From Amycolatopsis roodepoortensis (GTDB lineage Bacteria; Actinomycetota; Actinomycetes; Mycobacteriales; Pseudonocardiaceae), in the NCBI RefSeq assembly GCF_014873915.1, contig NZ_JADBEJ010000004.1, forward strand, positions 496,001 to 560,000: 64,000 bases of DNA. The letters run 5' to 3'. Positions within the stretch are counted from its first letter, which is position 1. Each line of letters begins with the position of its first letter. The notes beneath the pieces were generated by a model that worked only from the letters and a program-made list of their open reading frames with translations, had not been told where the DNA came from and ran no database searches. Below, in pieces: positions 1 through 64,000 of the stretch. The translations under genes and the position numbers were made by a program.

Positions 1-315
1 CTGCTTTCGTGGCTGCCCGGCCAGCAGACCAAACCGCACGACCACGGCGGCGCGTCCGGCTCGTTCACCGTGCTGCAGGGCGAGATCGGCGAGGAGTACC
101 GCTACCCCGGCGGGCCGGTGCGGCGGCGCACCCACGTCGCGGGCGAGGGCATCGGCTTCGGCGCGGGGCGCGCGCACCAGGTGACCGGTATCGGCAGCGA
201 GCCCGCGGCCAGCGTCCACGCCTACTCGCCGCCGCTGGTCGCGACCCGCGAATACGCCACGCTCGCCGACGTTCCCGCCGAGATCCCCTCGCTGGCCCCG
301 ATACTGGGCCGATGA
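1..315 (+). CDS. Cysteine dioxygenase, C-terminal part (5' end outside window)
   Basis: Reading frame 1 is open from the first base to TGA at 313-315, so only the last 104 residues are present. They are a cupin: the P-G-Q-x-T...H-D-H-G-G metal-binding segment lies at visible residues 6-17 and a further conserved His sits in the RAHQV segment. This matches the type I cysteine dioxygenase family, non-haem iron enzymes that oxidise L-cysteine to cysteine sulfinate in the cytoplasm. The stop overlaps the start of the rhodanese gene (ATGA), so the two form an operon for cysteine/sulfur catabolism. Family assignment is firm; the substrate is inferred from the family. Confidence 0.85.
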   Translation: MLSWLPGQQTKPHDHGGASGSFTVLQGEIGEEYRYPGGPVRRRTHVAGEGIGFGAGRAHQVTGIGSEPAASVHAYSPPLVATREYATLADVPAEIPSLAPILGR

Positions 316-707
316 GCTCTATCGACAGGCTGCTGGCCACCGCCCGGGCCGGACTGGACCGGGCGGAGCCCGAGCGGGCACTGCGGCTGCAACGGGACGG
401 CGCCTTGATCGTGGACATCCGCCCGCACGTCAACCGAGCCGAAGAGGGCGAGATCCCCGGCTCGGTGGTCGTCGAGCGGATCCATCTCGAGTGGCGGCTC
501 GCACCGGACAGCGAATGGCGGCTGCCGGAGGTGAAGCCGGACTCGACGGTGATCGTCGTGTGCAACGAGGGGTACTCGTCGAGCCTCGCCGCCGCCGACC
601 TGCAGCGGCTCGGCCTGCCGGGAGCCACCGACCTCGAAGGCGGATTCCGGGCCTGGCGTTCGGCTGGGCTCCCGGTCCGGGAAGGCGGAACCCCCGCCGT
701 TCCCTAG
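312..707 (+). CDS. Rhodanese-like sulfurtransferase
   Basis: A 131-residue single-domain rhodanese. The ATG at 312 overlaps the stop of the cysteine dioxygenase by four bases, implying translational coupling. The family motifs are visible: VDIRP near residue 36 and an active-site loop VVCNEGYSSS with the presumed catalytic Cys at about residue 84, followed by DLEGGFRAW. Rhodanese domains carry a persulfide on that cysteine. Next to cysteine dioxygenase it probably handles sulfane sulfur or sulfite from cysteine oxidation; that role is inferred. Its stop codon overlaps tail-to-tail with the next gene, on the other strand. Confidence 0.85.
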   Translation: MSSIDRLLATARAGLDRAEPERALRLQRDGALIVDIRPHVNRAEEGEIPGSVVVERIHLEWRLAPDSEWRLPEVKPDSTVIVVCNEGYSSSLAAADLQRLGLPGATDLEGGFRAWRSAGLPVREGGTPAVP

Positions 708-1528
708 CGGCGCACCGCGAGCCTGGCGACCGACTCCGGGGAGAGCGGGAGCGCGGCGTGGATCCCGGTGCCCCGCGTCGGCCTCGGGTTGACCAGCACG
801 CCCGTCGCCGCGGCACGGCCGGCGGCCGCGAGCACGACCTCGCGGCCGGTCCGGTGCCGGATCCGGCCCCAGCCCGCGCCGGTGACCGCGCGGTACTCGG
901 CCAGCAACCGCTCGTCGGTGAAGACGCAGAGCCAGTCGCCGTGCGCGCCGAGCCGGGCCGGGACCGGGGCGCCCGCCTCGTCCGCCGGGCCCCACACCGT
1001 GCCGTCGAGGAACATCCGCATGACCGAGGGGACGGGCTCGCGCGGGCTCCGCTCCCGCTCGGGGCGGACGTTCTCGGCGATCCACCGCGACGCGAGCCTG
1101 AAGTCTTCGCCGGTCAGATCCTCCTGGAAACCGTCGAGGCTGTTCTTGACGCTGCCCAAGAAGTCGTAGAAGCGCCGGGTGCAAGTGCGCTCCGAGACCG
1201 GCACCCGGCCGCGGCCGACCATGGTCCTGATCCGGCCGACCATGCCCGCCCCGCCGTGCACCGGATCCACGCCGAGGTTGTAGGCGGTCCAGACGATCTC
1301 GGGCATGAGCGGGTCGGCGAACCGATCGAGAACGCGGTTCAGCCGCAGAAGGACGATTTCACGCGCCCGGCCGGGATCGGCGTCCTCGGCGATTCCCCAG
1401 ATGCCCCGCAATTCCGGCCCCAGCGCGCGGAGCAGCCCTTCCTGCCGGATCCCGGCCCGGGCGTGGACATGGTGCAGCCGGTCCTTGGCTCTGCGCGATA
1501 CTTTCGTTTCCTTAGCCGAAGCCACCAT
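704..1528 (-). CDS. SseB-domain protein
   Basis: 274 residues. The ATG at 1528 follows a GGCGGAGGA ribosome site, which decides the start although the frame is open further upstream. The C-terminal 110 residues fit the SseB-like domain: a WLCVFTDERLLAEY segment, then a hydrophobic stretch ending in VLVNP. In actinomycetes this domain often accompanies type VII (ESX) related genes. The N-terminal 160 residues contain WTAYNLGVDP and a C-TRRFYDF segment that I do not recognise. It lies 76 bp downstream of a WXG-like gene on the same strand, so the two are probably cotranscribed. Exact role unknown. Confidence 0.6.
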   Translation of the reverse strand: MVASAKETKVSRRAKDRLHHVHARAGIRQEGLLRALGPELRGIWGIAEDADPGRAREIVLLRLNRVLDRFADPLMPEIVWTAYNLGVDPVHGGAGMVGRIRTMVGRGRVPVSERTCTRRFYDFLGSVKNSLDGFQEDLTGEDFRLASRWIAENVRPERERSPREPVPSVMRMFLDGTVWGPADEAGAPVPARLGAHGDWLCVFTDERLLAEYRAVTGAGWGRIRHRTGREVVLAAAGRAAATGVLVNPRPTRGTGIHAALPLSPESVARLAVRR

Positions 1529-1604
1529 TCCTCCGCCATTCGGGAAGGGCCCGGCAAAGTGTATTTCACCGGGCCGTTCCGCATTGTCCGGCGGAAATCG
1601 AGGA

Positions 1605-2189
1605 TCAGGGGTTTGCTTTGTTCGCCACCGGCTTGACAAGCGTGGGCATCGACCAGAATCGCCACATCTCGTCGCTGAGTCCCTGAGCCCGCCGGTCGAA
1701 TTCGGCCGGATCGGCCAGCAGGAGAGCGGGCGCCAGTTCGGTCTGCGCCGGGGCGGTGCCGGGCGTCGGTGAAGCAGGCCGCACGGTGGGCGTGGGCCGG
1801 GATTCCGGGGCAGCGCGCCGGTCGACCTCATCGAGCATCGTCTTCAACGCGGCCAGGTCCTCGCCCACTTCGGTGAGCGTGACCGCGGCCCGTGCCGCCG
1901 CCTCGGTCCGCTGGGCGATCAGTCTCCGGATGAGCGACGGATCCGAAGTGTCGCGCGCGGTCCTGGTCAGCTGCTCCAGGACGGTGACGAAATCGTCCAG
2001 CGCCCGCGCGGCGCGGGCGTGCTCCTCCGCGACGCTCCGGCACCGGGCGGCCAACTCGGTCCGGCGGCCCGAATACGCGTCGTGTCCAGTGCCGGACCAG
2101 CCATGAGGATCTACCTGGCGCACCTCGACGGCTTGGTCTTCCAACGTCCGGGAAACCGCCCGCAAGCGCTCCGCCTCGCTTCGGAGCAC
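1605..2189 (-). CDS. WXG100-like alpha-helical protein, possible ESX-type substrate
   Basis: 194 residues starting at a GTG (2189). The N-terminal 100 residues are helical with heptad character and contain GWSGTGHDAY, a W-S-G turn typical of WXG100/ESX proteins, between two predicted helices; the C-terminal half is Pro-rich (about residues 125-145) with a short hydrophobic end. The frame stays open upstream to a TGA at 2239-2241 without another good start, and a different frame offers an ATG at 2244, so the N-terminus is uncertain. Together with the SseB-like gene downstream this looks like an orphan type VII secretion accessory pair; no EccC ATPase is in the window. Confidence 0.5.
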   Translation of the reverse strand: MLRSEAERLRAVSRTLEDQAVEVRQVDPHGWSGTGHDAYSGRRTELAARCRSVAEEHARAARALDDFVTVLEQLTRTARDTSDPSLIRRLIAQRTEAAARAAVTLTEVGEDLAALKTMLDEVDRRAAPESRPTPTVRPASPTPGTAPAQTELAPALLLADPAEFDRRAQGLSDEMWRFWSMPTLVKPVANKANP

Positions 2190-2302
2190 GCTGACCGTCC
2201 CGGCCGTCCAAGGCGCGCTCGAGAGGGTGCGAGAAGACGATCAATCCGCTTAGCGTCGGAGCGGCAGCCGCTGATCGAGCGGCCAGGAATCAGGAGTACG
2301 GA

Positions 2303-2497
2303 ATGGAACTCGTCGTGATCGTCGGGCTGGCGATGCTGCTCGGGGCCGCGGCGGGCTGGCTCGTTTCGGCACGGTGGCATCAGCGCCGCCGGGCGGAACT
2401 CGTTCAGTTCGCCCAGGCATGGGAATACGCGCGGTACGCCGGATACGTCTCGGCGCACCGGTACCCACACGGGACCGGTGCGCCGTTCCTGAGGTGA
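2303..2497 (+). CDS. Small single-pass membrane protein
   Basis: 64 residues. The ATG at 2303 follows a GGAG at 2293-2296. Residues 3-22 form one hydrophobic helix ending in a positively charged stretch (HQRRRAE), giving an N-out/C-in topology, followed by a short Tyr/Arg-rich cytosolic tail. I do not recognise a family. It is isolated between two genes read from the other strand, with its stop two bases before the end of glgP. It is short, but has a proper ribosome site and coding-type base use. Confidence 0.5.
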   Translation: MELVVIVGLAMLLGAAAGWLVSARWHQRRRAELVQFAQAWEYARYAGYVSAHRYPHGTGAPFLR

Positions 2498-2498
2498 T

Positions 2499-5039
2499 TC
2501 AGGCGTGGACGACCCGCGCCAGCTCCGCCGGTGTGGCCAGCAGACGGTGCTTCGGCAGCACGCGCACGGTGTAACCGATGGAGCCGGGATGCGGCAGTTT
2601 CAGCCGCGCCGCGAACGCGCCGATGCCGTCGCCGGACATCGGGACGGTGACGGGGTCGCTCAGTTCGTCCCCGTCACCCACCTTCCCGACGACGGCTTGA
2701 ACGTCCACTTCGGACGGTTCGAGACCGGCGAGGTCGATCCGAGCCCGGATGGTCACCTCGGTCCCCGTGACCATCGGCGCGGAGCCCTCGACGAGCAGTT
2801 CGGTGTCGAAGATCCGTACCCGCGGCCAGGCGACGTCCAATTTGGTCCGGTAGTCGGCCAGCGACAGCGCGCCGCGGTATCCGTCACCCGTGGCTTCGGC
2901 GACCATGCGCGACGCGGGCAGATAACCCGATTCGACGTACTCCCGCACCATGCGCGCGGCCTGCACGCGCGGCCCGAGGGTCTCCAGCGTGTGCCACACC
3001 ATCGACATCCAGCCATCGGGGACGCCGTCGGCGCCGCGGTCGTAGAACAACGGCGCGATCTGGTGGCCCAGCAGGTCGTACAGGGCCGCGGCCTCCAGCT
3101 CGTCGCGGCGCAGCGGGTCGGTGACACCGTCCGCGGTCGGGATCGCCCAGCCGTTGCTGCCGTCGTAGCACTCGTCCCACCAGCCGTCGCGGATGGACAG
3201 GTTGAGGCCGCCGTTGAGCGCGGACTTCATCCCCGACGTGCCGCACGCCTCCAGCTGCCGCACCGGCGTGTTCAGCCAGACGTCGCAGCCGCGGTAGAGG
3301 TAGCGCGCCATGGACATGTCGTAGTCCGGCAGGAAGACGATGCGGCGCCGGACCTCGGGATCGTCGACGAACCGGACGATCTGCTGGATCAGCTGCTTGC
3401 CGCCCTCGTCGGCCGGATGCGATTTGCCCGCGACGACGAGCTGGATCGGACGCCGCTCGTCCAGCAGCAGTGCGCGCAGGCGCTCCGGGTCGCGCAGCAT
3501 CAGCGTGAGCCGCTTGTACGTCGGCACGCGGCGCGCGAAGCCGACGGTCAGCACGTCCGGGTCGAAGACCGTGTCGGTCCACCCGAGTTCGAGCGCGGAC
3601 GCGCCGCGCTGCATCCACGCGGCCCGCACCCGGCGCCGCACCTCGGCGACCAGTTTCTCGCGCAGTTCCCGCCGCAGCGCCCACAACTGCTCGTCGCTGA
3701 CGCCGTCCCGCAGCGGCTTGCCCCGCGCGCCGTCGAGACCCAGCTCCTCGTGATTGCGCCCGAGCAGCGCGCTCAGCTCGCGCGCCACCCAGGTCGGCCC
3801 GTGGACGCCGTTGGTGACCGACGAGACGGGCACCTCGTCGAAGTCGAATCCCGGCCACAGCCGCGAGAACATCCGCCGCGACACGCGGCCGTGCAGCGCG
3901 GAGACGCCGTTCGCGCGCTGGGCGAGCCGCAGTCCCATATGTGCCATGTTGAACAGCCCGGGGTTGTCCTCGGCGCCGAGCGCGAGCACGCGGCGCGGGT
4001 CGACGTCCGGGACCAGCCTGCCGTCGGTGAAGTACCGCTGGACCAGATCGACGGGGAACCGGTCGATCCCGGCGCTGACCGGGGTGTGCGTGGTGAACAC
4101 GGTGCCGGCGCGGACGGCGGGCAGCGCCTCGTCGAACGCCAGCCCGTCGGCCTGGATGATCTCGCGGGCGCGTTCCAGCCCGAGGAATCCGGCGTGGCCT
4201 TCGTTGGTGTGGAACACCTTCGGCTGCGGATGCCCGGTCAGCTCGCAGTAGCGGCGCACCGCGCGGAAGCCGCCGATCCCGGCCAGGATCTCCTGCCGGA
4301 TGCGATGGTCGGCGTCGCCGCCGTACAGCCGGTCCGTGACCGCGCGCAGGTCTTCGTCGTTGGCCTCGGTGTCGGTGTCCAGGAGCAGCAGCGGGATCCG
4401 GCCGACGCGGGCCTTCCAGATCTGGGCGTGCAGCGTGCGCCCGGCGGGCATCGCGACGTCGACCAGCACCGGCTTGCCGCCGTCGGTCACCAGTTCCAGC
4501 GGGAAGGCGTTCGGATCGATCACCGGGTAGTGCTCGACCTGCCAGCCGTCGAGCGACAGCGCCTGCCGGAAGTACCCGGCGCGGTACAGCAGCCCGACAC
4601 CGACCATCGGCACACCGAGGTCCGACGCCGCCTTGAGGTGGTCCCCGGCGAGCACGCCGAGACCGCCGGAGTAGTTCGGCAGCGCCTCGGTGACCCCGAA
4701 CTCCATCGAGAAGTACGCGACGGCGGGCGGGAGGTCGGCGTCGTCCTGCTTCTGGTACCAGCGCGGCTCGGCGAGATAGCGCTCCAGATCCGCGACCGCC
4801 TCGCGCGCGTGGGCGAGGAAGGCGTCGTCGACGGCGAGTTCGTCGAGCCGGGCCGGGGGCAGGGCGGTGAGCATCCGCAGCGGGTCGCGGACGCGGTTGA
4901 ACAGCTCCGCGTCCATCGACGCGAACAGGTCGCGAGTGGGCGGATGCCAGGTCCAGCGCAGATTCGTGGCGAGGTCACCGAGGCCGGAGAGCGACTCCGG
5001 CAGGCTCGCGCGGACGGTGAACCGGCGGACTGCTCTCAT
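2499..5039 (-). CDS. glgP: Alpha-glucan (glycogen) phosphorylase
   Basis: 846 residues from ATG 5039; the match to the family begins MRAVRRFTV, so this start is preferred over a TTG at 5078. The N-terminus carries the DUF3417 segment typical of the actinobacterial phosphorylases (NLRWTWHPPTRDLF). The catalytic core includes HTNEGHAGFL, FTTHTPVSAG and the pyridoxal-phosphate loop GTSGMKSALNGG with the presumed cofactor lysine at about residue 605. It releases glucose-1-phosphate from alpha-1,4-glucans by phosphorolysis in the cytoplasm. It is a stand-alone gene, divergent from a secreted zinc peptidase 139 bp away. Confidence 0.93.
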   Translation of the reverse strand: MRAVRRFTVRASLPESLSGLGDLATNLRWTWHPPTRDLFASMDAELFNRVRDPLRMLTALPPARLDELAVDDAFLAHAREAVADLERYLAEPRWYQKQDDADLPPAVAYFSMEFGVTEALPNYSGGLGVLAGDHLKAASDLGVPMVGVGLLYRAGYFRQALSLDGWQVEHYPVIDPNAFPLELVTDGGKPVLVDVAMPAGRTLHAQIWKARVGRIPLLLLDTDTEANDEDLRAVTDRLYGGDADHRIRQEILAGIGGFRAVRRYCELTGHPQPKVFHTNEGHAGFLGLERAREIIQADGLAFDEALPAVRAGTVFTTHTPVSAGIDRFPVDLVQRYFTDGRLVPDVDPRRVLALGAEDNPGLFNMAHMGLRLAQRANGVSALHGRVSRRMFSRLWPGFDFDEVPVSSVTNGVHGPTWVARELSALLGRNHEELGLDGARGKPLRDGVSDEQLWALRRELREKLVAEVRRRVRAAWMQRGASALELGWTDTVFDPDVLTVGFARRVPTYKRLTLMLRDPERLRALLLDERRPIQLVVAGKSHPADEGGKQLIQQIVRFVDDPEVRRRIVFLPDYDMSMARYLYRGCDVWLNTPVRQLEACGTSGMKSALNGGLNLSIRDGWWDECYDGSNGWAIPTADGVTDPLRRDELEAAALYDLLGHQIAPLFYDRGADGVPDGWMSMVWHTLETLGPRVQAARMVREYVESGYLPASRMVAEATGDGYRGALSLADYRTKLDVAWPRVRIFDTELLVEGSAPMVTGTEVTIRARIDLAGLEPSEVDVQAVVGKVGDGDELSDPVTVPMSGDGIGAFAARLKLPHPGSIGYTVRVLPKHRLLATPAELARVVHA

Positions 5040-5177
5040 GAAGAGCGACCATATCGGCACGGCCCCCGCCCCGCTCAAGACCCACTTCGGGGATTACCTG
5101 CACGCGGGCCATAAGCGCTGGGTAGGGTCCCTGCTTGCCGGAGTACGCGGCCCGGTCGGGGCCCTGACGACAAGCGA

Positions 5178-6647
5178 GTGAACATGATCCAAGGGGGAGC
5201 GTGGGGCATACGCCGCCCGGCTCTGATCGCGGTCGTGACGGTGCTGGCCCTCGGGCTGAGCGCTTGCAGCGACAAGGGAAGCTCGACCGGCCAGCAGGGC
5301 AGCCAGCCGGGCGCCGGTGACATCGCCGGCCTGCCGGTCACGCATTTCGAGAGCGGGCTGAAGCCCAACGCGCCCAAGCCGGATCTGCAGGTCCGCAACG
5401 AGGACGGCTCCGAAGACGACCAGCTCGCCATCGCCGCGATCGCCGACGCGCAGGCCTACTGGACCGAGGTCATGCCGCGCGACTTCGGCCAGCCGTACGA
5501 GCCGCTGAAGGCGTTGCTGTCCTACAGCGCGAAGACCGACGACGAAGAGACCGAATGCGGCAGCGTCAAGAAGCTCGTCAACGCGTTCTACTGCCCGCCG
5601 GGTGACCTGGTGGCGTGGGACCGCGGCGTGCTGCTGCCGATGCTGCGCGAGCGGTTCGGGAAGATGGCGGGCGCCGTCGTGCTCGCGCACGAGCTCGGGC
5701 ACGCCGTGCAGTACCGGCTCGGCGAGAAGGCCAGCATCAAGAAGAACACGCCGTCGATCGTCAAGGAGCAGCAGGCCGACTGCTTCGCCGGCGGCTACTT
5801 CCGCTGGGTCGCCGAGGACAAGAGCAAGTTCTACCGCGTCTCCACGTCCGAGGGCCTCAACCAGGTCATGGCGTCGCTGTTCCTGATCCGCGACCAGGCC
5901 GGCACCAGTGCGACCAAACAGGGCGCGCACGGCACGGCGTTCGACCGCACGTACGCGTTCCAGGTCGGGTTCGAGAAGGGCCCGAAGGAATGCGCGGCGA
6001 TGAACGAGGAGAACATCAAGGCGCGGATCACCGAGCGCCCGTTCGACAAGGGTGACAAGGGCAAGGGCGACGCGAAGCTCGACATGAAGATCATCGGGAT
6101 CCTGAAGGAGAGCCTGGACAAGGCCTTCCAGGGCGCCGGTGTCCCCGGTCCGGAGATCACCGAGGACGGCAACGGCAGCTGCCCCGGCGGCCCCAGCACC
6201 CCGCCCGCGTCGTACTGCCCGTCGAACAACACCGTCAGCATCGACCTGGCCAAGCTGCGCGAACTCGCCCAGCCGGTCGACCAGCAGGAGGAATGGGAAA
6301 GCGGGCACAGCGAGGGCAAGGGCGACTTCGCCGCGTTCTCGGAAATCGCGTCCCGGTACGCGATGGGCATCCAGAAGGGTGTCGGCGCGTCGATCGACAA
6401 CGCGAACGCGGGCCTGCGCACCGCCTGCCTGGTCGGCGCCTGGGCGAAGGCCAGCACCGTGCCCGGCGCGACGTTGCGGCTCTCTTCCGGTGACCTCGAC
6501 GAGGCCATCTCGGACCTGCTGAGCCCGGAGAGCCTCGTCTCGGCCGACGTCAACGGCAAGCGCGTGGACAACGGTTTCGAGCGGGTCGAGGCGCTGCGGA
6601 AGGGCTACCTGGAGAGCTCGGCGGTCTGCTCGACCCAGTACGGCTGA
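5178..6647 (+). CDS. Secreted neutral zinc metallopeptidase lipoprotein
   Basis: 489 residues from GTG 5178; an in-frame ATG at 5184 is an equally plausible start. A lipoprotein signal ends at LGLSAC with the lipid-bearing Cys at residue 30. The peptidase motif HELGH is at 171-175 and is followed by KEQQADCFAG, the third-ligand segment of the putative neutral zinc metallopeptidase family (YpfJ-like). The protein is therefore probably anchored outside the membrane and cleaves extracellular proteins; substrates are unknown. The C-terminal half beyond residue 280 is helical and not recognised. A perfect hairpin follows the stop. Confidence 0.8.
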   Translation: MNMIQGGAWGIRRPALIAVVTVLALGLSACSDKGSSTGQQGSQPGAGDIAGLPVTHFESGLKPNAPKPDLQVRNEDGSEDDQLAIAAIADAQAYWTEVMPRDFGQPYEPLKALLSYSAKTDDEETECGSVKKLVNAFYCPPGDLVAWDRGVLLPMLRERFGKMAGAVVLAHELGHAVQYRLGEKASIKKNTPSIVKEQQADCFAGGYFRWVAEDKSKFYRVSTSEGLNQVMASLFLIRDQAGTSATKQGAHGTAFDRTYAFQVGFEKGPKECAAMNEENIKARITERPFDKGDKGKGDAKLDMKIIGILKESLDKAFQGAGVPGPEITEDGNGSCPGGPSTPPASYCPSNNTVSIDLAKLRELAQPVDQQEEWESGHSEGKGDFAAFSEIASRYAMGIQKGVGASIDNANAGLRTACLVGAWAKASTVPGATLRLSSGDLDEAISDLLSPESLVSADVNGKRVDNGFERVEALRKGYLESSAVCSTQYG

Positions 6648-6661
6648 TCGGTCCCGCCCAA

Positions 6662-6716
6662 GTACATGAAGGCCCCCTTCCTTGCGCCTGGCGCAAGGAA
6701 GGGGGCCTTCATGTAC
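6662..6716. terminator. Perfect 26-bp inverted repeat, bidirectional terminator
   Basis: Arms 6662-6687 and 6691-6716 are perfectly complementary, with a 3-base loop (CTG). It separates two convergent genes (stops at 6647 and 6729), so it can terminate both. There is no T tract. The core TGAAGGCCCCCTTCC recurs at 9102-9116, and a shorter relative is at 44588-44626, marking a dispersed repeat family. Confidence 0.75.
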
Positions 6717-6728
6717 CGCGGAGAAACC

Positions 6729-7691
6729 TCAGTAAAGAGCGCTCGCCAGATCCCGCCGCGCCTTCATGACGCGCTCGTCCGCCGAGTCGAACAGGTCGAA
6801 CAGCGCCACCAGGTGCTCCCGCACGCGGTTGCGCTCGTCGCCCGCGGTCCGCCGCACGACGGCGATCAGCCGCGCGAAGCCCGCCTCGGGCGCCTGCCCC
6901 GCGACTTCGAGGTCGGCGGCGGCGAGCTGGGCGTCGAGGTCGGCCGGATTCGCGTCGGCCTTCGCGATCGCGTCCGGGCCGGCGGCCTCGGCACGCGCGG
7001 TGAACTTGACCTGCGCCAACGCGGTCTTGGCCTCCTCGTTCGCGGGCTCGACGTCGAGGATGCGCTCGTAGGCCGCCTGCGCCGCGGCGAAGTCACCGCG
7101 TTCGAAGGCCTCCTCGGCCTCGGTGAACCGCGGGTCCTCCGGCACCTCGACACCGCCGCCGTTCTGCTCGGCCGCCTTGATCCCGGGCAGCCGGTCGCGC
7201 AGCGCGTCGAGCAGCGAACCGAGCCACTTGCGGATCTCGGGTTCGGGCAGCGCGCCGGAGAACGCGTCGACCGGCTGGCCGCCGCCGATGGCGATGACCG
7301 TCGGGATGGACTGCGCGCCGAACAGCTGCGCGATGCGCGGGTTGGCGTCGACGTCCACCTTCGCGAGCACCCAGGCACCACCGGACTCGGCGGCGAGGCG
7401 CTCCAGCACCGGGCTGAGCTGTTTACACGGGCCGCACCATTCGGCCCACAGGTCGACGACCACCAGCTGCTGCAGGGAACGCTCGACGACCTCGGCCTGG
7501 AACGTCGCCTCGGTGACGTCGATCACGGCGCCGGCCGTGGCGGGGGCGGCGCCGTCCGCCGGACGAGGTGGGGCAGGAGGCTGTTTCTGGGGCGCCTCGG
7601 CACGCGCCTTGAGCGCGGAAAGGTCGACCGCGCCGGAAAGCGCGGCGGAGAGGGCCGCCGTCTTCGATGCTGATCCGCGTGGGTGTGTCAC
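6729..7691 (-). CDS. Thioredoxin-domain / TPR co-chaperone (CnoX/YbbN-like)
   Basis: 320 residues from GTG 7691, chosen because an AGGA lies 6-9 bases upstream and the frame above it belongs to the divergent gene. A Pro/Ala-rich N-terminal 60 residues precede a thioredoxin domain with WCGPCK (Cys86 and Cys89). Residues 200-320 are tetratricopeptide-like helices ([17 protein letters not shown]). This architecture matches the YbbN/CnoX family, which protects unfolded proteins from over-oxidation and hands them to chaperones. The intact CxxC suggests redox activity, unlike E. coli YbbN, which lacks it. It is divergent from a small membrane-anchored protein. Confidence 0.85.
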
Positions 7692-7788
7692 GGTTCCATC
7701 CTGGCACGCATCCCCGAGTGTTTCACCGCATGCCCCCGGCTGCCCGCTTGGCAGGACGTCGGTGTTCCGGCAGGCTCGCCACGAGGGG

Positions 7789-8205
7789 GTGATCGACATT
7801 CCGACACGCAGGACGGCCACCGTGGCCGTCGCGATCGCCATCGCCGTCACGTGGGTGAGCGTCATCACCGTCCTGATCGCCCATCAACCCGATCCCGGTG
7901 TCGCCACTCCCGGGCAACTCCGGGAGGGCCTCACCGCCGCACTCAACGAACACGACGTCGAGGCCCTCTCCGGGCTCATCGACTATCCGCCCGCCTCGGC
8001 CGGCGACTTCGCGAAGTCCTATATCGACGCGCTGACCGAACGCGGCGCCCACGACGTCACGGTGAAGTTCGCCCCGGACGATCTCGCGCCGACGTCGGCG
8101 ACCGTCAGCGGGAAACTGGGCGACGGCAGTTCCTTCGGCTATCCGGTGGCCATCGCGGTCAAGGACAAGCTGTGGCTGGTCTCGTTCACCCCGCCGCTCC
8201 CCTGA
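7789..8205 (+). CDS. Membrane-anchored secreted protein of unknown function
   Basis: 138 residues from GTG 7789 (ribosome site poor, so the start is uncertain). One hydrophobic segment at about residues 8-30 is followed by an extracytoplasmic domain of about 100 residues, [25 protein letters not shown] through to [10 protein letters not shown]. This resembles the SnoaL/lumazine-binding-like fold of secreted actinobacterial proteins (a helix counting small duplications of L-x-A-x-N-x-x-D), but I cannot assign a family. It converges on the thiamine-binding-type gene with only one base between the stops. Confidence 0.5.
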
Positions 8206-8206
8206 C

Positions 8207-8509
8207 TCATTCGCTCAGGTGCTTCTCGACGCGTTCCACCTTCGCGGTCAGCTGCCCTTCGTAACCCGGCCGGATGTCGGCCTTGAGCACCAGTCCGACC
8301 CGCGACGAGCCCTCGCCCGCGGCCTCGACGGCCCGCTTCACGACGTCCATCACTTCGTCCCAGCTCTCACCTTCCACATTTGTAAACATCGCGTTGGTGG
8401 AGTTGGGCAAGCCGGACTCGCGGACCACTTTCACCGCGCGGGCGACCGCCTCGCTGACACCGCCGTCCTCCTCGGCCGCGGACGGGCTGACACTGAAGGC
8501 CACGATCAT
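8207..8509 (-). CDS. Thiamine-binding (MTH1187/YkoF-type) protein
   Basis: 100 residues from ATG 8509 behind a GAGGAG ribosome site. The sequence (MIVAFSVSPSA start, VVRESGLP-N-TNAMFTNVEG, VMDVVKRAVE, LVLKADIRPG) matches the MTH1187 family, small ferredoxin-like-fold proteins that form tetramers and bind thiamine or related ligands. In other organisms homologues sit with thiamine-precursor transporters; none is visible here, so the ligand is not established. Its start lies 87 bp from that of the divergent MarR gene. Confidence 0.8.
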   Translation of the reverse strand: MIVAFSVSPSAAEEDGGVSEAVARAVKVVRESGLPNSTNAMFTNVEGESWDEVMDVVKRAVEAAGEGSSRVGLVLKADIRPGYEGQLTAKVERVEKHLSE

Positions 8510-8596
8510 CTTCTGCTCCTCGTTCAGACGCTTTTCCCACGCATAACACCCGGTGGTGCGGCATGGCACGGGTACCCGCTGGTAACTTCGAGCGCC

Positions 8597-9097
8597 ATGA
8601 GCCGTCCGTTGCCGTTCGACCCGATCGCCCGCGCGGCGCAGCTGTGGGAGGCCCGTATCGGGCCGTCCGAGACCATGGCCGCGGTGACCGGGATCATGCG
8701 CGTGCAACAGATCATCCAGTCCGCGGTGGACGGTGCGCTCAAACCGCACGGGCTGACCTTCGCCCGATACGAGGCGCTGGTGCTGCTGACCTTCGCCCGC
8801 GCGTCCCATCTGCCGATGCGCGTGATGGGCGAGCGGCTGCAGCTGCACCCGACGAGTGTCACCAACATCGTCGACCGGCTGGAGAAGGACGGCCTGGTCA
8901 AACGCGTGCCGCATCCGACCGACCGCCGGACCACGCTGGTCGAGATCACCGACGAAGGCCGCGTACGCCGCGAAGAGGCCACAAAGGCGGTCACCGAGAT
9001 CGACTTCGGGCTGACCGGGCTCACGGGCAAGCAGACCGAGCAGCTCACCGACCTGCTCACCAAGGTCCGCAAGGCCACCGGCGACTTCACCGAATAG
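8597..9097 (+). CDS. MarR-family transcriptional regulator
   Basis: 166 residues from ATG 8597. The winged helix is recognisable: LTFARYEALVLL, MGERLQLHPTSVTNIVDRLEKDGLV (recognition helix around residues 85-105) and the wing RVPHPTDRRTTLVEITDEG. MarR proteins bind as dimers to palindromic sites and usually respond to small phenolic or oxidising ligands. The likely targets are itself and the divergent thiamine-binding-type gene. There is no clear ribosome site, so it may be leaderless. The stop lies inside the hairpin that follows. Confidence 0.88.
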   Translation: MSRPLPFDPIARAAQLWEARIGPSETMAAVTGIMRVQQIIQSAVDGALKPHGLTFARYEALVLLTFARASHLPMRVMGERLQLHPTSVTNIVDRLEKDGLVKRVPHPTDRRTTLVEITDEGRVRREEATKAVTEIDFGLTGLTGKQTEQLTDLLTKVRKATGDFTE

Positions 9098-9152
9098 CGC
9101 GTGAAGGCCCCCTTCCCTCGGCTGAGCCGAGGGAAGGGGGCCTTCACGCGCT
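9096..9152. terminator. Perfect 27-bp inverted repeat, bidirectional terminator
   Basis: Arms 9096-9122 and 9126-9152 are fully complementary with a TGA loop. It begins within the MarR stop codon (9095-9097) and ends ten bases before the stop of the convergent DUF3817 gene. It shares the core TGAAGGCCCCCTTCC with the 6662 element, but the outer and inner stem bases differ in a compensated way. Confidence 0.75.
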
Positions 9153-9162
9153 TAAGAGAAGA

Positions 9163-9528
9163 TCAGGCGGCGGCGGTTTCCGGGGTCTTGGCGAACAGGC
9201 CGACCCCACCGTGCGACAGCCGCTGCGGGCCGTCCAGCTTGCCGTTGCGCAGCGCCCAGGACTCGAACAGCCAGGTGAACAGCGGCGGGATGCTGGAGAG
9301 CAGCGCGAGGATCAGGGTCTTCGGGCGCCAGCCGAGCGGCTTCGCCACGGACAGGGAGACCAGCACGTAGAGGACGAAGACGACGCCGTGCACCATGCCG
9401 AGGACGGGAACGCCGCCCTCGCCGAGCTTGACGGCGTACTTGAGGAACATCCCGACCAGCAGCCCGGCCCACGAGAGGGCTTCGGCTACCGCGGCCACGC
9501 GGAATACTAGAGCGGCCTTGCTGGACAC
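9163..9528 (-). CDS. DUF3817 membrane protein
   Basis: 121 residues from GTG 9528, preceded by a strong AGGAGGAG. Three hydrophobic helices (about residues 8-28, 38-58 and 65-88) with W-x-G, HG-V-F-x-L-Y and a PLGWRP turn match the DUF3817 integral membrane family found throughout actinobacteria, whose function is unknown. It is a single gene; its upstream region (9529-9673) contains no other gene. Confidence 0.75.
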   Translation of the reverse strand: MSSKAALVFRVAAVAEALSWAGLLVGMFLKYAVKLGEGGVPVLGMVHGVVFVLYVLVSLSVAKPLGWRPKTLILALLSSIPPLFTWLFESWALRNGKLDGPQRLSHGGVGLFAKTPETAAA

Positions 9529-9673
9529 TTTCTCCTCCTGTGGGGTCTCACCACTATGCGTACACACATGACTACGTCCGACGAGCACTGTCCAAGGCGG
9601 ACTCGCCAAGAACGTCAACAGCGCTGTCGGACGTGGTAATACCAGTGTGAGGCGTGACGACGCTCACCGGAAC

Positions 9674-9707
9674 ACCGGGGGCCGTGATGCTCCTCACGAC
9701 CCCCGGT
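9674..9707. terminator. Hairpin downstream of the GH92 gene
   Basis: ACCGGGGG (9674-9681) pairs with CCCCCGGT (9700-9707), with an inner GTGA/TCAC pairing. It lies 25 bases beyond the GH92 stop on the minus strand and should end that transcript. No T tract, as usual in this genome type. Confidence 0.55.
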
Positions 9708-9731
9708 ACGAACCGGTCTAAACCACTCGGA

Positions 9732-12119
9732 TCACCCGGCGCAGGGCGATGCCGGTGCGCCCTCCGGGCCGGTCGCCCAGGTCGCCTTCGCCGCGTCGTC
9801 CGTGAGGTGGAAGTCCAAAGTGGTCCCTCGCGTCAACTGTTCCAACCCGACATACGCCCGCTGCGAACCGGTTCCCAGTCCTTGGACGTACTGGAGCTTC
9901 GAGCCGTCGGCGCCACGGGCCTTGATCGTGATGTCACGGCCGTTCTCCAGATGCACCACGGACTTCTCGAACCGCGGCGCGTTGAGCACGAACTGCCCCG
10001 TGCCCGGCACCGCCGGGTACAGCCCCAGCGCGCTGAAGACGTACCACGCGGACATGGTCCCGAGGTCGTCGTTCCCGGTGACACCGTTCGGCGCGTTGGT
10101 GAACAACGTGTGCGCGGCGCGGACGACGGCGGAGGTCTTCCACGGCTGCCCGGTCAGCGTGTACATCCAGGGCGAGTGCAGATCCGGCTCGTTGTTCGGG
10201 TTGTAGCGGAACTGGTTGTAGTAGTTGTACGGGCCGACGACCCATTCCTCGCGCACGGTCTTCGCGGGATCCTTGACCAGATCCCCGTAGGCGAAGAAGT
10301 CGTCGAGCCGCTTGCCGACGTTCTCCTTGCCGCCCATGCGCTCGACGAGACCGGGGACGTCCTGCTGGGTCAGCCACTGGTACTGCCACGACGTGCCCTC
10401 GTGGAAGCCGTCCTGGCTCTGCGGGGTGTACGGCTTGTCCGCGGGGCTGAACCATTCGCCGCCTTCGACCTTGGGCCGATAGAACCCGGTGAAGCCGCGG
10501 TCGGTCACCGAGGAGTCCCACAGCGTGCGGTAGCTGCGTCCCTTCTCCGCCAAGGCCTTCGCGTCGTCCTTCTTGCCGAGCCCGGCGGCCATGATGGACA
10601 GCGAGCAGTCCGCGAGCGCGTATTCCAGCGTGGCCGAAGCGCCGTGGTTCGGGTCGGTGTCCTGGCCCTTCTTCGGGAAGTCCTTGTCGTACTGGACGAA
10701 CCCGTCCTTCTGGTAGCTCGCGTTCCCCGAGCGGCCCTGGAACGGCGAGGACGCGGGCGGGATCTCGCGCGAGTTCTGCAGAAGCGCCTGGTATGCCTTG
10801 AACTCCTGACCCGACAGCGCGCCGAACCGCCACAGGTCGACCAGGAACGGGGTGACCGGATCGCCGGTCATCGTGTTCGTCTCCTGGTTCGCGTACGCCC
10901 AGCGCGGCAGCCAGCCGCCCTGGTCGTGGATGGCGAGCACGGACTTCGCGACGTCCTTCGCGCGAGCCGGCCGCAAGAGCGCGAGCAACTGGTTCTGCGT
11001 GCGATAGGTGTCCCACAACGAGAAGAACTCGTAGTACGTCCAGCCCAGCGCGCGATGGATCTTGTCGTCGAACCCGCGGTACCGCCCGTCGGCGTCGTTG
11101 CCGGTCAGCGGCTGCAGCAGCGCGTGGTAGAGCGAGGTGTAGAAGACCGTGCGGTCGTCCTTCGTCCCGCCCTTGATGTCCACTGAGGACAGTTCCTTGC
11201 GCCAGGCACGCTGGGCACCGTCGCGGACCGCGTCGAACGAACGCCCCTTCTCGGCCGCCAGGTTCAGCCGGGCACCGAAAGCGTCCACATGGGAGATCGC
11301 GGTCGTCGCGGTGACCTGCCCGCCGCCGAAGGTCAGCCAGGCGCCACGCAGGCCTTCACCGCCTGCGGACTCCTTCGAGCCCGGTGTGCCGCCCGTGGGT
11401 GACCAGGTGCCGAAGGATTTGAACGGCTTGTCGAACGTCGTGGTGAACCACGTCTTGTACGGCTTTCCGCCGCAGAACGCCTGCGACTCCACCATTCCTT
11501 CGATCGTCCGGTCCCCGACGACGCGGATCTGGCTCGCTGTCACCGGTTCCTTGTCGTTGGCCTGGCCGACGTTGACGAAAACGTTTGCGTCGCCCGATTT
11601 CGCGAAGGTGTACCGCTCGACACCGGTCCGTGTGGTCGCGGTGGTCTCCGCGTCGACGCCGCCATAACCGGTGAGCCGCACCTTGTAGTAGCCGGGCTTG
11701 CCGACCTCGCCCTCGTGCGTGTACGGCGAGGCGTACCTCTTGTGGTCGAACGTCTCGGGTTTCGTGGTGTCGAACGCCGCGCCCGGTCCGACCGCGCCGG
11801 TGGTGGGCAGGGACGACACGAGGCCGCCCTGCTCCCAGCAGCCCGCCCCGGACAGGAAGAAATGCCCGAAGCCGCGGATCGCGGTGTCGTCGTAGCGATA
11901 GCCGGCGTAATGCGAGGAAATCGGGCTGACCTGCGTCATCCCGAACGGCGCCGAGGCGCCGGGGAAGGTGTTGCCGTCGTCCTTGGTGCCGATGAAGGTG
12001 TTGACCGCGTCCACGGGGTCGCCACCGGGTGCCGCCGCCGCGACGGGCGTGAGAAGCCCGGCGGGAACGATCAGCGCGGTGAGCAACCCCGCGACGCGGG
12101 TCGAGGTGCATGCAGGCAT
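9732..12119 (-). CDS. Secreted GH92 alpha-mannosidase
   Basis: 795 residues from ATG 12119 (AGGAGG at 12131-12136). A signal peptide of about 30 residues ends near PVAAAAP. The family signatures are clear: VNTFIGT-x-x-DGNTFPGA-x-x-PFGM at the mature N-terminus, HYAGY, GHFFLSGAGC, EGTSWQYQWL, and GNDDLGTMSAWYVFSALGLYP near the C-terminus. GH92 enzymes are calcium-dependent exo-alpha-mannosidases acting on mannans or N-glycans. As an exported enzyme it would release mannose for the ABC importer encoded at 16433-19274. A GACAACGTTGTC palindrome abuts its ribosome site, so it should be controlled by the LacI protein at 14335. The exact linkage specificity cannot be read from sequence. Confidence 0.9.
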   Translation of the reverse strand: MPACTSTRVAGLLTALIVPAGLLTPVAAAAPGGDPVDAVNTFIGTKDDGNTFPGASAPFGMTQVSPISSHYAGYRYDDTAIRGFGHFFLSGAGCWEQGGLVSSLPTTGAVGPGAAFDTTKPETFDHKRYASPYTHEGEVGKPGYYKVRLTGYGGVDAETTATTRTGVERYTFAKSGDANVFVNVGQANDKEPVTASQIRVVGDRTIEGMVESQAFCGGKPYKTWFTTTFDKPFKSFGTWSPTGGTPGSKESAGGEGLRGAWLTFGGGQVTATTAISHVDAFGARLNLAAEKGRSFDAVRDGAQRAWRKELSSVDIKGGTKDDRTVFYTSLYHALLQPLTGNDADGRYRGFDDKIHRALGWTYYEFFSLWDTYRTQNQLLALLRPARAKDVAKSVLAIHDQGGWLPRWAYANQETNTMTGDPVTPFLVDLWRFGALSGQEFKAYQALLQNSREIPPASSPFQGRSGNASYQKDGFVQYDKDFPKKGQDTDPNHGASATLEYALADCSLSIMAAGLGKKDDAKALAEKGRSYRTLWDSSVTDRGFTGFYRPKVEGGEWFSPADKPYTPQSQDGFHEGTSWQYQWLTQQDVPGLVERMGGKENVGKRLDDFFAYGDLVKDPAKTVREEWVVGPYNYYNQFRYNPNNEPDLHSPWMYTLTGQPWKTSAVVRAAHTLFTNAPNGVTGNDDLGTMSAWYVFSALGLYPAVPGTGQFVLNAPRFEKSVVHLENGRDITIKARGADGSKLQYVQGLGTGSQRAYVGLEQLTRGTTLDFHLTDDAAKATWATGPEGAPASPCAG

Positions 12120-12136
12120 GGGAAAGGCCGCCTCCT

Positions 12137-12148
12137 GACAACGTTGTC
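12137..12148. promoter_or_regulatory. Probable LacI operator 1, GH92 promoter
   Basis: Perfect 12-bp palindrome GACAACGTTGTC directly upstream of the GH92 ribosome site (12131-12136), 18 bases from the start codon. The same 12-mer occurs at 14337 and 16229 and nowhere else I could find. Central CG with symmetric arms is the LacI-family pattern. Confidence 0.75.
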
Positions 12149-12224
12149 GCTGCCCGCTCACCTTCGACAAGAACCGACCATCTGGTCAAGAGGTCCGTCG
12201 AACCCTGTCCATTTCGGGACAAGC

Positions 12225-13514
12225 TCACCCGAGCGCTTCGGCCACCTCTCGCGCCGCGCGTTCGCCCGCCTCGATAGCGCCGTCGAGATAGCCGGGGTGC
12301 TCGCGGGCGGTTTCCGAACCCGCCCAGTGCAGGTGCCCGGCCGGGGTCGACGAAAGCGGCGGGAAACCGTCGGTCGCGCCCGGCGCGGGAAGCGCGGTGT
12401 AACCGCCGCCCGCGTGTTCGTCGAGGTGCCAAGCCTTTTCGTGCCAGCCCACGGGTTCTAGCACGGCGGAGCCGAGATGCGGGACCAGCGGGCGCAGCAG
12501 CGCGTCCCGGCGGGCCGCGGCGTCCAGCCCGTCGAGCCGCCGCGCCCGGGGACCGCCCACGAGCACGCACAGATGTCCGGGCCCGCCGGGAGCGGTCGTG
12601 TCGAACACCGCGTGCCCGAGGCCGTCCAGGACGACGAGCTCACCGTTCGCGCGTTCCCGCCAGAAGGGCCGCTCGTAGACCGCGATCGCCTTGTGCACGA
12701 GCCCCATGTAGGTGTTCTTCTCCAGATCGAGGCGCGGTCGCGGAAGCGTGGGCTCGTGCGAGATCCGCGCGGCGACCGGCGGCGGTACGGCGATGACCGC
12801 CTTCGCCGCCCGCAAGCGATCCGTCCCGGTCCGCACGGTGACCCCGTCGCCGTCACGGACGATCGAGGTGACCGCGGACCCGGTCCGCACCCGTGGGCCG
12901 AGTTCGGCGGCGAGACCGTCGACGAGCGCCCCCATGCTCTCGGCGAGCAGTGCCTCCTGCGCCCCGCCCGCCGTCGACAGCATGGTCCGCAATCCGCCCT
13001 GCGCGCGGATCATCCTGGTCATCGCTTCGACGGAGAACCGGTCGAGGTCGGCGGTCCACGACACGGAGGCGACAGCCTCCAGCAACCCACGCGCCTGGCG
13101 ACCCGGCACCGCGCGCAGCACCGAAGCGAGCGTCGTGCGGTTCCACCGCTTCGGCGTTCCCGTCCGGGCAAGCACGCCCGCCGCGGCCAGCGCGAGACCG
13201 GCGAGCCACAGGGCGGGCGACCAGAGCGGCACCCGCTTGCCCGCCTCGATCAATCCGGGAAGCGTCCCGGTGCGCATGGGGAACTCGGTGGCGCCGAATT
13301 CGGCCGCCAGCGCCCTGACCCGGTGATGGTCGGCCCCGATCCACTGCCCGCCGAGGTCGAGCCGGGAACCCAGCACGGTCGTCTCGCCCAGCACCCGCCC
13401 GCCGATCCGGTCCGCGGCCTCCAGCACGACGACTTCGACGCCTCGCCGGTGGAGGGCACGTGCCGCCACCAGCCCGGACAAACCAGCCCCGACGACCACG
13501 ACAGTCGTGTCCAT
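12225..13514 (-). CDS. Flavin-containing monoamine oxidase family protein
   Basis: 429 residues from ATG 13514 behind GGAGGATGGCGA. The N-terminal dinucleotide-binding motif VVGAGLSGLVAARAL, the GGRVLGETT segment and the C-terminal HWAGSETAREHPGYLDGAIEAGERAA match FAD-dependent amine oxidases. It would oxidise an amine to the aldehyde with release of ammonia and peroxide; the substrate is unknown. It lies 82 bp downstream of a TetR gene on the same strand, so that TetR protein probably controls it. Its presence between the mannosidase and the LacI gene has no obvious link to sugar use. Confidence 0.85.
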   Translation of the reverse strand: MDTTVVVVGAGLSGLVAARALHRRGVEVVVLEAADRIGGRVLGETTVLGSRLDLGGQWIGADHHRVRALAAEFGATEFPMRTGTLPGLIEAGKRVPLWSPALWLAGLALAAAGVLARTGTPKRWNRTTLASVLRAVPGRQARGLLEAVASVSWTADLDRFSVEAMTRMIRAQGGLRTMLSTAGGAQEALLAESMGALVDGLAAELGPRVRTGSAVTSIVRDGDGVTVRTGTDRLRAAKAVIAVPPPVAARISHEPTLPRPRLDLEKNTYMGLVHKAIAVYERPFWRERANGELVVLDGLGHAVFDTTAPGGPGHLCVLVGGPRARRLDGLDAAARRDALLRPLVPHLGSAVLEPVGWHEKAWHLDEHAGGGYTALPAPGATDGFPPLSSTPAGHLHWAGSETAREHPGYLDGAIEAGERAAREVAEALG

Positions 13515-13596
13515 TCGCCATCCTCCGCAATTCAGTCAGTCGTATGACTTGACCATAGGGCAGCCGGCGGCCACCCGCAACGACGCAGGTCAGAGG

Positions 13597-14202
13597 TCAG
13601 ACAGGCCGGATGTCGGCCGAGGTGACGAGCATCGCGATCACGGTGTCGAGATCGGCGCGTGCGCGCTCGTCGTCGGGTTCGCAGACGTACTGCGCGATGA
13701 GCCCGTCGACGCCGGCGAGCATGACCCTGGCGAGCCGGTCGTAGGACAGGGCGCAGTTCTCGCCCGCGTTGACGGCGGCCTCCCGGCACCAGTCGGTCAG
13801 CACCGCGACGTAACGGCGGTACTGCCAGCTCGCCATGCTTTCCTGTCCCGGCTTCCGCAGCGCGTAGTGCAGCAGTTCGCCCTGCATCAGCTGCAGCTTG
13901 ACGTGATCGGCGACCAGCTCGGTCCAGAAGCTAGTCAGGCCCTGGCGGATGGCGTGCGCCAGCCCGCGGTCGAGTTCGACCGTCCCGGTCAGCACGGTCG
14001 AGATCTCCTCGACCACGTCCTCGATCACCGCCCGCAGCAACGCCTCCTTGCTGGAGAAGACGTACTGCAGCGTGCCGAGCGGGACGCCCGCCTCGGCGGC
14101 GACCGCCCGCAAGGTCGTCGCGGCGACGCCGTCGCGCAGCATCACCTCGCGCGCGGCGGCGACGAACTGCCTGCTGCGCACCGACGCCTCGACATACGGC
14201 AT
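13597..14202 (-). CDS. TetR-family transcriptional regulator
   Basis: 201 residues from ATG 14202 with a GAGGGGAG ribosome site. The N-terminal helix-turn-helix is clear: ATTLRAVAAEAGVPLGTLQYVFSSKEALL at about residues 27-55. The C-terminal ligand domain follows the TetR_C pattern (ELVADHVKLQLMQGELLHYAL). It is probably cotranscribed with the amine oxidase downstream, suggesting it senses an amine or its oxidation product. It is divergent from the LacI gene, with 132 bp between the starts. Confidence 0.85.
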   Translation of the reverse strand: MPYVEASVRSRQFVAAAREVMLRDGVAATTLRAVAAEAGVPLGTLQYVFSSKEALLRAVIEDVVEEISTVLTGTVELDRGLAHAIRQGLTSFWTELVADHVKLQLMQGELLHYALRKPGQESMASWQYRRYVAVLTDWCREAAVNAGENCALSYDRLARVMLAGVDGLIAQYVCEPDDERARADLDTVIAMLVTSADIRPV

Positions 14203-14334
14203 TCCGCGCTCCCCTCGATCGGGACATGACCTTGCCACAGCCCCGGCACGGGTAACGGTTCGACTTCGGAAGCCGCCTCCAGGACGAACCGGGCATTGAC
14301 ATCGCCGCGTCGCTGGCGTTCAATTCCGGCCACT

Positions 14335-15384
14335 ATGACAACGTTGTCTTCCAGCGGACCGGACAACGGCCACCGCACCACCGGCCGACGGGCCACGATG
14401 AGTGACGTGGCCCGGCTCGCGGGCGTGAGCATCAAAACCGTCTCGCGAGTGGTGAACGACGAGCCCGCCGTCCATCCGGACACCGCGGAGCGCGTCATGG
14501 CGGCGATCGAGCAGCTCGGGTTCCGGCGCAACCTCGGCGCGCGGAACCTGCGGCGCGGCTCGACGACCGGGACGATCGGCCTGATCGTCGAAGACGTCGG
14601 AAACCCCTTCTACTCCGAGCTCAACCGGGCCGTCGAACGCATCGCGACCTCCTTCGGCCGCCAGGTGCTGACCGGTTCGTCGGAGGAGAACTCCGACCGC
14701 GAACGCGAACTGGTCCTGGAGTTCTGCTCCCGCCGCGTCGACGGCATCCTCGTCGTCCCCGCCGGGATGCAGCACGGCTACCTGGTCCCCGAGATGCGCG
14801 CGGGCACGCCCGTGGTGTTCCTCGACCGGCCCGCCGGCGACATCGTGGCCGACACGGTGCTGGTCGACAACATCGGCGGCACCGTCGAAGCGGTCGCCCA
14901 GCTGGCGAAACACGGCCACCGCCGGATCGCGTTCCTCGCCGACAGCCCGGACATCTTCACCGCGGGCGAACGGCTGCGCGGCTTCCGCGAAGGCTGTGTC
15001 CGCAACGGGATCCCCTACGACGAGCACCTCGTCGTGATGCGGACGCCGACCGCCGAGAGCGTCGGCGACGCGGTGAAGCGGCTGCTCACCGGGCCGAATC
15101 CGGCCACCGCCGTGATCGCGGGCAACAACCGGGTCGCCGTCCACCTGCTGCGCGCGCTGGCGCACGCGGAGCGGCGTCCCGCGATGATCAGTTTCGACGA
15201 CTTCGAGCTGGCGGATCTGCTGGATCCGCCGGTCTCCGTGATCGCGCACGACGTGAGCGCACTGGGCCGGGCGGCCGCGGAACTGCTGTTCGCCCGGGTC
15301 CAGGGAGATCAATCCGCACCGAGAAAGGTAGTTCTGCCCGTGCATCTCGTAGCCCGCGGTTCCGGGGAGGTCGCCCCTTCATGA
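14335..15384 (+). CDS. LacI-family repressor of the mannoside locus
   Basis: 349 residues from ATG 14335. The DNA-binding segment TMSDVARLAGVSIKTVSRVVNDEPAV spans about residues 21-46, followed by the hinge (GARNLRRGSTTGTIGLIV) and a periplasmic-binding-like sugar domain (GNPFYSELNRAVE, FLDRPAGDIVADTVLVDNIGG, ISFDDFELADLL). The conserved Arg-Arg-x-Thr just before the first helix favours this start over ATG 14398. The operator palindrome at 14337-14348 overlaps codons 1-5, pointing to tight autoregulation. The stop overlaps the ManA start (ATGA), so repressor, isomerase and importer form one operon. The inducer is probably a mannose-type sugar (inference). Confidence 0.9.
   Translation: MTTLSSSGPDNGHRTTGRRATMSDVARLAGVSIKTVSRVVNDEPAVHPDTAERVMAAIEQLGFRRNLGARNLRRGSTTGTIGLIVEDVGNPFYSELNRAVERIATSFGRQVLTGSSEENSDRERELVLEFCSRRVDGILVVPAGMQHGYLVPEMRAGTPVVFLDRPAGDIVADTVLVDNIGGTVEAVAQLAKHGHRRIAFLADSPDIFTAGERLRGFREGCVRNGIPYDEHLVVMRTPTAESVGDAVKRLLTGPNPATAVIAGNNRVAVHLLRALAHAERRPAMISFDDFELADLLDPPVSVIAHDVSALGRAAAELLFARVQGDQSAPRKVVLPVHLVARGSGEVAPS
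14337..14348. promoter_or_regulatory. Probable LacI operator 2, overlapping the lacI-type start codon
   Basis: Second exact copy of GACAACGTTGTC. It begins two bases inside the ATG at 14335 and would encode Met-Thr-Thr-Leu-Ser. If translation instead starts at 14398, the box lies 50-61 bases upstream, in the leader. Either position suits autorepression of the whole operon. Confidence 0.7.
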
Positions 15385-16436
15385 GCGGCCACCTCGAACC
15401 GATCCGCCTGCCGGCGAACCAGCCGCCGCAGTTCTACCGCGGCGGCGACGCCATCGCCGCGTTGCGGGGCGCCCCCTCGGAGTCCAAATTCGGGCCCGAA
15501 GACTGGGTCGGCTCGGCCACCACGATGTTCGGCCAGGAGACCAACGGCCTGACCAAGCTGCCCAGCGGCGTCTGGCTGCGCGACGCCGTCCGCGAGAACC
15601 CGTCCGCCTGGCTCGGCGCCAAGCACGTCGAGGCGCTCGGCGACTCGACCGGCCTGCTGGTGAAGCTGCTCGACGCGGGCCAGCGCCTGCCGGTGCACTT
15701 CCACCCGTCCGATTCGTTCGCCAAACGCCACTTCGACTCGCACTTCGGCAAGACCGAGGCGTGGATCGTGGTCGGCACCTACGGCGACGACCCGCGCGTC
15801 TACCCCGGCTTCAAGGAGACTGTCGACAAAGCGACGGTCAACGAATGGGCCCGCACCCAGGACGCGCCCGCCATGCTCGGAGCGCTGAACAGCGTCGCGG
15901 TCACCCCCGGCGACACGGTCTACATCCCGGCGGGCCTGCCGCACGCGATCGGCGAAGGCGTCTTCGTCGTCGAGCTCCAGCAGCCGACCGACTTCTCGCT
16001 GACCCTGGAATGGCGGGACTTCCTGGCGAACCCGGAGAAGGCGCACCTCGGCATCGGGTTCGAGACCGCCATCGAAACCCTGGACACCTCGGGCTGGGAC
16101 GAAGAGCGGCTCGGCTCGATCGTCAAACGCACCGCGGGCGACAAAGCGTCCACTGTGGACCTTCTCGCCGATGGCAGCGACGCGTTCTTCCGTGCCGACC
16201 AGCTGCGCCCCGGCCTTTCCGGTAGGTCGACAACGTTGTCACTCGATCCGTCGTTCGCGGTGCTGGTCGTCATGGACGGTTCGGGCACGCTCCGCACCGA
16301 ACACGGCGGCGAGTACGCGCTGCGCAAGGGCGAGACGTACGTGGTCCCGCACGACGCCGGTCAGTCCACTTTGGAGGGCGACGTCACCGTCATCCGCTGC
16401 CGGCCGCCCGCACCCGAGAAGAGGGAGCGATCGTGA
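15381..16436 (+). CDS. manA: Class I mannose-6-phosphate isomerase
   Basis: 351 residues; the start overlaps the repressor stop by four bases. The cupin-type zinc site is visible: LPVHFHPSDSFAK (about residues 105-118), a Glu in KTEAWIVVG, and IPAGLPHAIGEG with the third His near residue 192. This links mannose-6-phosphate to fructose-6-phosphate for glycolysis. Class I enzymes from the NCBI 'class I mannose-6-phosphate isomerase' group in sugar operons have this length. Genetic coupling to a LacI repressor and an ABC importer supports a catabolic role. A third copy of the operator lies inside the gene, around codons 283-287. A sugar kinase is needed but not encoded here. Confidence 0.82.
   Translation: MSGHLEPIRLPANQPPQFYRGGDAIAALRGAPSESKFGPEDWVGSATTMFGQETNGLTKLPSGVWLRDAVRENPSAWLGAKHVEALGDSTGLLVKLLDAGQRLPVHFHPSDSFAKRHFDSHFGKTEAWIVVGTYGDDPRVYPGFKETVDKATVNEWARTQDAPAMLGALNSVAVTPGDTVYIPAGLPHAIGEGVFVVELQQPTDFSLTLEWRDFLANPEKAHLGIGFETAIETLDTSGWDEERLGSIVKRTAGDKASTVDLLADGSDAFFRADQLRPGLSGRSTTLSLDPSFAVLVVMDGSGTLRTEHGGEYALRKGETYVVPHDAGQSTLEGDVTVIRCRPPAPEKRERS
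16229..16240. promoter_or_regulatory. Probable LacI operator 3, inside manA
   Basis: Third exact GACAACGTTGTC, within the manA coding region and 193 bases before the ABC ATPase start. It uses the same codons as the copy at the repressor start (Thr-Thr-Leu-Ser). It could act as an auxiliary operator for DNA looping or a roadblock. Confidence 0.6.
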
Positions 16437-17197
16437 GCGAACTCCTGCTCGACGCACAGAACCTGGTCAAGCGTTACGGCTCGGTGGAGGCGCTGCGAGG
16501 CGCGTCCTTCCAGGCGCGGGCCGGTGAGGTCACCGCGCTGATCGGCGACAACGGCGCCGGGAAGTCCACTTTGGTCAAATGCCTTTCCGGCGCGGAACAG
16601 CCGACGTCGGGCAGCATCCTGCTCGACGGCTCCGAGGTGGTGCTCGATTCGCCCACCACGGCACGGCGGATGGGGATCGAGACGGTGTACCAGGATCTCG
16701 CGGTCGCACCGGAACTCGACCCGGCCGCGAACCTGTTCCTGGGCAGGGAGATCCACCGCAAGGGGATCCTCGGCAAGCTCGGGATGCTGGACAAGAAGGA
16801 AATGAAACGCCAGGCCGTGGAGGAGTTCCAGCGGCTCGGCGTGACCCTGCAGAGCACCGACGTCCCGATCGGCTCGCTTTCGGGCGGACAGCGGCAAAGC
16901 GTCGCCGTCGCGCGGTCGGTCGTCTGGGCGTCGAAGGTCGTGTTCATGGACGAGCCGACGGCCGCGCTCGGCGTCGTGCAGCGCGAGCGGGTGCTCGACG
17001 TGATCAAGAAGGTGCGCGACAAGGGCATCGCCGTCGTGCTGATCAGCCACAACATGCCCGAGGTGCTGTCGGTGGCCGACCGTATCGAGGTGCTGCGCCT
17101 CGGCAAACGCGTCGCCCGGTTCACCGGCGCGGACACGAAACTGGAAGACCTGGTCGCCGCGATGACGGGCGCCCTCGTACAAGAGGAGGCGGCGTGA
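16433..17197 (+). CDS. Sugar ABC transporter ATP-binding protein (FrcA/one-domain RbsA type)
   Basis: 254 residues; ATGA... overlap with manA and GTGA overlap with the permease gene show tight coupling. Walker A GDNGAGKST (about residues 38-46), signature LSGGQRQS (about 146-153) and Walker B VVFMDEPTAALG are intact, with the switch His in ISHNM. It contains only one nucleotide-binding domain, so it should act as a homodimer like FrcA, unlike the two-domain RbsA. It powers import of a monosaccharide, probably mannose or a related hexose by context. Confidence 0.9.
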   Translation: MSELLLDAQNLVKRYGSVEALRGASFQARAGEVTALIGDNGAGKSTLVKCLSGAEQPTSGSILLDGSEVVLDSPTTARRMGIETVYQDLAVAPELDPAANLFLGREIHRKGILGKLGMLDKKEMKRQAVEEFQRLGVTLQSTDVPIGSLSGGQRQSVAVARSVVWASKVVFMDEPTAALGVVQRERVLDVIKKVRDKGIAVVLISHNMPEVLSVADRIEVLRLGKRVARFTGADTKLEDLVAAMTGALVQEEAA

Positions 17198-18255
17198 CCG
17201 TGTCCACTCCGACGAAAAACGGCCCCGAGATCCAGACCTCAGTGGACGGTGGCTTCGGCAAACGCTCGATCGGGCAGCGGCTGATCGGGGCCAACACGTT
17301 CTGGATCGCGCTGGTGCTGCTGGCGCTCATCATCGTGTTCACCGCGATCGCGCCCGCCGAGTTCGCGACGCTGTTCACCTTCCAGACGCTGCTCATCGAG
17401 ACCTCGGTGCTGCTGGTGCTCTCGGTCGGCATGACGTTCGTGATCATCACGTCCGGGATCGACCTTTCGGTCGGTTCGGTGCTGATCTTCGCGGGCATGG
17501 TGGCGGGCAAGACGATGGAGGCGCTGAGCCCGGACGGCGACGCCACCAAGGCGGGCTGGGGCGTCATCACCGCCGGGCTCGTGGCGGCCGTCGTCGCGGG
17601 CACGATCTGGGGGCTGATCAACGGCTTCCTGATCGCGGTGGCGAACATCCCCCCGCTGATCGTCACGCTCGGCACGATGGGTGCCGCGCTCGGCGCCGCG
17701 TACCTGCTGAACAACGGGTCCGACGTGCGCAGCGTGCCGACCGAGCTCAACAAGACGCTCGGCTACGGGACGTCGTTCGGCGGCGTGCCGAACCTGGTGC
17801 TGGTGGCCGTGGTGATCACGCTGATCGGCGCATGGCTGTTGCACACCACCAAATTCGGCCGCTACACCTACGCCGTCGGCTCCAACGCCGAGGGCGCGCG
17901 CCGGGCGGGCATCGGGGTGACCGCGCATCTGCTGAAGGTGTACACGCTCACCGGTTTCCTCGCCGGTGTCGCCGGTTTCCTCTCGCTGGCGTACTACGCG
18001 TCGACCACCATTTCGGCGCACACCACCGACAACCTCAACGCCATCGCCGCCACGGTGATGGGCGGGACGAGTCTCTTCGGCGGTGTCGGTTCGGTGCTGG
18101 GCACGGTGATCGGCGTGTTCATCCCGGCCGTGCTGAAGAAGGGCTTCAACATCACGCAGGTCCAGGACTTCTGGCAGATGATCGCGGTCGGCGCGGTGCT
18201 GATCGCCGCGGTCTGGTTCGACCAGCGGCGCCGTCGTCGCCGCAACTCTCGCTGA
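17194..18255 (+). CDS. Ribose/fructose-type sugar ABC transporter permease
   Basis: 353 residues from GTG 17194, overlapping the ATPase stop. About ten hydrophobic helices are visible, with the family segments GIDLSVGS, NIPPLIVTLGTM, GRYTYAVGSNAEGARRAGI (the cytoplasmic coupling loop) and VMGGTSLFGGVGSVLGT. This is the BPD_transp_2 (RbsC/FrcC) family. A hydrophilic 30-residue N-terminal tail precedes the first helix. It forms the membrane pore for the sugar delivered by the lipoprotein encoded 30 bases downstream. Confidence 0.92.
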   Translation: MTVSTPTKNGPEIQTSVDGGFGKRSIGQRLIGANTFWIALVLLALIIVFTAIAPAEFATLFTFQTLLIETSVLLVLSVGMTFVIITSGIDLSVGSVLIFAGMVAGKTMEALSPDGDATKAGWGVITAGLVAAVVAGTIWGLINGFLIAVANIPPLIVTLGTMGAALGAAYLLNNGSDVRSVPTELNKTLGYGTSFGGVPNLVLVAVVITLIGAWLLHTTKFGRYTYAVGSNAEGARRAGIGVTAHLLKVYTLTGFLAGVAGFLSLAYYASTTISAHTTDNLNAIAATVMGGTSLFGGVGSVLGTVIGVFIPAVLKKGFNITQVQDFWQMIAVGAVLIAAVWFDQRRRRRRNSR

Positions 18256-18284
18256 TTCCCTACGCACAAAGAGGTGCTATCCCC

Positions 18285-19274
18285 ATGAAGAAGACCCTGC
18301 TCGCCGCCGGTGCCGCCGTTTCCGCGGCCCTCCTGCTCACCGCGTGCGGCGGTGGCACCGTCGGCGAGGCGCCGTCGGGCGACTCCGGCGCCAAGACCAA
18401 CAACAAGAAGCTCTCGCTCATCCCGGGCGTGCAGGCCGAGCCGTTCTACATCTCGATGCAGTGCGGCGCCGAGGCCGAGGCCAAGAAAGCGGGCTACGAG
18501 CTCACCACGCAGGCGCCGCAGAAGTTCGACGCGGCCATGCAGACCCAGCTGGTCAACGCGCTGGGCTCCAACCCGCCCGCCGCGCTGCTCATCGCGCCGA
18601 CCGACGCGCAGGCGATGCTCGCGCCGATCCAGCAGGTCAAGAACCGCGGCTCGAAGATCATCGAGGTCGACACCGCGCTGAAGGACACCAGTGTCGCGGA
18701 GTCGTCCATCTCGTCGGACAACGCCGAGGGCGGCAAGCTCGCCGCGAAGACCATGGCGGAACTGGCCGCGGGCAAGACCGGCTCGGTGCTGGTGCTCGAC
18801 ACCATCGCCGGCACCTCGACCACGAACACCCGCGCGAAGGGCTTCGAGGACGAGCTGAAGAACCACCCGAACCTGAAGTCGGCGGGCGTGCAGTTCACCC
18901 AGAACGAGCCCGACCAGGCCGCGTCCAAGGTGACCGCCGCGCTGGCGTCGACCCCGGACCTGATCGGCATCTTCGCGACCAACCTCAACACCGGTGAGGG
19001 CGCCGCGACCGGCCTGCGGAACGCGGGCAAGATCGGCACGGTCAACCTTGTCGGCTTCGACGCTTCGCCGTCGGAGGTCGAGGGCCTGAAGAAGGGCGAG
19101 TACCAGGCCCTCATCGCGCAGGACCCGGCCGCCATCGGGCAGCAGGGTGTGCAGCAGGCCATCGCGGCGCTCGAGGGCAAGCCGGTGACCCGGAACCTGA
19201 CCGCTTCGCTGCACTCGATCACCAAGGCGAACATGGACGCGAACGCTCAGTACTTCTACAAGCAGAGCTGCTGA
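18285..19274 (+). CDS. Sugar-binding lipoprotein of the ABC importer
   Basis: 329 residues from ATG 18285. The signal peptide ends in LLLTAC with the lipid-modified Cys at residue 21, followed by a Gly/Ser/Thr linker. The rest is a Peripla_BP_4 domain of the RbsB/FrcB type (LIPGVQAEPFYISMQCGAEAEA, IAPTDAQAMLAPIQQ, GIFATNLNTGEGAATGL, VGFDASPSEVEGL). It binds the sugar outside the membrane and hands it to the permease. It is the last gene of the operon; a hairpin begins five bases after the stop. Confidence 0.92.
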   Translation: MKKTLLAAGAAVSAALLLTACGGGTVGEAPSGDSGAKTNNKKLSLIPGVQAEPFYISMQCGAEAEAKKAGYELTTQAPQKFDAAMQTQLVNALGSNPPAALLIAPTDAQAMLAPIQQVKNRGSKIIEVDTALKDTSVAESSISSDNAEGGKLAAKTMAELAAGKTGSVLVLDTIAGTSTTNTRAKGFEDELKNHPNLKSAGVQFTQNEPDQAASKVTAALASTPDLIGIFATNLNTGEGAATGLRNAGKIGTVNLVGFDASPSEVEGLKKGEYQALIAQDPAAIGQQGVQQAIAALEGKPVTRNLTASLHSITKANMDANAQYFYKQSC

Positions 19275-19279
19275 CCCAC

Positions 19280-19325
19280 CTCGTGAGTGGTAAGGACGGT
19301 TCTAACCGTCTTTGCCACTCACGAG
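19280..19325. terminator. 22-bp inverted repeat, terminator of the sugar operon
   Basis: The arms start CTCGTGAGTG and end CACTCACGAG, around a two-base centre (CT at 19302-19303), with only two imperfect pairs. It separates convergent genes and contains the stop codon of the minus-strand gene (19302-19304). It is closely related to the perfect repeat at 63164-63209. Confidence 0.7.
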
Positions 19326-19784
19326 CCCAGCGGGCGCGAACCGCTCCAACGCTCCGTACAGCCGGGCGCCCCCGCCCAGGTGCCCCAGCGCGTACCTGTA
19401 CTCGCCGTCCTCAAGCAGCGCTTCGGGCCCCGAGCCGGTCCAGTCGAGCCGGTAGTGCCACCAGTGCATCCACCGCCCCACGCGCCGCTTCTCCCGGTAC
19501 ACCCGCAGCCGGGTCACCTCGGTCCACCGGAGATCGAACACCTCCGGCACCGCGATCCCCGCGGCGGAGATCACCAGCGAGCCGGCCGACTTCCGGAGCG
19601 CGATCAGGATCAGCCCCGCGAAGGCCACACTGAGCAGGCTGAACACCACCCCGGAAACCGAGCCGGAGAACAGCGACAGCACGACGGCCACCAGGCCGCC
19701 CCCGCCGAACATCACGAACCCAGCCCACGCGACCCGGCGCATCACGACGTCCAGCCGGAGCACCACGGCATCCCCAGTGACCAT
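19302..19784 (-). CDS. Membrane protein of unknown function
   Basis: 160 residues from ATG 19784. Two hydrophobic helices (about residues 18-38 and 42-62) are followed by a soluble domain containing ISAAGIAVPEVFDLRWTEVTRLRVY, a PH-like beta pattern typical of small actinobacterial membrane proteins (bPH-like), then WMHWWHYRLDW. No firm family assignment. The stop lies inside the hairpin shared with the sugar operon. Convergent to the operon, so functionally separate. Confidence 0.55.
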   Translation of the reverse strand: MVTGDAVVLRLDVVMRRVAWAGFVMFGGGGLVAVVLSLFSGSVSGVVFSLLSVAFAGLILIALRKSAGSLVISAAGIAVPEVFDLRWTEVTRLRVYREKRRVGRWMHWWHYRLDWTGSGPEALLEDGEYRYALGHLGGGARLYGALERFAPAGLVSGKDG

Positions 19785-19855
19785 GCCCGGAGCGTAACCG
19801 GCGAAACCACTCAGCGACGTTAGGATCTAGGCCCCGACGTCGTGGAGGAGGCCGG

Positions 19856-20902
19856 ATGAGCACCCGTCTGCCCTGGCGTCCCGCCGCGAGCGTCGACCCG
19901 GTACCGGTGCTCGTCGCCGCCCAGCGGGTCTCGGACGATCTCATGGACGGCCTGGCGGGACCCCGCGCCCGTCAGGCGGCGCATGGCCTCCGGCGGCTGT
20001 TCGGAGTCGCCGGGCTCGGTCTCGCCGACCTGTCCGGCTCGCTCGTCTGGTCCGGCCGTCCGGCGGCGGACGACGTCGTCGCCTCCGCGCTCGACGAGGT
20101 CCTCCACTCCGAGACGCCGGTGTCCGAACCCGGGCTGTGGGCGCTGCCGCTCCACGTCCACGACGAACTGGCCGGGGTCCTCCTGGTCACCGAAGGCAAG
20201 AACGCCGTCGCCCGCCAGGCCGCCGAACTCGTCGTCCACGCGCTCGAACGCGGCAGGCTGGAGGCCTCCGCCGAGCAGGCCGCGGAGGCCGAGTTGCGCG
20301 CGCTGCGTGCCGAGATCTCGCCGCATTTCGTCTACAACGCGCTCACCGTGATCTCCTCACTGGTCCGCTCCGACCCGGATCGCGCCCGCGACCTGATGCT
20401 CGACTTCGCCGAGTACACGCGCTACAGCCTCGCCCGGCACGGCGAGTACACGATGGTCGCCGAGGAGTTCCGCGCCATCGAGACGTATCTGGCCTTGCAG
20501 CGCGCGGTGCTCGGTGAGCGGCTGCGGGTGCAGGTGCGTGTCGCGCCGGAGGTGCTGGCCGTCGCGGTGCCGTACCTCGTGCTGGAACCGCTGGTGGAGA
20601 ACGCGATCCGGCACGGGATCGAGCCACGCGCCGAGGCGGGGTTCATCCAGGTTCAGGGAATGGCGGAAGGGAACGACTGCGTGATCAGCGTCGAGGACGA
20701 CGGTGTCGGCATGGACCCCGCCCGCGCGGCGGCGATCCTGGCCGGGCACGGCGACGACGGCGGCGTCGGACTGGCCAATGTGGACAGAAGGCTGCGCAGC
20801 GTCTACGGGCCGTGGTACGGCCTCACGGTCGAGACCGAGACCGGCGCGGGCACCAGGGTCGTGGTGCGCGTGCCCCGATTCCAGCCGGGGGTGCTGCCGT
20901 GA
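19856..20902 (+). CDS. Soluble LytS-type sensor histidine kinase
   Basis: 348 residues from ATG 19856 with GGAGGAGG just upstream. The C-terminal half is the His_kinase/HATPase pair: LRAEISPHFVYNAL, with the phospho-acceptor His at 157, YLVLEPLVENAIRHGIEP (N box), and VEDDGVGM plus GGVGLANVDRRL (G boxes). The N-terminal 130 residues resemble a GAF-like sensor and contain no transmembrane helix, so it probably senses an internal metabolite. It overlaps the LytTR regulator gene by four bases and heads an operon with two solute symporters. Confidence 0.9.
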   Translation: MSTRLPWRPAASVDPVPVLVAAQRVSDDLMDGLAGPRARQAAHGLRRLFGVAGLGLADLSGSLVWSGRPAADDVVASALDEVLHSETPVSEPGLWALPLHVHDELAGVLLVTEGKNAVARQAAELVVHALERGRLEASAEQAAEAELRALRAEISPHFVYNALTVISSLVRSDPDRARDLMLDFAEYTRYSLARHGEYTMVAEEFRAIETYLALQRAVLGERLRVQVRVAPEVLAVAVPYLVLEPLVENAIRHGIEPRAEAGFIQVQGMAEGNDCVISVEDDGVGMDPARAAAILAGHGDDGGVGLANVDRRLRSVYGPWYGLTVETETGAGTRVVVRVPRFQPGVLP

Positions 20903-21669
20903 CGAACGGGCTGCGGGTGCTGGCGGTCGACGACGTCCCGCCCGCCCTCGACGAGCTGTGCAGCCTGCTGCGCGAGGCACCGGAGGTCGCCGAGGTGGTC
21001 GCCGCCGGTGACGCCCTGAACGCGCTCAAGCTGTTGCAGGGTAGTCATTTCGACGCCGTCTTCCTCGACATCTCCATGCCGGGCCTCGACGGGCTCGAGC
21101 TCGCCTCGCTGCTGGCGCGGCTCAGCGAACCGCCGGTGATCGTGTTCGTCACCGCGCACGACGGGCACGCCGTGGCCGCGTACGGTATCGGCGCGGTCGA
21201 CTACCTGCTCAAACCGGTCCGGGCGGAACGGCTGTCCGCCGCACTGTCCAAAGTGGTCCGCATGGCGGGCAACCAGCCCGACGAGCCGAAGCCCGCGCCG
21301 GACGCGATGTCCGCGCTGCCGGTGGAATCCGGCGGGCGCACCCGGTACGTCCGCCGCGACGACGTCCAGTTCGTCGAGGCGCACGGCGACTACGTCCGGC
21401 TGCACACGAAATCCGGCGTCCACGTCACGCGGATGCCCATCTCCCGGCTCGAAGAGTATTGGGAGGGAACGGGATTCACCCGCGTGCACCGGGGTTTCCT
21501 GCTCGCCGTGGACGCGGTGCTCGAACTGCGCAGCGACACCACCGGCGGGCTGCTGGCACATACGGAAGCGGGTGACGTGCCGGTGAGCCGCCGCCACGCG
21601 CGCGATCTGCGCGACCGGCTGCTCGCCGCCGCGCAACGTGGCGAACTGGGCCGGGGAAGCCGGCCGTGA
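20899..21669 (+). CDS. LytTR-family response regulator
   Basis: 256 residues from GTG 20899. The receiver domain carries the acidic pair AVDDVPPA near residue 9, the phospho-acceptor Asp57 in VFLDISMPG, and Lys in LLKPV near residue 113. A linker leads to a LytTR DNA-binding domain (RRDDVQFVEAHGDYVRLHT, FTRVHRGFLLAVDAVLEL, VPVSRRHARDLRDRL). It is the cognate partner of the upstream kinase and probably activates the symporter genes that follow, as BtsR/YpdB-type systems do for carboxylate uptake. Confidence 0.92.
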   Translation: MTNGLRVLAVDDVPPALDELCSLLREAPEVAEVVAAGDALNALKLLQGSHFDAVFLDISMPGLDGLELASLLARLSEPPVIVFVTAHDGHAVAAYGIGAVDYLLKPVRAERLSAALSKVVRMAGNQPDEPKPAPDAMSALPVESGGRTRYVRRDDVQFVEAHGDYVRLHTKSGVHVTRMPISRLEEYWEGTGFTRVHRGFLLAVDAVLELRSDTTGGLLAHTEAGDVPVSRRHARDLRDRLLAAAQRGELGRGSRP

Positions 21670-22013
21670 GCCGCGTCAAACGGGTGGCCGTCACCAGTCC
21701 GCAGACCCGGCTCGCGCATTCGCGGCGCCGTTCACGCGGGCGCTGGCGCGTCCCCCGGCTGGCCGCGGGCGACGCCGAACGCGCGGACGCCCTGTACCGG
21801 GCCCAGCGCCGTCGCGGGCTCCCCGCCCTGGTCGGGATGTTCGGGCTGGTCTTCGGGCTCCCGCTCGTGTTCGGCGTGTTCCCCGGGCTGGATTCGGTGC
21901 GGCTGCTGGGGATCCCGCTGTCCTGGCTGATGATCGCGATCCTCCCGTACCCGGCGATGGCGCTGCTGTCGTGGTGGCAGCTGCGCCGGGCGGAAAAGAT
22001 CGAGGACGAGTAG
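21666..22013 (+). CDS. Small two-helix membrane protein coupled to symporter
   Basis: 115 residues from GTG 21666, overlapping the regulator stop by four bases and the symporter start by one. A basic N-terminal 50 residues is followed by two hydrophobic helices (about 55-73 and 80-102) and a charged end. The layout is like the DUF485-type protein that precedes ActP in this same cluster, though sequence similarity is weak. It is probably an accessory subunit of the following symporter (inference). Confidence 0.6.
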   Translation: MSRVKRVAVTSPQTRLAHSRRRSRGRWRVPRLAAGDAERADALYRAQRRRGLPALVGMFGLVFGLPLVFGVFPGLDSVRLLGIPLSWLMIAILPYPAMALLSWWQLRRAEKIEDE

Positions 22014-23746
22014 TGGTCACGGCGCTCTCGGTGGCCCCCGTCGTGCTGGTCACCCTGCTGATCGGGTTGCGCGGGGTCGCGGCCATGCGCACGACGTCGG
22101 ATTTCCTCGTCGCCTCGCGCCGGATCTCGCCACTGGTCAACTCCGCCGCGGTCTCCGGCGAATACCTGTCCGCGGCTTCGTTCCTCGGCGTGGCGGGGCT
22201 GGTGGTGAAGGACGGGATCGGCGCGCTCTGGTATCCGGTCGGCTTCACCGCCGGATACATCGCGATGCTGGTGCTCGTGGCGGCGCCGATGCGGCGCTCC
22301 GGCGCCCTCACCGTCCCGGACTTCGCCGAAGCGCGGCTCGCCTCCCCCGCCCTGCGCCGTCTCGCCGCCGTCGTCGTCCTCGTGATCGGAACCCTTTACC
22401 TGGTCCCGCAATTCCGCACCGCGGGGCTGGTGCTGACCGCCGTCGGTGGTACGCCGTACTGGGTCGGCGTCGTCATCGCGGGCACCGCCGTCAGCGCGAC
22501 ATTGGCGCTCGGCGGGATGCGCGCGGCGACCTACGTCCAGGCCTTCCAGTTCGTGCTGAAACTGTTGCTGTTCATCGTTCCCGCGATCTGGCTGGTCTCC
22601 CAGGTCTCCCCGGAGCAGCGATCGGCTTCGGTGCACCCGGTGGAATTCACCCACTTCGCCCGCGACACCAAGCTGTCCTTCGAGATCGACGTGACGCTGA
22701 CCCTGCGCGAGCCGACCACCCTGCTCACACCGGAAAAACACGTCGTGCCACCGGGTGAGCTGGTCGCCAGGAGCGGCGAGACCCTGGAATTCGCCGAGGG
22801 CACCCCGGTTCCGGCCGTCCGGGGCGGCGCCCCGCTCGGCGGGCCGGACTGGCAACGGCCACTGCTCGACCTCGGCGATCAGGGTTATCCGCTGCTCGGC
22901 ACCTGGGCGATCCTGATCGCCACCATGCTCGGCACCATGGGCCTGCCGCACGTCCTGATGCGCTTCCACACCAGCCCGGACGGCCGCGCCGCCCGCCGGA
23001 CCGCGGCGATCACCGTCGCCCTGCTCGGCGTCTTCTACCTGTTCCCAGGGGTTTACGGCGTCTTCGGCCGCGTGCTGGTGCCGGAGCTGTACGTCTCCGG
23101 CGCGACGGACACGGTCGTCGTCGCGCTGCCGGCGCAGATCGACGACGGCTGGGCGGGCTCGTTGTTCACCGGATTGCTGACGGCGGGCGCGTTCGCCGCG
23201 TTCCTGGCGACGTCGCTCGGGCTGCTGCTGGTGATCTCCGGCGCGGTCGCGCACGACCTGGCGCCCGGCGGCCTGCGAAGACTGCGCTGGTCGGTGCTCG
23301 GGGCGGCGGCGGTGATGGTCCTGCTCGCGCTGCCGTCGGCCAGATTGGACGCGGGCGTCCTCGTCACCTGGGGTTTCACCGTGGCCGCGTCCACTTTCTG
23401 CCCGTTGCTGGTGCTCGGCATCTGGTGGAACCGGCTCACCGCCGCGGGCGCGATCAGCGGTGTCCTCGCCGGGCTCGTCGCGTCTTCGGGCTCGATCCTC
23501 GTGGCCCTGTTCGTCCCCAGCCTGAGCGGCCTGCCCGCGATCCTCGTGTCGCAGCCCGCGCCGTGGTCGGTTCCGCTGGCATTCGGAGTAATGATCGTGG
23601 TTTCCTTGCGGGGCAGGCCTCCCGCCTGGTCGACGGCCGCGATGCTGAGGCTGCACTTGGACGATCGCACAGCCGAAACCCCTTCGTCGTGGTCGGACCA
23701 CCGTTCGTCGACCGTTCGTCGTCTCGGCAGACGTTTGAACCGCTGA
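22013..23746 (+). CDS. Sodium:solute symporter (ActP-like)
   Basis: 577 residues from GTG 22013, which overlaps the upstream stop by one base. Twelve or so hydrophobic helices; SSS-family landmarks include TTSDFLVASRRISPLVNSAAVSGEYLSAASFLG, TMLGTMGLPHVLMRF and WGFTVAASTFCPLLVLGIWW. Compared with the ActP-like protein encoded at 24152, it has an extra polar loop of about 50 residues after the helix ending WLVSQV (around residues 200-290). It probably imports a small carboxylate with sodium. The tail is basic. Confidence 0.85.
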   Translation: MVTALSVAPVVLVTLLIGLRGVAAMRTTSDFLVASRRISPLVNSAAVSGEYLSAASFLGVAGLVVKDGIGALWYPVGFTAGYIAMLVLVAAPMRRSGALTVPDFAEARLASPALRRLAAVVVLVIGTLYLVPQFRTAGLVLTAVGGTPYWVGVVIAGTAVSATLALGGMRAATYVQAFQFVLKLLLFIVPAIWLVSQVSPEQRSASVHPVEFTHFARDTKLSFEIDVTLTLREPTTLLTPEKHVVPPGELVARSGETLEFAEGTPVPAVRGGAPLGGPDWQRPLLDLGDQGYPLLGTWAILIATMLGTMGLPHVLMRFHTSPDGRAARRTAAITVALLGVFYLFPGVYGVFGRVLVPELYVSGATDTVVVALPAQIDDGWAGSLFTGLLTAGAFAAFLATSLGLLLVISGAVAHDLAPGGLRRLRWSVLGAAAVMVLLALPSARLDAGVLVTWGFTVAASTFCPLLVLGIWWNRLTAAGAISGVLAGLVASSGSILVALFVPSLSGLPAILVSQPAPWSVPLAFGVMIVVSLRGRPPAWSTAAMLRLHLDDRTAETPSSWSDHRSSTVRRLGRRLNR

Positions 23747-23813
23747 AGGTTCCGGTCTCCTTGACCTCTCCTTAACGTGTCGCGGAACACATTCGCGGTG
23801 CGAGGAGAGCACG

Positions 23814-24155
23814 ATGAGTACCGAAACGAACGCTCCCAGTCCACCGGAGACGGACTGGGACAAAGCCCATGACAGCGCGGAGTTCAAGGAACTGCGGGCT
23901 CGGTTGCGCCGGTTCGTCTTCCCCGTCTCGGCGTTGTTCCTTCTCTGGTACCTGCTCTACGTGCTGCTCGCCGACTACGCGCACGGTTTCATGAGCACGA
24001 AGCTGGTCGGCAACATCAACGTCGGCCTCGTCTTCGGGCTGCTGCAGTTCGTTTCGACCTTCGTGATCACCGGGCTCTACGTCCGCTACGCGAACAAGAA
24101 ACTCGACCCCATCGCGGAGAAGATCCGCACGGACATCGAGAGTGAGGCCAAATGA
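23814..24155 (+). CDS. DUF485 membrane protein
   Basis: 113 residues from ATG 23814 with a GAGGAGAG ribosome site. The family pattern is clear: a hydrophilic 40-residue head (TDWDKAHDSAEFKEL), two hydrophobic helices (LFLLWYLLYVLLADYAHGFM and a second near residues 68-90) and FVITGLYVRYANKKLDPIAEKI. DUF485 proteins (YjcH) are nearly always encoded just before acetate symporter ActP, as here (ATGA overlap), and likely assist it. Confidence 0.88.
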   Translation: MSTETNAPSPPETDWDKAHDSAEFKELRARLRRFVFPVSALFLLWYLLYVLLADYAHGFMSTKLVGNINVGLVFGLLQFVSTFVITGLYVRYANKKLDPIAEKIRTDIESEAK

Positions 24156-25780
24156 ACCTCGCCGCCGGAGTCGAGGGCAGCAGCCCCGTACTCAACATCA
24201 CCATCTTCGGCCTGTTCGTGGTGGTCACGCTGTTCGTCGTGTTCCGGGCGAGCCGCAACACGAAGACGGCGTCGGACTACTACGCCGCCGGCCGCGCGTT
24301 CACCGGCCCGCAGAACGGCGTCGCCATCGCTGGTGACTACCTGTCCGCCGCGTCGTTCCTCGGGATCGCGGGCGCGATCGCCATCTACGGCTACGACGGT
24401 TTCCTCTACTCCATCGGCTTCCTGGTCGCATGGCTGGTCGCGTTGCTGCTGGTCGCGGAACTGCTGCGCAACACCGGCAAGTTCACCATGGGCGACGTGC
24501 TGGCGTTCCGGATGAAGCAGCGCCCGGTGCGGGCCGCGGCGGCGACGTCCACGCTGGCGGTGTCGTTCTTCTACCTGCTGGCGCAGATGGCGGGTGCCGG
24601 TGGCCTCGTCGCGCTGCTGCTCGGGATCGAGAGCAAGGCCGGGCAGGCCGCGATCATCGTGATCGTCGGCATCATCATGATCGCCTACGTGCTCATCGGC
24701 GGGATGAAGGGCACCACGTGGGTCCAGATCATCAAGGCGGCGCTGCTGATCGCCGGTGCGCTGGCGATGACGCTGTGGGTGCTGGGCATGTACGGCTTCA
24801 ACCTCTCCGCGCTGCTGCAGGGCGCCGTGGACAAGGCGGGCCGGGCCGGTGAGGCGCTGCTCGGGCCGGGCAACCAGTACGGCAAGACCGGCACGACGAA
24901 GCTCGACTTCCTGTCGCTGGGCATCGCGCTGGTGCTCGGCACCGCGGGCCTGCCGCACGTCCTGATGCGCTTCTACACGGTGCCGACCGCGAAGGAAGCC
25001 CGTCGTTCCGTGGTGTGGGCGATCGCGCTGATCGGTGTCTTCTACCTGTTCACGCTGGTGCTCGGCTACGGCGCGGGCGCGCTCGTCGGCGCGGACAAGA
25101 TCAAGGCCGCGCCCGGTGGCGTGAACTCGGCGGCGCCGTTGCTGGCGCTCGAACTGGGCGGCCCGATCCTGCTCGGCCTGATCGCGGCGATCGCGTTCGC
25201 GACGATCCTCGCGGTGGTCGCGGGGCTCACGATCACCGCGTCGGCGTCGTTCGCGCACGACGTCTACGCCAACGTGATCAAGAAGGGCAAGGCGAGCCCG
25301 GCTTCGGAGGTGAAGGTCGCCCGGATCACCGCGCTGGTGATCGGCGCGGTCGCGATCCTCGGCGGTATCCTCGCCAACGGGCAGAACATCGCGTTCCTGG
25401 TGGCGCTGGCCTTCGCGGTGGCGGCGTCGGCGAACCTGCCGACCATCCTGTACTCGCTGTTCTGGAAGCGGTTCAACACCCAGGGCGCGCTGTGGAGCAT
25501 CTACGGCGGTCTCGCGGTCTGCATCGTGCTGATCGTGTTCTCGCCGGCCGTCTCGGGTAAGCCTGTCGACCCGAAGACCGGGAAGAGCGCCTCGATGATC
25601 CAGGGCGTCGACTTCCACTGGTTCCCGCTGGACAACCCGGGTCTCGTCTCGATCCCCGTGGCGTTCTTCCTCGGCTGGCTCGGGACCGTGCTGTCCAAGG
25701 AGCACAACCAGAAGAAGTACGCCGAGATGGAGGTCCGGTCCCTCACCGGGGCGGGCGCCGAAAAGGCCGTCGCCCACTAG
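24152..25780 (+). CDS. actP: Cation/acetate symporter
   Basis: 542 residues; the start overlaps the DUF485 stop by four bases. SSS-family features: TASDYYAAGRAFTGPQNGVAIAGDYLSAASFLGIAG, FFYLLAQMAGAGGL, GTAGLPHVLMRFYTVPTAKEAR and an alternating set of about thirteen helices. Best match is ActP, which imports acetate and other short carboxylates with sodium. It closes the operon that starts with the soluble LytS/LytTR pair, although a 67-base gap (23747-23813) may hold a second promoter. A strong hairpin follows. Confidence 0.88.
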   Translation: MNLAAGVEGSSPVLNITIFGLFVVVTLFVVFRASRNTKTASDYYAAGRAFTGPQNGVAIAGDYLSAASFLGIAGAIAIYGYDGFLYSIGFLVAWLVALLLVAELLRNTGKFTMGDVLAFRMKQRPVRAAAATSTLAVSFFYLLAQMAGAGGLVALLLGIESKAGQAAIIVIVGIIMIAYVLIGGMKGTTWVQIIKAALLIAGALAMTLWVLGMYGFNLSALLQGAVDKAGRAGEALLGPGNQYGKTGTTKLDFLSLGIALVLGTAGLPHVLMRFYTVPTAKEARRSVVWAIALIGVFYLFTLVLGYGAGALVGADKIKAAPGGVNSAAPLLALELGGPILLGLIAAIAFATILAVVAGLTITASASFAHDVYANVIKKGKASPASEVKVARITALVIGAVAILGGILANGQNIAFLVALAFAVAASANLPTILYSLFWKRFNTQGALWSIYGGLAVCIVLIVFSPAVSGKPVDPKTGKSASMIQGVDFHWFPLDNPGLVSIPVAFFLGWLGTVLSKEHNQKKYAEMEVRSLTGAGAEKAVAH

Positions 25781-25784
25781 TCGC

Positions 25785-25831
25785 CGGGACGGTGCGGCCG
25801 GCACCAACGCCCCCGGCCGCACCGTCCCGGT
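25785..25831. terminator. Perfect 18-bp hairpin, bidirectional terminator
   Basis: Arms 25785-25802 and 25814-25831 are perfectly complementary around an 11-base loop. It sits five bases after the actP stop and six before the stop of the convergent PEP-mutase-like gene. Confidence 0.8.
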
Positions 25832-25837
25832 TCCCAT

Positions 25838-26581
25838 TCAGTAAGGCAGCTTCCCCGCCGTCAGTTCCGCCAGCTTCGCGCGGAGATCGGCGCGGACCGA
25901 CTTCCACAGCCCGGTGCCCAGCGAGATCCGCGCCACCCCCAGCGCGGTGAGCGCGGAGAGATCGGGGCCTCCGGGCGTCGGGGCGGCGTTGACCGCTCCC
26001 GGCGCCGCCGCCTTCACGAACTCGCCGAGTACCTCCGGCGACTTCACCATGATCGGATAGACGCAGTCCGCCCCGGCCTCGAAGTACGCCTTGGCCCGCA
26101 AGATCGCGTCGTCCAGTACCGCTCGTTCGTCGGACGCGCCGAGGAAGACGTCGACACGGGCGTTGATCACCAGCGCGTCCCCGGCGGCCTCGCGCAACTC
26201 CGCGACCCGTTTCGCCTGCGCGTCGAGCGGGCGTACTCCACCTGAAGCGTGATCGGTGTCCTCGTAGTTGCAGCCGACGGCACCCGCTTCGGCCAGCCTC
26301 TCCGCGAGCTCTCCCGCTTCGAGCCCGTACCCGCCTTCGACGTCGACGGTCATCGGCACCGAGACCGCCCGCGCGATCCTCGCGGCCGCCGCGAACATCT
26401 CGTCGGCGGGCGCGTCCTCCCCGTCGTCGTACCCGAGGACCTTGGCCACGGCGAAGGAACTCGTCGCCACGACCGGGAACCCGGCGGCTTCCACGAGCCG
26501 CGCGCTGTCGGCGTCCCACGCGTTCGGCAGGAGCAGCGGGGTTCCCGCGACGTGCAGTTCCCGCAGCCGGGCCGCCGTCAT
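25838..26581 (-). CDS. Isocitrate lyase / PEP mutase family protein
   Basis: 247 residues; ATG 26581 overlaps the upstream stop by four bases. PF13714-type features: LLLPNAWDADSARLVEAAGF, DVEGGYG (metal/phosphate site), VGCNYEDTDH, INARVDVFLG and ARISLGTGLW. These beta-barrel enzymes act on C-C or C-P bonds of small 2-oxo acids such as methylisocitrate, oxaloacetate or phosphonopyruvate; the Cys of true lyases (KKCGH) is absent, so the reaction is undetermined. It is translationally coupled to an AhpD-like protein and under likely MocR control. Confidence 0.8.
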   Translation of the reverse strand: MTAARLRELHVAGTPLLLPNAWDADSARLVEAAGFPVVATSSFAVAKVLGYDDGEDAPADEMFAAAARIARAVSVPMTVDVEGGYGLEAGELAERLAEAGAVGCNYEDTDHASGGVRPLDAQAKRVAELREAAGDALVINARVDVFLGASDERAVLDDAILRAKAYFEAGADCVYPIMVKSPEVLGEFVKAAAPGAVNAAPTPGGPDLSALTALGVARISLGTGLWKSVRADLRAKLAELTAGKLPY

Positions 26582-27042
26582 TCGGCACGCTCGGGCAACG
26601 GCGCGTGGCTGGTCACGCACATCCGGTTCCAGCTGTTGATCGCGATGGCCTCCCAGACGATCGCGCGGTACTGCTCCTCGGTGAAGACGCGGGTGGCCTC
26701 TTCGTAGACGTCGTCCGGGACGTCGTGCAGGGTCGCCACGTTCGTGATCGCCTCGGTGAGCGCGAGGGCGGCGCGCTCCTGCTCGGTGAACAGTTCGGTC
26801 TCGCGCCAGCCCTGCAGCACGAACAGCCGCCGCGGCGACTCGCCCATCTGCAGCGCGTCGTGGGAGTGCATGTCGAGGCAGAACGCGCAGTGGTTGATCT
26901 GCGACGACCGCATCTTCACCAGTTCGAGGATCTTCTGATCGACCCCGGCGTTGGCGGCGGCCTTCTCGACTTCGGCCTGCAGTTTGGCCATGGCCTGGTA
27001 GATCTCGGGCACTCGCTTGCCCACGTGGATTCGCTCGGTCAT
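26578..27042 (-). CDS. Carboxymuconolactone decarboxylase / AhpD-like protein
   Basis: 154 residues from ATG 27042. The redox motif HCAFCLDMH (Cys52 and Cys55) sits in the usual position of AhpD-like alkylhydroperoxidases, followed by REAELF-type and ALALTEAIT helices. It may reduce peroxides using the CxxC pair. It is the first gene of a two-gene operon with the PEP-mutase-like gene and is divergent from a MocR regulator, with the operator at 27062-27085 next to its start. Such AhpD/MocR pairs are common in actinomycetes. Confidence 0.85.
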   Translation of the reverse strand: MTERIHVGKRVPEIYQAMAKLQAEVEKAAANAGVDQKILELVKMRSSQINHCAFCLDMHSHDALQMGESPRRLFVLQGWRETELFTEQERAALALTEAITNVATLHDVPDDVYEEATRVFTEEQYRAIVWEAIAINSWNRMCVTSHAPLPERAE

Positions 27043-27061
27043 GCCGTCGAATCTAGCGACG

Positions 27062-27085
27062 ACTGGCCCACGAGTATGGTCCAGT
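27062..27085. promoter_or_regulatory. Probable MocR operator in divergent promoter
   Basis: ACTGGCCCA (27062-27070) and TGGTCCAGT (27077-27085) form an inverted repeat with 8 of 9 matching pairs and a 6-base gap, inside the 46-base space between two divergent starts. A third exact TGGTCCAGT lies at 27101-27109, codons 5-7 of the MocR gene. Confidence 0.65.
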
Positions 27086-27088
27086 GTC

Positions 27089-28468
27089 ATGGCAGATTCG
27101 TGGTCCAGTTCGGGAATAGACGTCCACCTGGACTGGCGGCCCGAAAGCGGCCGGAGCGGGCTCGCGACGGCGATCCGCGCGGCCATCCGCGAGGGACGCT
27201 GGCAGGCGGGCGCCGCGGTGCCCTCGACCAGGGCACTGGCGCAGGACCTCGGCGTGGCCAGGGGAACGGTCACCCGGGTCTACGCCGACCTCGCCGCCGA
27301 GGGATACCTGCGGACCACGCAGGGCGCGCCGACCCGTGTCGCGACGGCGGGCGCGCTGCCCGCGTCGGCGCCGAGGCCCGTCCCGCGCGATCCGGCGCCT
27401 CGCTGGGACCTGCGCCCCGGCAGGCCGAACCTGTCCGCGTTCCCCCGCGCTGCCTGGCTCGCCGCGACCCGGCGGGCGCTGCACCAGGCGCCGATGTCGG
27501 CGTTCGACTACACGGCCGAGTCCGGCGCGGCGGAACTGAGGGAAACGCTCGCCGCGTATCTGGCCCGCAGCCGCGGCGTGATCGCCGACCCCGCCCGCAT
27601 CCTGGTGTGCTCCGGGTTCTCGCACGCGATCGCGGTACTGGCGCGGGTCCTGCACGCGCGCGGCGCGGACGAGATCGCGTTCGAGAACCCGTCGCTGCAC
27701 ATCTACCGGAACATCGCCGCCGCCAACGGTCCCCGCGTGGTCGGCGTCCCCGTCGACGATCACGGGGTCAGGGTGTCCTCTTTGGACAGTCCTGCGGTGG
27801 TGGTCACCCCCGCGCACCAATACCCACTGGGTGTCACGCTCGCTCCGCGGCGGCGGGCGGAACTCACCCGCTGGGCGGAAGAAACCGGTGCCGTCGTCAT
27901 CGAGGACGACTACGACGGCGAGTTCCGGTTCGACCATCAGCAGGTCGGCGCGTTGCAGGCGCTGGCACCCGAACGGGTCGTGTACGTGGGCACGACGAGC
28001 AAGACCCTTGCGCCGTCGCTGCGCCTGGGCTGGATGGTGCTGCCGCGCTTCCTGGTCGAACCGGTGCGCACGGCGCTGGCCGAGAGCGGGGCGCGGCCGG
28101 CGTTGCTGGACCAGCTGGCGTTGGCCGAGCTGATCGAATCCGGCGCCTACGACCGGCACATCCGCCGTTGCCGCGTCGAATACCGGTCCCGGCGCGACAA
28201 ACTGCTCGCGGCCCTGCCGGATTCCGTGCTGCCGCAAGGGATCTCCGCCGGGTTGCACCTGGTGCTCCAGTTCCCCGGCGAGCTTCCCCGGGAGATGGAG
28301 GTGCTGGCCGCCTGCCGCCGTCGCGCCATCGGGCTCGAAGGCCTCAGCGGCTACTGGATCGGCGAGCCGCAACGCGAAGGGCTCATCATCGGGTATGGCG
28401 CCGCCGCGAAGCACGCTTTCGGCGGCGCCACCCAAGCCTTGCGCGAGGCCATCTTCGAGGTCACCTAG
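27089..28468 (+). CDS. MocR-type (GntR/aminotransferase) regulator
   Basis: 459 residues from ATG 27089. Residues 20-85 are a GntR winged helix (AIRAAIREGRWQAGAAVPSTRALAQDLGVARGTVTRVYADLAAEGYL). The rest is a fold-type I aminotransferase domain with GFSHAIAVLARVL, DDYDGEFRF and the cofactor lysine at about 305 in GTTSKTLAPSLRLGW. MocR proteins use bound PLP as an effector sensor rather than as catalysts. Likely controls the divergent AhpD/PEP-mutase operon and itself. Its stop overlaps that of the cyclophilin gene on the other strand. Confidence 0.9.
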   Translation: MADSWSSSGIDVHLDWRPESGRSGLATAIRAAIREGRWQAGAAVPSTRALAQDLGVARGTVTRVYADLAAEGYLRTTQGAPTRVATAGALPASAPRPVPRDPAPRWDLRPGRPNLSAFPRAAWLAATRRALHQAPMSAFDYTAESGAAELRETLAAYLARSRGVIADPARILVCSGFSHAIAVLARVLHARGADEIAFENPSLHIYRNIAAANGPRVVGVPVDDHGVRVSSLDSPAVVVTPAHQYPLGVTLAPRRRAELTRWAEETGAVVIEDDYDGEFRFDHQQVGALQALAPERVVYVGTTSKTLAPSLRLGWMVLPRFLVEPVRTALAESGARPALLDQLALAELIESGAYDRHIRRCRVEYRSRRDKLLAALPDSVLPQGISAGLHLVLQFPGELPREMEVLAACRRRAIGLEGLSGYWIGEPQREGLIIGYGAAAKHAFGGATQALREAIFEVT

Positions 28469-29193
28469 CAGAACCAGGGGCGCGCCCGGAGGATGTCGGT
28501 CTTCAGGGCGGGGGCGCCGTCGACCGGGGCGGGGTTCTCCGGGGTCGGCTTGATGCCACCGGCGGCGACGTCGTCGAGGGTTTCGAGACCTTCGTGACCG
28601 ACGGTGCCGAAGATCGTGTAGTTCGGGCGCAGCGCGGAGTCGCCGTACACGACGAAGAACTGGCTCCCGTTCGTCGCCGGGCCCGCGTTGGCCATCGCGA
28701 GGACGCCACGCGCGTACACCTTGCGCTCGCCGGTCGGGTCGGTCGGCGCGGGCGGCAGGCCCACGGGCAGCTCGTCCTTGTACTTGTAGCCGGGGCCGCC
28801 CTCGCCGGTACCGCTCGGGTCACCGCACTGCAGCACCTTCAAGGTCGGGTACGCGGTCAGCCGGTGACACGTCGTGCGGTCGTAGAAGCGGTGCTTCGCC
28901 AGGTGCAGGAAGCTCTGCACCGTGCACGGCGCCTTCGCCCGATCGAGGGTCAGGTCGATCTTGCCCTGGTTGGTCTTCAGCTGCACCGGGACCTTGCCCC
29001 GGTCGGGCGTGTGCCGGGGGTCCGGCGGCAGCGGGACCGGCCGCGCGGCCGGCTCGTCCGGCGTCTCCGTGTACTGGCACGGTCCCTTCGTCACCTTCGG
29101 CGGCGCACCCTCCGCCGACGCCGTTCCGGTGCCGGCCGCGAGCATCAGCCCGGCTCCCAGCACTGCCACAAAGACCTTCGCGATCCTCTGCAC
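28465..29193 (-). CDS. Secreted cyclophilin-type peptidyl-prolyl isomerase
   Basis: 242 residues from GTG 29193 (GGGAGG ribosome site). A signal peptide with cleavage near TGTASA-EG precedes a Pro-rich linker and a cyclophilin domain: VQLKTNQGKIDLTLDRAKAP, FYDRTTCHRLTA, VLAMANAGPATNGSQFFVVYGDS and LNYTIFGTV-like strands. It should assist folding of exported proteins. Four Cys residues are present outside the signal peptide, which may form disulfides. Convergent with the MocR gene (stops overlap by three bases). Confidence 0.87.
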   Translation of the reverse strand: MQRIAKVFVAVLGAGLMLAAGTGTASAEGAPPKVTKGPCQYTETPDEPAARPVPLPPDPRHTPDRGKVPVQLKTNQGKIDLTLDRAKAPCTVQSFLHLAKHRFYDRTTCHRLTAYPTLKVLQCGDPSGTGEGGPGYKYKDELPVGLPPAPTDPTGERKVYARGVLAMANAGPATNGSQFFVVYGDSALRPNYTIFGTVGHEGLETLDDVAAGGIKPTPENPAPVDGAPALKTDILRARPWFC

Positions 29194-29291
29194 GGTTCCT
29201 GCCTCCCAGCCGTGGACGAAGAGCAGAGCATAGGGTGAATCCCCGGCGCTCACACAGGTCCGGAAGTAGGTCCGCGGTTAGGGTCGAAGCC

Positions 29292-29879
29292 GTGGAGATC
29301 GCCGAACGACACCAATGGCAGCTGAACGCCCTGACCTTCCTGTACGCGTACACGCAGTACGTCCTCGTGCACGAGCGGGTCATGGCCGGGCTGCCGCCGG
29401 AGAAACCGGCCGAACTCGACAAGCCGCGCATGCTCAGGCTCGCCAAGGTCGTCGACGACATGATCCTCGACTTCCGCAAGGAGGACGGGCTGAGCGATCT
29501 CGAACGGCGCCGCGTCATCCGCCTCGCCAGGGAGATCAAGTCGCACGTCCGGGAGAAGTGGCCGCCTCGCGACGCGTCGCTGACCGAGTGGATCGCCTCG
29601 GCCGCGGCGCACTTCTACTGCGAGGAGCACATCAACAACGGCTACGTCCGGATGGGCCGCGTGTTCGATCCCGACATGGCCGACAGGTTCCTGGAACGCG
29701 TGGAGTTCTGCCGGGGCCAGACCGTCACGATCACGAACTACGCCCACAAGGTGGCCGACGGCGAAGAGCTCACCTACGGCGAGACGAACCAGCTCGAGGT
29801 CTGGAAAGAGGACGCGATCGCCCATCTGGACAATCTCGACAGCGACTTCGGCGACATCAAGATGTACGTCGAATTCTGA
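29292..29879 (+). CDS. Conserved hypothetical helical protein
   Basis: 195 residues from GTG 29292. Highly charged and helix-rich (RMLRLAKVVDDMILDFRKEDGLSDLERRRVIRLAREIKSHV type composition), with a cluster HFYCEEHINNGYVRMGRVFD around residue 115 and FCRGQTVTITNYAHKVADGEELTYGE near residue 140. No transmembrane segment or signal peptide. I recognise no domain. It lies between convergent MeaB (3-base gap to that stop) and the divergent cyclophilin, so it seems a single-gene unit. Confidence 0.6.
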   Translation: MEIAERHQWQLNALTFLYAYTQYVLVHERVMAGLPPEKPAELDKPRMLRLAKVVDDMILDFRKEDGLSDLERRRVIRLAREIKSHVREKWPPRDASLTEWIASAAAHFYCEEHINNGYVRMGRVFDPDMADRFLERVEFCRGQTVTITNYAHKVADGEELTYGETNQLEVWKEDAIAHLDNLDSDFGDIKMYVEF

Positions 29880-29882
29880 TCC

Positions 29883-30851
29883 TCACGAGCCGCGAAGGTC
29901 CGCGATGAGTTCTTCGGCCGCCGCGAACGGGTCGAGTTTCCGCGCGACCACGCGTTCGGCCAATTCGGTGAGCCGGTCCCCGGAGCGCAGGTCGACGATT
30001 TCCGCGCGCAGCCGCTGCACGGCGATCGCCTCGACCTCGTCCCGGGCCCGCGCCGCACGACGTCGGGGCAGTTCGTCGCGCTGGACCAGCCAGTCGTGGT
30101 GTTCGTCCAACGCCCGGACGACGTCCTCGACGCCTTCGCCCCGCGAAGCGACCGTTCGCACGATCGGCTGCCGCCAGCTCGGACCGCGAATCTCCCGGCG
30201 TACCAAGGAGATCATCTGCTTGAGGTCGTGCACGGTCGCGTCCGCGCCCTCGCGGTCGGCCTTGTTGACCACGAACACGTCCGCGATCTCCAGCACGCCC
30301 GCCTTGGCCGCCTGGATCCCGTCGCCCATTCCCGGCGCGAGCAGGACCACCGTGGTGTCGGCCAGTTTCACGACGTCCACTTCGGACTGACCGACGCCGA
30401 CGGTCTCGATCAGCACGACGTCGAACCCGGCCGCGTCGAGCACCCGGACGGCCTGCGGCGTCGCCCACGACAGCCCGCCGAGATGGCCGCGTGTGGCCAT
30501 CGAACGGATGAAGACACCCGGATCGGTGGCGTGTTCGGTCATCCGGATCCGGTCGCCGAGCAGCGCGCCGCCGGAGAACGGCGACGACGGGTCGATCGCC
30601 AGCACCCCGACCCGCAGGCCCCGCGCCCGCAGGGCCGTGAGCAGCGCGGACGTCGATGTCGACTTACCGACACCCGGCGGACCGGTCAGGCCGACGACCC
30701 GCGCGTTGCCGGTGTGCGGCGTCAGCTTCGCCGCGACCTCGGGCAACCGTGGATGAGCGTCCTCGACCAGCGACAGCAACCGGGCGATCGCGCGGGGGAC
30801 GCCGTCCCGCGCGCGACCGACCAGTTCGTCGATGTCCAGCTGTACCGGCAA
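29883..30851 (-). CDS. meaB: MeaB-type GTPase, methylmalonyl-CoA mutase chaperone
   Basis: 322 residues, apparently from a TTG at 30851 five bases after the thiolase stop; no better start is in frame. P loop GLTGPPGVGKST (about residues 54-65), IDPSSPFSGGALLGDRIRM (switch region), IETVGVGQSE and VNKADREGAD (guanine specificity) identify the MeaB/ArgK G3E GTPases. It loads and protects the B12 cofactor of methylmalonyl-CoA mutase. The mutase genes are not in the window. Cotranscribed with the thiolase. Confidence 0.9.
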   Translation of the reverse strand: MPVQLDIDELVGRARDGVPRAIARLLSLVEDAHPRLPEVAAKLTPHTGNARVVGLTGPPGVGKSTSTSALLTALRARGLRVGVLAIDPSSPFSGGALLGDRIRMTEHATDPGVFIRSMATRGHLGGLSWATPQAVRVLDAAGFDVVLIETVGVGQSEVDVVKLADTTVVLLAPGMGDGIQAAKAGVLEIADVFVVNKADREGADATVHDLKQMISLVRREIRGPSWRQPIVRTVASRGEGVEDVVRALDEHHDWLVQRDELPRRRAARARDEVEAIAVQRLRAEIVDLRSGDRLTELAERVVARKLDPFAAAEELIADLRGS

Positions 30852-30856
30852 GGGCT

Positions 30857-32038
30857 TTACGGAACGCGGATGAGCAGCGCGTCGCCCTGGCCGCCACCAC
30901 CGCAGAGGGCGGCCGCGCCGAGGCCACCGCCGCGACGGCGGAGCTCGTGGACCAGGTGCACGGCGAGCCGCGCGCCGGACGCGCCGATCGGGTGACCGAG
31001 CGCGATGGCGCCACCGTCGACGTTCACCTTCTCCGGGTCGAGCCCGAGCTTGTCGGCCGAAACGAGGCCGACGGCGGCGAACGCCTCGTTGATCTCGACG
31101 AGGTCGAGCGCGTCCGCGGTCAGGTTCGCCTTGGCCAGCGCGGCCAGGATCGCGTTCGACGGCTGCTCGTGCAGGCTGGCGTCCGGACCGGCGACCACGC
31201 CGTGCGCGCCGATCTCGGCGAGCGGGGTCAGGCCCAGTTCCTCGGCCTTGGCCTTGCTCGCGACGATCACCGCGGCCGCGCCGTCGGAGATCTGCGAAGC
31301 CGAGCCGGCGGTGATGGTGCCGTCGGAGGCGAAGGCGGGGCGCAGCTTCGCGAGGCCTTCGGCGGTGGTGTCGGCGCGGACGCCTTCGTCCTGCGAGAAG
31401 ACGACCGGGTCACCCTTGCGCTGCGGGATCGACACCGGCGCGATCTCGGCGTCGAAGCGGCCCTCGGCGATCGCGGCGGCGGCACGCTGGTGCGACCGCG
31501 CGGAGAACTCGTCCTGCTGCTCACGGGTGATCCCGTAGCGGCTGTTGTACTTCTCCGTCGACGAACCCATGGCGACCTGGTCGAAAGCGCAGAACAGACC
31601 GTCGTAGGCCATGTGGTCGACGAGCGTGGTGTCGCCGTACTTGAAGCCCGCGCGGGACTTCGGCAGCAGATGCGGCGACTGGGTCATCGACTCCTGGCCG
31701 CCCGCCACGATCAGGTCGAACTCGCCCGCGCGGATGAGCTGGTCGGCCAGCGCGATGGCGTCGAGACCGGAGAGGCAGACCTTGTTGATGGTCAGCGCCG
31801 GGACGCTCATCGGGATACCGGCGGCGACCGCGGCCTGCCGGGCCGGGATCTGGCCCGCGCCGGCGGTGAGGACCTGTCCCATGATCGTGTACTGGACCGC
31901 GTCCGGCGAGACACCGGCCTGTTCCAGCGCCGCCTTGATGGCGAATCCGCCGAGTTGCGCGCCCGAGAAATCCTTCAGGGAACCGAGCAATCGCCCGATC
32001 GGTGTACGGGCGGCACCCAGGATCACGGAACCGGACAC
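30857..32038 (-). CDS. Acetyl-CoA acetyltransferase (thiolase)
   Basis: 393 residues from GTG 32038 with GGAGG five bases upstream; the length is the family norm. Active-site Cys88 in NKVCLSG, the [12 protein letters not shown] loop, the NEAFA motif and the C-terminal [10 protein letters not shown] and CGGGGQG are all present. It condenses two acetyl-CoA to acetoacetyl-CoA or cleaves the reverse. With crotonyl-CoA reductase, epimerase and MeaB nearby, it probably feeds the ethylmalonyl/butyryl-CoA route. Confidence 0.92.
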
Positions 32039-32169
32039 GGCGTCCTCCAAGCATCGGCGCAAGGGCAAAGGGGGTCTTCGCGACCATACCCGGGTCGCGG
32101 GTCTCTTGATGGAGCCAGTGTGAGGCGGCGCACGCCGGTCCGCCCGCCCGCGCACCTATCCTGCTCTGC

Positions 32170-32619
32170 ATGAACCAGGCGCTGAAACCGTTCGTGACCG
32201 CCATCGACCACGTCGGCATCGCGGTACCCGACCTCGACGCCGCGATCGCCTTCCACGCCGAGCATTTCGGCCTGGAGGTCGCGCACGAGGAGGTCAACGA
32301 GGAGCAGGGCGTCCGCGAGGCGATGCTGCGCGCGCCGGGCACCGCGGGGACCGAGACCGCGATCCAGCTCCTCGCGCCGCTGCGTGACGACTCCGCGATC
32401 GGCAAGTTCCTCGCGAAGAGCGGCCCCGGGCTGCAGCAGCTGGCGTACCGAGTGTCCGATGTGGACGCGGCCGCCGCGGCGCTGCGCGCGCAGGGACTGC
32501 GGCTGCTCTACGACGAGGCGAAGCGCGGTACGTCCAACAGCCGGGTGAACTTCGTGCACCCCAAGGACGCCGGCGGCGTGCTCGTCGAGCTGGTGGAGCC
32601 CGCGAAGGACGGTCACTGA
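32170..32619 (+). CDS. mce: Methylmalonyl-CoA epimerase
   Basis: 149 residues from ATG 32170. A glyoxalase/VOC fold with AIDHVGIAVPDLDAAIAF (first metal His), EEQGVREAML, LQQLAYRVSD and NFVHPKDAGGVLVELVEP (His and Glu ligands). It interconverts the 2R and 2S isomers of methylmalonyl-CoA, joining propionyl-CoA carboxylation to the B12-dependent mutase. Divergent from thiolase-meaB and convergent with the TetR gene, whose stop overlaps it by seven bases. Confidence 0.92.
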   Translation: MNQALKPFVTAIDHVGIAVPDLDAAIAFHAEHFGLEVAHEEVNEEQGVREAMLRAPGTAGTETAIQLLAPLRDDSAIGKFLAKSGPGLQQLAYRVSDVDAAAAALRAQGLRLLYDEAKRGTSNSRVNFVHPKDAGGVLVELVEPAKDGH

Positions 32620-33176
32620 CCCCGCGTCAACGCTGAAGCGATGAAGAGGACCTCGCGGTCGATCTCGGCGGGGTCCCCGTCCTCGCTGTGCCGTGCCGTC
32701 GCGTGACGATGGCTGACCGCCCGCGCCAGCAGTCCCGACGCCGAATCGACGTCGGCATTGGCGACCTTGCCGCCCGTCGCGGCGACGATCACGGCCTTCA
32801 CCTGCCGGACCAGTTGCTGGAAGCGTTCGGCCAGCGCGTCGCGGACCGCGCGGTGCGTGTCGGCCTCGCGCCACAAAAGGTGTGACAGCGCCAAGGACCG
32901 GTTGAAGCGCCTGTCGAGTTCGACGACGAGGCCGCGAAGACTGCCCGCGAGGTCGCCGGGGACGACCACGACGGCCGGTTCGATCCGGGCGTCGGGCAGT
33001 TCGGCGACCAGCGCGGCCAGCAGATCCGACTTACGCCGGAAGTAGTAGTGCACCAGGCCTTTCGGCACGCCCGCCCGCTCCGCGATCCGCGAAGTGGGCG
33101 TGGCGTCGAAACCGGATTCGGCGAAGAGCGCCTCCGCGGCCCGCAGGATGCGCTGTTTCGCCGAATCCTCTTTCAC
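32613..33176 (-). CDS. TetR-family regulator, possible acyl-CoA metabolism regulator
   Basis: 187 residues from GTG 33176 behind AGGAGGAA. The helix-turn-helix DATPTSRIAERAGVPKGLVHYYFRRKSDLL (about residues 24-53) is typical. It lies 16 bases downstream of the SPW-repeat gene on the same strand, so both share a promoter in the space that also serves ccrA. The palindrome at 33710-33723 is a candidate operator; ligand probably an acyl-CoA, by neighbourhood only. Confidence 0.85.
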   Translation of the reverse strand: MKEDSAKQRILRAAEALFAESGFDATPTSRIAERAGVPKGLVHYYFRRKSDLLAALVAELPDARIEPAVVVVPGDLAGSLRGLVVELDRRFNRSLALSHLLWREADTHRAVRDALAERFQQLVRQVKAVIVAATGGKVANADVDSASGLLARAVSHRHATARHSEDGDPAEIDREVLFIASALTRGQ

Positions 33177-33192
33177 GCCGTTTCCTCCTGGG

Positions 33193-33561
33193 TCAGTGCT
33201 GCCCCGCCGTCCGGTGCGTCGCCTGGGCGATCGGCATCGCCGCCGCCCCGGCCACCACGGTCAGGACGCCACCGATCCAAGCGGTCCAGGACGCGCCCAT
33301 GAAGTCGGCGTATCCCATCACCCATGGCGAAATGAACAGCAGCGCGCCCAGGACGATCTGGATGCCTTCGCCATAGACCATGCCAGGCATCGCGAGCGAC
33401 GCGAGGCCGTCGAGCGCGATCAGTGCGCCGAGGACGACGAGCGACCACACGGCCATGTTGTCCGTGGTCATCCAGAGGGGTGAAAGAGCGACCACGACAC
33501 CGATGACCACCTCCGCCCAGTCATGGGGACGGGTCCAAGGGCGCGTCGTGGGTTCGTTCAT
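33193..33561 (-). CDS. SPW-repeat membrane protein
   Basis: 122 residues from ATG 33561 behind GGAGGTGAGC. Four hydrophobic helices arranged as two copies of the SPW repeat: VALSPLWMTTDN near residue 25 and LLFISPWVMGYAD near residue 80. Function of the family is unknown; these proteins are common in actinobacterial membranes. It is the first gene of a pair with the TetR regulator and diverges from ccrA. Confidence 0.82.
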   Translation of the reverse strand: MNEPTTRPWTRPHDWAEVVIGVVVALSPLWMTTDNMAVWSLVVLGALIALDGLASLAMPGMVYGEGIQIVLGALLFISPWVMGYADFMGASWTAWIGGVLTVVAGAAAMPIAQATHRTAGQH

Positions 33562-33709
33562 GCGTGCTCACCTCCGAATATCGGCTGAACCTGCAGGTCG
33601 GAGAGATCTCCACCGCCCATGGTGCGCTTGGTTGGCCGGCCGGTCAAGACCGGTCGATAACGCTTCGGGATGTGTACGTGCTCCACGTCTCGTACAGTTG
33701 TGGACCTGG

Positions 33710-33723
33710 TTACCCATGAGTAA
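33710..33723. promoter_or_regulatory. Near-palindrome, candidate TetR operator upstream of ccrA
   Basis: TTACCCATGAGTAA, symmetric at 12 of 14 positions, lies 43-56 bases upstream of the ccrA start, in a shared divergent region with an AT content well above its surroundings. Size and pattern suit a TetR-family site. Confidence 0.45.
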
Positions 33724-33765
33724 TTTAGGGCGCCACACGCCGTCCCCCCATTCGCGGAGGTTCCG

Positions 33766-35106
33766 ATGTCGCAGCTCGGCGAGATCCAGCAGGCCATTCT
33801 GAACGATGACCTCGGCGCCGTGGCGTCGCTCGACGTGCCGGAGTCCTATCGCGGGGTGACCGTGCACAAGGACGAGGCCGGCATGTTCGAAGGCCTCGAA
33901 AGCCGGGACAAGGACCCGCGCAAGTCGCTGCACGTCGACGAGGTCCCGACGCCGGAACTCGGCCCGGGCGAGGCGCTGGTCGCGGTCATGGCGAGCGCGA
34001 TCAACTACAACACCGTCTGGACCTCGATCTTCGAACCGGTCTCGACGTTCAAGTTCCTGGAGCGCTACGGGCGGCTTTCGCCGCTGTCGAAGCGCCACGA
34101 CCTGCCCTATCACGTCGTCGGCTCGGACCTGTCCGGTGTCGTGCTGCGCACCGGTCCCGGCGTGCACAACTGGAAGCCGGGCGACGAGGTCGTCGCGCAC
34201 TGCCTCAACGTCGAACTCGAGGGCCCGGACGGGCACAACGACACGATGCTCGACACCGAGCAGCGGATCTGGGGTTTCGAGACGAACTTCGGCGGGCTCG
34301 CGGAGATCGCGCTGGTGAAGGCGAACCAGCTGATGCCGAAGCCGGGACACCTCACCTGGGAGGAGGCCGCCTCCCCCGGTCTGGTGAACTCCACGGCCTA
34401 CCGCCAGCTCGTCTCGCGCAACGGCGCCGACATGAAGCAGGGCGACGTCGTGCTGATCTGGGGCGCTTCGGGCGGCCTCGGCTCCTACGCGACGCAGTAC
34501 GCGCTCAACGGCGGCGCGATCCCGGTGTGCGTGGTCTCCAGCCCCGAGAAGGCGGAGATCTGCCGGAAGCTGGGCGCGGAGCTGATCATCGATCGCAACG
34601 CCGAGGGCTACAAGTTCTGGAAGGACGAGAACAACCAGGACCCGAAGGAGTGGCAGCGGTTCGGCAAGAAGATCCGCGAGCTGACCGGCGGCGAGGACCC
34701 GGACATCGTTTTCGAGCACCCGGGCCGCGAAACCTTCGGCGCTTCCGTCTACGCCGCGCGCAAGGGCGGCACGATCGTCACGTGCGCGTCGACTTCCGGC
34801 TACATGCACCAGTACGACAACCGTTACCTGTGGATGAACCTCAAGCGGATCATCGGCAGCCACTTCGCCAACTACCGCGAATCGTGGGAAGCGAACCGGC
34901 TGATCGCGAAAGGTCTGATCCACCCGACGCTGTCGAAGACCTACTCGCTCGAAGAGACCGGGCAGGCCGCGCTGGACGTCCACCGCAACGCGCATCAGGG
35001 CAAGGTCGGCGTGCTCGCCCTTGCGCCGGAAGAAGGTCTGGGTGTCCGGAACCACGAGCTGCGCGAAAAGCACATCGACGGGATCAACGCCTTCCGGAAC
35101 GTTTAG
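33766..35106 (+). CDS. ccrA: Crotonyl-CoA carboxylase/reductase
   Basis: 446 residues from ATG 33766 (GGAGG six bases upstream). A medium-chain dehydrogenase with the long CCR features: INYNTVWTSIFEPVSTF, the NADPH loop WGASGGLGSYATQYA (about residues 228-242), FEHPGRETFGASVYAARKGG and GSHFANYRESWEANRL. It reductively carboxylates crotonyl-CoA to ethylmalonyl-CoA with NADPH and CO2, the key step of the ethylmalonyl-CoA pathway and the source of ethylmalonyl-CoA extender units for polyketides. The adjacent epimerase, thiolase and MeaB support the acetate-assimilation or extender-unit role. Confidence 0.94.
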   Translation: MSQLGEIQQAILNDDLGAVASLDVPESYRGVTVHKDEAGMFEGLESRDKDPRKSLHVDEVPTPELGPGEALVAVMASAINYNTVWTSIFEPVSTFKFLERYGRLSPLSKRHDLPYHVVGSDLSGVVLRTGPGVHNWKPGDEVVAHCLNVELEGPDGHNDTMLDTEQRIWGFETNFGGLAEIALVKANQLMPKPGHLTWEEAASPGLVNSTAYRQLVSRNGADMKQGDVVLIWGASGGLGSYATQYALNGGAIPVCVVSSPEKAEICRKLGAELIIDRNAEGYKFWKDENNQDPKEWQRFGKKIRELTGGEDPDIVFEHPGRETFGASVYAARKGGTIVTCASTSGYMHQYDNRYLWMNLKRIIGSHFANYRESWEANRLIAKGLIHPTLSKTYSLEETGQAALDVHRNAHQGKVGVLALAPEEGLGVRNHELREKHIDGINAFRNV

Positions 35107-35183
35107 CGCGCCGGAACGTGCTTTCGCCGCGCGTTGCGTGGGTGCTCACCCTTCCGTGACTCCAGCTCGACTACGGTAGAAGA

Positions 35184-36320
35184 ATGAGCCTTGGCGAGGA
35201 ACGGGAGCTAGTGCCGCTGGGAGCCGGCTTCGACGTGGCGAAGCGCGGTTACAGCCGTGCGCAGGTCGACGAACATCTCGAACGGCTGGACGCCGATCTG
35301 AAGATGCTCACCGCCGATCGCGATGCCGCCATCGCACAGGCGGGCGACCTGGCACGGCAGCTGGAGATCGCACGCGGTGAGATCGCGGACCTGCGCGGGC
35401 AGGTCGACCGGCTCGCCCAGCCGCCGACCAGCGTCGAAGGCCTTTCCGAGCGCCTGCAGCGCATGTTGCGGCTCGCGCAGGACGAGGCCGCCGACACCAA
35501 GGCGCGCGCGGAAGCCGAAGCCGGGCATATCCGCGCGAAGGCGGAGACCGACGCGAGCGCCATGCGGGCCCGCTACGAGCAGCTGCTCAACGAGCTCGAC
35601 CTCCGTCGCAAGGAGATGGAGGCCGAGCACCGCGGCGTGCTCGAGAAGGCCCGCGCCGAGGCGAAGGACATCATCGACAAGGCGAAGGCCGAGCGCGACA
35701 AGCTCGACGCCGAGTCGCAGCAGCGCCGCACACAGGTCGAAGAGGACTTCGAGATCGCGATGGCGTCGCGGCGTACCGAGGCCATGCACGCGCTGGCCGA
35801 GCAGGAGGCCGCGAGCAAGGCCGAGGCCGCCCGCCGCGTCCGCGAGGCCACCGAGGACGCCGCCGCCATCCGCGCGAAGGTGCTCGAAGAGGAGACGGCG
35901 GCCAAGGCCGACATCGAACGCCGTCAGCGCGAGTCCGTCGCCGACGCCAACAAGCGCAAGCAGGACTCGATCACCGAGGCCAACGCCCGGCTCGCCGAGG
36001 CGGCCGACGAGGCACGCCGCCGCGTCCGGCAGGCCACCGAAGAGTCCAACCGGCGGATCACGCAGGCCACCGAACGGGTCGAAGCGCTCCGCAAGGTGCG
36101 CTCCAGCCTGGCCGAGCAGGTCCGCTCCGCGCGGACCGCGCTCGCCGAGGCGACGCACGTGCTCGGCGACGAACCGCATGTCCCGGCGGACCTGAAGGCG
36201 AAGCCGTCGCCCGACTCGGAAGCCACCGTGCAGCTCCGGACGGCCGATGTGCCGAAGGCCACATCCGGCGCGAAGCCTTCACCGCGACCTGCGGCAGCGC
36301 AGAAACCGACTGGCGAGTAA
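35184..36320 (+). CDS. DivIVA-domain coiled-coil protein
   Basis: 378 residues from ATG 35184. A short DivIVA-like head (GFDVAKRGYSRAQVDEHLERLDADL, about residues 13-38) is followed by a nearly unbroken coiled coil rich in Ala, Glu, Arg and Lys to residue 330, then a disordered Pro-rich tail. Such proteins (Wag31/DivIVA, FilP and Scy relatives) mark membrane curvature and organise polar growth in actinomycetes. This one is not the main DivIVA, which is usually encoded by the septum cluster. Single gene. Confidence 0.78.
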   Translation: MSLGEERELVPLGAGFDVAKRGYSRAQVDEHLERLDADLKMLTADRDAAIAQAGDLARQLEIARGEIADLRGQVDRLAQPPTSVEGLSERLQRMLRLAQDEAADTKARAEAEAGHIRAKAETDASAMRARYEQLLNELDLRRKEMEAEHRGVLEKARAEAKDIIDKAKAERDKLDAESQQRRTQVEEDFEIAMASRRTEAMHALAEQEAASKAEAARRVREATEDAAAIRAKVLEEETAAKADIERRQRESVADANKRKQDSITEANARLAEAADEARRRVRQATEESNRRITQATERVEALRKVRSSLAEQVRSARTALAEATHVLGDEPHVPADLKAKPSPDSEATVQLRTADVPKATSGAKPSPRPAAAQKPTGE

Positions 36321-36425
36321 CCTTTTCACCCGACCGTGCTCACGACGGCCTGCGAGGCCGCCGACGAGCGGTTATCGTCGCTGCTCGCGCGCAGGTGCGG
36401 GCTGTCAGATCGGTGGAGGTTGCGG

Positions 36426-36875
36426 ATGGCTGCATATCGGACCGTGGTCGTGGGCACGGACGGATCGGATTCCTCGTTCGCCGCGGTCGACCGGGCGGCG
36501 GGTGTCGCCGGGGACTCCGGAGCGACCCTGGTCATCGTGTGCGCCTACTACCCCGCCAACAAGGGCGACGTGGAAAAGGCGCAGGACGTCCTCGGCGACG
36601 AGGCGTACCAGGTCGTCGGCTCGGCGCCCGCCGAGGACACCCTCCTGTCCGCCCGCGACCGGGCGGCGAAGGCCGGCGCGAAGACCATCGAGACCGCCGC
36701 GGTCGTGGGCGACCCGGTCGACTCGCTGCGCAAGGTCGTCGCCGAGCGCTCCGCGGACCTGCTGGTGGTCGGCAACCGCGGGCTGAACACGCTCGCGGGC
36801 CGCATCCTCGGCTCCGTGCCGTCCGAGGTCGCGCGGAAGTCCGGGGTGGACGTGCTCATCGTCCACACCACCTGA
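36426..36875 (+). CDS. Universal stress protein (UspA family)
   Basis: 149 residues from ATG 36426 behind GGAGG. The ATP-binding Usp pattern is intact: VVVGTDGSDSS at the N-terminus, then VVGNRGLNTLAGRILGSVPSEVARKSGVDVLIVH at the C-terminus (G-2x-G-9x-G-S). It likely binds ATP or cAMP, as in mycobacterial homologues. It overlaps the adenylate cyclase gene by one base (TGATG), so the two are translationally coupled, an attractive cAMP link. Confidence 0.9.
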   Translation: MAAYRTVVVGTDGSDSSFAAVDRAAGVAGDSGATLVIVCAYYPANKGDVEKAQDVLGDEAYQVVGSAPAEDTLLSARDRAAKAGAKTIETAAVVGDPVDSLRKVVAERSADLLVVGNRGLNTLAGRILGSVPSEVARKSGVDVLIVHTT

Positions 36876-38023
36876 TGCCCGAACCCGGCGAGATCTCGCC
36901 CGACGCGCTGCAACAGCGCCTCGAACGGATCCTGCTCGGTGGAAGGCGCAAGTACACCCGGCTCGAAGTCGCCGAGAAGGCAGGCGTTCCCGAAGAACGC
37001 TCTCGGCGGCTTTGGCGTGCGCTGGGCTTCGCGACGGTCGACGACGACGAGGTCGTCTTCACCGACGCCGACATCGAAGCGATCCGCACGGCCGATCAGC
37101 TGATGAACTCGGGGCTGATCGACCCGAGCATCGAACTGGCCGTGACGCGTGCGCTGGGCCAGCACCTTTCGCGGCTCGCGGAATGGCAGGTCCACATGCT
37201 GTGGACGATGATCACCGAGAACAAGGAGATCGGCACGAGCGAACGCCAGATCGGGCGGCTCGTCGAGCGGCTGCTGCCCGAGCTGGAGAAGGTGCAGGAG
37301 TTCGTCTGGCGTCGCCACCTGGCCGCCTACGCCGGCCGGGCGCTGGCCATGCCGGAGGAAGACCTCGAAGCGAGGACCGAAGTGGTCGGCTTCGTCGACA
37401 TGGTCGGCTACACCCGGCTGACCAGGCAGGTCGGCGAAGAAGAGCTGACCGACATCCTCGACCGGTTCGAATCCGTCGCCACCGAGGTGGTCGCCGACCA
37501 CCACGGGCGGATCGTGAAGATGATCGGCGACGAGGTCCTGTTCGTCGCCGACTCCGCCGTCGACGGGGCCGAGATCGCCCTCGCCCTGTCCGAACGCGCC
37601 GACGCCGACGAGACCCTGCCCTCCGTGCGCGCCGGGCTGGCTTCGGGCCGGATCCTCAGCCGGTTCGGCGACGTCTACGGCTCGGTCGTGAACCTCGCCG
37701 CCCGCCTCACCTCGACCGCGCGGCCGGGCACCATCCTGGTCGACAAGGAACTCGCGGCCGAGCTTTCAGGCTTCCCGCAGTACGAGGTTCGCTCGCGGCG
37801 GCCGGTTTCGGTGCGGGGCTACAGCCGGCTGCGGCCTTCGTCGCTCCGCCGGGCGCGGGACCGGCCTTCGGGCATGTTCGCGTCTTCGCAGCAGCTCGCC
37901 GCGGAGATGCTGGGGCTCACGCCTGGGAGCGCTCCGGACCCTGCGCCCGCTCCAGAGGAAGTCGAGGACGCCACCGCGGACTCGTTGCCGCCCCGGCCTC
38001 GGCCGAAGCGGCGGCGGCGCTGA
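36875..38023 (+). CDS. Class III adenylate cyclase with Rv1264-like regulatory domain
   Basis: 382 residues from ATG 36875. Residues 1-165 match the helical, pH-responsive inhibitory domain of mycobacterial Rv1264 (RKYTRLEVAEKAGVP...). Residues 166-340 are a class III cyclase domain with all six key residues: metal Asp175 (FVDMVGYT) and Asp219, base-specifying Lys215 and Asp266, transition-state Asn273 and Arg277; spacing equals that of Rv1264. It makes cAMP and acts as a homodimer in the cytoplasm. The C-terminal 40 residues are a Pro/Arg tail. Coupled to the universal stress protein upstream. Confidence 0.92.
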   Translation: MPEPGEISPDALQQRLERILLGGRRKYTRLEVAEKAGVPEERSRRLWRALGFATVDDDEVVFTDADIEAIRTADQLMNSGLIDPSIELAVTRALGQHLSRLAEWQVHMLWTMITENKEIGTSERQIGRLVERLLPELEKVQEFVWRRHLAAYAGRALAMPEEDLEARTEVVGFVDMVGYTRLTRQVGEEELTDILDRFESVATEVVADHHGRIVKMIGDEVLFVADSAVDGAEIALALSERADADETLPSVRAGLASGRILSRFGDVYGSVVNLAARLTSTARPGTILVDKELAAELSGFPQYEVRSRRPVSVRGYSRLRPSSLRRARDRPSGMFASSQQLAAEMLGLTPGSAPDPAPAPEEVEDATADSLPPRPRPKRRRR

Positions 38024-38124
38024 TCCCCTGCCGGGGAGAGCAAGGGACCTTTGCTATCACTTCCGCGAGCGAGCCGGTCGTGAGTGGCGATTCGAGGTGG
38101 AGCTGACCTGTGATCGGGCGATTT

Positions 38125-38275
38125 CGCGTGACTGGAGGGACGGCACGCGTGATCAGATGGACGACACGCGTGATCAGGCGGACGGCTCTCGGCAGACCCG
38201 GCCGCCGACGCGTGTCGTCCGTCCAGTCACGCGTGTCGTCCATCTGATCACGTGTGCCGTCCGCCCGGTCACGCG
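38125..38275. repeat. Array of three direct and three inverted 21-bp repeats
   Basis: Three abutting 21-bp units (38125-38145, 38146-38166, 38167-38187) share CGCGTGA, seven variable bases, then GACGRC plus one base. After 25 bases three units follow in reverse orientation (38213-38233, 38234-38254, 38255-38275). Unit 2 matches the complement of unit 5 at 20 of 21 bases. The block lies between convergent adenylate cyclase and proA genes and can fold into one long imperfect hairpin. Confidence 0.9.
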
Positions 38276-38307
38276 AACTCCCGGTTCAGTCCAGGGAGCG
38301 AGGCCCG

Positions 38308-39540
38308 TCAGGCGGGCAGCACGGCGTACTGCCGCACGTAGAGATCGGTGTACGTGACCGGGCCGCGCGGACCGGGGACCTTGTCCAGGTTGATGCCGGT
38401 CTCGGGGACGGCGAGGAGCTTGAAGCCGTCGAGCAGCCGGGTCGGGGCGTTCCAGAAGACACCGGTGCCGGTGTACGCGTCGAAGAACGCGTCGGCCGCT
38501 TCGCTGCTTTCGGTCGCGATGCCGGCGGCCAGACCCGAGGTCCGTTCGTTGGCGATCTCCGCCGCTTCGGGCAGGCCGGAGACCTTCGCGACGGTGACGG
38601 TCGCTTCGCGGTCGGAGTCGAGCGCCCATTCGTAGCCGATGGCGTGCTCGTGCGGCGCGAGCGACGGGGTGACGCCCCGCTCGGCCAGCGCGCCGGAGAT
38701 GGCGGGCCAGACGCGATCGTGCGCGCTCTCGTGGATCAGCAGCAGATTCAGCCGGTTGCAGACGCCGAGCCGGTCGAGACTGTTGAAGACCAGGTCGCGC
38801 ACCTTGTCGGTGTCGGCAGCCTCGTCGACGTAGAGCACGCCGCCGCCATCGGCGTGCGCCAGCGTGCGGACGCCGTGGACGGCCGCCTCGGTGGCCAGTG
38901 CCCGGGTGCTGTCACCGCTGCCGCGCAGGATGACCAGCGGCACGAGTGCGGGGAACCGGACCAGCGCGGAAGCCGCTTCGCGTTCGGCGCGCGGCACCAG
39001 CTGGATGACGTCCGGATCGATACCCGCCTCGGAGAGCGCGGGCGCGATGACGGTCTCGCGCAGGCGCTGCGCCGAGCCGAGCGCGGCGGAACCCGTGCGG
39101 AGCACGCCGCCGTTGCGCGACTTCACCAGCTGCGAGGCGACGTCCACCGTGACGTTCGGGCGCGCCTCGTAGTTCGCGCCGATCACGCCGACCGGGCGGC
39201 GGCGTTCCACCAGCCGCAGGCCTCCGTCCAAAGTGGACACGTCGACGGACCGCTCCTGATGCGGCGCACCCGCCAGGAGACGGAGCTGTTCGGCCATCCC
39301 GGTCAGCCGCTCGGGCGTGATGGTGAGCCTGTCGAGCAGGCCCGCGCTCATGCCGTCCTCGCGCGCTTTGGCGATGTCGGCCTGGTTCGCTTCGAGCACG
39401 ACGTCGGCGTGCTCGGCCAGCTTGTCCGCCATGGCGTTCAGCGCGGCGTCGATCGCCTCCGCGGTCGCGGCGGCGAGTGACGGCGCGGCCCGTTTCGCCG
39501 ATCGAGCGCATTCCTCGACGGCCTTGGCGACCTCGTCCAT
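38308..39540 (-). CDS. proA: Gamma-glutamyl phosphate reductase
   Basis: 410 residues from ATG 39540. The aldehyde-dehydrogenase-like fold carries the catalytic Cys at 261 in GVCNRLN and the flanking motifs RRPVGVIGANYEARPNVT, SRNGGVLRTGSAA and GTGVFWNAPTRLLDGF. It reduces gamma-glutamyl phosphate to glutamate semialdehyde with NADPH in proline biosynthesis. ProB is not adjacent. The unusual VCNRLN (most family members read VCNA or VCNS) is a minor difference. Downstream lies the 21-bp repeat block. Confidence 0.93.
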   Translation of the reverse strand: MDEVAKAVEECARSAKRAAPSLAAATAEAIDAALNAMADKLAEHADVVLEANQADIAKAREDGMSAGLLDRLTITPERLTGMAEQLRLLAGAPHQERSVDVSTLDGGLRLVERRRPVGVIGANYEARPNVTVDVASQLVKSRNGGVLRTGSAALGSAQRLRETVIAPALSEAGIDPDVIQLVPRAEREAASALVRFPALVPLVILRGSGDSTRALATEAAVHGVRTLAHADGGGVLYVDEAADTDKVRDLVFNSLDRLGVCNRLNLLLIHESAHDRVWPAISGALAERGVTPSLAPHEHAIGYEWALDSDREATVTVAKVSGLPEAAEIANERTSGLAAGIATESSEAADAFFDAYTGTGVFWNAPTRLLDGFKLLAVPETGINLDKVPGPRGPVTYTDLYVRQYAVLPA

Positions 39541-39592
39541 CTGCTGACTCCTTCCGCGCGGAACGAGCCATCAGTCTGCCGTACCGCCCCGG

Positions 39593-40306
39593 TCAGGCGA
39601 CGGTCGGCTCCAGCAGCCACAACCCGCCCGCGAAGAGACAGCTCACCGTCAGCACGGCCATCACCAGCACCCACAGCACCGCGGGCATCCCGGTGAGCCT
39701 GCCGAGCTGATCGGCGTCGGAATCCCGCGCCGCTCCCCGGCGCCGCTTGATCTGCAGCTCGACCACCGGCCGGACACCACCGAACAACAGGAACCAGGTC
39801 AGCAGGTAGACGAAGATCGCCTGGAACCACGAGGGCGCCACCAGCGCGACCAGCCCGAGCACCACCGAGCTGGCGACCACGGTGAACACGCCGTAGGTGT
39901 TGCGCACCATCACCAGCACGCCCAGCAGCATCAGCGCCATCGTGATCAGCACGACGGTGATCAGGTCCGACGAGAGCAGCCCCGCGAAGACCAGCCCGAG
40001 CACCGCCGCCGCCGGGTACCCGGCCAGCGCGGTGAACGCCATCCCCGGGCCCTCCGGTTTGCCACGGGAGACCGTGACGCCGGAGGTGTCCGAGTGCAGC
40101 TTGATGCCCTGCAGGCGGCGCCCGACCAGCACCGCCGCCAGCGCGTGACCCGCCTCGTGGACGAGGGTGATCAGGTTGCGGGCGATCCGCCAAGGCCTGC
40201 CCGAAAGCACCACGAGCAGCGCGAGGCCACCGGTGACCAGGGTGATCGTGCCGGGAGGGGTGGACTGGGCGATGTCGGAAACCGTTTCGGCGGGAGACGA
40301 GCTCAC
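39593..40306 (-). CDS. M50-type membrane metalloprotease
   Basis: 237 residues from GTG 40306. Hydrophobic throughout with about six helices; the zinc motif LVHEAGHALAAVLVGRR lies in the second helix near residue 49 (HEAGH). This is the M50B-like family of site-2-type intramembrane proteases found across actinobacteria. A second conserved NPDG-type aspartate motif is not obvious, so activity is uncertain. It is downstream of the AlkA-like gene on the same strand but 36 bp apart. Confidence 0.78.
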   Translation of the reverse strand: MSSSPAETVSDIAQSTPPGTITLVTGGLALLVVLSGRPWRIARNLITLVHEAGHALAAVLVGRRLQGIKLHSDTSGVTVSRGKPEGPGMAFTALAGYPAAAVLGLVFAGLLSSDLITVVLITMALMLLGVLVMVRNTYGVFTVVASSVVLGLVALVAPSWFQAIFVYLLTWFLLFGGVRPVVELQIKRRRGAARDSDADQLGRLTGMPAVLWVLVMAVLTVSCLFAGGLWLLEPTVA

Positions 40307-40341
40307 CTCGTCAGCTCACCACAAGCCGGATATGTCCCGTG

Positions 40342-41283
40342 TCAGGCGGTCATCGAACCTCCGATCCCGCGCGTGCGAAACTCCCCGTCGTTGCGCAGGG
40401 CGAAAGCCACCCAACTGCGGAAGGGCCGCCACACCGCGGACAGCTCTTCCAGCTCCTCGGGTGGCGCCAGCGGCAGGTCGTACGCGACCCGCATGGCCTC
40501 CTGCAACCGGGGCTCGCCACTGGGGAAGACGTCCGGGTGCCCGGCGCCCCGGATCAGGATCAGCTGCGCCGAGAACGGGCCGATCCCCGGCAAGCGCTGC
40601 AACCAGCGCAACGCGTCCGGCACCGGCATCGCACGCAGGTACGCGGCGTCGAGCAGACCGTCCTTGGCGGCGTTGGCCACCGCGCGCAACCGCTCGGCCT
40701 TCACCTCCGGCAGCGCCCGCCCGGCCTCCGGCCCGGCCAGGACGTCCGGCGCGGGGAACGACCTGAGGACCTTCCCGCCGACGTCCACCGGCCTGCCGAA
40801 CTCCTCGGCGAGCCGTCGTTTCACCGTGGCCGCCTGGGACATCCCCGCCCGGTGGCTCAGGATCGCCCAGCAGGCCGCTTCATAGGGCGAATGGAACAGC
40901 ACCGGCCTCAGCCCGGGGTGCGCCTGCTGGAGGCGGCGCACCACGGGATCCGCCGTGCCGACCTTGGCGAAGCCGACGCCGTCGACGTCCACCGACAGGA
41001 TCCGCCGGACCTGGGCGCCGACTTCGACGGCGAGGCCTTCCTCGGCGAAGACCTCCACCTCGATCGAACCGGGCGATCTCTGTCTGACGGCCGCACCGAC
41101 GTGCTCCCAGCCCGCCTCGGCGGGAAAGGCGAAGCGCAGGGTGCCGGGTTCGGCGGCGGCGTCCGCGCGGCACGCGGGCGGGAAATCGGTCAGGAAGCGG
41201 ATGGACTTGTCGAGGTCGAACGGGCCGCGCACCGGGATGCGAAGCGTGGTCGAGGCGGTGTGCTGCAGGATCGAGCCGGTCAT
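40342..41283 (-). CDS. AlkA-like DNA-3-methyladenine glycosylase
   Basis: 313 residues from ATG 41283 with AAGGAG upstream. N-terminal beta-rich domain, then an HhH-GPD domain: helix-hairpin-helix WLQRLPGIGPFSAQLILIRG at about residues 228-248. The downstream segment PDVFPSGEPRL places Glu257 where AlkA proteins have the catalytic Asp (usual form FPxGD). Base-excision repair of alkylated bases is therefore likely but possibly altered. Divergent from a methyltransferase gene. Confidence 0.82.
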   Translation of the reverse strand: MTGSILQHTASTTLRIPVRGPFDLDKSIRFLTDFPPACRADAAAEPGTLRFAFPAEAGWEHVGAAVRQRSPGSIEVEVFAEEGLAVEVGAQVRRILSVDVDGVGFAKVGTADPVVRRLQQAHPGLRPVLFHSPYEAACWAILSHRAGMSQAATVKRRLAEEFGRPVDVGGKVLRSFPAPDVLAGPEAGRALPEVKAERLRAVANAAKDGLLDAAYLRAMPVPDALRWLQRLPGIGPFSAQLILIRGAGHPDVFPSGEPRLQEAMRVAYDLPLAPPEELEELSAVWRPFRSWVAFALRNDGEFRTRGIGGSMTA

Positions 41284-41425
41284 TTCGGGCTCCTTCGGCT
41301 GGGGAACGGCGACTCCCTCCGACGTTAGAGACGGCCACCGACAGTTTCGGGTCGCGGCGGCGGGAATGTCGCGAACGGGCCGGTCATGGCAGATTCTGGC
41401 GGTGAGGACCGTGAAGGGAGCAGCC

Positions 41426-42196
41426 ATGCCGGACCATCGCGAACGTCTGAGGAGCCTCCTGCGGCCGGGCACCACGCCCGCCGCCGACCGCAAGGATTTC
41501 CTTGACCTACTGGGGGAAATCCCGCAAGCGGGCCCCCCGACCGGACTCGCACAGCGGCTGATGCGCACCTCCGCCGTGCCGATGATCTACGAGCGGTACT
41601 GGCGTCCGACATTGGGCAGGGTCGCGAAAGGACTGAACGGCCCGAGCATGGCAGGCGAGGTCCGGATCGCGCTCGAAGCGCTCGGCCTGCGCCCCGGGCA
41701 GGTCGCGCTGGACGTCGCCTGCGGCACCGGCAGGTTCACCCGTGCCTTCGGCGAAGCGGTCGGGCCGGACGGGTTGTCCATCGGGCTCGACGGCTCGGTC
41801 TCCATGCTGGAGAAGGCCCTCGCCGCGCCCAATCCCCCTTCGGTGACCTATCTGCGCGCCGACGCCGTCGACCTGCCGCTCGACGATTCCACTGTGGACG
41901 CCGTCTGCTGTTTCGCCGCGCTGCACATGTTCGCCGATCCGGACGCGGCACTGGATTCGTTCGCCCGGGTGCTGAAACCCGGCGGCTCGCTGGTGGTGCT
42001 GACCAGTGCCCGGCACAGCGATCAGCCGATGCGGCTGGCGGACACCGTCCTCGGCAGGCTGAGCGGGCAGCGGATGTTCGACCGCGGCGAGATCGGGGCG
42101 AAGCTGTCCCGGCGCGGCTTCGACCACGTCGGCGAGCGGTACTCCGGTGTCACGCAGATCGTCACGGGCGAGCTAGGAGTTAACATCCGGAAATGA
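41426..42196 (+). CDS. SAM-dependent methyltransferase
   Basis: 256 residues from ATG 41426 (AAGGGAG upstream). A class I fold with motif I ALDVACGTGRFTRAF (about residues 92-106), acidic motif II in GLDGSVSMLEKAL, and RADAVDLPLDDSTVDAVCCFAALHMFADPDAALDSFARVLKPGGSLVV, the Ubie/MenG-like pattern. The 85-residue N-terminal extension (RPGTTPAADRKDFLDLL) is not recognised. Small-molecule substrate unknown. It overlaps the M20 peptidase gene by four bases, which may hint at a shared pathway. Confidence 0.85.
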   Translation: MPDHRERLRSLLRPGTTPAADRKDFLDLLGEIPQAGPPTGLAQRLMRTSAVPMIYERYWRPTLGRVAKGLNGPSMAGEVRIALEALGLRPGQVALDVACGTGRFTRAFGEAVGPDGLSIGLDGSVSMLEKALAAPNPPSVTYLRADAVDLPLDDSTVDAVCCFAALHMFADPDAALDSFARVLKPGGSLVVLTSARHSDQPMRLADTVLGRLSGQRMFDRGEIGAKLSRRGFDHVGERYSGVTQIVTGELGVNIRK

Positions 42197-43521
42197 TCCG
42201 CTCTGAGCACGCTTCGCCGATTCCGCCCGACGACAGCTACCTCCGCTCGCTGGTCGACGCGACCGCGGACGCCGTCGCCGCGGCCGAACCCCTCGGTTCG
42301 CCCCACGACGGCGCGAACGCCGCGACGCGAGACGCCGTCGGCACCGAGATCCGCGCACTGGAAGCGGAATTGGTGGCGCTGAGCCAGGACCTGCACGCTC
42401 ATCCGGAAGAGGGTTTCGCCGAGCACCGCTCGGTCCGGGCGCTCGGCGACCTGCTCGAGCGGCACGGCCACGAGGTGACGATCGGCGCGGGCGGGCTCGA
42501 CACCGCCCTGGTCGCGACCACCCCCGGCAGCGGCCCGCATATCGCGGTCCTCTCCGAATACGACGCCCTTCCCGGGCTAGGCCACGGCTGCGGTCACAAC
42601 GTCATCTGCACCGCGGGTGCGGGCGGTTTCCTCGGCGCGGCGGCGGTCGCCGAACGGCTGGGCGGCCGGGTGTCGCTGATCGGCACGCCGGCGGAGGAAG
42701 GCGGTGGCGGCAAGGAGACGATGGCCCGTGCGGGCGTTTTCGACGACGTCGACGCCGTGCTCATGCTGCACCCGTTCAGCCACGACATCGCCATGCACCC
42801 GTTCCTCGGCAGGCGGCAGCTGGAAATGGTGTTCCACGGTGTCGGCGCGCACGCCTCGGCTCAGCCGTTCATGGGACGCAACGCGCTCGACGCCGCCGTC
42901 GCCGCGTACCAGGGAGTCGCCGCGCTTCGGCAGCATCTGCCCTCCAGCGACCGCGTCCACGGCGTCTTCACCGACGGCGGCGCGCGGCCGAACGTCGTCC
43001 CCGAACGCGCGGCCCTGCTGTTCTACCTCCGCTCCGCGCAGCCGGACACGCTGCGCGACCTCGCCGAGCGGGTTTCGGCGATCGCGCGCGGTGCGGCGGA
43101 AATGACCGGCTGTGGAGTCGAACTGAAATGGGACGCCCAGCCCGCGTATCTGCCGATCCGGTTCAACACCACCCTCGCCGGACGCTGGTCGGTGCACCAG
43201 GTCGACGCCGGCCGCAAACCGCTGCCGCCGGGGATCGTGCCCGAATTCCTCACCGGCTCGACCGATCTCGGCAACCTCTCCTACCGGATGCCCGCGATCC
43301 ACCCGATGATCGCCATCGCCGGACCGACGACCGCCTTGCACACCAAGGAGTTCGCGGCCGCGGCCGGTTCACCGGACGGCGATCGCGCGGTCGTCGACGG
43401 CGCGCTGGGGCTGGCGCTGACCGCCGTCGACTACCTGGCCGACGCGAAGCTCCGCGCCGCGGTGCACGAGGAGTTCGAGGCGTCGGGCGGAGCATTGGAC
43501 GTGCCGACGTTCTTCGGCTGA
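42193..43521 (+). CDS. M20-family amidohydrolase
   Basis: 442 residues; ATG 42193 overlaps the methyltransferase stop. M20D metal-site features: AHPEEGF, SEYDALPGLGHGCGHN (metal His), GTPAEEGGGGK and VGAHASAQPFMGRNALDA in the lid domain. It hydrolyses an N-acyl bond of an amino acid, peptide or conjugate using two zinc ions, like the aminobenzoyl-glutamate or hippurate hydrolases. The exact substrate cannot be read from sequence. The N-terminal 50 residues precede the domain. Confidence 0.88.
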   Translation: MIRSEHASPIPPDDSYLRSLVDATADAVAAAEPLGSPHDGANAATRDAVGTEIRALEAELVALSQDLHAHPEEGFAEHRSVRALGDLLERHGHEVTIGAGGLDTALVATTPGSGPHIAVLSEYDALPGLGHGCGHNVICTAGAGGFLGAAAVAERLGGRVSLIGTPAEEGGGGKETMARAGVFDDVDAVLMLHPFSHDIAMHPFLGRRQLEMVFHGVGAHASAQPFMGRNALDAAVAAYQGVAALRQHLPSSDRVHGVFTDGGARPNVVPERAALLFYLRSAQPDTLRDLAERVSAIARGAAEMTGCGVELKWDAQPAYLPIRFNTTLAGRWSVHQVDAGRKPLPPGIVPEFLTGSTDLGNLSYRMPAIHPMIAIAGPTTALHTKEFAAAAGSPDGDRAVVDGALGLALTAVDYLADAKLRAAVHEEFEASGGALDVPTFFG

Positions 43522-43601
43522 GTTTTCTCAGGTGATTCTTCTCAGGAAAGCACAGGGGGATTCCACAGGCGGTTCACAAGTACGGGCGCGAATCTTGTTC
43601 C

Positions 43602-44543
43602 ATGACCGAGAACGAGAGTCGGCCAGGCCCCGCCTCAACCGGTGGGCACCAGCCGCCGCACCAGCAGCAGTACCCCGGTTACACCCCTTGGCAGGCCGTG
43701 CCGAATCCGCTCGTCACCCCGCCACCACGCAAGAAGGGCGGCCGGGTCGCCGTCCTCGTCAGCGCGACGGCGCTCGCCGCCGCGCTCGTCGGTGGTGTCG
43801 GCGGAGCGGCGATCTCGGGGCTCGGCTCCACGTCGTCGGCGTCGGGCACGGGTTCGTCCGCGGTCGCCAACGGGCAACTGGTCGGGAACAACACTTCGGG
43901 TGACGTCAGCGGGGTCGCCGCGAAGGTGACGCCGAGTGTCGTCCAGGTGAACGTGACCACCGCGCAGGGTGAGGCGGTCGGCTCCGGCGTCATCCTGACG
44001 GCGGACGGGCGCATCCTCACCAACGCCCACGTGGTCGCCGACGCCGAGGGCGACGTGACCGTCACGTTGTCGGACGGCAAGCAGTACAAGGCCAGCGTGG
44101 TCGGCGCCGACACGAAGGCCGATATCGCCGTGCTCCAGGCGAAGGACGCGAGTGGGCTGACCCCGGCTTCGCTGGGCGATTCCAGCAAGCTCGCCGTCGG
44201 CCAGCAGGTCGTCGCGATCGGCTCGCCCGGTGGGCTGCAGAACACCGTGACCACCGGGATCGTGAGCGCGCTGAACCGCAAGCTCGACGAGCTGAGCAGT
44301 GGTCAGGAGCGGCGCTCGCCCTACAGCAGGACCACGAACGAAGCCGGTCCGAGCTACACCGCGATCCAGACCGACGCCCCGATCAACCAGGGCAACTCGG
44401 GCGGGGCGCTGGTGGACGCGCAGGGGAACGTCATCGGCATCAATTCCGCGCTGTACAACCCGGCCTCGACCGGCAGCATCGGCATCGGTTTCGCGATCCC
44501 CATCAACGACGCGAAGAAGATCGTCGAGCAGATCGTCGGCTGA
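43602..44543 (+). CDS. Membrane-anchored trypsin-like protease, HtrA-type without PDZ domain
   Basis: 313 residues from ATG 43602. A Pro/Gln-rich cytosolic head leads to one transmembrane helix (about residues 48-72) and an extracytoplasmic protease: His143 in TNAHVV, Asp174 in TKADIAVL and Ser266 in GNSGGAL. The protein ends just after the protease domain (DAKKIVEQIVG), where HtrA/PepD relatives normally continue into a PDZ domain. It probably processes or clears damaged cell-envelope proteins. Followed by a strong hairpin. Confidence 0.87.
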   Translation: MTENESRPGPASTGGHQPPHQQQYPGYTPWQAVPNPLVTPPPRKKGGRVAVLVSATALAAALVGGVGGAAISGLGSTSSASGTGSSAVANGQLVGNNTSGDVSGVAAKVTPSVVQVNVTTAQGEAVGSGVILTADGRILTNAHVVADAEGDVTVTLSDGKQYKASVVGADTKADIAVLQAKDASGLTPASLGDSSKLAVGQQVVAIGSPGGLQNTVTTGIVSALNRKLDELSSGQERRSPYSRTTNEAGPSYTAIQTDAPINQGNSGGALVDAQGNVIGINSALYNPASTGSIGIGFAIPINDAKKIVEQIVG

Positions 44544-44587
44544 TCCGGCCGTCTGGACCGCTGTCAGGGGGCGGCCCAGCAGGCACT

Positions 44588-44626
44588 GTCCGTGAAGGCC
44601 TCCTTCGACAGGAGGCCTTCACGGAC
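44588..44626. terminator. Perfect 16-bp hairpin, bidirectional terminator
   Basis: GTCCGTGAAGGCCTCC (44588-44603) and its complement (44611-44626) enclose a 7-base loop. It lies 2 bases before the stop of the convergent DUF3224 gene. A shorter relative of the elements at 6662 and 9096, sharing GTGAAGGCC. Confidence 0.75.
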
Positions 44627-44628
44627 TT

Positions 44629-45006
44629 TCAGAGTTCGTAAGTGAGCGTGAAGGTGTGGTTGCCTTCGTCGTCCTTGACGATCTCCGCCGTTCCGGTGAT
44701 ACCCGCCAGGTCACCGTGACCGGAGCCCGGCAAGACGATCAGGTGATGCCCGTTCTCCCCCGCCGAGTGATGCAGGACGAAGCCACCCTTGCGCCCGTCG
44801 ACGGTGACGGCCAGCCGCTCGAAGGCGACGTACGCCGACGACGTCTCGTTCACCGCCGTCAGCATCTCCACGGCGCTGGCCCCCTCGACGTCGCCCGTGA
44901 ACGTCTTGGTCAGCAGCACCCGGGAGAACTCGGTGCCTTCGGTCTTCTCGGTGGCTTGCGGATCCCAGCCGTCCACGGTGAACGACGCTGTCGCGGTGTT
45001 GGTCAT
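44629..45006 (-). CDS. DUF3224 protein
   Basis: 125 residues from ATG 45006. Matches the DUF3224 family: TASFTVDGWDP at the N-terminus, FSRVLLTKTFTGDVEGASAVEMLTA, GGFVLHHSAGE, LPGSGHGDLAGITGTAEI and a final FTLTYEL. The fold is an eight-stranded lipocalin-like barrel that may bind a small ligand; function unknown. Single gene bounded by a hairpin downstream and the HerA-like gene upstream on the same strand. Confidence 0.82.
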   Translation of the reverse strand: MTNTATASFTVDGWDPQATEKTEGTEFSRVLLTKTFTGDVEGASAVEMLTAVNETSSAYVAFERLAVTVDGRKGGFVLHHSAGENGHHLIVLPGSGHGDLAGITGTAEIVKDDEGNHTFTLTYEL

Positions 45007-45053
45007 GCCGCCGAGCCTGCCGGACATACCTGACAGATCGCGTCAGGTATTCC

Positions 45054-46580
45054 TCACCGCCTCCGGTTACCGAACAGGCCGCGGGTGATTTCCCGCCCCA
45101 GCGCGCTCGCCGCCGAGCGGAGGAACGACTTCACCGCCGGGTTCTTCATCGCCTGCTCGACCATGCCGGGGCTTTCCTTCTCCGGCTTCGGAGCGGGGGC
45201 CGCGGGCGGCGGCGCCTCGCCGGCGGGCGGCGCGGCCACCTTCGCGGCGAGCATCTCGTAGGCCGACTCACGATCGATCGTCTCGGCGTACTTAGCGTGC
45301 AGGTCCGAAGACGTCGTCGCCGCGGAGATGGCTTCGGCGCCGATGGAACCCATCTTCGAACGCGGCGCGCGAAGGCGCGTCCACGCGACCGGTGTCGGCG
45401 CGCCCCGCTCGGAAAGGACGGTGACGATCGCTTCGCCGATACCGAGCGACGTCAGCGCCGAGTCCAGCTCGTAGTGCTTCGTCTTCGGATACGTCTTCAC
45501 CGTCTTCGTCAGCGCCGCCTGATCCTCGGGCGTGAACGCGCGCAACGCGTGCTGCACCCGCGCACCCAGCTGGGACAGGACGTTGTTCGGGATGTCCGTC
45601 GGGAGCTGCGTGCAGAAGAAGACGCCGACACCCTTCGACCGGATCAGCTTCACGGTCTGCTCGATGCGCTCCAGGAACGCCTTCGACGCGTCGTTGAACA
45701 ACAGGTGCGCCTCGTCGAAGAAGAACACCAGCTTCGGCTTGTCGAGGTCACCTTCTTCGGGCAGCTCCTCGAACAACTCGGCCAGGAGCCACATGAGGAA
45801 GGTCGAGAACAGCGCCGGCTTCGACTGGAGGTTGTCCAGCTCCAGCAAGGTCACCATGGCCTTGCCGTCGGCCTCGCGCATCAGATCGTGGACGTCCAGC
45901 TCGGGCTCGCCGAAGAAGTCCTCACCGCCCTGAGCCTCCAGATTGGACAGCGCGCGGAGGATCACCCCGGCCGTCGCGGCCGAGACGCCGCCGATGCCCT
46001 TGAGGTCCTCCTTGCCCTCGTCACTCGTCAGGTGCGTGATGACCGACCGGAGGTCCTTCGTGTCCAGCAGCGCCAGCCCGCGCTGATCGGCCCAGTGGAA
46101 GATCAGTCCGAGCGTCGACTCCTGGGTTTCGTTGAGCCCCAGCACCTTCGACAGCAGGATCGGGCCGAAACTGGTGATCGTCGCCCGGATCGGCGACCCC
46201 TTGCCGCCCGTGCCGAGCGACAGGAACTGCACCGGGAACGCGGCGGGCTCCCAGGAGTCGCCCAGTTCTTCCGCGCGTTTGGCGATCTTGTCGTTGCTCT
46301 CGCCCTGCGCGGCGAGCCCGGACAGGTCGCCCTTCACATCCGCCAGCACCACGGGCACCCCCGCGGCCGACAGCTGTTCGGCGATCAGCTGCAGGGTCTT
46401 CGTCTTGCCGGTACCGGTCGCGCCCGCGACCAGCCCGTGCCGGTTCAGCGTCGCGAGCGGCAAGCGGACCGCCGCGCCGGCGTCGGCCTTGCCATCGATC
46501 ACGACGGCGCCGAGCTCGACCGCCGCCCCCTCGCTCACGTATCCCTGCGCGATCTCCTGGGCTGGACCCTGTTCGGCCAC
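45054..46580 (-). CDS. HerA-like ATPase (DUF853 helicase family)
   Basis: 508 residues from GTG 46580, chosen for the GGGGAG six bases upstream. Walker A GATGTGKT (residues 53-60) and Walker B KLVFFFDEAHLLF (about 270-282), with IRSKGVGVFFCTQLPTDIP after, match the DUF853/YjgR family of hexameric HerA/FtsK ATPases. The C-terminal 70 residues are Pro/Ala-rich. Its function in bacteria is not settled. No NurA nuclease gene is adjacent, arguing against a HerA-NurA end-resection pair. Divergent from orn. Confidence 0.85.
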   Translation of the reverse strand: MAEQGPAQEIAQGYVSEGAAVELGAVVIDGKADAGAAVRLPLATLNRHGLVAGATGTGKTKTLQLIAEQLSAAGVPVVLADVKGDLSGLAAQGESNDKIAKRAEELGDSWEPAAFPVQFLSLGTGGKGSPIRATITSFGPILLSKVLGLNETQESTLGLIFHWADQRGLALLDTKDLRSVITHLTSDEGKEDLKGIGGVSAATAGVILRALSNLEAQGGEDFFGEPELDVHDLMREADGKAMVTLLELDNLQSKPALFSTFLMWLLAELFEELPEEGDLDKPKLVFFFDEAHLLFNDASKAFLERIEQTVKLIRSKGVGVFFCTQLPTDIPNNVLSQLGARVQHALRAFTPEDQAALTKTVKTYPKTKHYELDSALTSLGIGEAIVTVLSERGAPTPVAWTRLRAPRSKMGSIGAEAISAATTSSDLHAKYAETIDRESAYEMLAAKVAAPPAGEAPPPAAPAPKPEKESPGMVEQAMKNPAVKSFLRSAASALGREITRGLFGNRRR

Positions 46581-46692
46581 TGTCGCTCCCCGATCTGTGA
46601 CATGACTCACCTGAGGATGCACACGGTGCCAGCAACGCGCCGAACCCGCACGTCGCGCGCCACGAATCCCCGGGTCGGGTTAGGGTTTCGGG

Positions 46693-47301
46693 GTGAACGA
46701 CCGCCTAGTCTGGATCGACTGCGAGATGACGGGGCTCGACCTCGGCAAGGACGCGTTGATCGAAATAGCCGCGCTGGTGACCGACGCCGAGCTCAACGTC
46801 CTCGGCGAAGGCGTCGACATCGTCATCCACGCCGACGACGAAGCCCTCGACGGCATGCCGGAGGTCGTCCGCGAAATGCACGCCCGCTCCGGCCTCACCG
46901 AAGAGGTCCGGCGCTCCACCGTGACCATGGAAGAAGCCGAGCAGCGCGTGCTCGAGTACGTCCGCGCGCACGTGCCCGAGGCCAATGTCGCCCCGCTCGC
47001 CGGCAACTCCATCGCCACCGACCGCGGCTTCATCACCCGGGACATGCCGCTGCTCGACGCGCACCTGCACTACCGCATGGTCGACGTCTCGTCGGTGAAG
47101 GAACTCGTCCGCCGCTGGTACCCGCGGATCTACTACGCCAAGCCCGAGAAGGGCCTCGCGCACCGCGCGCTCGCCGACATCAAGGAATCGATCGGGGAGC
47201 TCGACTACTACCGTCGCGCCGCCTTCGTCCCGCAGCCCGGCCCGACCACCGAACAAGCCAAGGCCGCGGCCGCTGAAGTGCAGGAACGCCACCAAGGGTA
47301 A
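46693..47301 (+). CDS. orn: Oligoribonuclease
   Basis: 202 residues from GTG 46693. A DEDDh exonuclease: [11 protein letters not shown] (first Asp and Glu), [18 protein letters not shown] (second Asp) and [15 protein letters not shown] with the His-Asp pair. It degrades RNA fragments of two to five nucleotides, including pGpG from cyclic-di-GMP turnover. Next to tRNA-His, the typical order in actinomycetes. Confidence 0.95.
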
Positions 47302-47305
47302 CCCG

Positions 47306-47337
47306 TTGCGAGCCCCCGAAAAGGGGCACGCTAATAT
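47306..47337 (+). promoter_or_regulatory. Possible tRNA-His promoter
   Basis: TTGCGA (47306-47311) and TAATAT (47332-47337) with a 20-base spacer; the -10 box is an AT island in GC-rich DNA. A GCCCC/GGGGC hairpin between the boxes may end orn transcripts. The spacer is longer than usual. Confidence 0.4.
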
Positions 47338-47379
47338 AGTGCGGCCGAGGTGATGGGGAGTTCCCCGAGCCCGGCGATG

Positions 47380-47455
47380 GTGGGCGTAGCTCAGCTGGTA
47401 GAGCACCTGGTTGTGGTCCAGGAGGTCGCGGGTTCGAAACCCGTCGCTCACCCCA
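47380..47455 (+). tRNA. tRNA-His (anticodon GTG)
   Basis: Full cloverleaf: acceptor GTGGGCG pairs with CGCTCAC (one G-U pair), a G at -1 (47379) faces C73 as expected for tRNA-His, anticodon stem CCTGG/CCAGG with the loop TTGTGGT (anticodon 47413-47415), GGTTCGAAACC T-arm, and CCA encoded at 47453-47455. Confidence 0.97.
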
Positions 47456-47457
47456 TC

Positions 47458-47505
47458 AACCCCAGTTCGGCCGGTTCTTCCGGCAGGCTGGGGTTTCGCT
47501 TTTTC
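47458..47505 (+). terminator. Rho-independent terminator of tRNA-His
   Basis: AACCCCAG (47458-47465) pairs with CTGGGGTT (47488-47495), with an inner CCGG/CCGG helix, followed by a T-rich run ending in TTTTT around 47500-47504. A classic terminator directly after the tRNA. Confidence 0.85.
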
Positions 47506-47569
47506 CGGGTATCGGTAACGCGGCGTGGCCCTCGCGCGAGTTCAGGAAGTAACTCGCGCGGAGGGTGCC

Positions 47570-47959
47570 ATGAGACGCTGGCTGGTCTTGGGAGTCTTCG
47601 TGGCGGCCGGCGCCTGCACGACGTCTCCACCGAGCCAAGTGCCCGTACCGGCGATCACGTCGACCCCGGTCACGACCGTGACCGCGACGCCGTCCACTTC
47701 GGTACCGCCGCCGGTGACCGTGACGGTGAGCCCACCCAAGCCTTCGGCCACTTCGGCCAAGAAGTCACCGTGGCGCTGCGAGCCCGGCTACCCGAACTGC
47801 ACCAAGTCCCAGTCTCAGAAGTACCTCGCCGAACTCGAGTACCAGCGGTGTCTACGCGATCCAGCGAAGATCTGGGACACCGGCACCCAGAAGTGCCGCT
47901 ACAAGACCAGCGGCGAAGTGCAGTGGGAACACCACTACGGGCCCCTGGAAACGCCATGA
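47570..47959 (+). CDS. Small secreted lipoprotein of unknown function
   Basis: 129 residues from ATG 47570 (GGAGGG upstream). A lipoprotein signal ends VAAGAC with Cys16. A Thr/Pro/Ser/Val-rich linker (residues 17-65) leads to a short domain with four Cys: WRCEPGYPNCTKSQ...CLRDPAK...CRYKT, suggesting two disulfides. I recognise no family. Its stop is inside a 44-bp perfect palindrome shared with the convergent L,D-transpeptidase gene. Confidence 0.6.
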   Translation: MRRWLVLGVFVAAGACTTSPPSQVPVPAITSTPVTTVTATPSTSVPPPVTVTVSPPKPSATSAKKSPWRCEPGYPNCTKSQSQKYLAELEYQRCLRDPAKIWDTGTQKCRYKTSGEVQWEHHYGPLETP

Positions 47960-47997
47960 GGGGTCTCGTTAGGACGTCCTAACGAGACCCCTCATGG
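47954..47997. terminator. 44-bp perfect palindrome between convergent genes
   Basis: Each half (47954-47975 and 47976-47997) is the exact complement of the other with no loop, centred on GGACGTCC. It contains the lipoprotein stop (47957-47959) and ends nine bases before the transpeptidase stop. Acts as a likely terminator for both. Confidence 0.75.
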
Positions 47998-48005
47998 GCT
48001 ACGAG

Positions 48006-49226
48006 TCAGTTCCGGTCGCCGCCGGTCTTCCAGTCGTCCCACGACATCTGCCACACCGACCAGCCGTCGGTCGGCTCCAGCACCTGCGGGCCCGAGTTGG
48101 TGACCGTGATGATGTCGCCCTTCTTCGAAGTGTCCATCAGCCACTTCGCGTTCTCGGTCGACAGGTTGATGCAGCCGTGGCTCACGTTCCGCTTGCCCTG
48201 GGAACCGACCGACCACGGCGCCGAGTGGTAGAAGATGCCGCTGTTCGACATCCGCACCGCGTACTTCACGAACGTCCGGTAGCCGGCCTTGCTGTCCGTC
48301 GGGACGCCGTACGTGCTGGAGTCCATCGTGTACCCGTTGTGCTCGCTCATCACCGTGTAGGTCCCGGCCGGGGTGCTGCTCGACGGCTTGCCCATCGAGA
48401 TCGGCATCTGCTTGACCTCTTGGTCGTTCACCACGACCTTCATCTGGTGCGTGCCGCCGTCCGCGGTCGCGACCAGCTTGTCGCCGACGACCACCTTGGC
48501 GGGCTTGTCCTCGCGGCCGAAGGTGTTGTTGCCGAGGTTCTTGCCGTAGATCGCCGCGTTGACCGAGATCTTCGTGCCCGGCTTGAAGTACTCCTTGGGC
48601 CGCCACATCACGGTCTTCTCGCCGAACCAGTGGAACGCGCCCTCGGCCTGCGGCTCGGTGACGATCTTCAGCATCTTCTCGGTCGCCGCCTTGTCCGGCA
48701 CGTTGCCGGTGAAGGTGAAGATCAACGGCAGGCCGACGCCGACCGTCTCCCCTTCGACCAGGTTGATCGAGACGCCGATCTGACGGCCGGGCTTGGCCGT
48801 GGAGAACGTCGAGGTCGAGGTGACCGGCTTGCCGTCGGTGCCGGTCGCGGCCGCGGTGACGGTATAGGTCTTGCCGTAGCCGAGCGGCTCCGCCGACTCC
48901 CAGCCCGAACCGTCTTCCTTCGGCTTGCCCGCGACGACCTTGCCGTCGGCACCGGTCAGCTTGACCTCGCCCACCTTGCCGTCGGCCACGGCCACCGTGA
49001 CCGGCTCGCCGGGCGCCACGTTCGCCGCACCCTGCGCCGGGGTCAGCGTCACCACGGCCGGCTTCGGCTCCGGCGCGGGCGCGGCGCTCTGCTGCGAACC
49101 CCCAGGAGCACCACCCTGCGACGGCGATTCACCCGACGGTGTACTGCTGCACGCGGCCAGTGTGAACCCAGCCACCAGCGCCACCACAGCCACCCGCGAC
49201 CGCCCCGTCGCTCCCCAGACCCTCAT
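48006..49226 (-). CDS. L,D-transpeptidase lipoprotein (LdtMt2-like)
   Basis: 406 residues from ATG 49226. A lipoprotein signal ends TLAAC (Cys26). A Pro/Ser-rich linker is followed by two Ig-like domains (about residues 65-150 and 155-250) and a YkuD catalytic domain with HSAPW and SHGCINL; catalytic Cys352. This layout is that of LdtMt2 and relatives, which make 3-3 cross-links in peptidoglycan and confer resistance to most penicillins. The C-terminal tryptophan-rich extension (WSVWQMSWDDW) also occurs in LdtMt enzymes. It acts outside the membrane. Confidence 0.92.
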   Translation of the reverse strand: MRVWGATGRSRVAVVALVAGFTLAACSSTPSGESPSQGGAPGGSQQSAAPAPEPKPAVVTLTPAQGAANVAPGEPVTVAVADGKVGEVKLTGADGKVVAGKPKEDGSGWESAEPLGYGKTYTVTAAATGTDGKPVTSTSTFSTAKPGRQIGVSINLVEGETVGVGLPLIFTFTGNVPDKAATEKMLKIVTEPQAEGAFHWFGEKTVMWRPKEYFKPGTKISVNAAIYGKNLGNNTFGREDKPAKVVVGDKLVATADGGTHQMKVVVNDQEVKQMPISMGKPSSSTPAGTYTVMSEHNGYTMDSSTYGVPTDSKAGYRTFVKYAVRMSNSGIFYHSAPWSVGSQGKRNVSHGCINLSTENAKWLMDTSKKGDIITVTNSGPQVLEPTDGWSVWQMSWDDWKTGGDRN

Positions 49227-49420
49227 GCACACCGCCCGTTTCGCGTGGTACCAACCCCAACGTCTGGCTATAGTCTGCCTGACCGGCCGCAACGCTCGCG
49301 GCCGGATGGCCGAATACGTCCCGGTCCGTCGTTAGGGGACCCCCTGAAACGGGCCCCAGCAACCCTGTGTTAATGTTTTCCACGTCGCCGAGGGGAACAC
49401 CAAAGCGGCGGAACAAGCAG

Positions 49421-49493
49421 GCGCCATTAGCTCAATTGGCAGAGCAGCTGGCTCTTAACCAGCGGGTTCGGGGTTCGAGTCCCTGATGGCGCA
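49421..49493 (+). tRNA. tRNA-Lys (anticodon CTT)
   Basis: Cloverleaf with acceptor GCGCCAT/ATGGCGC, D-arm AGCTCAATTGGCAGAGC, anticodon stem GCTGG/CCAGC around CTCTTAA (anticodon 49454-49456) and T-loop TTCGAGT. A73 is at 49493 and CCA is not encoded, in contrast to the tRNA-His gene. A TAATGT at 49371-49376 may be its -10 box. Confidence 0.96.
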
Positions 49494-49506
49494 CAGTTCC
49501 GATACG

Positions 49507-49560
49507 AAGCCCACCAACGGTTTTATCCCGGTTTCCGGGTGCCGTCGGTGGGCTTTGTTC
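49507..49560 (+). terminator. Terminator after tRNA-Lys
   Basis: AAGCCCACC (49507-49515) pairs with GGTGGGCTT (49547-49555), followed by TGTTC. Beyond it, 49561-49711 holds no gene that I can see. Confidence 0.75.
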
Positions 49561-49711
49561 GTATGCGCGGGTTCAGTTACCGACCGCCATCAGCCGCGCC
49601 TGCGGCACTGCCGGGACACCCCCCCCCCTTGGCGTCACGCTTCCCTACGCCGGCCGCCGTGTGCGAAGGGGTATTCGACGCCAAGTGCCGAACACCCGGC
49701 GGTTTCTTTCA

Positions 49712-49748
49712 GCACCACGCGGACTTCGTCTCGAAGTCCGCGTGGTGC
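49712..49748. terminator. Perfect 17-bp hairpin downstream of the diiron operon
   Basis: GCACCACGCGGACTTCG (49712-49728) and its exact complement (49732-49748) flank a 3-base loop, 12 bases past the stop of the small membrane protein at 49760. Likely terminator of the minus-strand operon. Confidence 0.7.
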
Positions 49749-49759
49749 ACGACGCCTGA

Positions 49760-50005
49760 CTAGCGCCGGGCGAGGACGCGCTTGCCCAGCCAGCCCGCGT
49801 AGACGGCCAGACCCGCGAACCCGGCCTTCCGCGTGGGAGCGGCCGCGATCGCCAGGCCGATGGCGAGTTCGGTGGCGCCGTTGCGGTAGGTCCAGTTGCG
49901 GACGTCGTCGGCGAAGGCCATCTTCGTCACCGGTTCGAAGGCCGCCGGGGCGGCGAAGTGGGCGAGGCCGGTCGCGGCGATGCCGAGGCCGAGGAGCTTG
50001 GACAT
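49760..50005 (-). CDS. Small DoxX-like membrane protein
   Basis: 81 residues from ATG 50005. Two hydrophobic helices (about residues 3-22 and 45-65) around the polar segment FADDVRNWTYRNGATELAIGLAIA. The G-x-x-E-x-x-x-G-L feature recalls DoxX-type proteins, which have four helices, so this would be a half-length version. It is 16 bases downstream of the diiron oxygenase gene and probably the last gene of that operon. Confidence 0.6.
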   Translation of the reverse strand: MSKLLGLGIAATGLAHFAAPAAFEPVTKMAFADDVRNWTYRNGATELAIGLAIAAAPTRKAGFAGLAVYAGWLGKRVLARR

Positions 50006-50021
50006 GGAGTGCCTTCCTTGT

Positions 50022-50912
50022 TCAGTCGAGGACGCCGGCGCGGCGCCAGAGCCGGCGGCTCGGGCCGCCGATGAGGCCGATCTCGGTGAAGTGTTCGACG
50101 GCCTTGGCCGCCCACGCCGCCTTGGTGCGGCGCCAGTGCGGGTTCGCTGTGGCGACCTGGCGGGCTTCGCGCGGGTCGAGTCCGACAGCGGTGTATGCCT
50201 TGGGGTGCAACAGCTCCGACGTCGCGACGTAGGCCATCCCGGCGATCGCCCAGCGGATCAGTTCGCGGCCGATCCGGCCGTGGCGGGCCCAGGCGCGGCC
50301 CAGTTCGTCCTTGGCGAAGCTGATGTGGCGAGCCTCTTCGATGACGTGGATGCGTGAGATCATCCGGATCATCGGCTGCAGGCTGTCGTCGCGCATCATC
50401 TCGCGTTGCATGCCGTCGGCGAGTTCTTCGACGTAGATGGCGCCGGCGAACAGCAGCGCCGGGCCGCAGATCGCGCCGAAGATCTTGCCCGAGCGGTGTG
50501 CCGTGCGGCTCGGGCGCCGGACGACTCCGCCGCTCTTCTCGATCGAGCGGGCGAACATGGTGCTGTGACGGCATTCGTCGGCGATCTCGGTGAGCGCGTA
50601 TTGGGCGTTGTGCGTCGTCGGGTCGCTGTTGTAGACGTGACGCACGAGGCCCTGCATGAGGATCAGCTCGAACCAGATACCGGACGCCGCCGCGGCCGCG
50701 GCCTCTTGGCGGCTCAGCTCGGCGCGCTGGCCTTCGTCGAGACGTTCCCAGAGTTCCGTGCCGTACAAGGAACATCGCTCCGGCGCCTTGCCGTACGCCC
50801 CGTCGACCAGCGGTGCCAGCCAGTCGACGTCGACGTCCGGGTCGTAGGACAGCCGCGCGGAGGAGCGCTGCAGGCGCTCGGCGACGCGTTCGCTTTCGGT
50901 GTTCGCGGTCAT
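50022..50912 (-). CDS. AurF-type diiron oxygenase
   Basis: 296 residues; ATG 50912 overlaps the enoyl-CoA hydratase stop by four bases. Two diiron motifs are clear: a helix with LTEIADECRHS near residue 105 and IHVIEEARHISFAKDEL near residue 195 (E-x-x-R-H form), with a further Glu in ELILMQG and FAGAIYVEELADG. This matches the p-aminobenzoate N-oxygenase AurF family. Here it is coupled to an enoyl-CoA hydratase, so its substrate is probably an acyl or lipid-like compound; the reaction is unknown. Confidence 0.85.
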   Translation of the reverse strand: MTANTESERVAERLQRSSARLSYDPDVDVDWLAPLVDGAYGKAPERCSLYGTELWERLDEGQRAELSRQEAAAAAASGIWFELILMQGLVRHVYNSDPTTHNAQYALTEIADECRHSTMFARSIEKSGGVVRRPSRTAHRSGKIFGAICGPALLFAGAIYVEELADGMQREMMRDDSLQPMIRMISRIHVIEEARHISFAKDELGRAWARHGRIGRELIRWAIAGMAYVATSELLHPKAYTAVGLDPREARQVATANPHWRRTKAAWAAKAVEHFTEIGLIGGPSRRLWRRAGVLD

Positions 50913-51790
50913 GACGACCTCCTTGGATCCTTGTGCTCGGGCAGCGGTCCGCCGCCGTCGGGGATGACCTGTCCGGAATCGCGGTAGGCCACCGCCTCGT
51001 GGAAACCATCGCGTTCGGCGAACTCGCGGAACCAGCGGCCTTCCGGGGTGTGCCGGGTGATGCCGTCGAAAAGAGTCGCGAGCGTCTGGGTGCCGGAAAG
51101 ACCCATGTTGTCGTAGGCCTGGTTGATCATCAGTTTCTGCATCACCAGCTGGTTCGTCGGCACGCCCGCCATCCGGTCCGCCAGTTCCTCGACGGCCGCT
51201 TCGAGCCGTCCGGGTTCCACCGCCTCGAGCGCGAGCCCCCATTCGGCCGCGGTGGCGCCGTCGATGGTGTCGCCGGTGAGCAGCATCCGCTTCGCGCGCT
51301 GGGCGCCGACGCGGTAGACCCACATCGCGGTCGTCGGGCAGCCCCACACCCGTGCGGGCGGATAGCCGATGCGCGCGTCGGTCGCCATGATCAGCACGTC
51401 GCACGACAGCGCGATGTCGCTGCCGCCGGCGATCGCGTGGCCCTGCACCTGGCAGAGGGTGGGTTTCAGCGATCGCCACAGGCTGAAGAAGTCGTCGGTG
51501 TTGCGCTTCATCACCCGGTAGTCCTTGACCGGATCCCAGACCGGGCCCTGGTTCCAGCGGCCTTCGGCGTCGTCCTCGGCGAACTGTTTGAGGTCGTATC
51601 CGGCGCAGAACGACCGGCCTTCGCCGCGCACCACGATCACCCGGACCGCGTCGTCCTCGTTCGCCAGCTCCACGGCCTGCCGGATCTCGCGCGGCATGAC
51701 GTCGTTGATCGCGTTGAGCCGCTCGGGGCGGTTCAAGGTCAGGTACGCCTTCCGGTCTTCGACGCGGTAGGTGAGCGTCTCAAACGCCAT
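50909..51790 (-). CDS. Enoyl-CoA hydratase/isomerase family protein
   Basis: 293 residues from ATG 51790. A crotonase fold: LTLNRPERLNAIND, RSFCAGYDLKQF (first oxyanion segment), VQGHAIAGGSDIALSCDVLIM (second oxyanion segment). The usual catalytic Glu pair is only partly apparent, so hydratase activity is not certain; isomerase or hydrolase is possible. It overlaps the TetR gene by 11 bases and the diiron oxygenase by four, giving a compact operon TetR - hydratase - oxygenase - small membrane protein. Confidence 0.85.
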   Translation of the reverse strand: MAFETLTYRVEDRKAYLTLNRPERLNAINDVMPREIRQAVELANEDDAVRVIVVRGEGRSFCAGYDLKQFAEDDAEGRWNQGPVWDPVKDYRVMKRNTDDFFSLWRSLKPTLCQVQGHAIAGGSDIALSCDVLIMATDARIGYPPARVWGCPTTAMWVYRVGAQRAKRMLLTGDTIDGATAAEWGLALEAVEPGRLEAAVEELADRMAGVPTNQLVMQKLMINQAYDNMGLSGTQTLATLFDGITRHTPEGRWFREFAERDGFHEAVAYRDSGQVIPDGGGPLPEHKDPRRSS

Positions 51791-52379
51791 CGGAACCTCC
51801 CAGCGCGCGAAGGGTGAACGTGACCAGCTGCGGGATCGTGTCCGGTCCGCTTTCGCCCGCCAAGGGGCCGACCAGCATTTCCGCGCCCGCGCCGACCAGC
51901 GCCGCGGCGGTCGCTTCCGCGTCCTGCGGGGGCAGCAGCCCCCTCGTCACGCCGTCGGCGATGTTCCTGGCGATGACCTCGCGGAACGCGCGGCGGAACA
52001 CCAGGCGTTCGGCCTCCACGACGGCGTCGACCGGTTCGGCCAGCAACGCATACGCGAGCCTCGGCGCCTTCAGCGCCCGCCCGGCGAAGGTCTCGATCAC
52101 GGCGACCACCCGCTCGCGGACGTCACCCTGGGAGGCGGCGGCCTCGACGGCGTCGACCTCCCGGGAGACCACCTCGCGGAAGACCTCGACGACCAGGTCG
52201 GCCTTGGACGGGAACTGCCGGTACACGCTGCCGGTGCCCACGCCCGCCCGCGCGGCGACCGCGGCCATGGAGCAGCCCGCGTACCCGGTCTCGGCCAGCA
52301 GCGCGACGGCCGCGGCGAGGATCTCGCCTCGCTGCGAGTCCAGTCTTGCCTGCGTCTTCGGGGTCCGTCGGTAGGGCAT
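51780..52379 (-). CDS. TetR-family regulator of the diiron operon
   Basis: 199 residues from ATG 52379. Helix-turn-helix CSMAAVAARAGVGTGSVYRQFPSKADLVVEVF (about residues 36-67) is typical, and the C-terminal domain is Ala-rich. It is the first gene of the operon and overlaps the enoyl-CoA hydratase, so it most likely regulates the operon that contains it. No clear palindrome was found in its short upstream region. Confidence 0.86.
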   Translation of the reverse strand: MPYRRTPKTQARLDSQRGEILAAAVALLAETGYAGCSMAAVAARAGVGTGSVYRQFPSKADLVVEVFREVVSREVDAVEAAASQGDVRERVVAVIETFAGRALKAPRLAYALLAEPVDAVVEAERLVFRRAFREVIARNIADGVTRGLLPPQDAEATAAALVGAGAEMLVGPLAGESGPDTIPQLVTFTLRALGGSDGV

Positions 52380-52408
52380 GCCAAGGAGTGAAGCACGGAT
52401 TCCGCTCT

Positions 52409-53335
52409 TCAGTCCAGCTCTTCCTCAAACAGCTCGTGATCCACCGCGGTGGCCGTCACGAAACCCATGGCGGCCGCGGTCACCACGAACGTCATGCCCG
52501 GCGGGCACGATTCCCGCCGGGCCAGGTCACCCGCGGCGTAAACACCGGGTACGCCGGTGAAGCCGACGTCGTCGATCCGCACGGTGCCGTCGTCCTGGAG
52601 CACGCAGCCCAGTTCCTCTGCCAGCGAGTCGGCCTGCCGCGTGGTGGCGTGCAGGAACACCGCCGCGCATTCCACCGGGCCGCCTTCTCGGAACGTGATC
52701 CGTTCGACCTCGCCCTCGGGTCCCTCCACACTGCGCACCGGCTCTTGGCGCACGCGAACAGCGCGTTTGCGCAGGAGCGCCTGATCGTCCGCGGACAAGG
52801 TAAAACCGTTGGTGCACAAGGTGACATCCGAACTCCACCGGGTCAGCTGGGCGGCGAACATCGCGTCCTGCCGCCCCTCGGTGGCCAGGACGGCCAAGGG
52901 CCGATCCCGGAATTCCCAGGCATGGCAGTACGGGCAGCCGAGCACGCTCTTCCCCCAGCGCTCGGCCAGCCCCGCGATCCCGGGCAGGTCCTCGATCACG
53001 CCGGTGGCCAGCACTATCCGGCGCGCGTTCACCCGGCCGCCGTCCTCGAACGCGACGGTGAACCTGCCGCGTTCGCCGTCGACGGTCAGGACCCGGCCCT
53101 CGCGCAGGCGGACCTCCGGGTACTCCGCCAGTTGCTCGCGACCGGTGGCCCGCAGCGCGTCCGGGTTCATCCCGTCGCAGGCCAGGAGCCCGTGCACGCC
53201 CGCGGCCGTGGAATTACGGCCCGCGCCCCCGTCGATCACGAGCACACTGCGCCGGGACCGGCCGAGCACCAGCGCGGCGCTCAACCCGGCGGGTCCGGCA
53301 CCGACGATCACCGCGTCATAACCGGTATCGCGCAC
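52409..53335 (-). CDS. Thioredoxin reductase-like FAD/NAD(P)H oxidoreductase
   Basis: 308 residues from GTG 53335 with AGAGAGG upstream. FAD motif VIVGAGPAGLSAALVLG, redox pair GCPYCHAWE (Cys134 and Cys137), NADPH loop and the C-terminal GVYAAGDLARR. The NADPH-binding GxGxxA sequence of true thioredoxin reductases reads LAVLATEGRQD here, so the partner and cofactor preference may differ. No thioredoxin gene is adjacent. Probably a thiol-disulfide reductase for a small molecule or protein. Confidence 0.82.
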   Translation of the reverse strand: MRDTGYDAVIVGAGPAGLSAALVLGRSRRSVLVIDGGAGRNSTAAGVHGLLACDGMNPDALRATGREQLAEYPEVRLREGRVLTVDGERGRFTVAFEDGGRVNARRIVLATGVIEDLPGIAGLAERWGKSVLGCPYCHAWEFRDRPLAVLATEGRQDAMFAAQLTRWSSDVTLCTNGFTLSADDQALLRKRAVRVRQEPVRSVEGPEGEVERITFREGGPVECAAVFLHATTRQADSLAEELGCVLQDDGTVRIDDVGFTGVPGVYAAGDLARRESCPPGMTFVVTAAAMGFVTATAVDHELFEEELD

Positions 53336-53423
53336 GGCATGGCCTCTCTGTCCGGGAGTCGGGGCAGCACCCGCATACCCGGGCCGCCCGCCGGGAAACC
53401 TGCTCCCGGCGGGCGCCACGCGC

Positions 53424-56400
53424 TCAATTCCGATTGATGGTGAACGTGCTCGTCGTGTTCCGGATGTCCTCGGCGTTGTCGCTCAGGGTGAGCCCGGTGA
53501 ACGTCGCCGAGCCGACGGCCGGGCCCTGCCCCGGTTCCGGCAGCTCGTTGACCCAGATCCCGATCCCTGACTTCGCGTCGAACTCGTCACCGCTGCGGTG
53601 CGCCCCGGTGATCGACACGTTCGTCAGCACCGTGTCCTCGACCGGGTTCTCCGGCCGGTTCCCGGTGTACTTGGTCTGGAACATGATGCCGCTGTATGTC
53701 GGGCTCTGGATGTCCACATCGGACACCCGGATACCGCGGAACTCCTTGGAGGCGGAGAACATCCAGATCGCCGGGAACGTCTGCTGCCCCCAGAAATGGC
53801 CACCGGCGCGGACCAGTGACACGTTCTGGACGGTCGTCGGCTGCGGGCCGAACCCGAGGAACGGGTAGCCGAAGTCGAGCGAGCTGATCGTGATCCCGGA
53901 GTACGTCAGCGTGTCCGCGATGTAGAGGTTCCGGAAGGTGTTGCTGTACCCGCCGTACACCGCCAGCCCGGCCGCGCGCCACGGAAGCAGCACGGTCAGG
54001 TTCTCGAACACGTTGTCGTACTGGTTGCCCGCGTTGAGGTCCGTGGCCGCGAACAGCGCGAAACTGTCGTCACCGGTGGAGCGGGCTTCGTTGTTGGTGA
54101 CCCGGTTCCCCGTGCTGCCGTTGGTGAAGTTGAGCCCGTCGGCGAACATGTCGCGGATCCGGGAGTTCTTCACCGTCGTGTTGTCCACATTGGTCGCCCA
54201 CAGGAGGCACATCTGGTGCTCCACCCAGATGTTGTCGATCGTCATGTTCGTGACGTTCGTGAAGTTGAAGACCTTGCCGGGACCGTCGATCCGGGACGTG
54301 TAGTTCCCGAACACGGCGAACCCGCCGAACGTCGAACCGCTCGCACTCGCCTGCGCGTCGAACCCGATATCGGTGTTCTCCTGTCCGGCGGGCGCGGTGA
54401 ACCTCGTGAACCACGGCCCGGCGCCGAGCACCGTGACCGGTTTGCCGTACACGGTGACCTTGCTCGTCATCGGGTACTGCCCCGGCGGCAGGAAGACACC
54501 GGTGAGGTTCGGGTCCTGGCGGACCTTGTCCAACGCGGCCTGCACATCCTGCTGGGTGAACCCGGCCGGGACGGCGTAACGCGCCGGGTCGGGGTTCGCG
54601 GCCGCGGTGGCCAGCTCGAAGTTCACGAAGTCGATCGCGTAGTTCAAGCCGTTCCCGGCGTCCTTCTGCAGCTTGATCTTGTGCCCGGCGGGCACGGTCG
54701 TGCCGAGCAGCATGCTGGCCTCGTCGTAGATGCGGCGAGGGGGCCCGGCTCCCGGGGAGTTCTGCGGAGAGGCTTCGGGGCCGTACAGCCACGCGTGGCG
54801 CGAAGTCAGGTCGATGGCTTTCAGGAACGTGCCGTCGACGTAGACGTTCAGCGTCGAGTTCTGCCCGCCGCCACCCGCGGCGTCCGGCATCGAGAACCGG
54901 GTCACCAGGGTGTTCGTGGCCGCGCGCGTGGTGAACTCGACCGAGGAGCCGGTCGAATTCAGCGTCACGGCCTTGCGGCCCGATGCCTCGCCCGCGAGGT
55001 CGCCGATCTTCCGGTTCGGGCCGATCACCGACGCGCCGCCGGCGACCACGCCGTCTTCGGCCTCGTACATGTCGTAGGGCATGTTCGCGCCGCGACCGAC
55101 GAACAACGCTTGCGTGCTCGTGTTGTTGCCCTGCTTCGCGGGCAACTCGTTGGCATCGTTCGCGACGACGGTCTTGACCGTGTACCGGCCGTTCCCGGCC
55201 GTCCAGGTGCCGACGTTCACCGGCGGTGCCGTGGCCCCGGCCGCGATCGCGCCGGTGTACGAGCCGGAGAGGGTCTTGACGACGGCGCCGTTCTGGTCGG
55301 TGATCGTCACCGTGACGCCGTGCGCGCCGCCGGCCGAAGCGACCGTTCCCTGGTTGCGCACCGTGGCGGAGAACGTCACGGTGTCACCCGCCGTCGGGTT
55401 GTTCGGCGACCAGGCGGTGGCCGCGACGAGGTCGGAGCTGGCCACCGGGCTGACGACGAGTGCCGTCGCACCGGTGTAGGAGTTGTTGCCCTCGTCCTGT
55501 TCGACGACGGCGTTGCCCTCGTCGACCTTCGCGGTGAGCTGGTGGCTGCCCGTCTCCCTGGTGCCGATGTCCGCCGACACCGTCGCCGACGCTCCGGCCG
55601 CGAGCACACCGACGGGTGCAGTGCCGACCTTCGCGGTGCCCAGGTAGAGATTCACGTTCGTCGCACCCGAGGCCGCCGTTCCGGCGTTGCGGACGGTGGC
55701 CGACACGGTGATCGCGTCCGTTTCCACCGGGTTTTGCGGTGACCACGAAACACCCGAGACCGTCAGGTCGGGGTTCGGCGCGGGAACACCGAAGACCTGG
55801 AACTCCGCGGCCTGTCCGCCGGGGGCACCGGAGTTGGCGGTGATCCGCAGGCGGACGTCGGCGGCGCGGCCACCGGCCGGGATGGTGACGGTGTTGCCAC
55901 TCGACGGGGTGAAGGTGTACGTCTGCGCGGGCACCAGCGTGGTGAACGCGGCCGCACCCTGGTCACGCCCTTCGACGGCGATCGTCTGCGTGCGCTGTGC
56001 CCACGCGGGATCCGGGTTGAGCTTGACGACGATCCGGTCGAGATCGGCGTTGGACCCGAGCGCGACGGTCAGCAGGTTCGGATACGCCGCGCCTTCCCAA
56101 TAAGTGGTCGTGGAGTCGTCGTTGGCGTTGGCCGCGACGTAGGAGTGCTGCACCGAAGACGCCGTGATCGGCTTGCCCAGCGCGAGATTCGTCCCCGCCC
56201 GCGTACCGGTCCTGGTCACCGTGCCGCTGCTCGGCGACTGATTGCCCGCGGCGTCGCGGGCACGCACGGAATAGGCGATCGTCGCGCTCTCGGGTTGGTC
56301 GTCGGTGTAGGTCAGGACGTCACCGGCGACGCTGCCGCGAAGCTGCCCGTTGGCGTACACGTCGTAGCCCGTGACTCCGGTGTTGTCGGCCGACGCCGAC

Positions 56401-56990
56401 CACGTGAGCCGGATCTTGCCGCTCGACGGCTCGGTGTAGGCGAGGTTCCCCGGCGCGGACGGTGGCTGCGTGTCACCGCCCGCGGGACCGCGCACCTCGA
56501 ACTCCGAGAGCTGGGCCGCGGGCCAGCCGGTGTTGGCGGTGATGTTCAGCCGTACGAACCTGGTGTTCCCCGTGACGTCGAGGGTGACCGTGTTGCCGGT
56601 CGCCGGGTCGAACCGGTGGCCTGCCGACGGCACGAGGTCGCTGAAGCTCGTGCCGTTCGCGCTGCCCTGCACCGAGAAGGTCTGGGTGCGGGCTTCCCAG
56701 CCCGATGGCAGCTTGAGCACGAGCCGGGCGATGTTCGTGGCCGCGCCGAGGTCGGCCTGGATCCATTGCGGGAACTGGTTGTTCGTGCTTTCCCAGTAGG
56801 TGGCCTGATTGCCGTCCCCGACGTTCGAAACGGCGTAGCCGGCCAGCTGACTGCTGGCGGTGTAGGTCGCGTCGGCGGCTTCGGCGGCGGCTGATGCCGG
56901 GGCGTCGTTCGCCGCGATGGCGGGTGGCGTGAAGAGAAGGGACAGGGTGGCGAACACCACCGCGCACGTCAGTGGGCGCTTCGTTCTCAT
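53424..56990 (-). CDS. Secreted modular beta-helix glycosidase, probably GH87 alpha-1,3-glucanase
   Basis: 1188 residues from ATG 56990 (GAGGAA upstream). A signal peptide ends near IAAN. Order: discoidin/F5-8C module (about 40-190), fibronectin III domain (about 195-280), second discoidin module (about 285-425), two CARDB domains (about 430-650), a carbohydrate-binding module opening with YDMYEAEDGVV, and a right-handed beta-helix (about 815-1188). The helix has DGLNF (Asp951) and GDDSFALF (Asp974-Asp975), the three-Asp layout of GH87 alpha-1,3-glucanases. Likely degrades fungal or plaque glucans. Other beta-helix polysaccharidases cannot be ruled out. Confidence 0.7.
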   Translation of the reverse strand: MRTKRPLTCAVVFATLSLLFTPPAIAANDAPASAAAEAADATYTASSQLAGYAVSNVGDGNQATYWESTNNQFPQWIQADLGAATNIARLVLKLPSGWEARTQTFSVQGSANGTSFSDLVPSAGHRFDPATGNTVTLDVTGNTRFVRLNITANTGWPAAQLSEFEVRGPAGGDTQPPSAPGNLAYTEPSSGKIRLTWSASADNTGVTGYDVYANGQLRGSVAGDVLTYTDDQPESATIAYSVRARDAAGNQSPSSGTVTRTGTRAGTNLALGKPITASSVQHSYVAANANDDSTTTYWEGAAYPNLLTVALGSNADLDRIVVKLNPDPAWAQRTQTIAVEGRDQGAAAFTTLVPAQTYTFTPSSGNTVTIPAGGRAADVRLRITANSGAPGGQAAEFQVFGVPAPNPDLTVSGVSWSPQNPVETDAITVSATVRNAGTAASGATNVNLYLGTAKVGTAPVGVLAAGASATVSADIGTRETGSHQLTAKVDEGNAVVEQDEGNNSYTGATALVVSPVASSDLVAATAWSPNNPTAGDTVTFSATVRNQGTVASAGGAHGVTVTITDQNGAVVKTLSGSYTGAIAAGATAPPVNVGTWTAGNGRYTVKTVVANDANELPAKQGNNTSTQALFVGRGANMPYDMYEAEDGVVAGGASVIGPNRKIGDLAGEASGRKAVTLNSTGSSVEFTTRAATNTLVTRFSMPDAAGGGGQNSTLNVYVDGTFLKAIDLTSRHAWLYGPEASPQNSPGAGPPRRIYDEASMLLGTTVPAGHKIKLQKDAGNGLNYAIDFVNFELATAAANPDPARYAVPAGFTQQDVQAALDKVRQDPNLTGVFLPPGQYPMTSKVTVYGKPVTVLGAGPWFTRFTAPAGQENTDIGFDAQASASGSTFGGFAVFGNYTSRIDGPGKVFNFTNVTNMTIDNIWVEHQMCLLWATNVDNTTVKNSRIRDMFADGLNFTNGSTGNRVTNNEARSTGDDSFALFAATDLNAGNQYDNVFENLTVLLPWRAAGLAVYGGYSNTFRNLYIADTLTYSGITISSLDFGYPFLGFGPQPTTVQNVSLVRAGGHFWGQQTFPAIWMFSASKEFRGIRVSDVDIQSPTYSGIMFQTKYTGNRPENPVEDTVLTNVSITGAHRSGDEFDAKSGIGIWVNELPEPGQGPAVGSATFTGLTLSDNAEDIRNTTSTFTINRN

Positions 56991-57247
56991 GACATTCCTC
57001 TGTTCCGGGAGGGGACTGAGCGGAATCTTCCTGACTCTTGTCATGTTCTTGCGCTGAAATGTTCAAGAATTACAGCCCACGGAGCGCCACAAGTCAACGC
57101 CCGGCGCCAAATCGCCTGACCAGGTGCTTTCCCGCGCCGGTGTCCCCTGTGGCGAAGGCCTCATGACCTCCGAACCGGCGGCCCACCGGCCACGGGTTAG
57201 CCCGAATCGGTCAATGCCCGGCCAGCCGGAACGAGTACGTTCTTGGT

Positions 57248-57268
57248 GGACGGCGAAACCCGCCGTCC
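57248..57268 (+). promoter_or_regulatory. Leader hairpin before the GAF-ANTAR gene
   Basis: GGACGGCG (57248-57255) pairs with CGCCGTCC (57261-57268), loop AAACC, two bases before the AAAGGG ribosome site. It could mask or expose translation start. It lacks the A1/G4 hexaloops of known ANTAR targets. Confidence 0.35.
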
Positions 57269-57284
57269 GAGGGAAAGGGCCACG

Positions 57285-58028
57285 ATGGATCAGTTTCGCG
57301 ACACCGCTTCGGCGTTGCGGGAGCTCACCGAGTCGATGCGGCTCGACGAGCCCCGCGACGAGTTGCTGGAACGGGTGGCGAAGAAGGTGGTCGGGCTGCT
57401 GCCCGGAGCGGACGCGGCCACGGTGACGCTGTACACCGACAACGAACCGAGCACCGTCGCCGCCACCGACGAGTCCGTGCTACCCCTGGACAAGGCGCAG
57501 TACAGCGCGGACGAGGGCCCTTGTCTCAAGGCCGCCGAGACCGGGACGATCGTCCGGACGCTGCTGGACGCCGACGCGGCCGCGCGCTGGCCGGACTTCA
57601 CGACCACCGCCGAACTGCTCGGCGTGCGGACCTCGCTGTCCTGCCCGTTGTTCGTCCCCGACGAGTCGCACTTCAAGCGGCGGGAGACCGAGCCGCTGTC
57701 CGGCGCGCTCAATGTCTGGAGCTTCGAGGAAAACGCCTTCGACCCGGTGGAGGCGGCCCTGGTCGCGATGTTCACCTCGGCGATCTCGGCGATCATCCTG
57801 ACCGCGTCCCGCTGGGCCGCCGCCGAACGGCAGGCGGAGACCCTGGTCGCCGCACTGGAGACCAGGGACGCCATCGCCACCGCGAAGGGGATCGTGATGG
57901 CACGTCTGGAGCTGAACGCCGAGGAAGCCTTCCGCTGGCTCACCGAGGCGTCACAGCACACCAACCGCAAGATCCGGGAGATCTCGGTGCTGATCGCGGA
58001 AGACCCCCGAGCGGTTTTCGGCCGTTAG
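57285..58028 (+). CDS. GAF-ANTAR RNA-binding transcription antiterminator
   Basis: 247 residues from ATG 57285. The N-terminal 160 residues are a GAF domain (TVTLYTDNEPSTVAATDESV, LGVRTSLSCPLFVPD). Residues 185-245 form the ANTAR three-helix bundle: ALETRDAIATAKGIVMARLELNAEEAFRWLTEASQHTNRKIREI. Such proteins sense a signal through GAF and bind paired RNA hairpins to prevent termination; the target transcripts are unknown. The stop overlaps the convergent dehydrogenase stop by four bases. Confidence 0.9.
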   Translation: MDQFRDTASALRELTESMRLDEPRDELLERVAKKVVGLLPGADAATVTLYTDNEPSTVAATDESVLPLDKAQYSADEGPCLKAAETGTIVRTLLDADAAARWPDFTTTAELLGVRTSLSCPLFVPDESHFKRRETEPLSGALNVWSFEENAFDPVEAALVAMFTSAISAIILTASRWAAAERQAETLVAALETRDAIATAKGIVMARLELNAEEAFRWLTEASQHTNRKIREISVLIAEDPRAVFGR

Positions 58029-59164
58029 GTCAGCGAGATCCGGCGCCCCTCGCGCGAGGACTCCAGGCCGGCTTCCGCGAGCCGGATGCCGCGCACCCCC
58101 GCCATGAAGTCGTAAGGATGCGGCGCACCCTCCACGACGTGACGGACGAACTGCTCCCACTGGGCGCGGAAACCGTTGCCGAAGTCCTCGTTGTCCGGCA
58201 CTTCCTGCCACTGCGAACGGTACGACCGCGTCTCGGCGAGGTCCGGGTTCCACACCGGCTTCGGGGTGGCCTCCCTCGGCTGGATGACGCATTTGTGCAG
58301 GCCCGCGACCGCGCTGCCCTTGGTGCCGTCGACCTGGAACTCGACCAGTTCGTCGCGGTGGACCCGCACGCACCAGGACGAGTTGAGCTGGGCGATGACC
58401 CCGCCTTCGAGCTCGAAGATCGCGTACGCGGAGTCGTCGGCCGTGGCGGTGTATCGGTCGCCCTTCTCGTCGACGCGCTCCGGGATATGCGTGACGGCCT
58501 TCGCGGTCACGGCGTTGACGGCGCCGAACAGGTTCTCCAGCACGTAGTTCCAGTGGCAGAACATGTCGACGACGATGCCGCCGCCGTCTTCGGCGCGGTA
58601 GTTCCAGCTGGGACGCTGCGCCGACTGCCAGTCGCCCTCGAAGACCCAGTAGCCGAATTCGCCGCGCACCGACAGCACCTGGCCGAAGAAGCCGCTGTCC
58701 ATCAGGCGCTTCAGCTTGAGCAGGCCGGGCAGGTACAGCTTGTCGTGGACGACGCCGTTCTTGACCCCGGCAGCTTCGGCGTGCCGTGCCAGCGCGAGCG
58801 CGCCTTCGACCGACTCCGCCACCGGCTTCTCGGTGTAGATGTGCTTTCCGGCGTCGATGGCACGGACGATCGACTTCTCGCGGACCGCGGTCAGCTGCGC
58901 GTCGAAGTAGAGCGGGAGGTCGTCGTCGCCGAGCGCGGCGTCGAGGTCGGTGGTCCAGCGGGTCAGGCCGTGCCGGGTGGCGATCTCTTCGAGCTTGTCC
59001 GCGTTGCGCCCCACCAGGACCGGCTCCAGCTGGACCCGGGAACCGTCGGCCAGCTCGACCCCGCCGGCCTCCCTGATCGCCAGGACCGAGCGCACCAGGT
59101 GCTGCCGATAGCCCATCCGCCCGGTGACGCCGTTCATCACGACGCCGAGTTTCCGCGTGGTCAT
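58025..59164 (-). CDS. Gfo/Idh/MocA-family dehydrogenase
   Basis: 379 residues from ATG 59164 with AAAGGAG upstream. N-terminal Rossmann domain (VVMNGVTGRMGYRQHLVRSVLAI, VGRNADKLEEIA), the catalytic EKPV segment IYTEKPVAES near residue 112, and a C-terminal Gfo/Idh/MocA domain with GGGIVVDMFCHWNYVLENLFG and HDKLYLPGLLKLKRL. Such enzymes oxidise hydroxyls of sugars or inositols with NAD(P). Two LacI-type operators next to the ribosome site imply sugar-responsive repression. No transporter or LacI gene adjoins it in the window. Confidence 0.88.
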   Translation of the reverse strand: MTTRKLGVVMNGVTGRMGYRQHLVRSVLAIREAGGVELADGSRVQLEPVLVGRNADKLEEIATRHGLTRWTTDLDAALGDDDLPLYFDAQLTAVREKSIVRAIDAGKHIYTEKPVAESVEGALALARHAEAAGVKNGVVHDKLYLPGLLKLKRLMDSGFFGQVLSVRGEFGYWVFEGDWQSAQRPSWNYRAEDGGGIVVDMFCHWNYVLENLFGAVNAVTAKAVTHIPERVDEKGDRYTATADDSAYAIFELEGGVIAQLNSSWCVRVHRDELVEFQVDGTKGSAVAGLHKCVIQPREATPKPVWNPDLAETRSYRSQWQEVPDNEDFGNGFRAQWEQFVRHVVEGAPHPYDFMAGVRGIRLAEAGLESSREGRRISLT

Positions 59165-59176
59165 CCGTTCTCCTTT

Positions 59177-59213
59177 GAAAGCGCTTTCCTGCCCACATCC
59201 TGAAAGCGCTTTC
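59177..59213. promoter_or_regulatory. Two tandem LacI-type operators
   Basis: Perfect palindrome GAAAGCGCTTTC at 59177-59188 and again at 59202-59213, 25 bases centre to centre (about two helical turns and a half). The first abuts the ribosome site of the dehydrogenase gene. The sequence differs from the GACAACGTTGTC boxes, so another LacI-family protein is expected. Confidence 0.8.
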
Positions 59214-59252
59214 TCACCCTGTCAAGGCCGGTGCGAGGAAAGTCCCTCCGGC

Positions 59253-59624
59253 TCAGGAAGCCGGGTCGTAGGCGCGGACCGCGTCGAGGTACTCGGTGAT
59301 GGCGTCCCGGTTGCGGAGCAGGCATTCGGCGCGCCGGGTCATCCGGTCGCGTTCGGCCTCCAGGGTTTCGAGCATCTCCGGCGTCGCGTCCGGGAAGTAG
59401 ATCTGCCGGGGTTTGTCCAGGCACGGCAGGATCTGCTTGATGATCCTGGTCGGGAGCCCGGCGTCGAGCAGGCCGCGGACCTGAATGACCCGGTCGACCG
59501 ACGATTCGGCGTAGTCGCGGTAGCCGTTGGGCAGCCGCTCCGAGACGATGAGACCCTGCTCCTCGTAATACCGCAGCAGACGGCGCGACGTGCCCGTCCG
59601 CTCCGACAACTCCCCGATCCGCAT
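59253..59624 (-). CDS. MerR-family transcriptional regulator
   Basis: 123 residues from ATG 59624 (a GTG at 59633 is an alternative). The MerR head RIGELSERTGTSRRLLRYYEEQGL (residues 2-25) and SERLPNGYRDYAESSVDRVIQVRGLLDAGLP are typical, followed by a dimerisation coiled coil (MLETLEAERDRMTRRAECLL). A Cys at the end of the helix could be sensory but no metal-binding loop is clear. Divergent from an MFS exporter, its probable target; the operator lies between them. Confidence 0.87.
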   Translation of the reverse strand: MRIGELSERTGTSRRLLRYYEEQGLIVSERLPNGYRDYAESSVDRVIQVRGLLDAGLPTRIIKQILPCLDKPRQIYFPDATPEMLETLEAERDRMTRRAECLLRNRDAITEYLDAVRAYDPAS

Positions 59625-59655
59625 GTGCGCCACCTCACCCCGGCCGACTTGACCT

Positions 59656-59669
59656 TCACATCTATGTGA
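59656..59669. promoter_or_regulatory. Candidate MerR operator
   Basis: Inverted repeat TCACAT-CT-ATGTGA in the 64-base region between the divergent MerR and MFS starts, just after a TTGACC (-35-like) at 59649-59654. MerR sites usually sit between -35 and -10, which fits. Confidence 0.55.
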
Positions 59670-60835
59670 TGGTTCGAGCATACGGAGCATGACTGCGAAA
59701 CTCCCACTCGGCGCGCTGCTCGCGCTGACCACGGCGGCGTTCGTCACCGTCCTGACCGAGGCATTGCCCGCCGGTGTGCTGCCCGCGATGAGCGCCGGGC
59801 TCGGCGTCGGCGAAGCGGCGACCGGGCAACTGGTGACGGTGTACGCGATCGGTACCGCGCTGACCGCGATCCCGCTCTCCGCCGCGACCGCGGGCTGGCG
59901 TCGCAAACGTCTGCTCCTGACCGGAGTCGCCGGGTTCGCCGTCGCCAACACGGTCACGGCGCTGTCCACGAACTATCCCCTGACCCTCGGCGCGCGGTTC
60001 GTCGCCGGGATCGCGGCGGGCGTCGTCTGGGCGCTGCTGGCCGGTTACGCCCGGCGGCTGGCGCCGGAACCGGTGCGGGGCAAGGCGATCGCCGTCGTGA
60101 TGACCGGTATCCCGCTCGCGCTCTCGCTCGGCATCCCGGCAGGCACCTTCCTCGGCGGCCTCTTCGGCTGGCAGGTGACGTTCTCGCTCATGTCGGCGCT
60201 CGCGCTCGGCCTGCTGGGCTGGATCGCGCTGGGCGTCCCCGACTTTCCCGGGCAGGACAAGGGCGGCAGGCTCCCGGTGCGCAGGACGCTCGCCGTGCCC
60301 GGCGTCGCCGCGGTCCTGTTCGTGACGCTGACGTTCGTGCTGGCGCACAACATCCTCTACACCTACATCGCCACCTTCCTCGAACACGTGTCGATGGGCG
60401 GCTCGGTGGATCGGATCCTGCTGGTGTTCGGCCTCGCGTCGATGGTCAGCATCTGGCTCGTCGGTCTCCTCATCGACCGGCGGCTGCGTCCGCTGACCGT
60501 CGCCGGGACCCTTCTCGTGGCGCTCGGAGCGACGATTTTGGCGCTGCTGGGCGAAAATCCGGCGCTGGTCTATGTCGCGGTGACCCTGTGGGGGCTCGGC
60601 TGGGGCGGGATCCCGACGCTGCTGCAGACCGCCGCCGCGCAGGCCGGCGACAAGGGCGGCGCGGCGGACATCGCGCAGGCCATGCTGGTCACCCTGTGGA
60701 ACGCGGCGATGGCGGGCGGCGGGATCGCCGGCGGCGTCCTCCTCGACGGCTTCGGCGCGGAGTCGTTCCCCTGGAGTGTCCTGGTGCTGCTCGTGCCGAC
60801 GCTGGCCGTGGTGCTCGTGGCGCGGCGGCACGGGT

Positions 60836-63156
<2,321 letters not shown>

Positions 63157-63163
63157 GGCAAGT

Positions 63164-63209
63164 CTCGTGAGTGTCAAGGACGGTTAGAACCGTCCTTGAC
63201 ACTCACGAG
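63164..63209. terminator. Perfect 22-bp inverted repeat, bidirectional terminator
   Basis: Arms 63164-63185 and 63188-63209 match perfectly around AG. It starts 7 bases after the dgdA stop and runs into the last codons and stop (63203-63205) of the convergent hydrolase. Same family as 19280-19325. Confidence 0.78.
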
Positions 63210-64000
63210 GCCGCGAACGCGCGAAGCAACCGAGCGACCTCGCCCGGCCGCTCCAGGAACGGTGAGTGCCCGGCGTCCTCCACGACCTCCACGCGGGCCC
63301 CGGCCGCCGAGTACCGCGCGGAAGTCTTGTCACAGTCGTAAAACCGGTCCCGTCGCCCGAGAATCACCAGGCACGGCAACGCCAGGGCCGCCACTTGCGC
63401 ATCGAGAGGACGAAACGCGAGCAGCCGCGCCCGTTCCACGAGGACCACCCGAGCCATCGCGGGCGCGGTGACGGCGTGATCGGCCAGGTCCTGCAAGGGA
63501 TCTTCGAACCAGCCACCCCGGCGGAACCGGGAGGCGAACCGCACCCACGGCCGGTGAGCCACGAGCCGCACGAGCGCGCTGACCATCGGCAGCAACACCG
63601 AACTCCCCGGCGGAAAGGACGCGTAGCTGTAATCCGGCGCCTGTCCGATCAGGACCAAGGAACCGACTCGCGGGGAGATCGCGGCCAACGCCAAGGCGAC
63701 GTCCGCGCCGAAGGAGTGACCGGCGACCATGACGTCCTCGACGTCCAGTGAATCGAGGACGGCGGCCACCATGCGCGCCTGCGACGCCGCGTCCAAACCC
63801 GCGGAACCACCGGTGCACCCGTGTCCCAGCAGATCCACCCGGATCACGTGACGGGTCGCGGCCAGGCCGAGCGTGAGCCGGTCGAACCAGTGGACCGACC
63901 CGCAGTACCCGTGCAGCAACAGCACCGGCGGTCCGGAACCGTCCTGCCGGACGTGGACGGCGACACCGTTCACGTCGAGGAGTTCACCGATGGGGAGGCG
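63203..64000 (-). CDS. Alpha/beta hydrolase, N-terminus outside window
   Basis: At least 265 residues; the frame is open to the window edge (visible start region ...LPIGELLDVNGVAVHV reads as coding), so the true start is beyond 64000; GTG 63973 would give 256 residues. Hydrolase fold features: LLLHGYCGSVHWF, nucleophile elbow VAGHSFGADVAL (Ser about 95 from GTG), LVILGRRDRFYD and the catalytic His in DAGHSPFLERP. Substrate unknown. The stop lies inside the hairpin shared with dgdA. Confidence 0.85.
   Translation of the reverse strand, partial: RLPIGELLDVNGVAVHVRQDGSGPPVLLLHGYCGSVHWFDRLTLGLAATRHVIRVDLLGHGCTGGSAGLDAASQARMVAAVLDSLDVEDVMVAGHSFGADVALALAAISPRVGSLVLIGQAPDYSYASFPPGSSVLLPMVSALVRLVAHRPWVRFASRFRRGGWFEDPLQDLADHAVTAPAMARVVLVERARLLAFRPLDAQVAALALPCLVILGRRDRFYDCDKTSARYSAAGARVEVVEDAGHSPFLERPGEVARLLRAFAAS

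Follow-up and report, generated by a model that had tools for sequence, protein, structure and literature searches.

The question raised by this Amycolatopsis roodepoortensis locus is why one exact 12-bp palindrome, GACAACGTTGTC, should be present three times among genes for mannoside use, what would bind it, and what the copy inside a protein-coding gene would do there. The features concerned are listed below, with positions counted in the window, meaning the whole 64,000-nucleotide stretch of DNA that was analyzed.

9732 to 12119, minus strand: GH92 alpha-mannosidase-family gene (PF07971, E = 1.5e-143; PF17678; TIGR01180 above cut-off).
12137 to 12148, no strand assigned: putative operator copy on the GH92 side, adjoining the GH92 Shine-Dalgarno sequence (exact palindrome GACAACGTTGTC).
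14296 to 14324, plus strand: predicted lacI promoter (TTGACA at 14296 to 14301, a 17-nt spacer, and TTCAAT at 14319 to 14324).
14335 to 15384, plus strand: LacI-family repressor gene (lacI), protein start MTTLS (PF00356, E = 4.9e-18; PF13377).
14337 to 14348, no strand assigned: putative operator copy overlying the start and first codons of lacI (exact palindrome GACAACGTTGTC).
15381 to 16436, plus strand: manA, mannose-6-phosphate isomerase-like (PF21621 above cut-off; TIGR00218, E = 1.3e-20, under the curated cut-off).
16229 to 16240, no strand assigned: putative operator copy within manA, read xxG ACA ACG TTG TCa and encoding TTLS (exact palindrome GACAACGTTGTC).
16433 to 19274, plus strand: ribose-type ABC importer (PF00005, PF02653, PF13407), composed of an ATPase (16433 to 17197), a permease (17194 to 18255), and a substrate-binding protein (18282 to 19274).

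The plus-strand order is lacI, manA, ABC importer, and successive genes from lacI through manA and the ATPase gene to the permease gene overlap at their ends. The GH92 gene is divergent from lacI, and in the window a TetR-family gene and a flavin amine oxidase gene lie between the two.

A sequence-only reading of the window had placed the palindrome beside the GH92 ribosome site, over the lacI start codon, and inside manA, and had found no other copy. The coordinates bear out all three positions, and there is no further exact copy in the window. The claim of uniqueness proves stronger than it was first put, because the three copies are the only exact ones in the genome (9,113,087 bases in 8 contigs) and all fall inside 4.1 kb; the random scatter across the genome that would have spoken against the idea did not occur. 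The genome scan that the same reading had proposed finds 3 exact and 29 one-mismatch places (32 in all), versus 8 for the pattern written backwards, the latter having 0 exact copies genome-wide. When up to 2 mismatches are allowed in the window there are 9 matches, where shuffled sequences lead one to expect 2.65 and the largest shuffle gave 6. In 80 genomes of the genus, we count 421 exact copies versus 14 for the backwards control. The named relatives matched through the LacI protein are Amycolatopsis species. As had been stated, the palindrome is of the LacI-family type, being even and having a central CG in all three copies. Agreement is limited to the 12 bp, the bases on either side being t/g, t/t, and c/a, and symmetry past 12 bp is found in none of the three copies. 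This is shorter than the 16- to 22-nt operators described in the survey of LacI-family sites by Ravcheev et al. 2014 (PMC4052901), which includes ManR groups for mannose and mannosides.

The gene between the copies had been called a LacI gene, and the profile matches agree, with both the PF00356 helix-turn-helix (HTH) and the PF13377 core above cut-off. The closest solved chains to the protein are of the CcpA, RbsR, PurR, and LacI types. It aligns to lac repressor residues 4 to 328 of 360, and the alignment stops at residue 343 of its own 349; the protein ends 6 residues past the alignment and has no counterpart of the C-terminal tetramer tail of the lac repressor.

The copy at lacI starts on the G of the ATG (14335 to 14337) and is exact in 80 of the 80 genus genomes. 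In every one of them the ATG and the HTH share a reading frame, though the distance between the two shifts by multiples of three. TTGACA lies upstream of lacI in 80 of 80 genomes, and the fuller pattern TTGACA-N17/18-TNCAAT in 77; the −10 element is followed by a conserved CA(C/T)T and then by ATGACAACGTTGTC. Counted from the −10 element, the distance leaves room for a leader of about 0 to 3 nt, and the 80 in-frame ATGs are compatible with no other start. Because the leader would be so short, the operator would cover both the lacI transcription start and the first codons, and transcription would begin at or just before the ATG, giving a near-leaderless message. A one-mismatch form, GACAACCTTGTC, is present within 450 nt upstream of the lacI copy in 60 of the 80 genomes, in clades other than that of the window. 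Outside the genus, 40 loci from other GTDB genera of the family were compared, and 36 of them have the exact palindrome close to the start of lacI (34 with an in-frame ATG, 1 with GTG, and 1 off frame); the other 4 are without it. Leaderless operons headed by a repressor gene are already known: in acuR-acuI-dddL of Rhodobacter sphaeroides, as is predicted here, the repressor gene heads its own operon on a leaderless message and the operator is at the promoter, although that repressor is of the TetR family and has acrylate as co-inducer, and the leaderless start was mapped there, whereas ours is deduced from spacing (PMC3017554).

Some other regulator, for example a LacI paralog, might bind these sites. 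The genome encodes 17 LacI-type HTHs, and one paralog (L211, which reads VKTVSN) has the related sequence TACAACGTTGTA upstream. However, the 12-mer marks the start of lacI itself throughout the genus and in most of the family loci, the best upstream match among the 16 paralogs, in the stretches examined, has 2 mismatches, and the HTH sequence IKTVSR is found only in the protein encoded at 14335 to 15384. We consider control by a different protein very unlikely.

On the other side of the locus, the GH92 copy abuts AGGAGG (12131 to 12136, minus strand), which is followed by the GH92 ATG (12119 to 12117). The copy and 4 flanking bases on each side are identical in 18 of the 19 genomes of the window clade, and the fetched locus of the 19th contains no match to GH92. 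In 15 of these 18 genomes the distance between the GH92 and lacI copies is 185 to 554 bp; in the other 3, which have both extra genes in between, it is 2199 to 2221 bp. A set of 17 genomes (G000 to G016, with 75 GH92 matches) contains 69 exact copies, of which 17 are at lacI and 8 are in manA. Of the 44 copies elsewhere, 19 sit 500 to 1400 nt before a GH92 catalytic domain, versus 0.02 expected, an association that ties the predicted operator to mannosides; the remaining 25 are not before GH92. Among 40 fetched copies away from lacI and manA, drawn from 9 genomes and with 30 neighboring proteins profile-scanned, 15 are accompanied by a GH92 gene. No good site is seen at the other two GH92 genes in the present genome, and in two Lentzea genomes 10 copies outside the locus were examined, none of which precedes a GH92 gene. 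The earlier proposal of a LacI regulon in a mannoside locus is supported by the comparative evidence from the lacI, manA, and epimerase-family copies and from the association with GH92; the near-leaderless lacI promoter, the codon conservation in manA, and the intragenic copies in further genes and in a second genus go beyond that proposal. We think it highly probable that the locus encodes an autoregulating LacI-family repressor with operator GACAACGTTGTC and a mannoside regulon.

The copy in manA begins on the last base of codon 283. It is exact in 50 of 80 genus manA genes and missing from 30. All 50 site-bearing genes read ACA ACG TTG TCA, three of these being rare codons: outside the site in these genes, ACA accounts for 28 of 2,112 Thr codons, TTG for 100 of 2,637 Leu codons, and TCA for 20 of 1,575 Ser codons. 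Across 49 rows and 341 gap-free columns, manA has no other invariant run as long as these four codons, whose neighbors are freely varying codons and a stretch with indels. (In one locus, L115, MAFFT misplaced the site; the row was re-anchored by its motif to build the codon table and excluded from the invariance count, which therefore covers 49 of the 50 rows. Genome G023 is split over two contigs, so that L068 was counted for lacI and L125 for manA, and both were excluded from the tree.) TTLS at this position is absent from all 30 genes without the site, and none of the 80 genes has TTLS by other codons. On a 92-row tree built with the site columns removed, the trait needs 2 changes, which are best taken as a single gain and a single loss, the loss in a 17-row clade. 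A search of that clade for a replacement site at up to 1 mismatch found nothing consistent. In four loci (L046, L056, L073, and L128), copies with one or two mismatches follow the permease gene.

The 12-mer is also present inside two other genes. In Amycolatopsis, an epimerase-family gene (PF07221) has it about 95 codons in, in 12 of 29 orthologs, where it reads TTLS as ACA ACG TTG TC(A/G); the other 17 orthologs have other residues. (Of 33 matches, 29 were used; the 4 left out are paralogs at 67 to 69%.) The PF07221 epimerase family includes mannose isomerases, and the present genome has no ortholog of the copy-bearing gene. In Lentzea, the host is the permease gene of this same operon, with the copy among its first codons; the copy is exact in 14 of 18 named-Lentzea loci, has one mismatch in 2, and is absent from 2. 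Among the 40 family loci, only the Lentzea locus has another exact copy further down the operon. This second copy is 2843 to 2853 bp from the lacI copy in 10 of 11 Lentzea genomes among the matches listed, a count that covers 11 of 16 genomes (G129, G214, G263, G273, and G281 are not included); genome G198 has no exact second copy and has a one-mismatch copy instead. Of the 10 exact Lentzea loci in the permease frame, 9 read TTLS and one (L226) reads DNVV, so that the letters are kept while the peptide is changed.

These comparisons bear on whether the manA copy is due to chance or simply follows from the TTLS peptide. In other genes, some of the exact copies do look coincidental, reading DNVV with common codons (L167, L174, and L187). 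In manA, however, identical codons, three of them rare, are kept in every site-bearing gene beside codons that vary freely, and the tree asks for very few changes. The codon identity and the difference in frame at Lentzea L226 lead us to reject an origin by chance or through the peptide, to which we give almost no credence. We conclude that the manA copy is not accidental and is probably a selected second operator.

What would an operator do at this place? One answer is that it belongs to an internal promoter driving the ABC importer genes, and the site is indeed 193 bp before the first importer gene, which overlaps the end of manA. Nevertheless, in the region from −50 to +5 of the manA site, none of 50 genes has a sigma-70-like element reaching 8 of 12 matches, the same as in controls, compared with 80 of 80 at lacI (elements of the sigma-70 type only were scored). 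Out of 12, the best promoter score averages 5.2 at the manA site and 5.6 in the control windows, as against 10.0 at lacI. We regard an internal promoter as improbable.

The lac operator inside lacZ is O2, and the manA copy could be an auxiliary operator in that sense, raising the local repressor concentration or forming a loop with the lacI or GH92 operators. The lacZ-internal LacI site is an experimentally shown precedent (PMC4052901), and four relatives (L058, L060, L088, and L108) keep the manA copy with the importer reduced to a fragment or absent, on account of which an auxiliary role keeps some chance of being correct. Against looping stand the lack of a tetramer-tail counterpart in the repressor and the spacings of 1874 to 1907 bp between the manA and lacI copies, among which no single helical phase was found. 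An auxiliary operator seems to us the less likely reading, though one to be taken seriously.

The manA copy is instead read as an elongation barrier, because it is inside the transcript, has no promoter, and would be bound by a protein without the tetramer tail. This step rests on exclusion of the alternatives, and we favor an elongation block over looping without certainty; as a statement in its own right, that the copy acts as a roadblock has somewhat short of an even chance of being true. A lock on the importer alone does not explain the four relatives that have lost most or all of it, unless those losses are recent.

Taking these points together, we infer that the LacI-family protein (14335 to 15384) would bind GACAACGTTGTC and through it repress both its own operon, lacI-manA-ABC importer, and the divergent GH92 alpha-mannosidase gene. 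Bound at lacI, it would cover the transcription start, the operator forming the first codons of a near-leaderless message; at GH92, its predicted operator sits directly before the ribosome site. At manA, 1.9 kb further into the operon, it may form a barrier that halts RNA polymerase ahead of the importer genes, a second lock, and a mannose-derived sugar would release it. As a whole, the regulon together with the manA barrier is, in our judgment, probably the best explanation of the locus.

The system resembles the ManR groups and other LacI-family sugar regulators in its HTH and sugar-binding core, its even palindrome with central CG, its predicted autoregulation, and its adjacent transporter and glycosidase genes (PMC4052901). 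In contrast to the surveyed sites, which are mostly 30 to 140 bp upstream of start codons and in coding regions in <1% of cases, two of the three copies here are in coding sequence. The coding-region operators that the survey names are the lac operator internal to E. coli lacZ and the PurR site in purB (PMC4052901), and the locus is like these in having a LacI-family operator inside the coding sequence of its own target. It differs from the lacZ system in that the repressor lacks the lac-type tetramer tail, and from both in that the intragenic site is 1.9 kb from the promoter copy (2.84 to 2.85 kb in Lentzea) and in that three different genes carry one. String and topic searches found no report of this operator in the literature covered, although motifs given in figures or supplements would be missed. 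Judging by titles or the start of abstracts, GACAACGTTGTC appears only under Streptococcus and E. coli topics; the 14-mer TGACAACGTTGTCA has no occurrence in the literature searched by string, and a 10-mer combined with LacI brings up an insect-taste topic only, as far as the text returned goes.

For the biology of the family, the operator would be a predictor of mannoside genes in much of one actinobacterial family, and in Amycolatopsis it would mark a compact near-leaderless promoter that is probably sugar-inducible. Intragenic repressor sites have so far rested on few examples, lacZ and purB being those that the survey names (PMC4052901). A natural test of intragenic site function would be provided here by the contrast between clades that have the site and clades that lack it, by synonymous codons, and by three different host genes. 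We tentatively suggest, as a possibility we rate below an even chance, that the operator arose on at least three separate occasions within the codons of target genes (manA and the epimerase-family gene of Amycolatopsis, and the Lentzea permease gene), promoterless where examined (manA), such that one repressor controls both initiation and elongation within one sugar regulon. If this is true, intragenic operators would be a recurrent, evolvable design and not rare leftovers.

Gene content around the three copies of the 12-bp operator (before the GH92 alpha-mannosidase gene, at the lacI start and inside manA) varies among relatives. The sequence from the GH92 operator to lacI contains the following:

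12149-12225: on the upstream side of the GH92 operator, two further inverted repeats (TGTCC...GGACA and GACC....GGTC)
12225-14238: between GH92 and lacI, genes for a flavin amine oxidase and a TetR-family protein

The flavin amine oxidase and TetR-family genes occupy this interval in only 3 genomes (the window's own and those of relatives L059 and L060), in all of which the operator copies flanking the pair are still exact. The two inverted repeats are largely conserved among the 18 genomes compared and may be sites for other regulators.

In four close relatives (L058, L060, L088, and L108), the ABC importer genes are absent or reduced to a fragment, lacI and manA are kept, and all three operator copies are exact. 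The importer ATPase (16433-17197), 254 amino acids long, consists of one ABC domain and matches only the first half of two-domain sugar ATPase models. The importer is followed by a histidine kinase gene:

19856-23746: the histidine kinase gene, then further open frames, which by eye resemble response-regulator and membrane-transporter genes

Exact copies of the 12-mer whose letters read as the peptide DNVV also lie within other genes. In two Lentzea genomes (L237 and L240), such a copy, in common codons, lies inside a GH92 gene and may be either a coincidence or another intragenic operator. The copies in L167, L174, and L187 fall within orthologous genes, presumably of phosphoesterase-like sequence, and are probably coincidental.

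Elsewhere in the window's own genome, a LacI paralogue (L211) with the helix-turn-helix residues VKTVSN has its own upstream palindrome, TACAACGTTGTA. This paralogue and its palindrome are a natural comparison for operator specificity.
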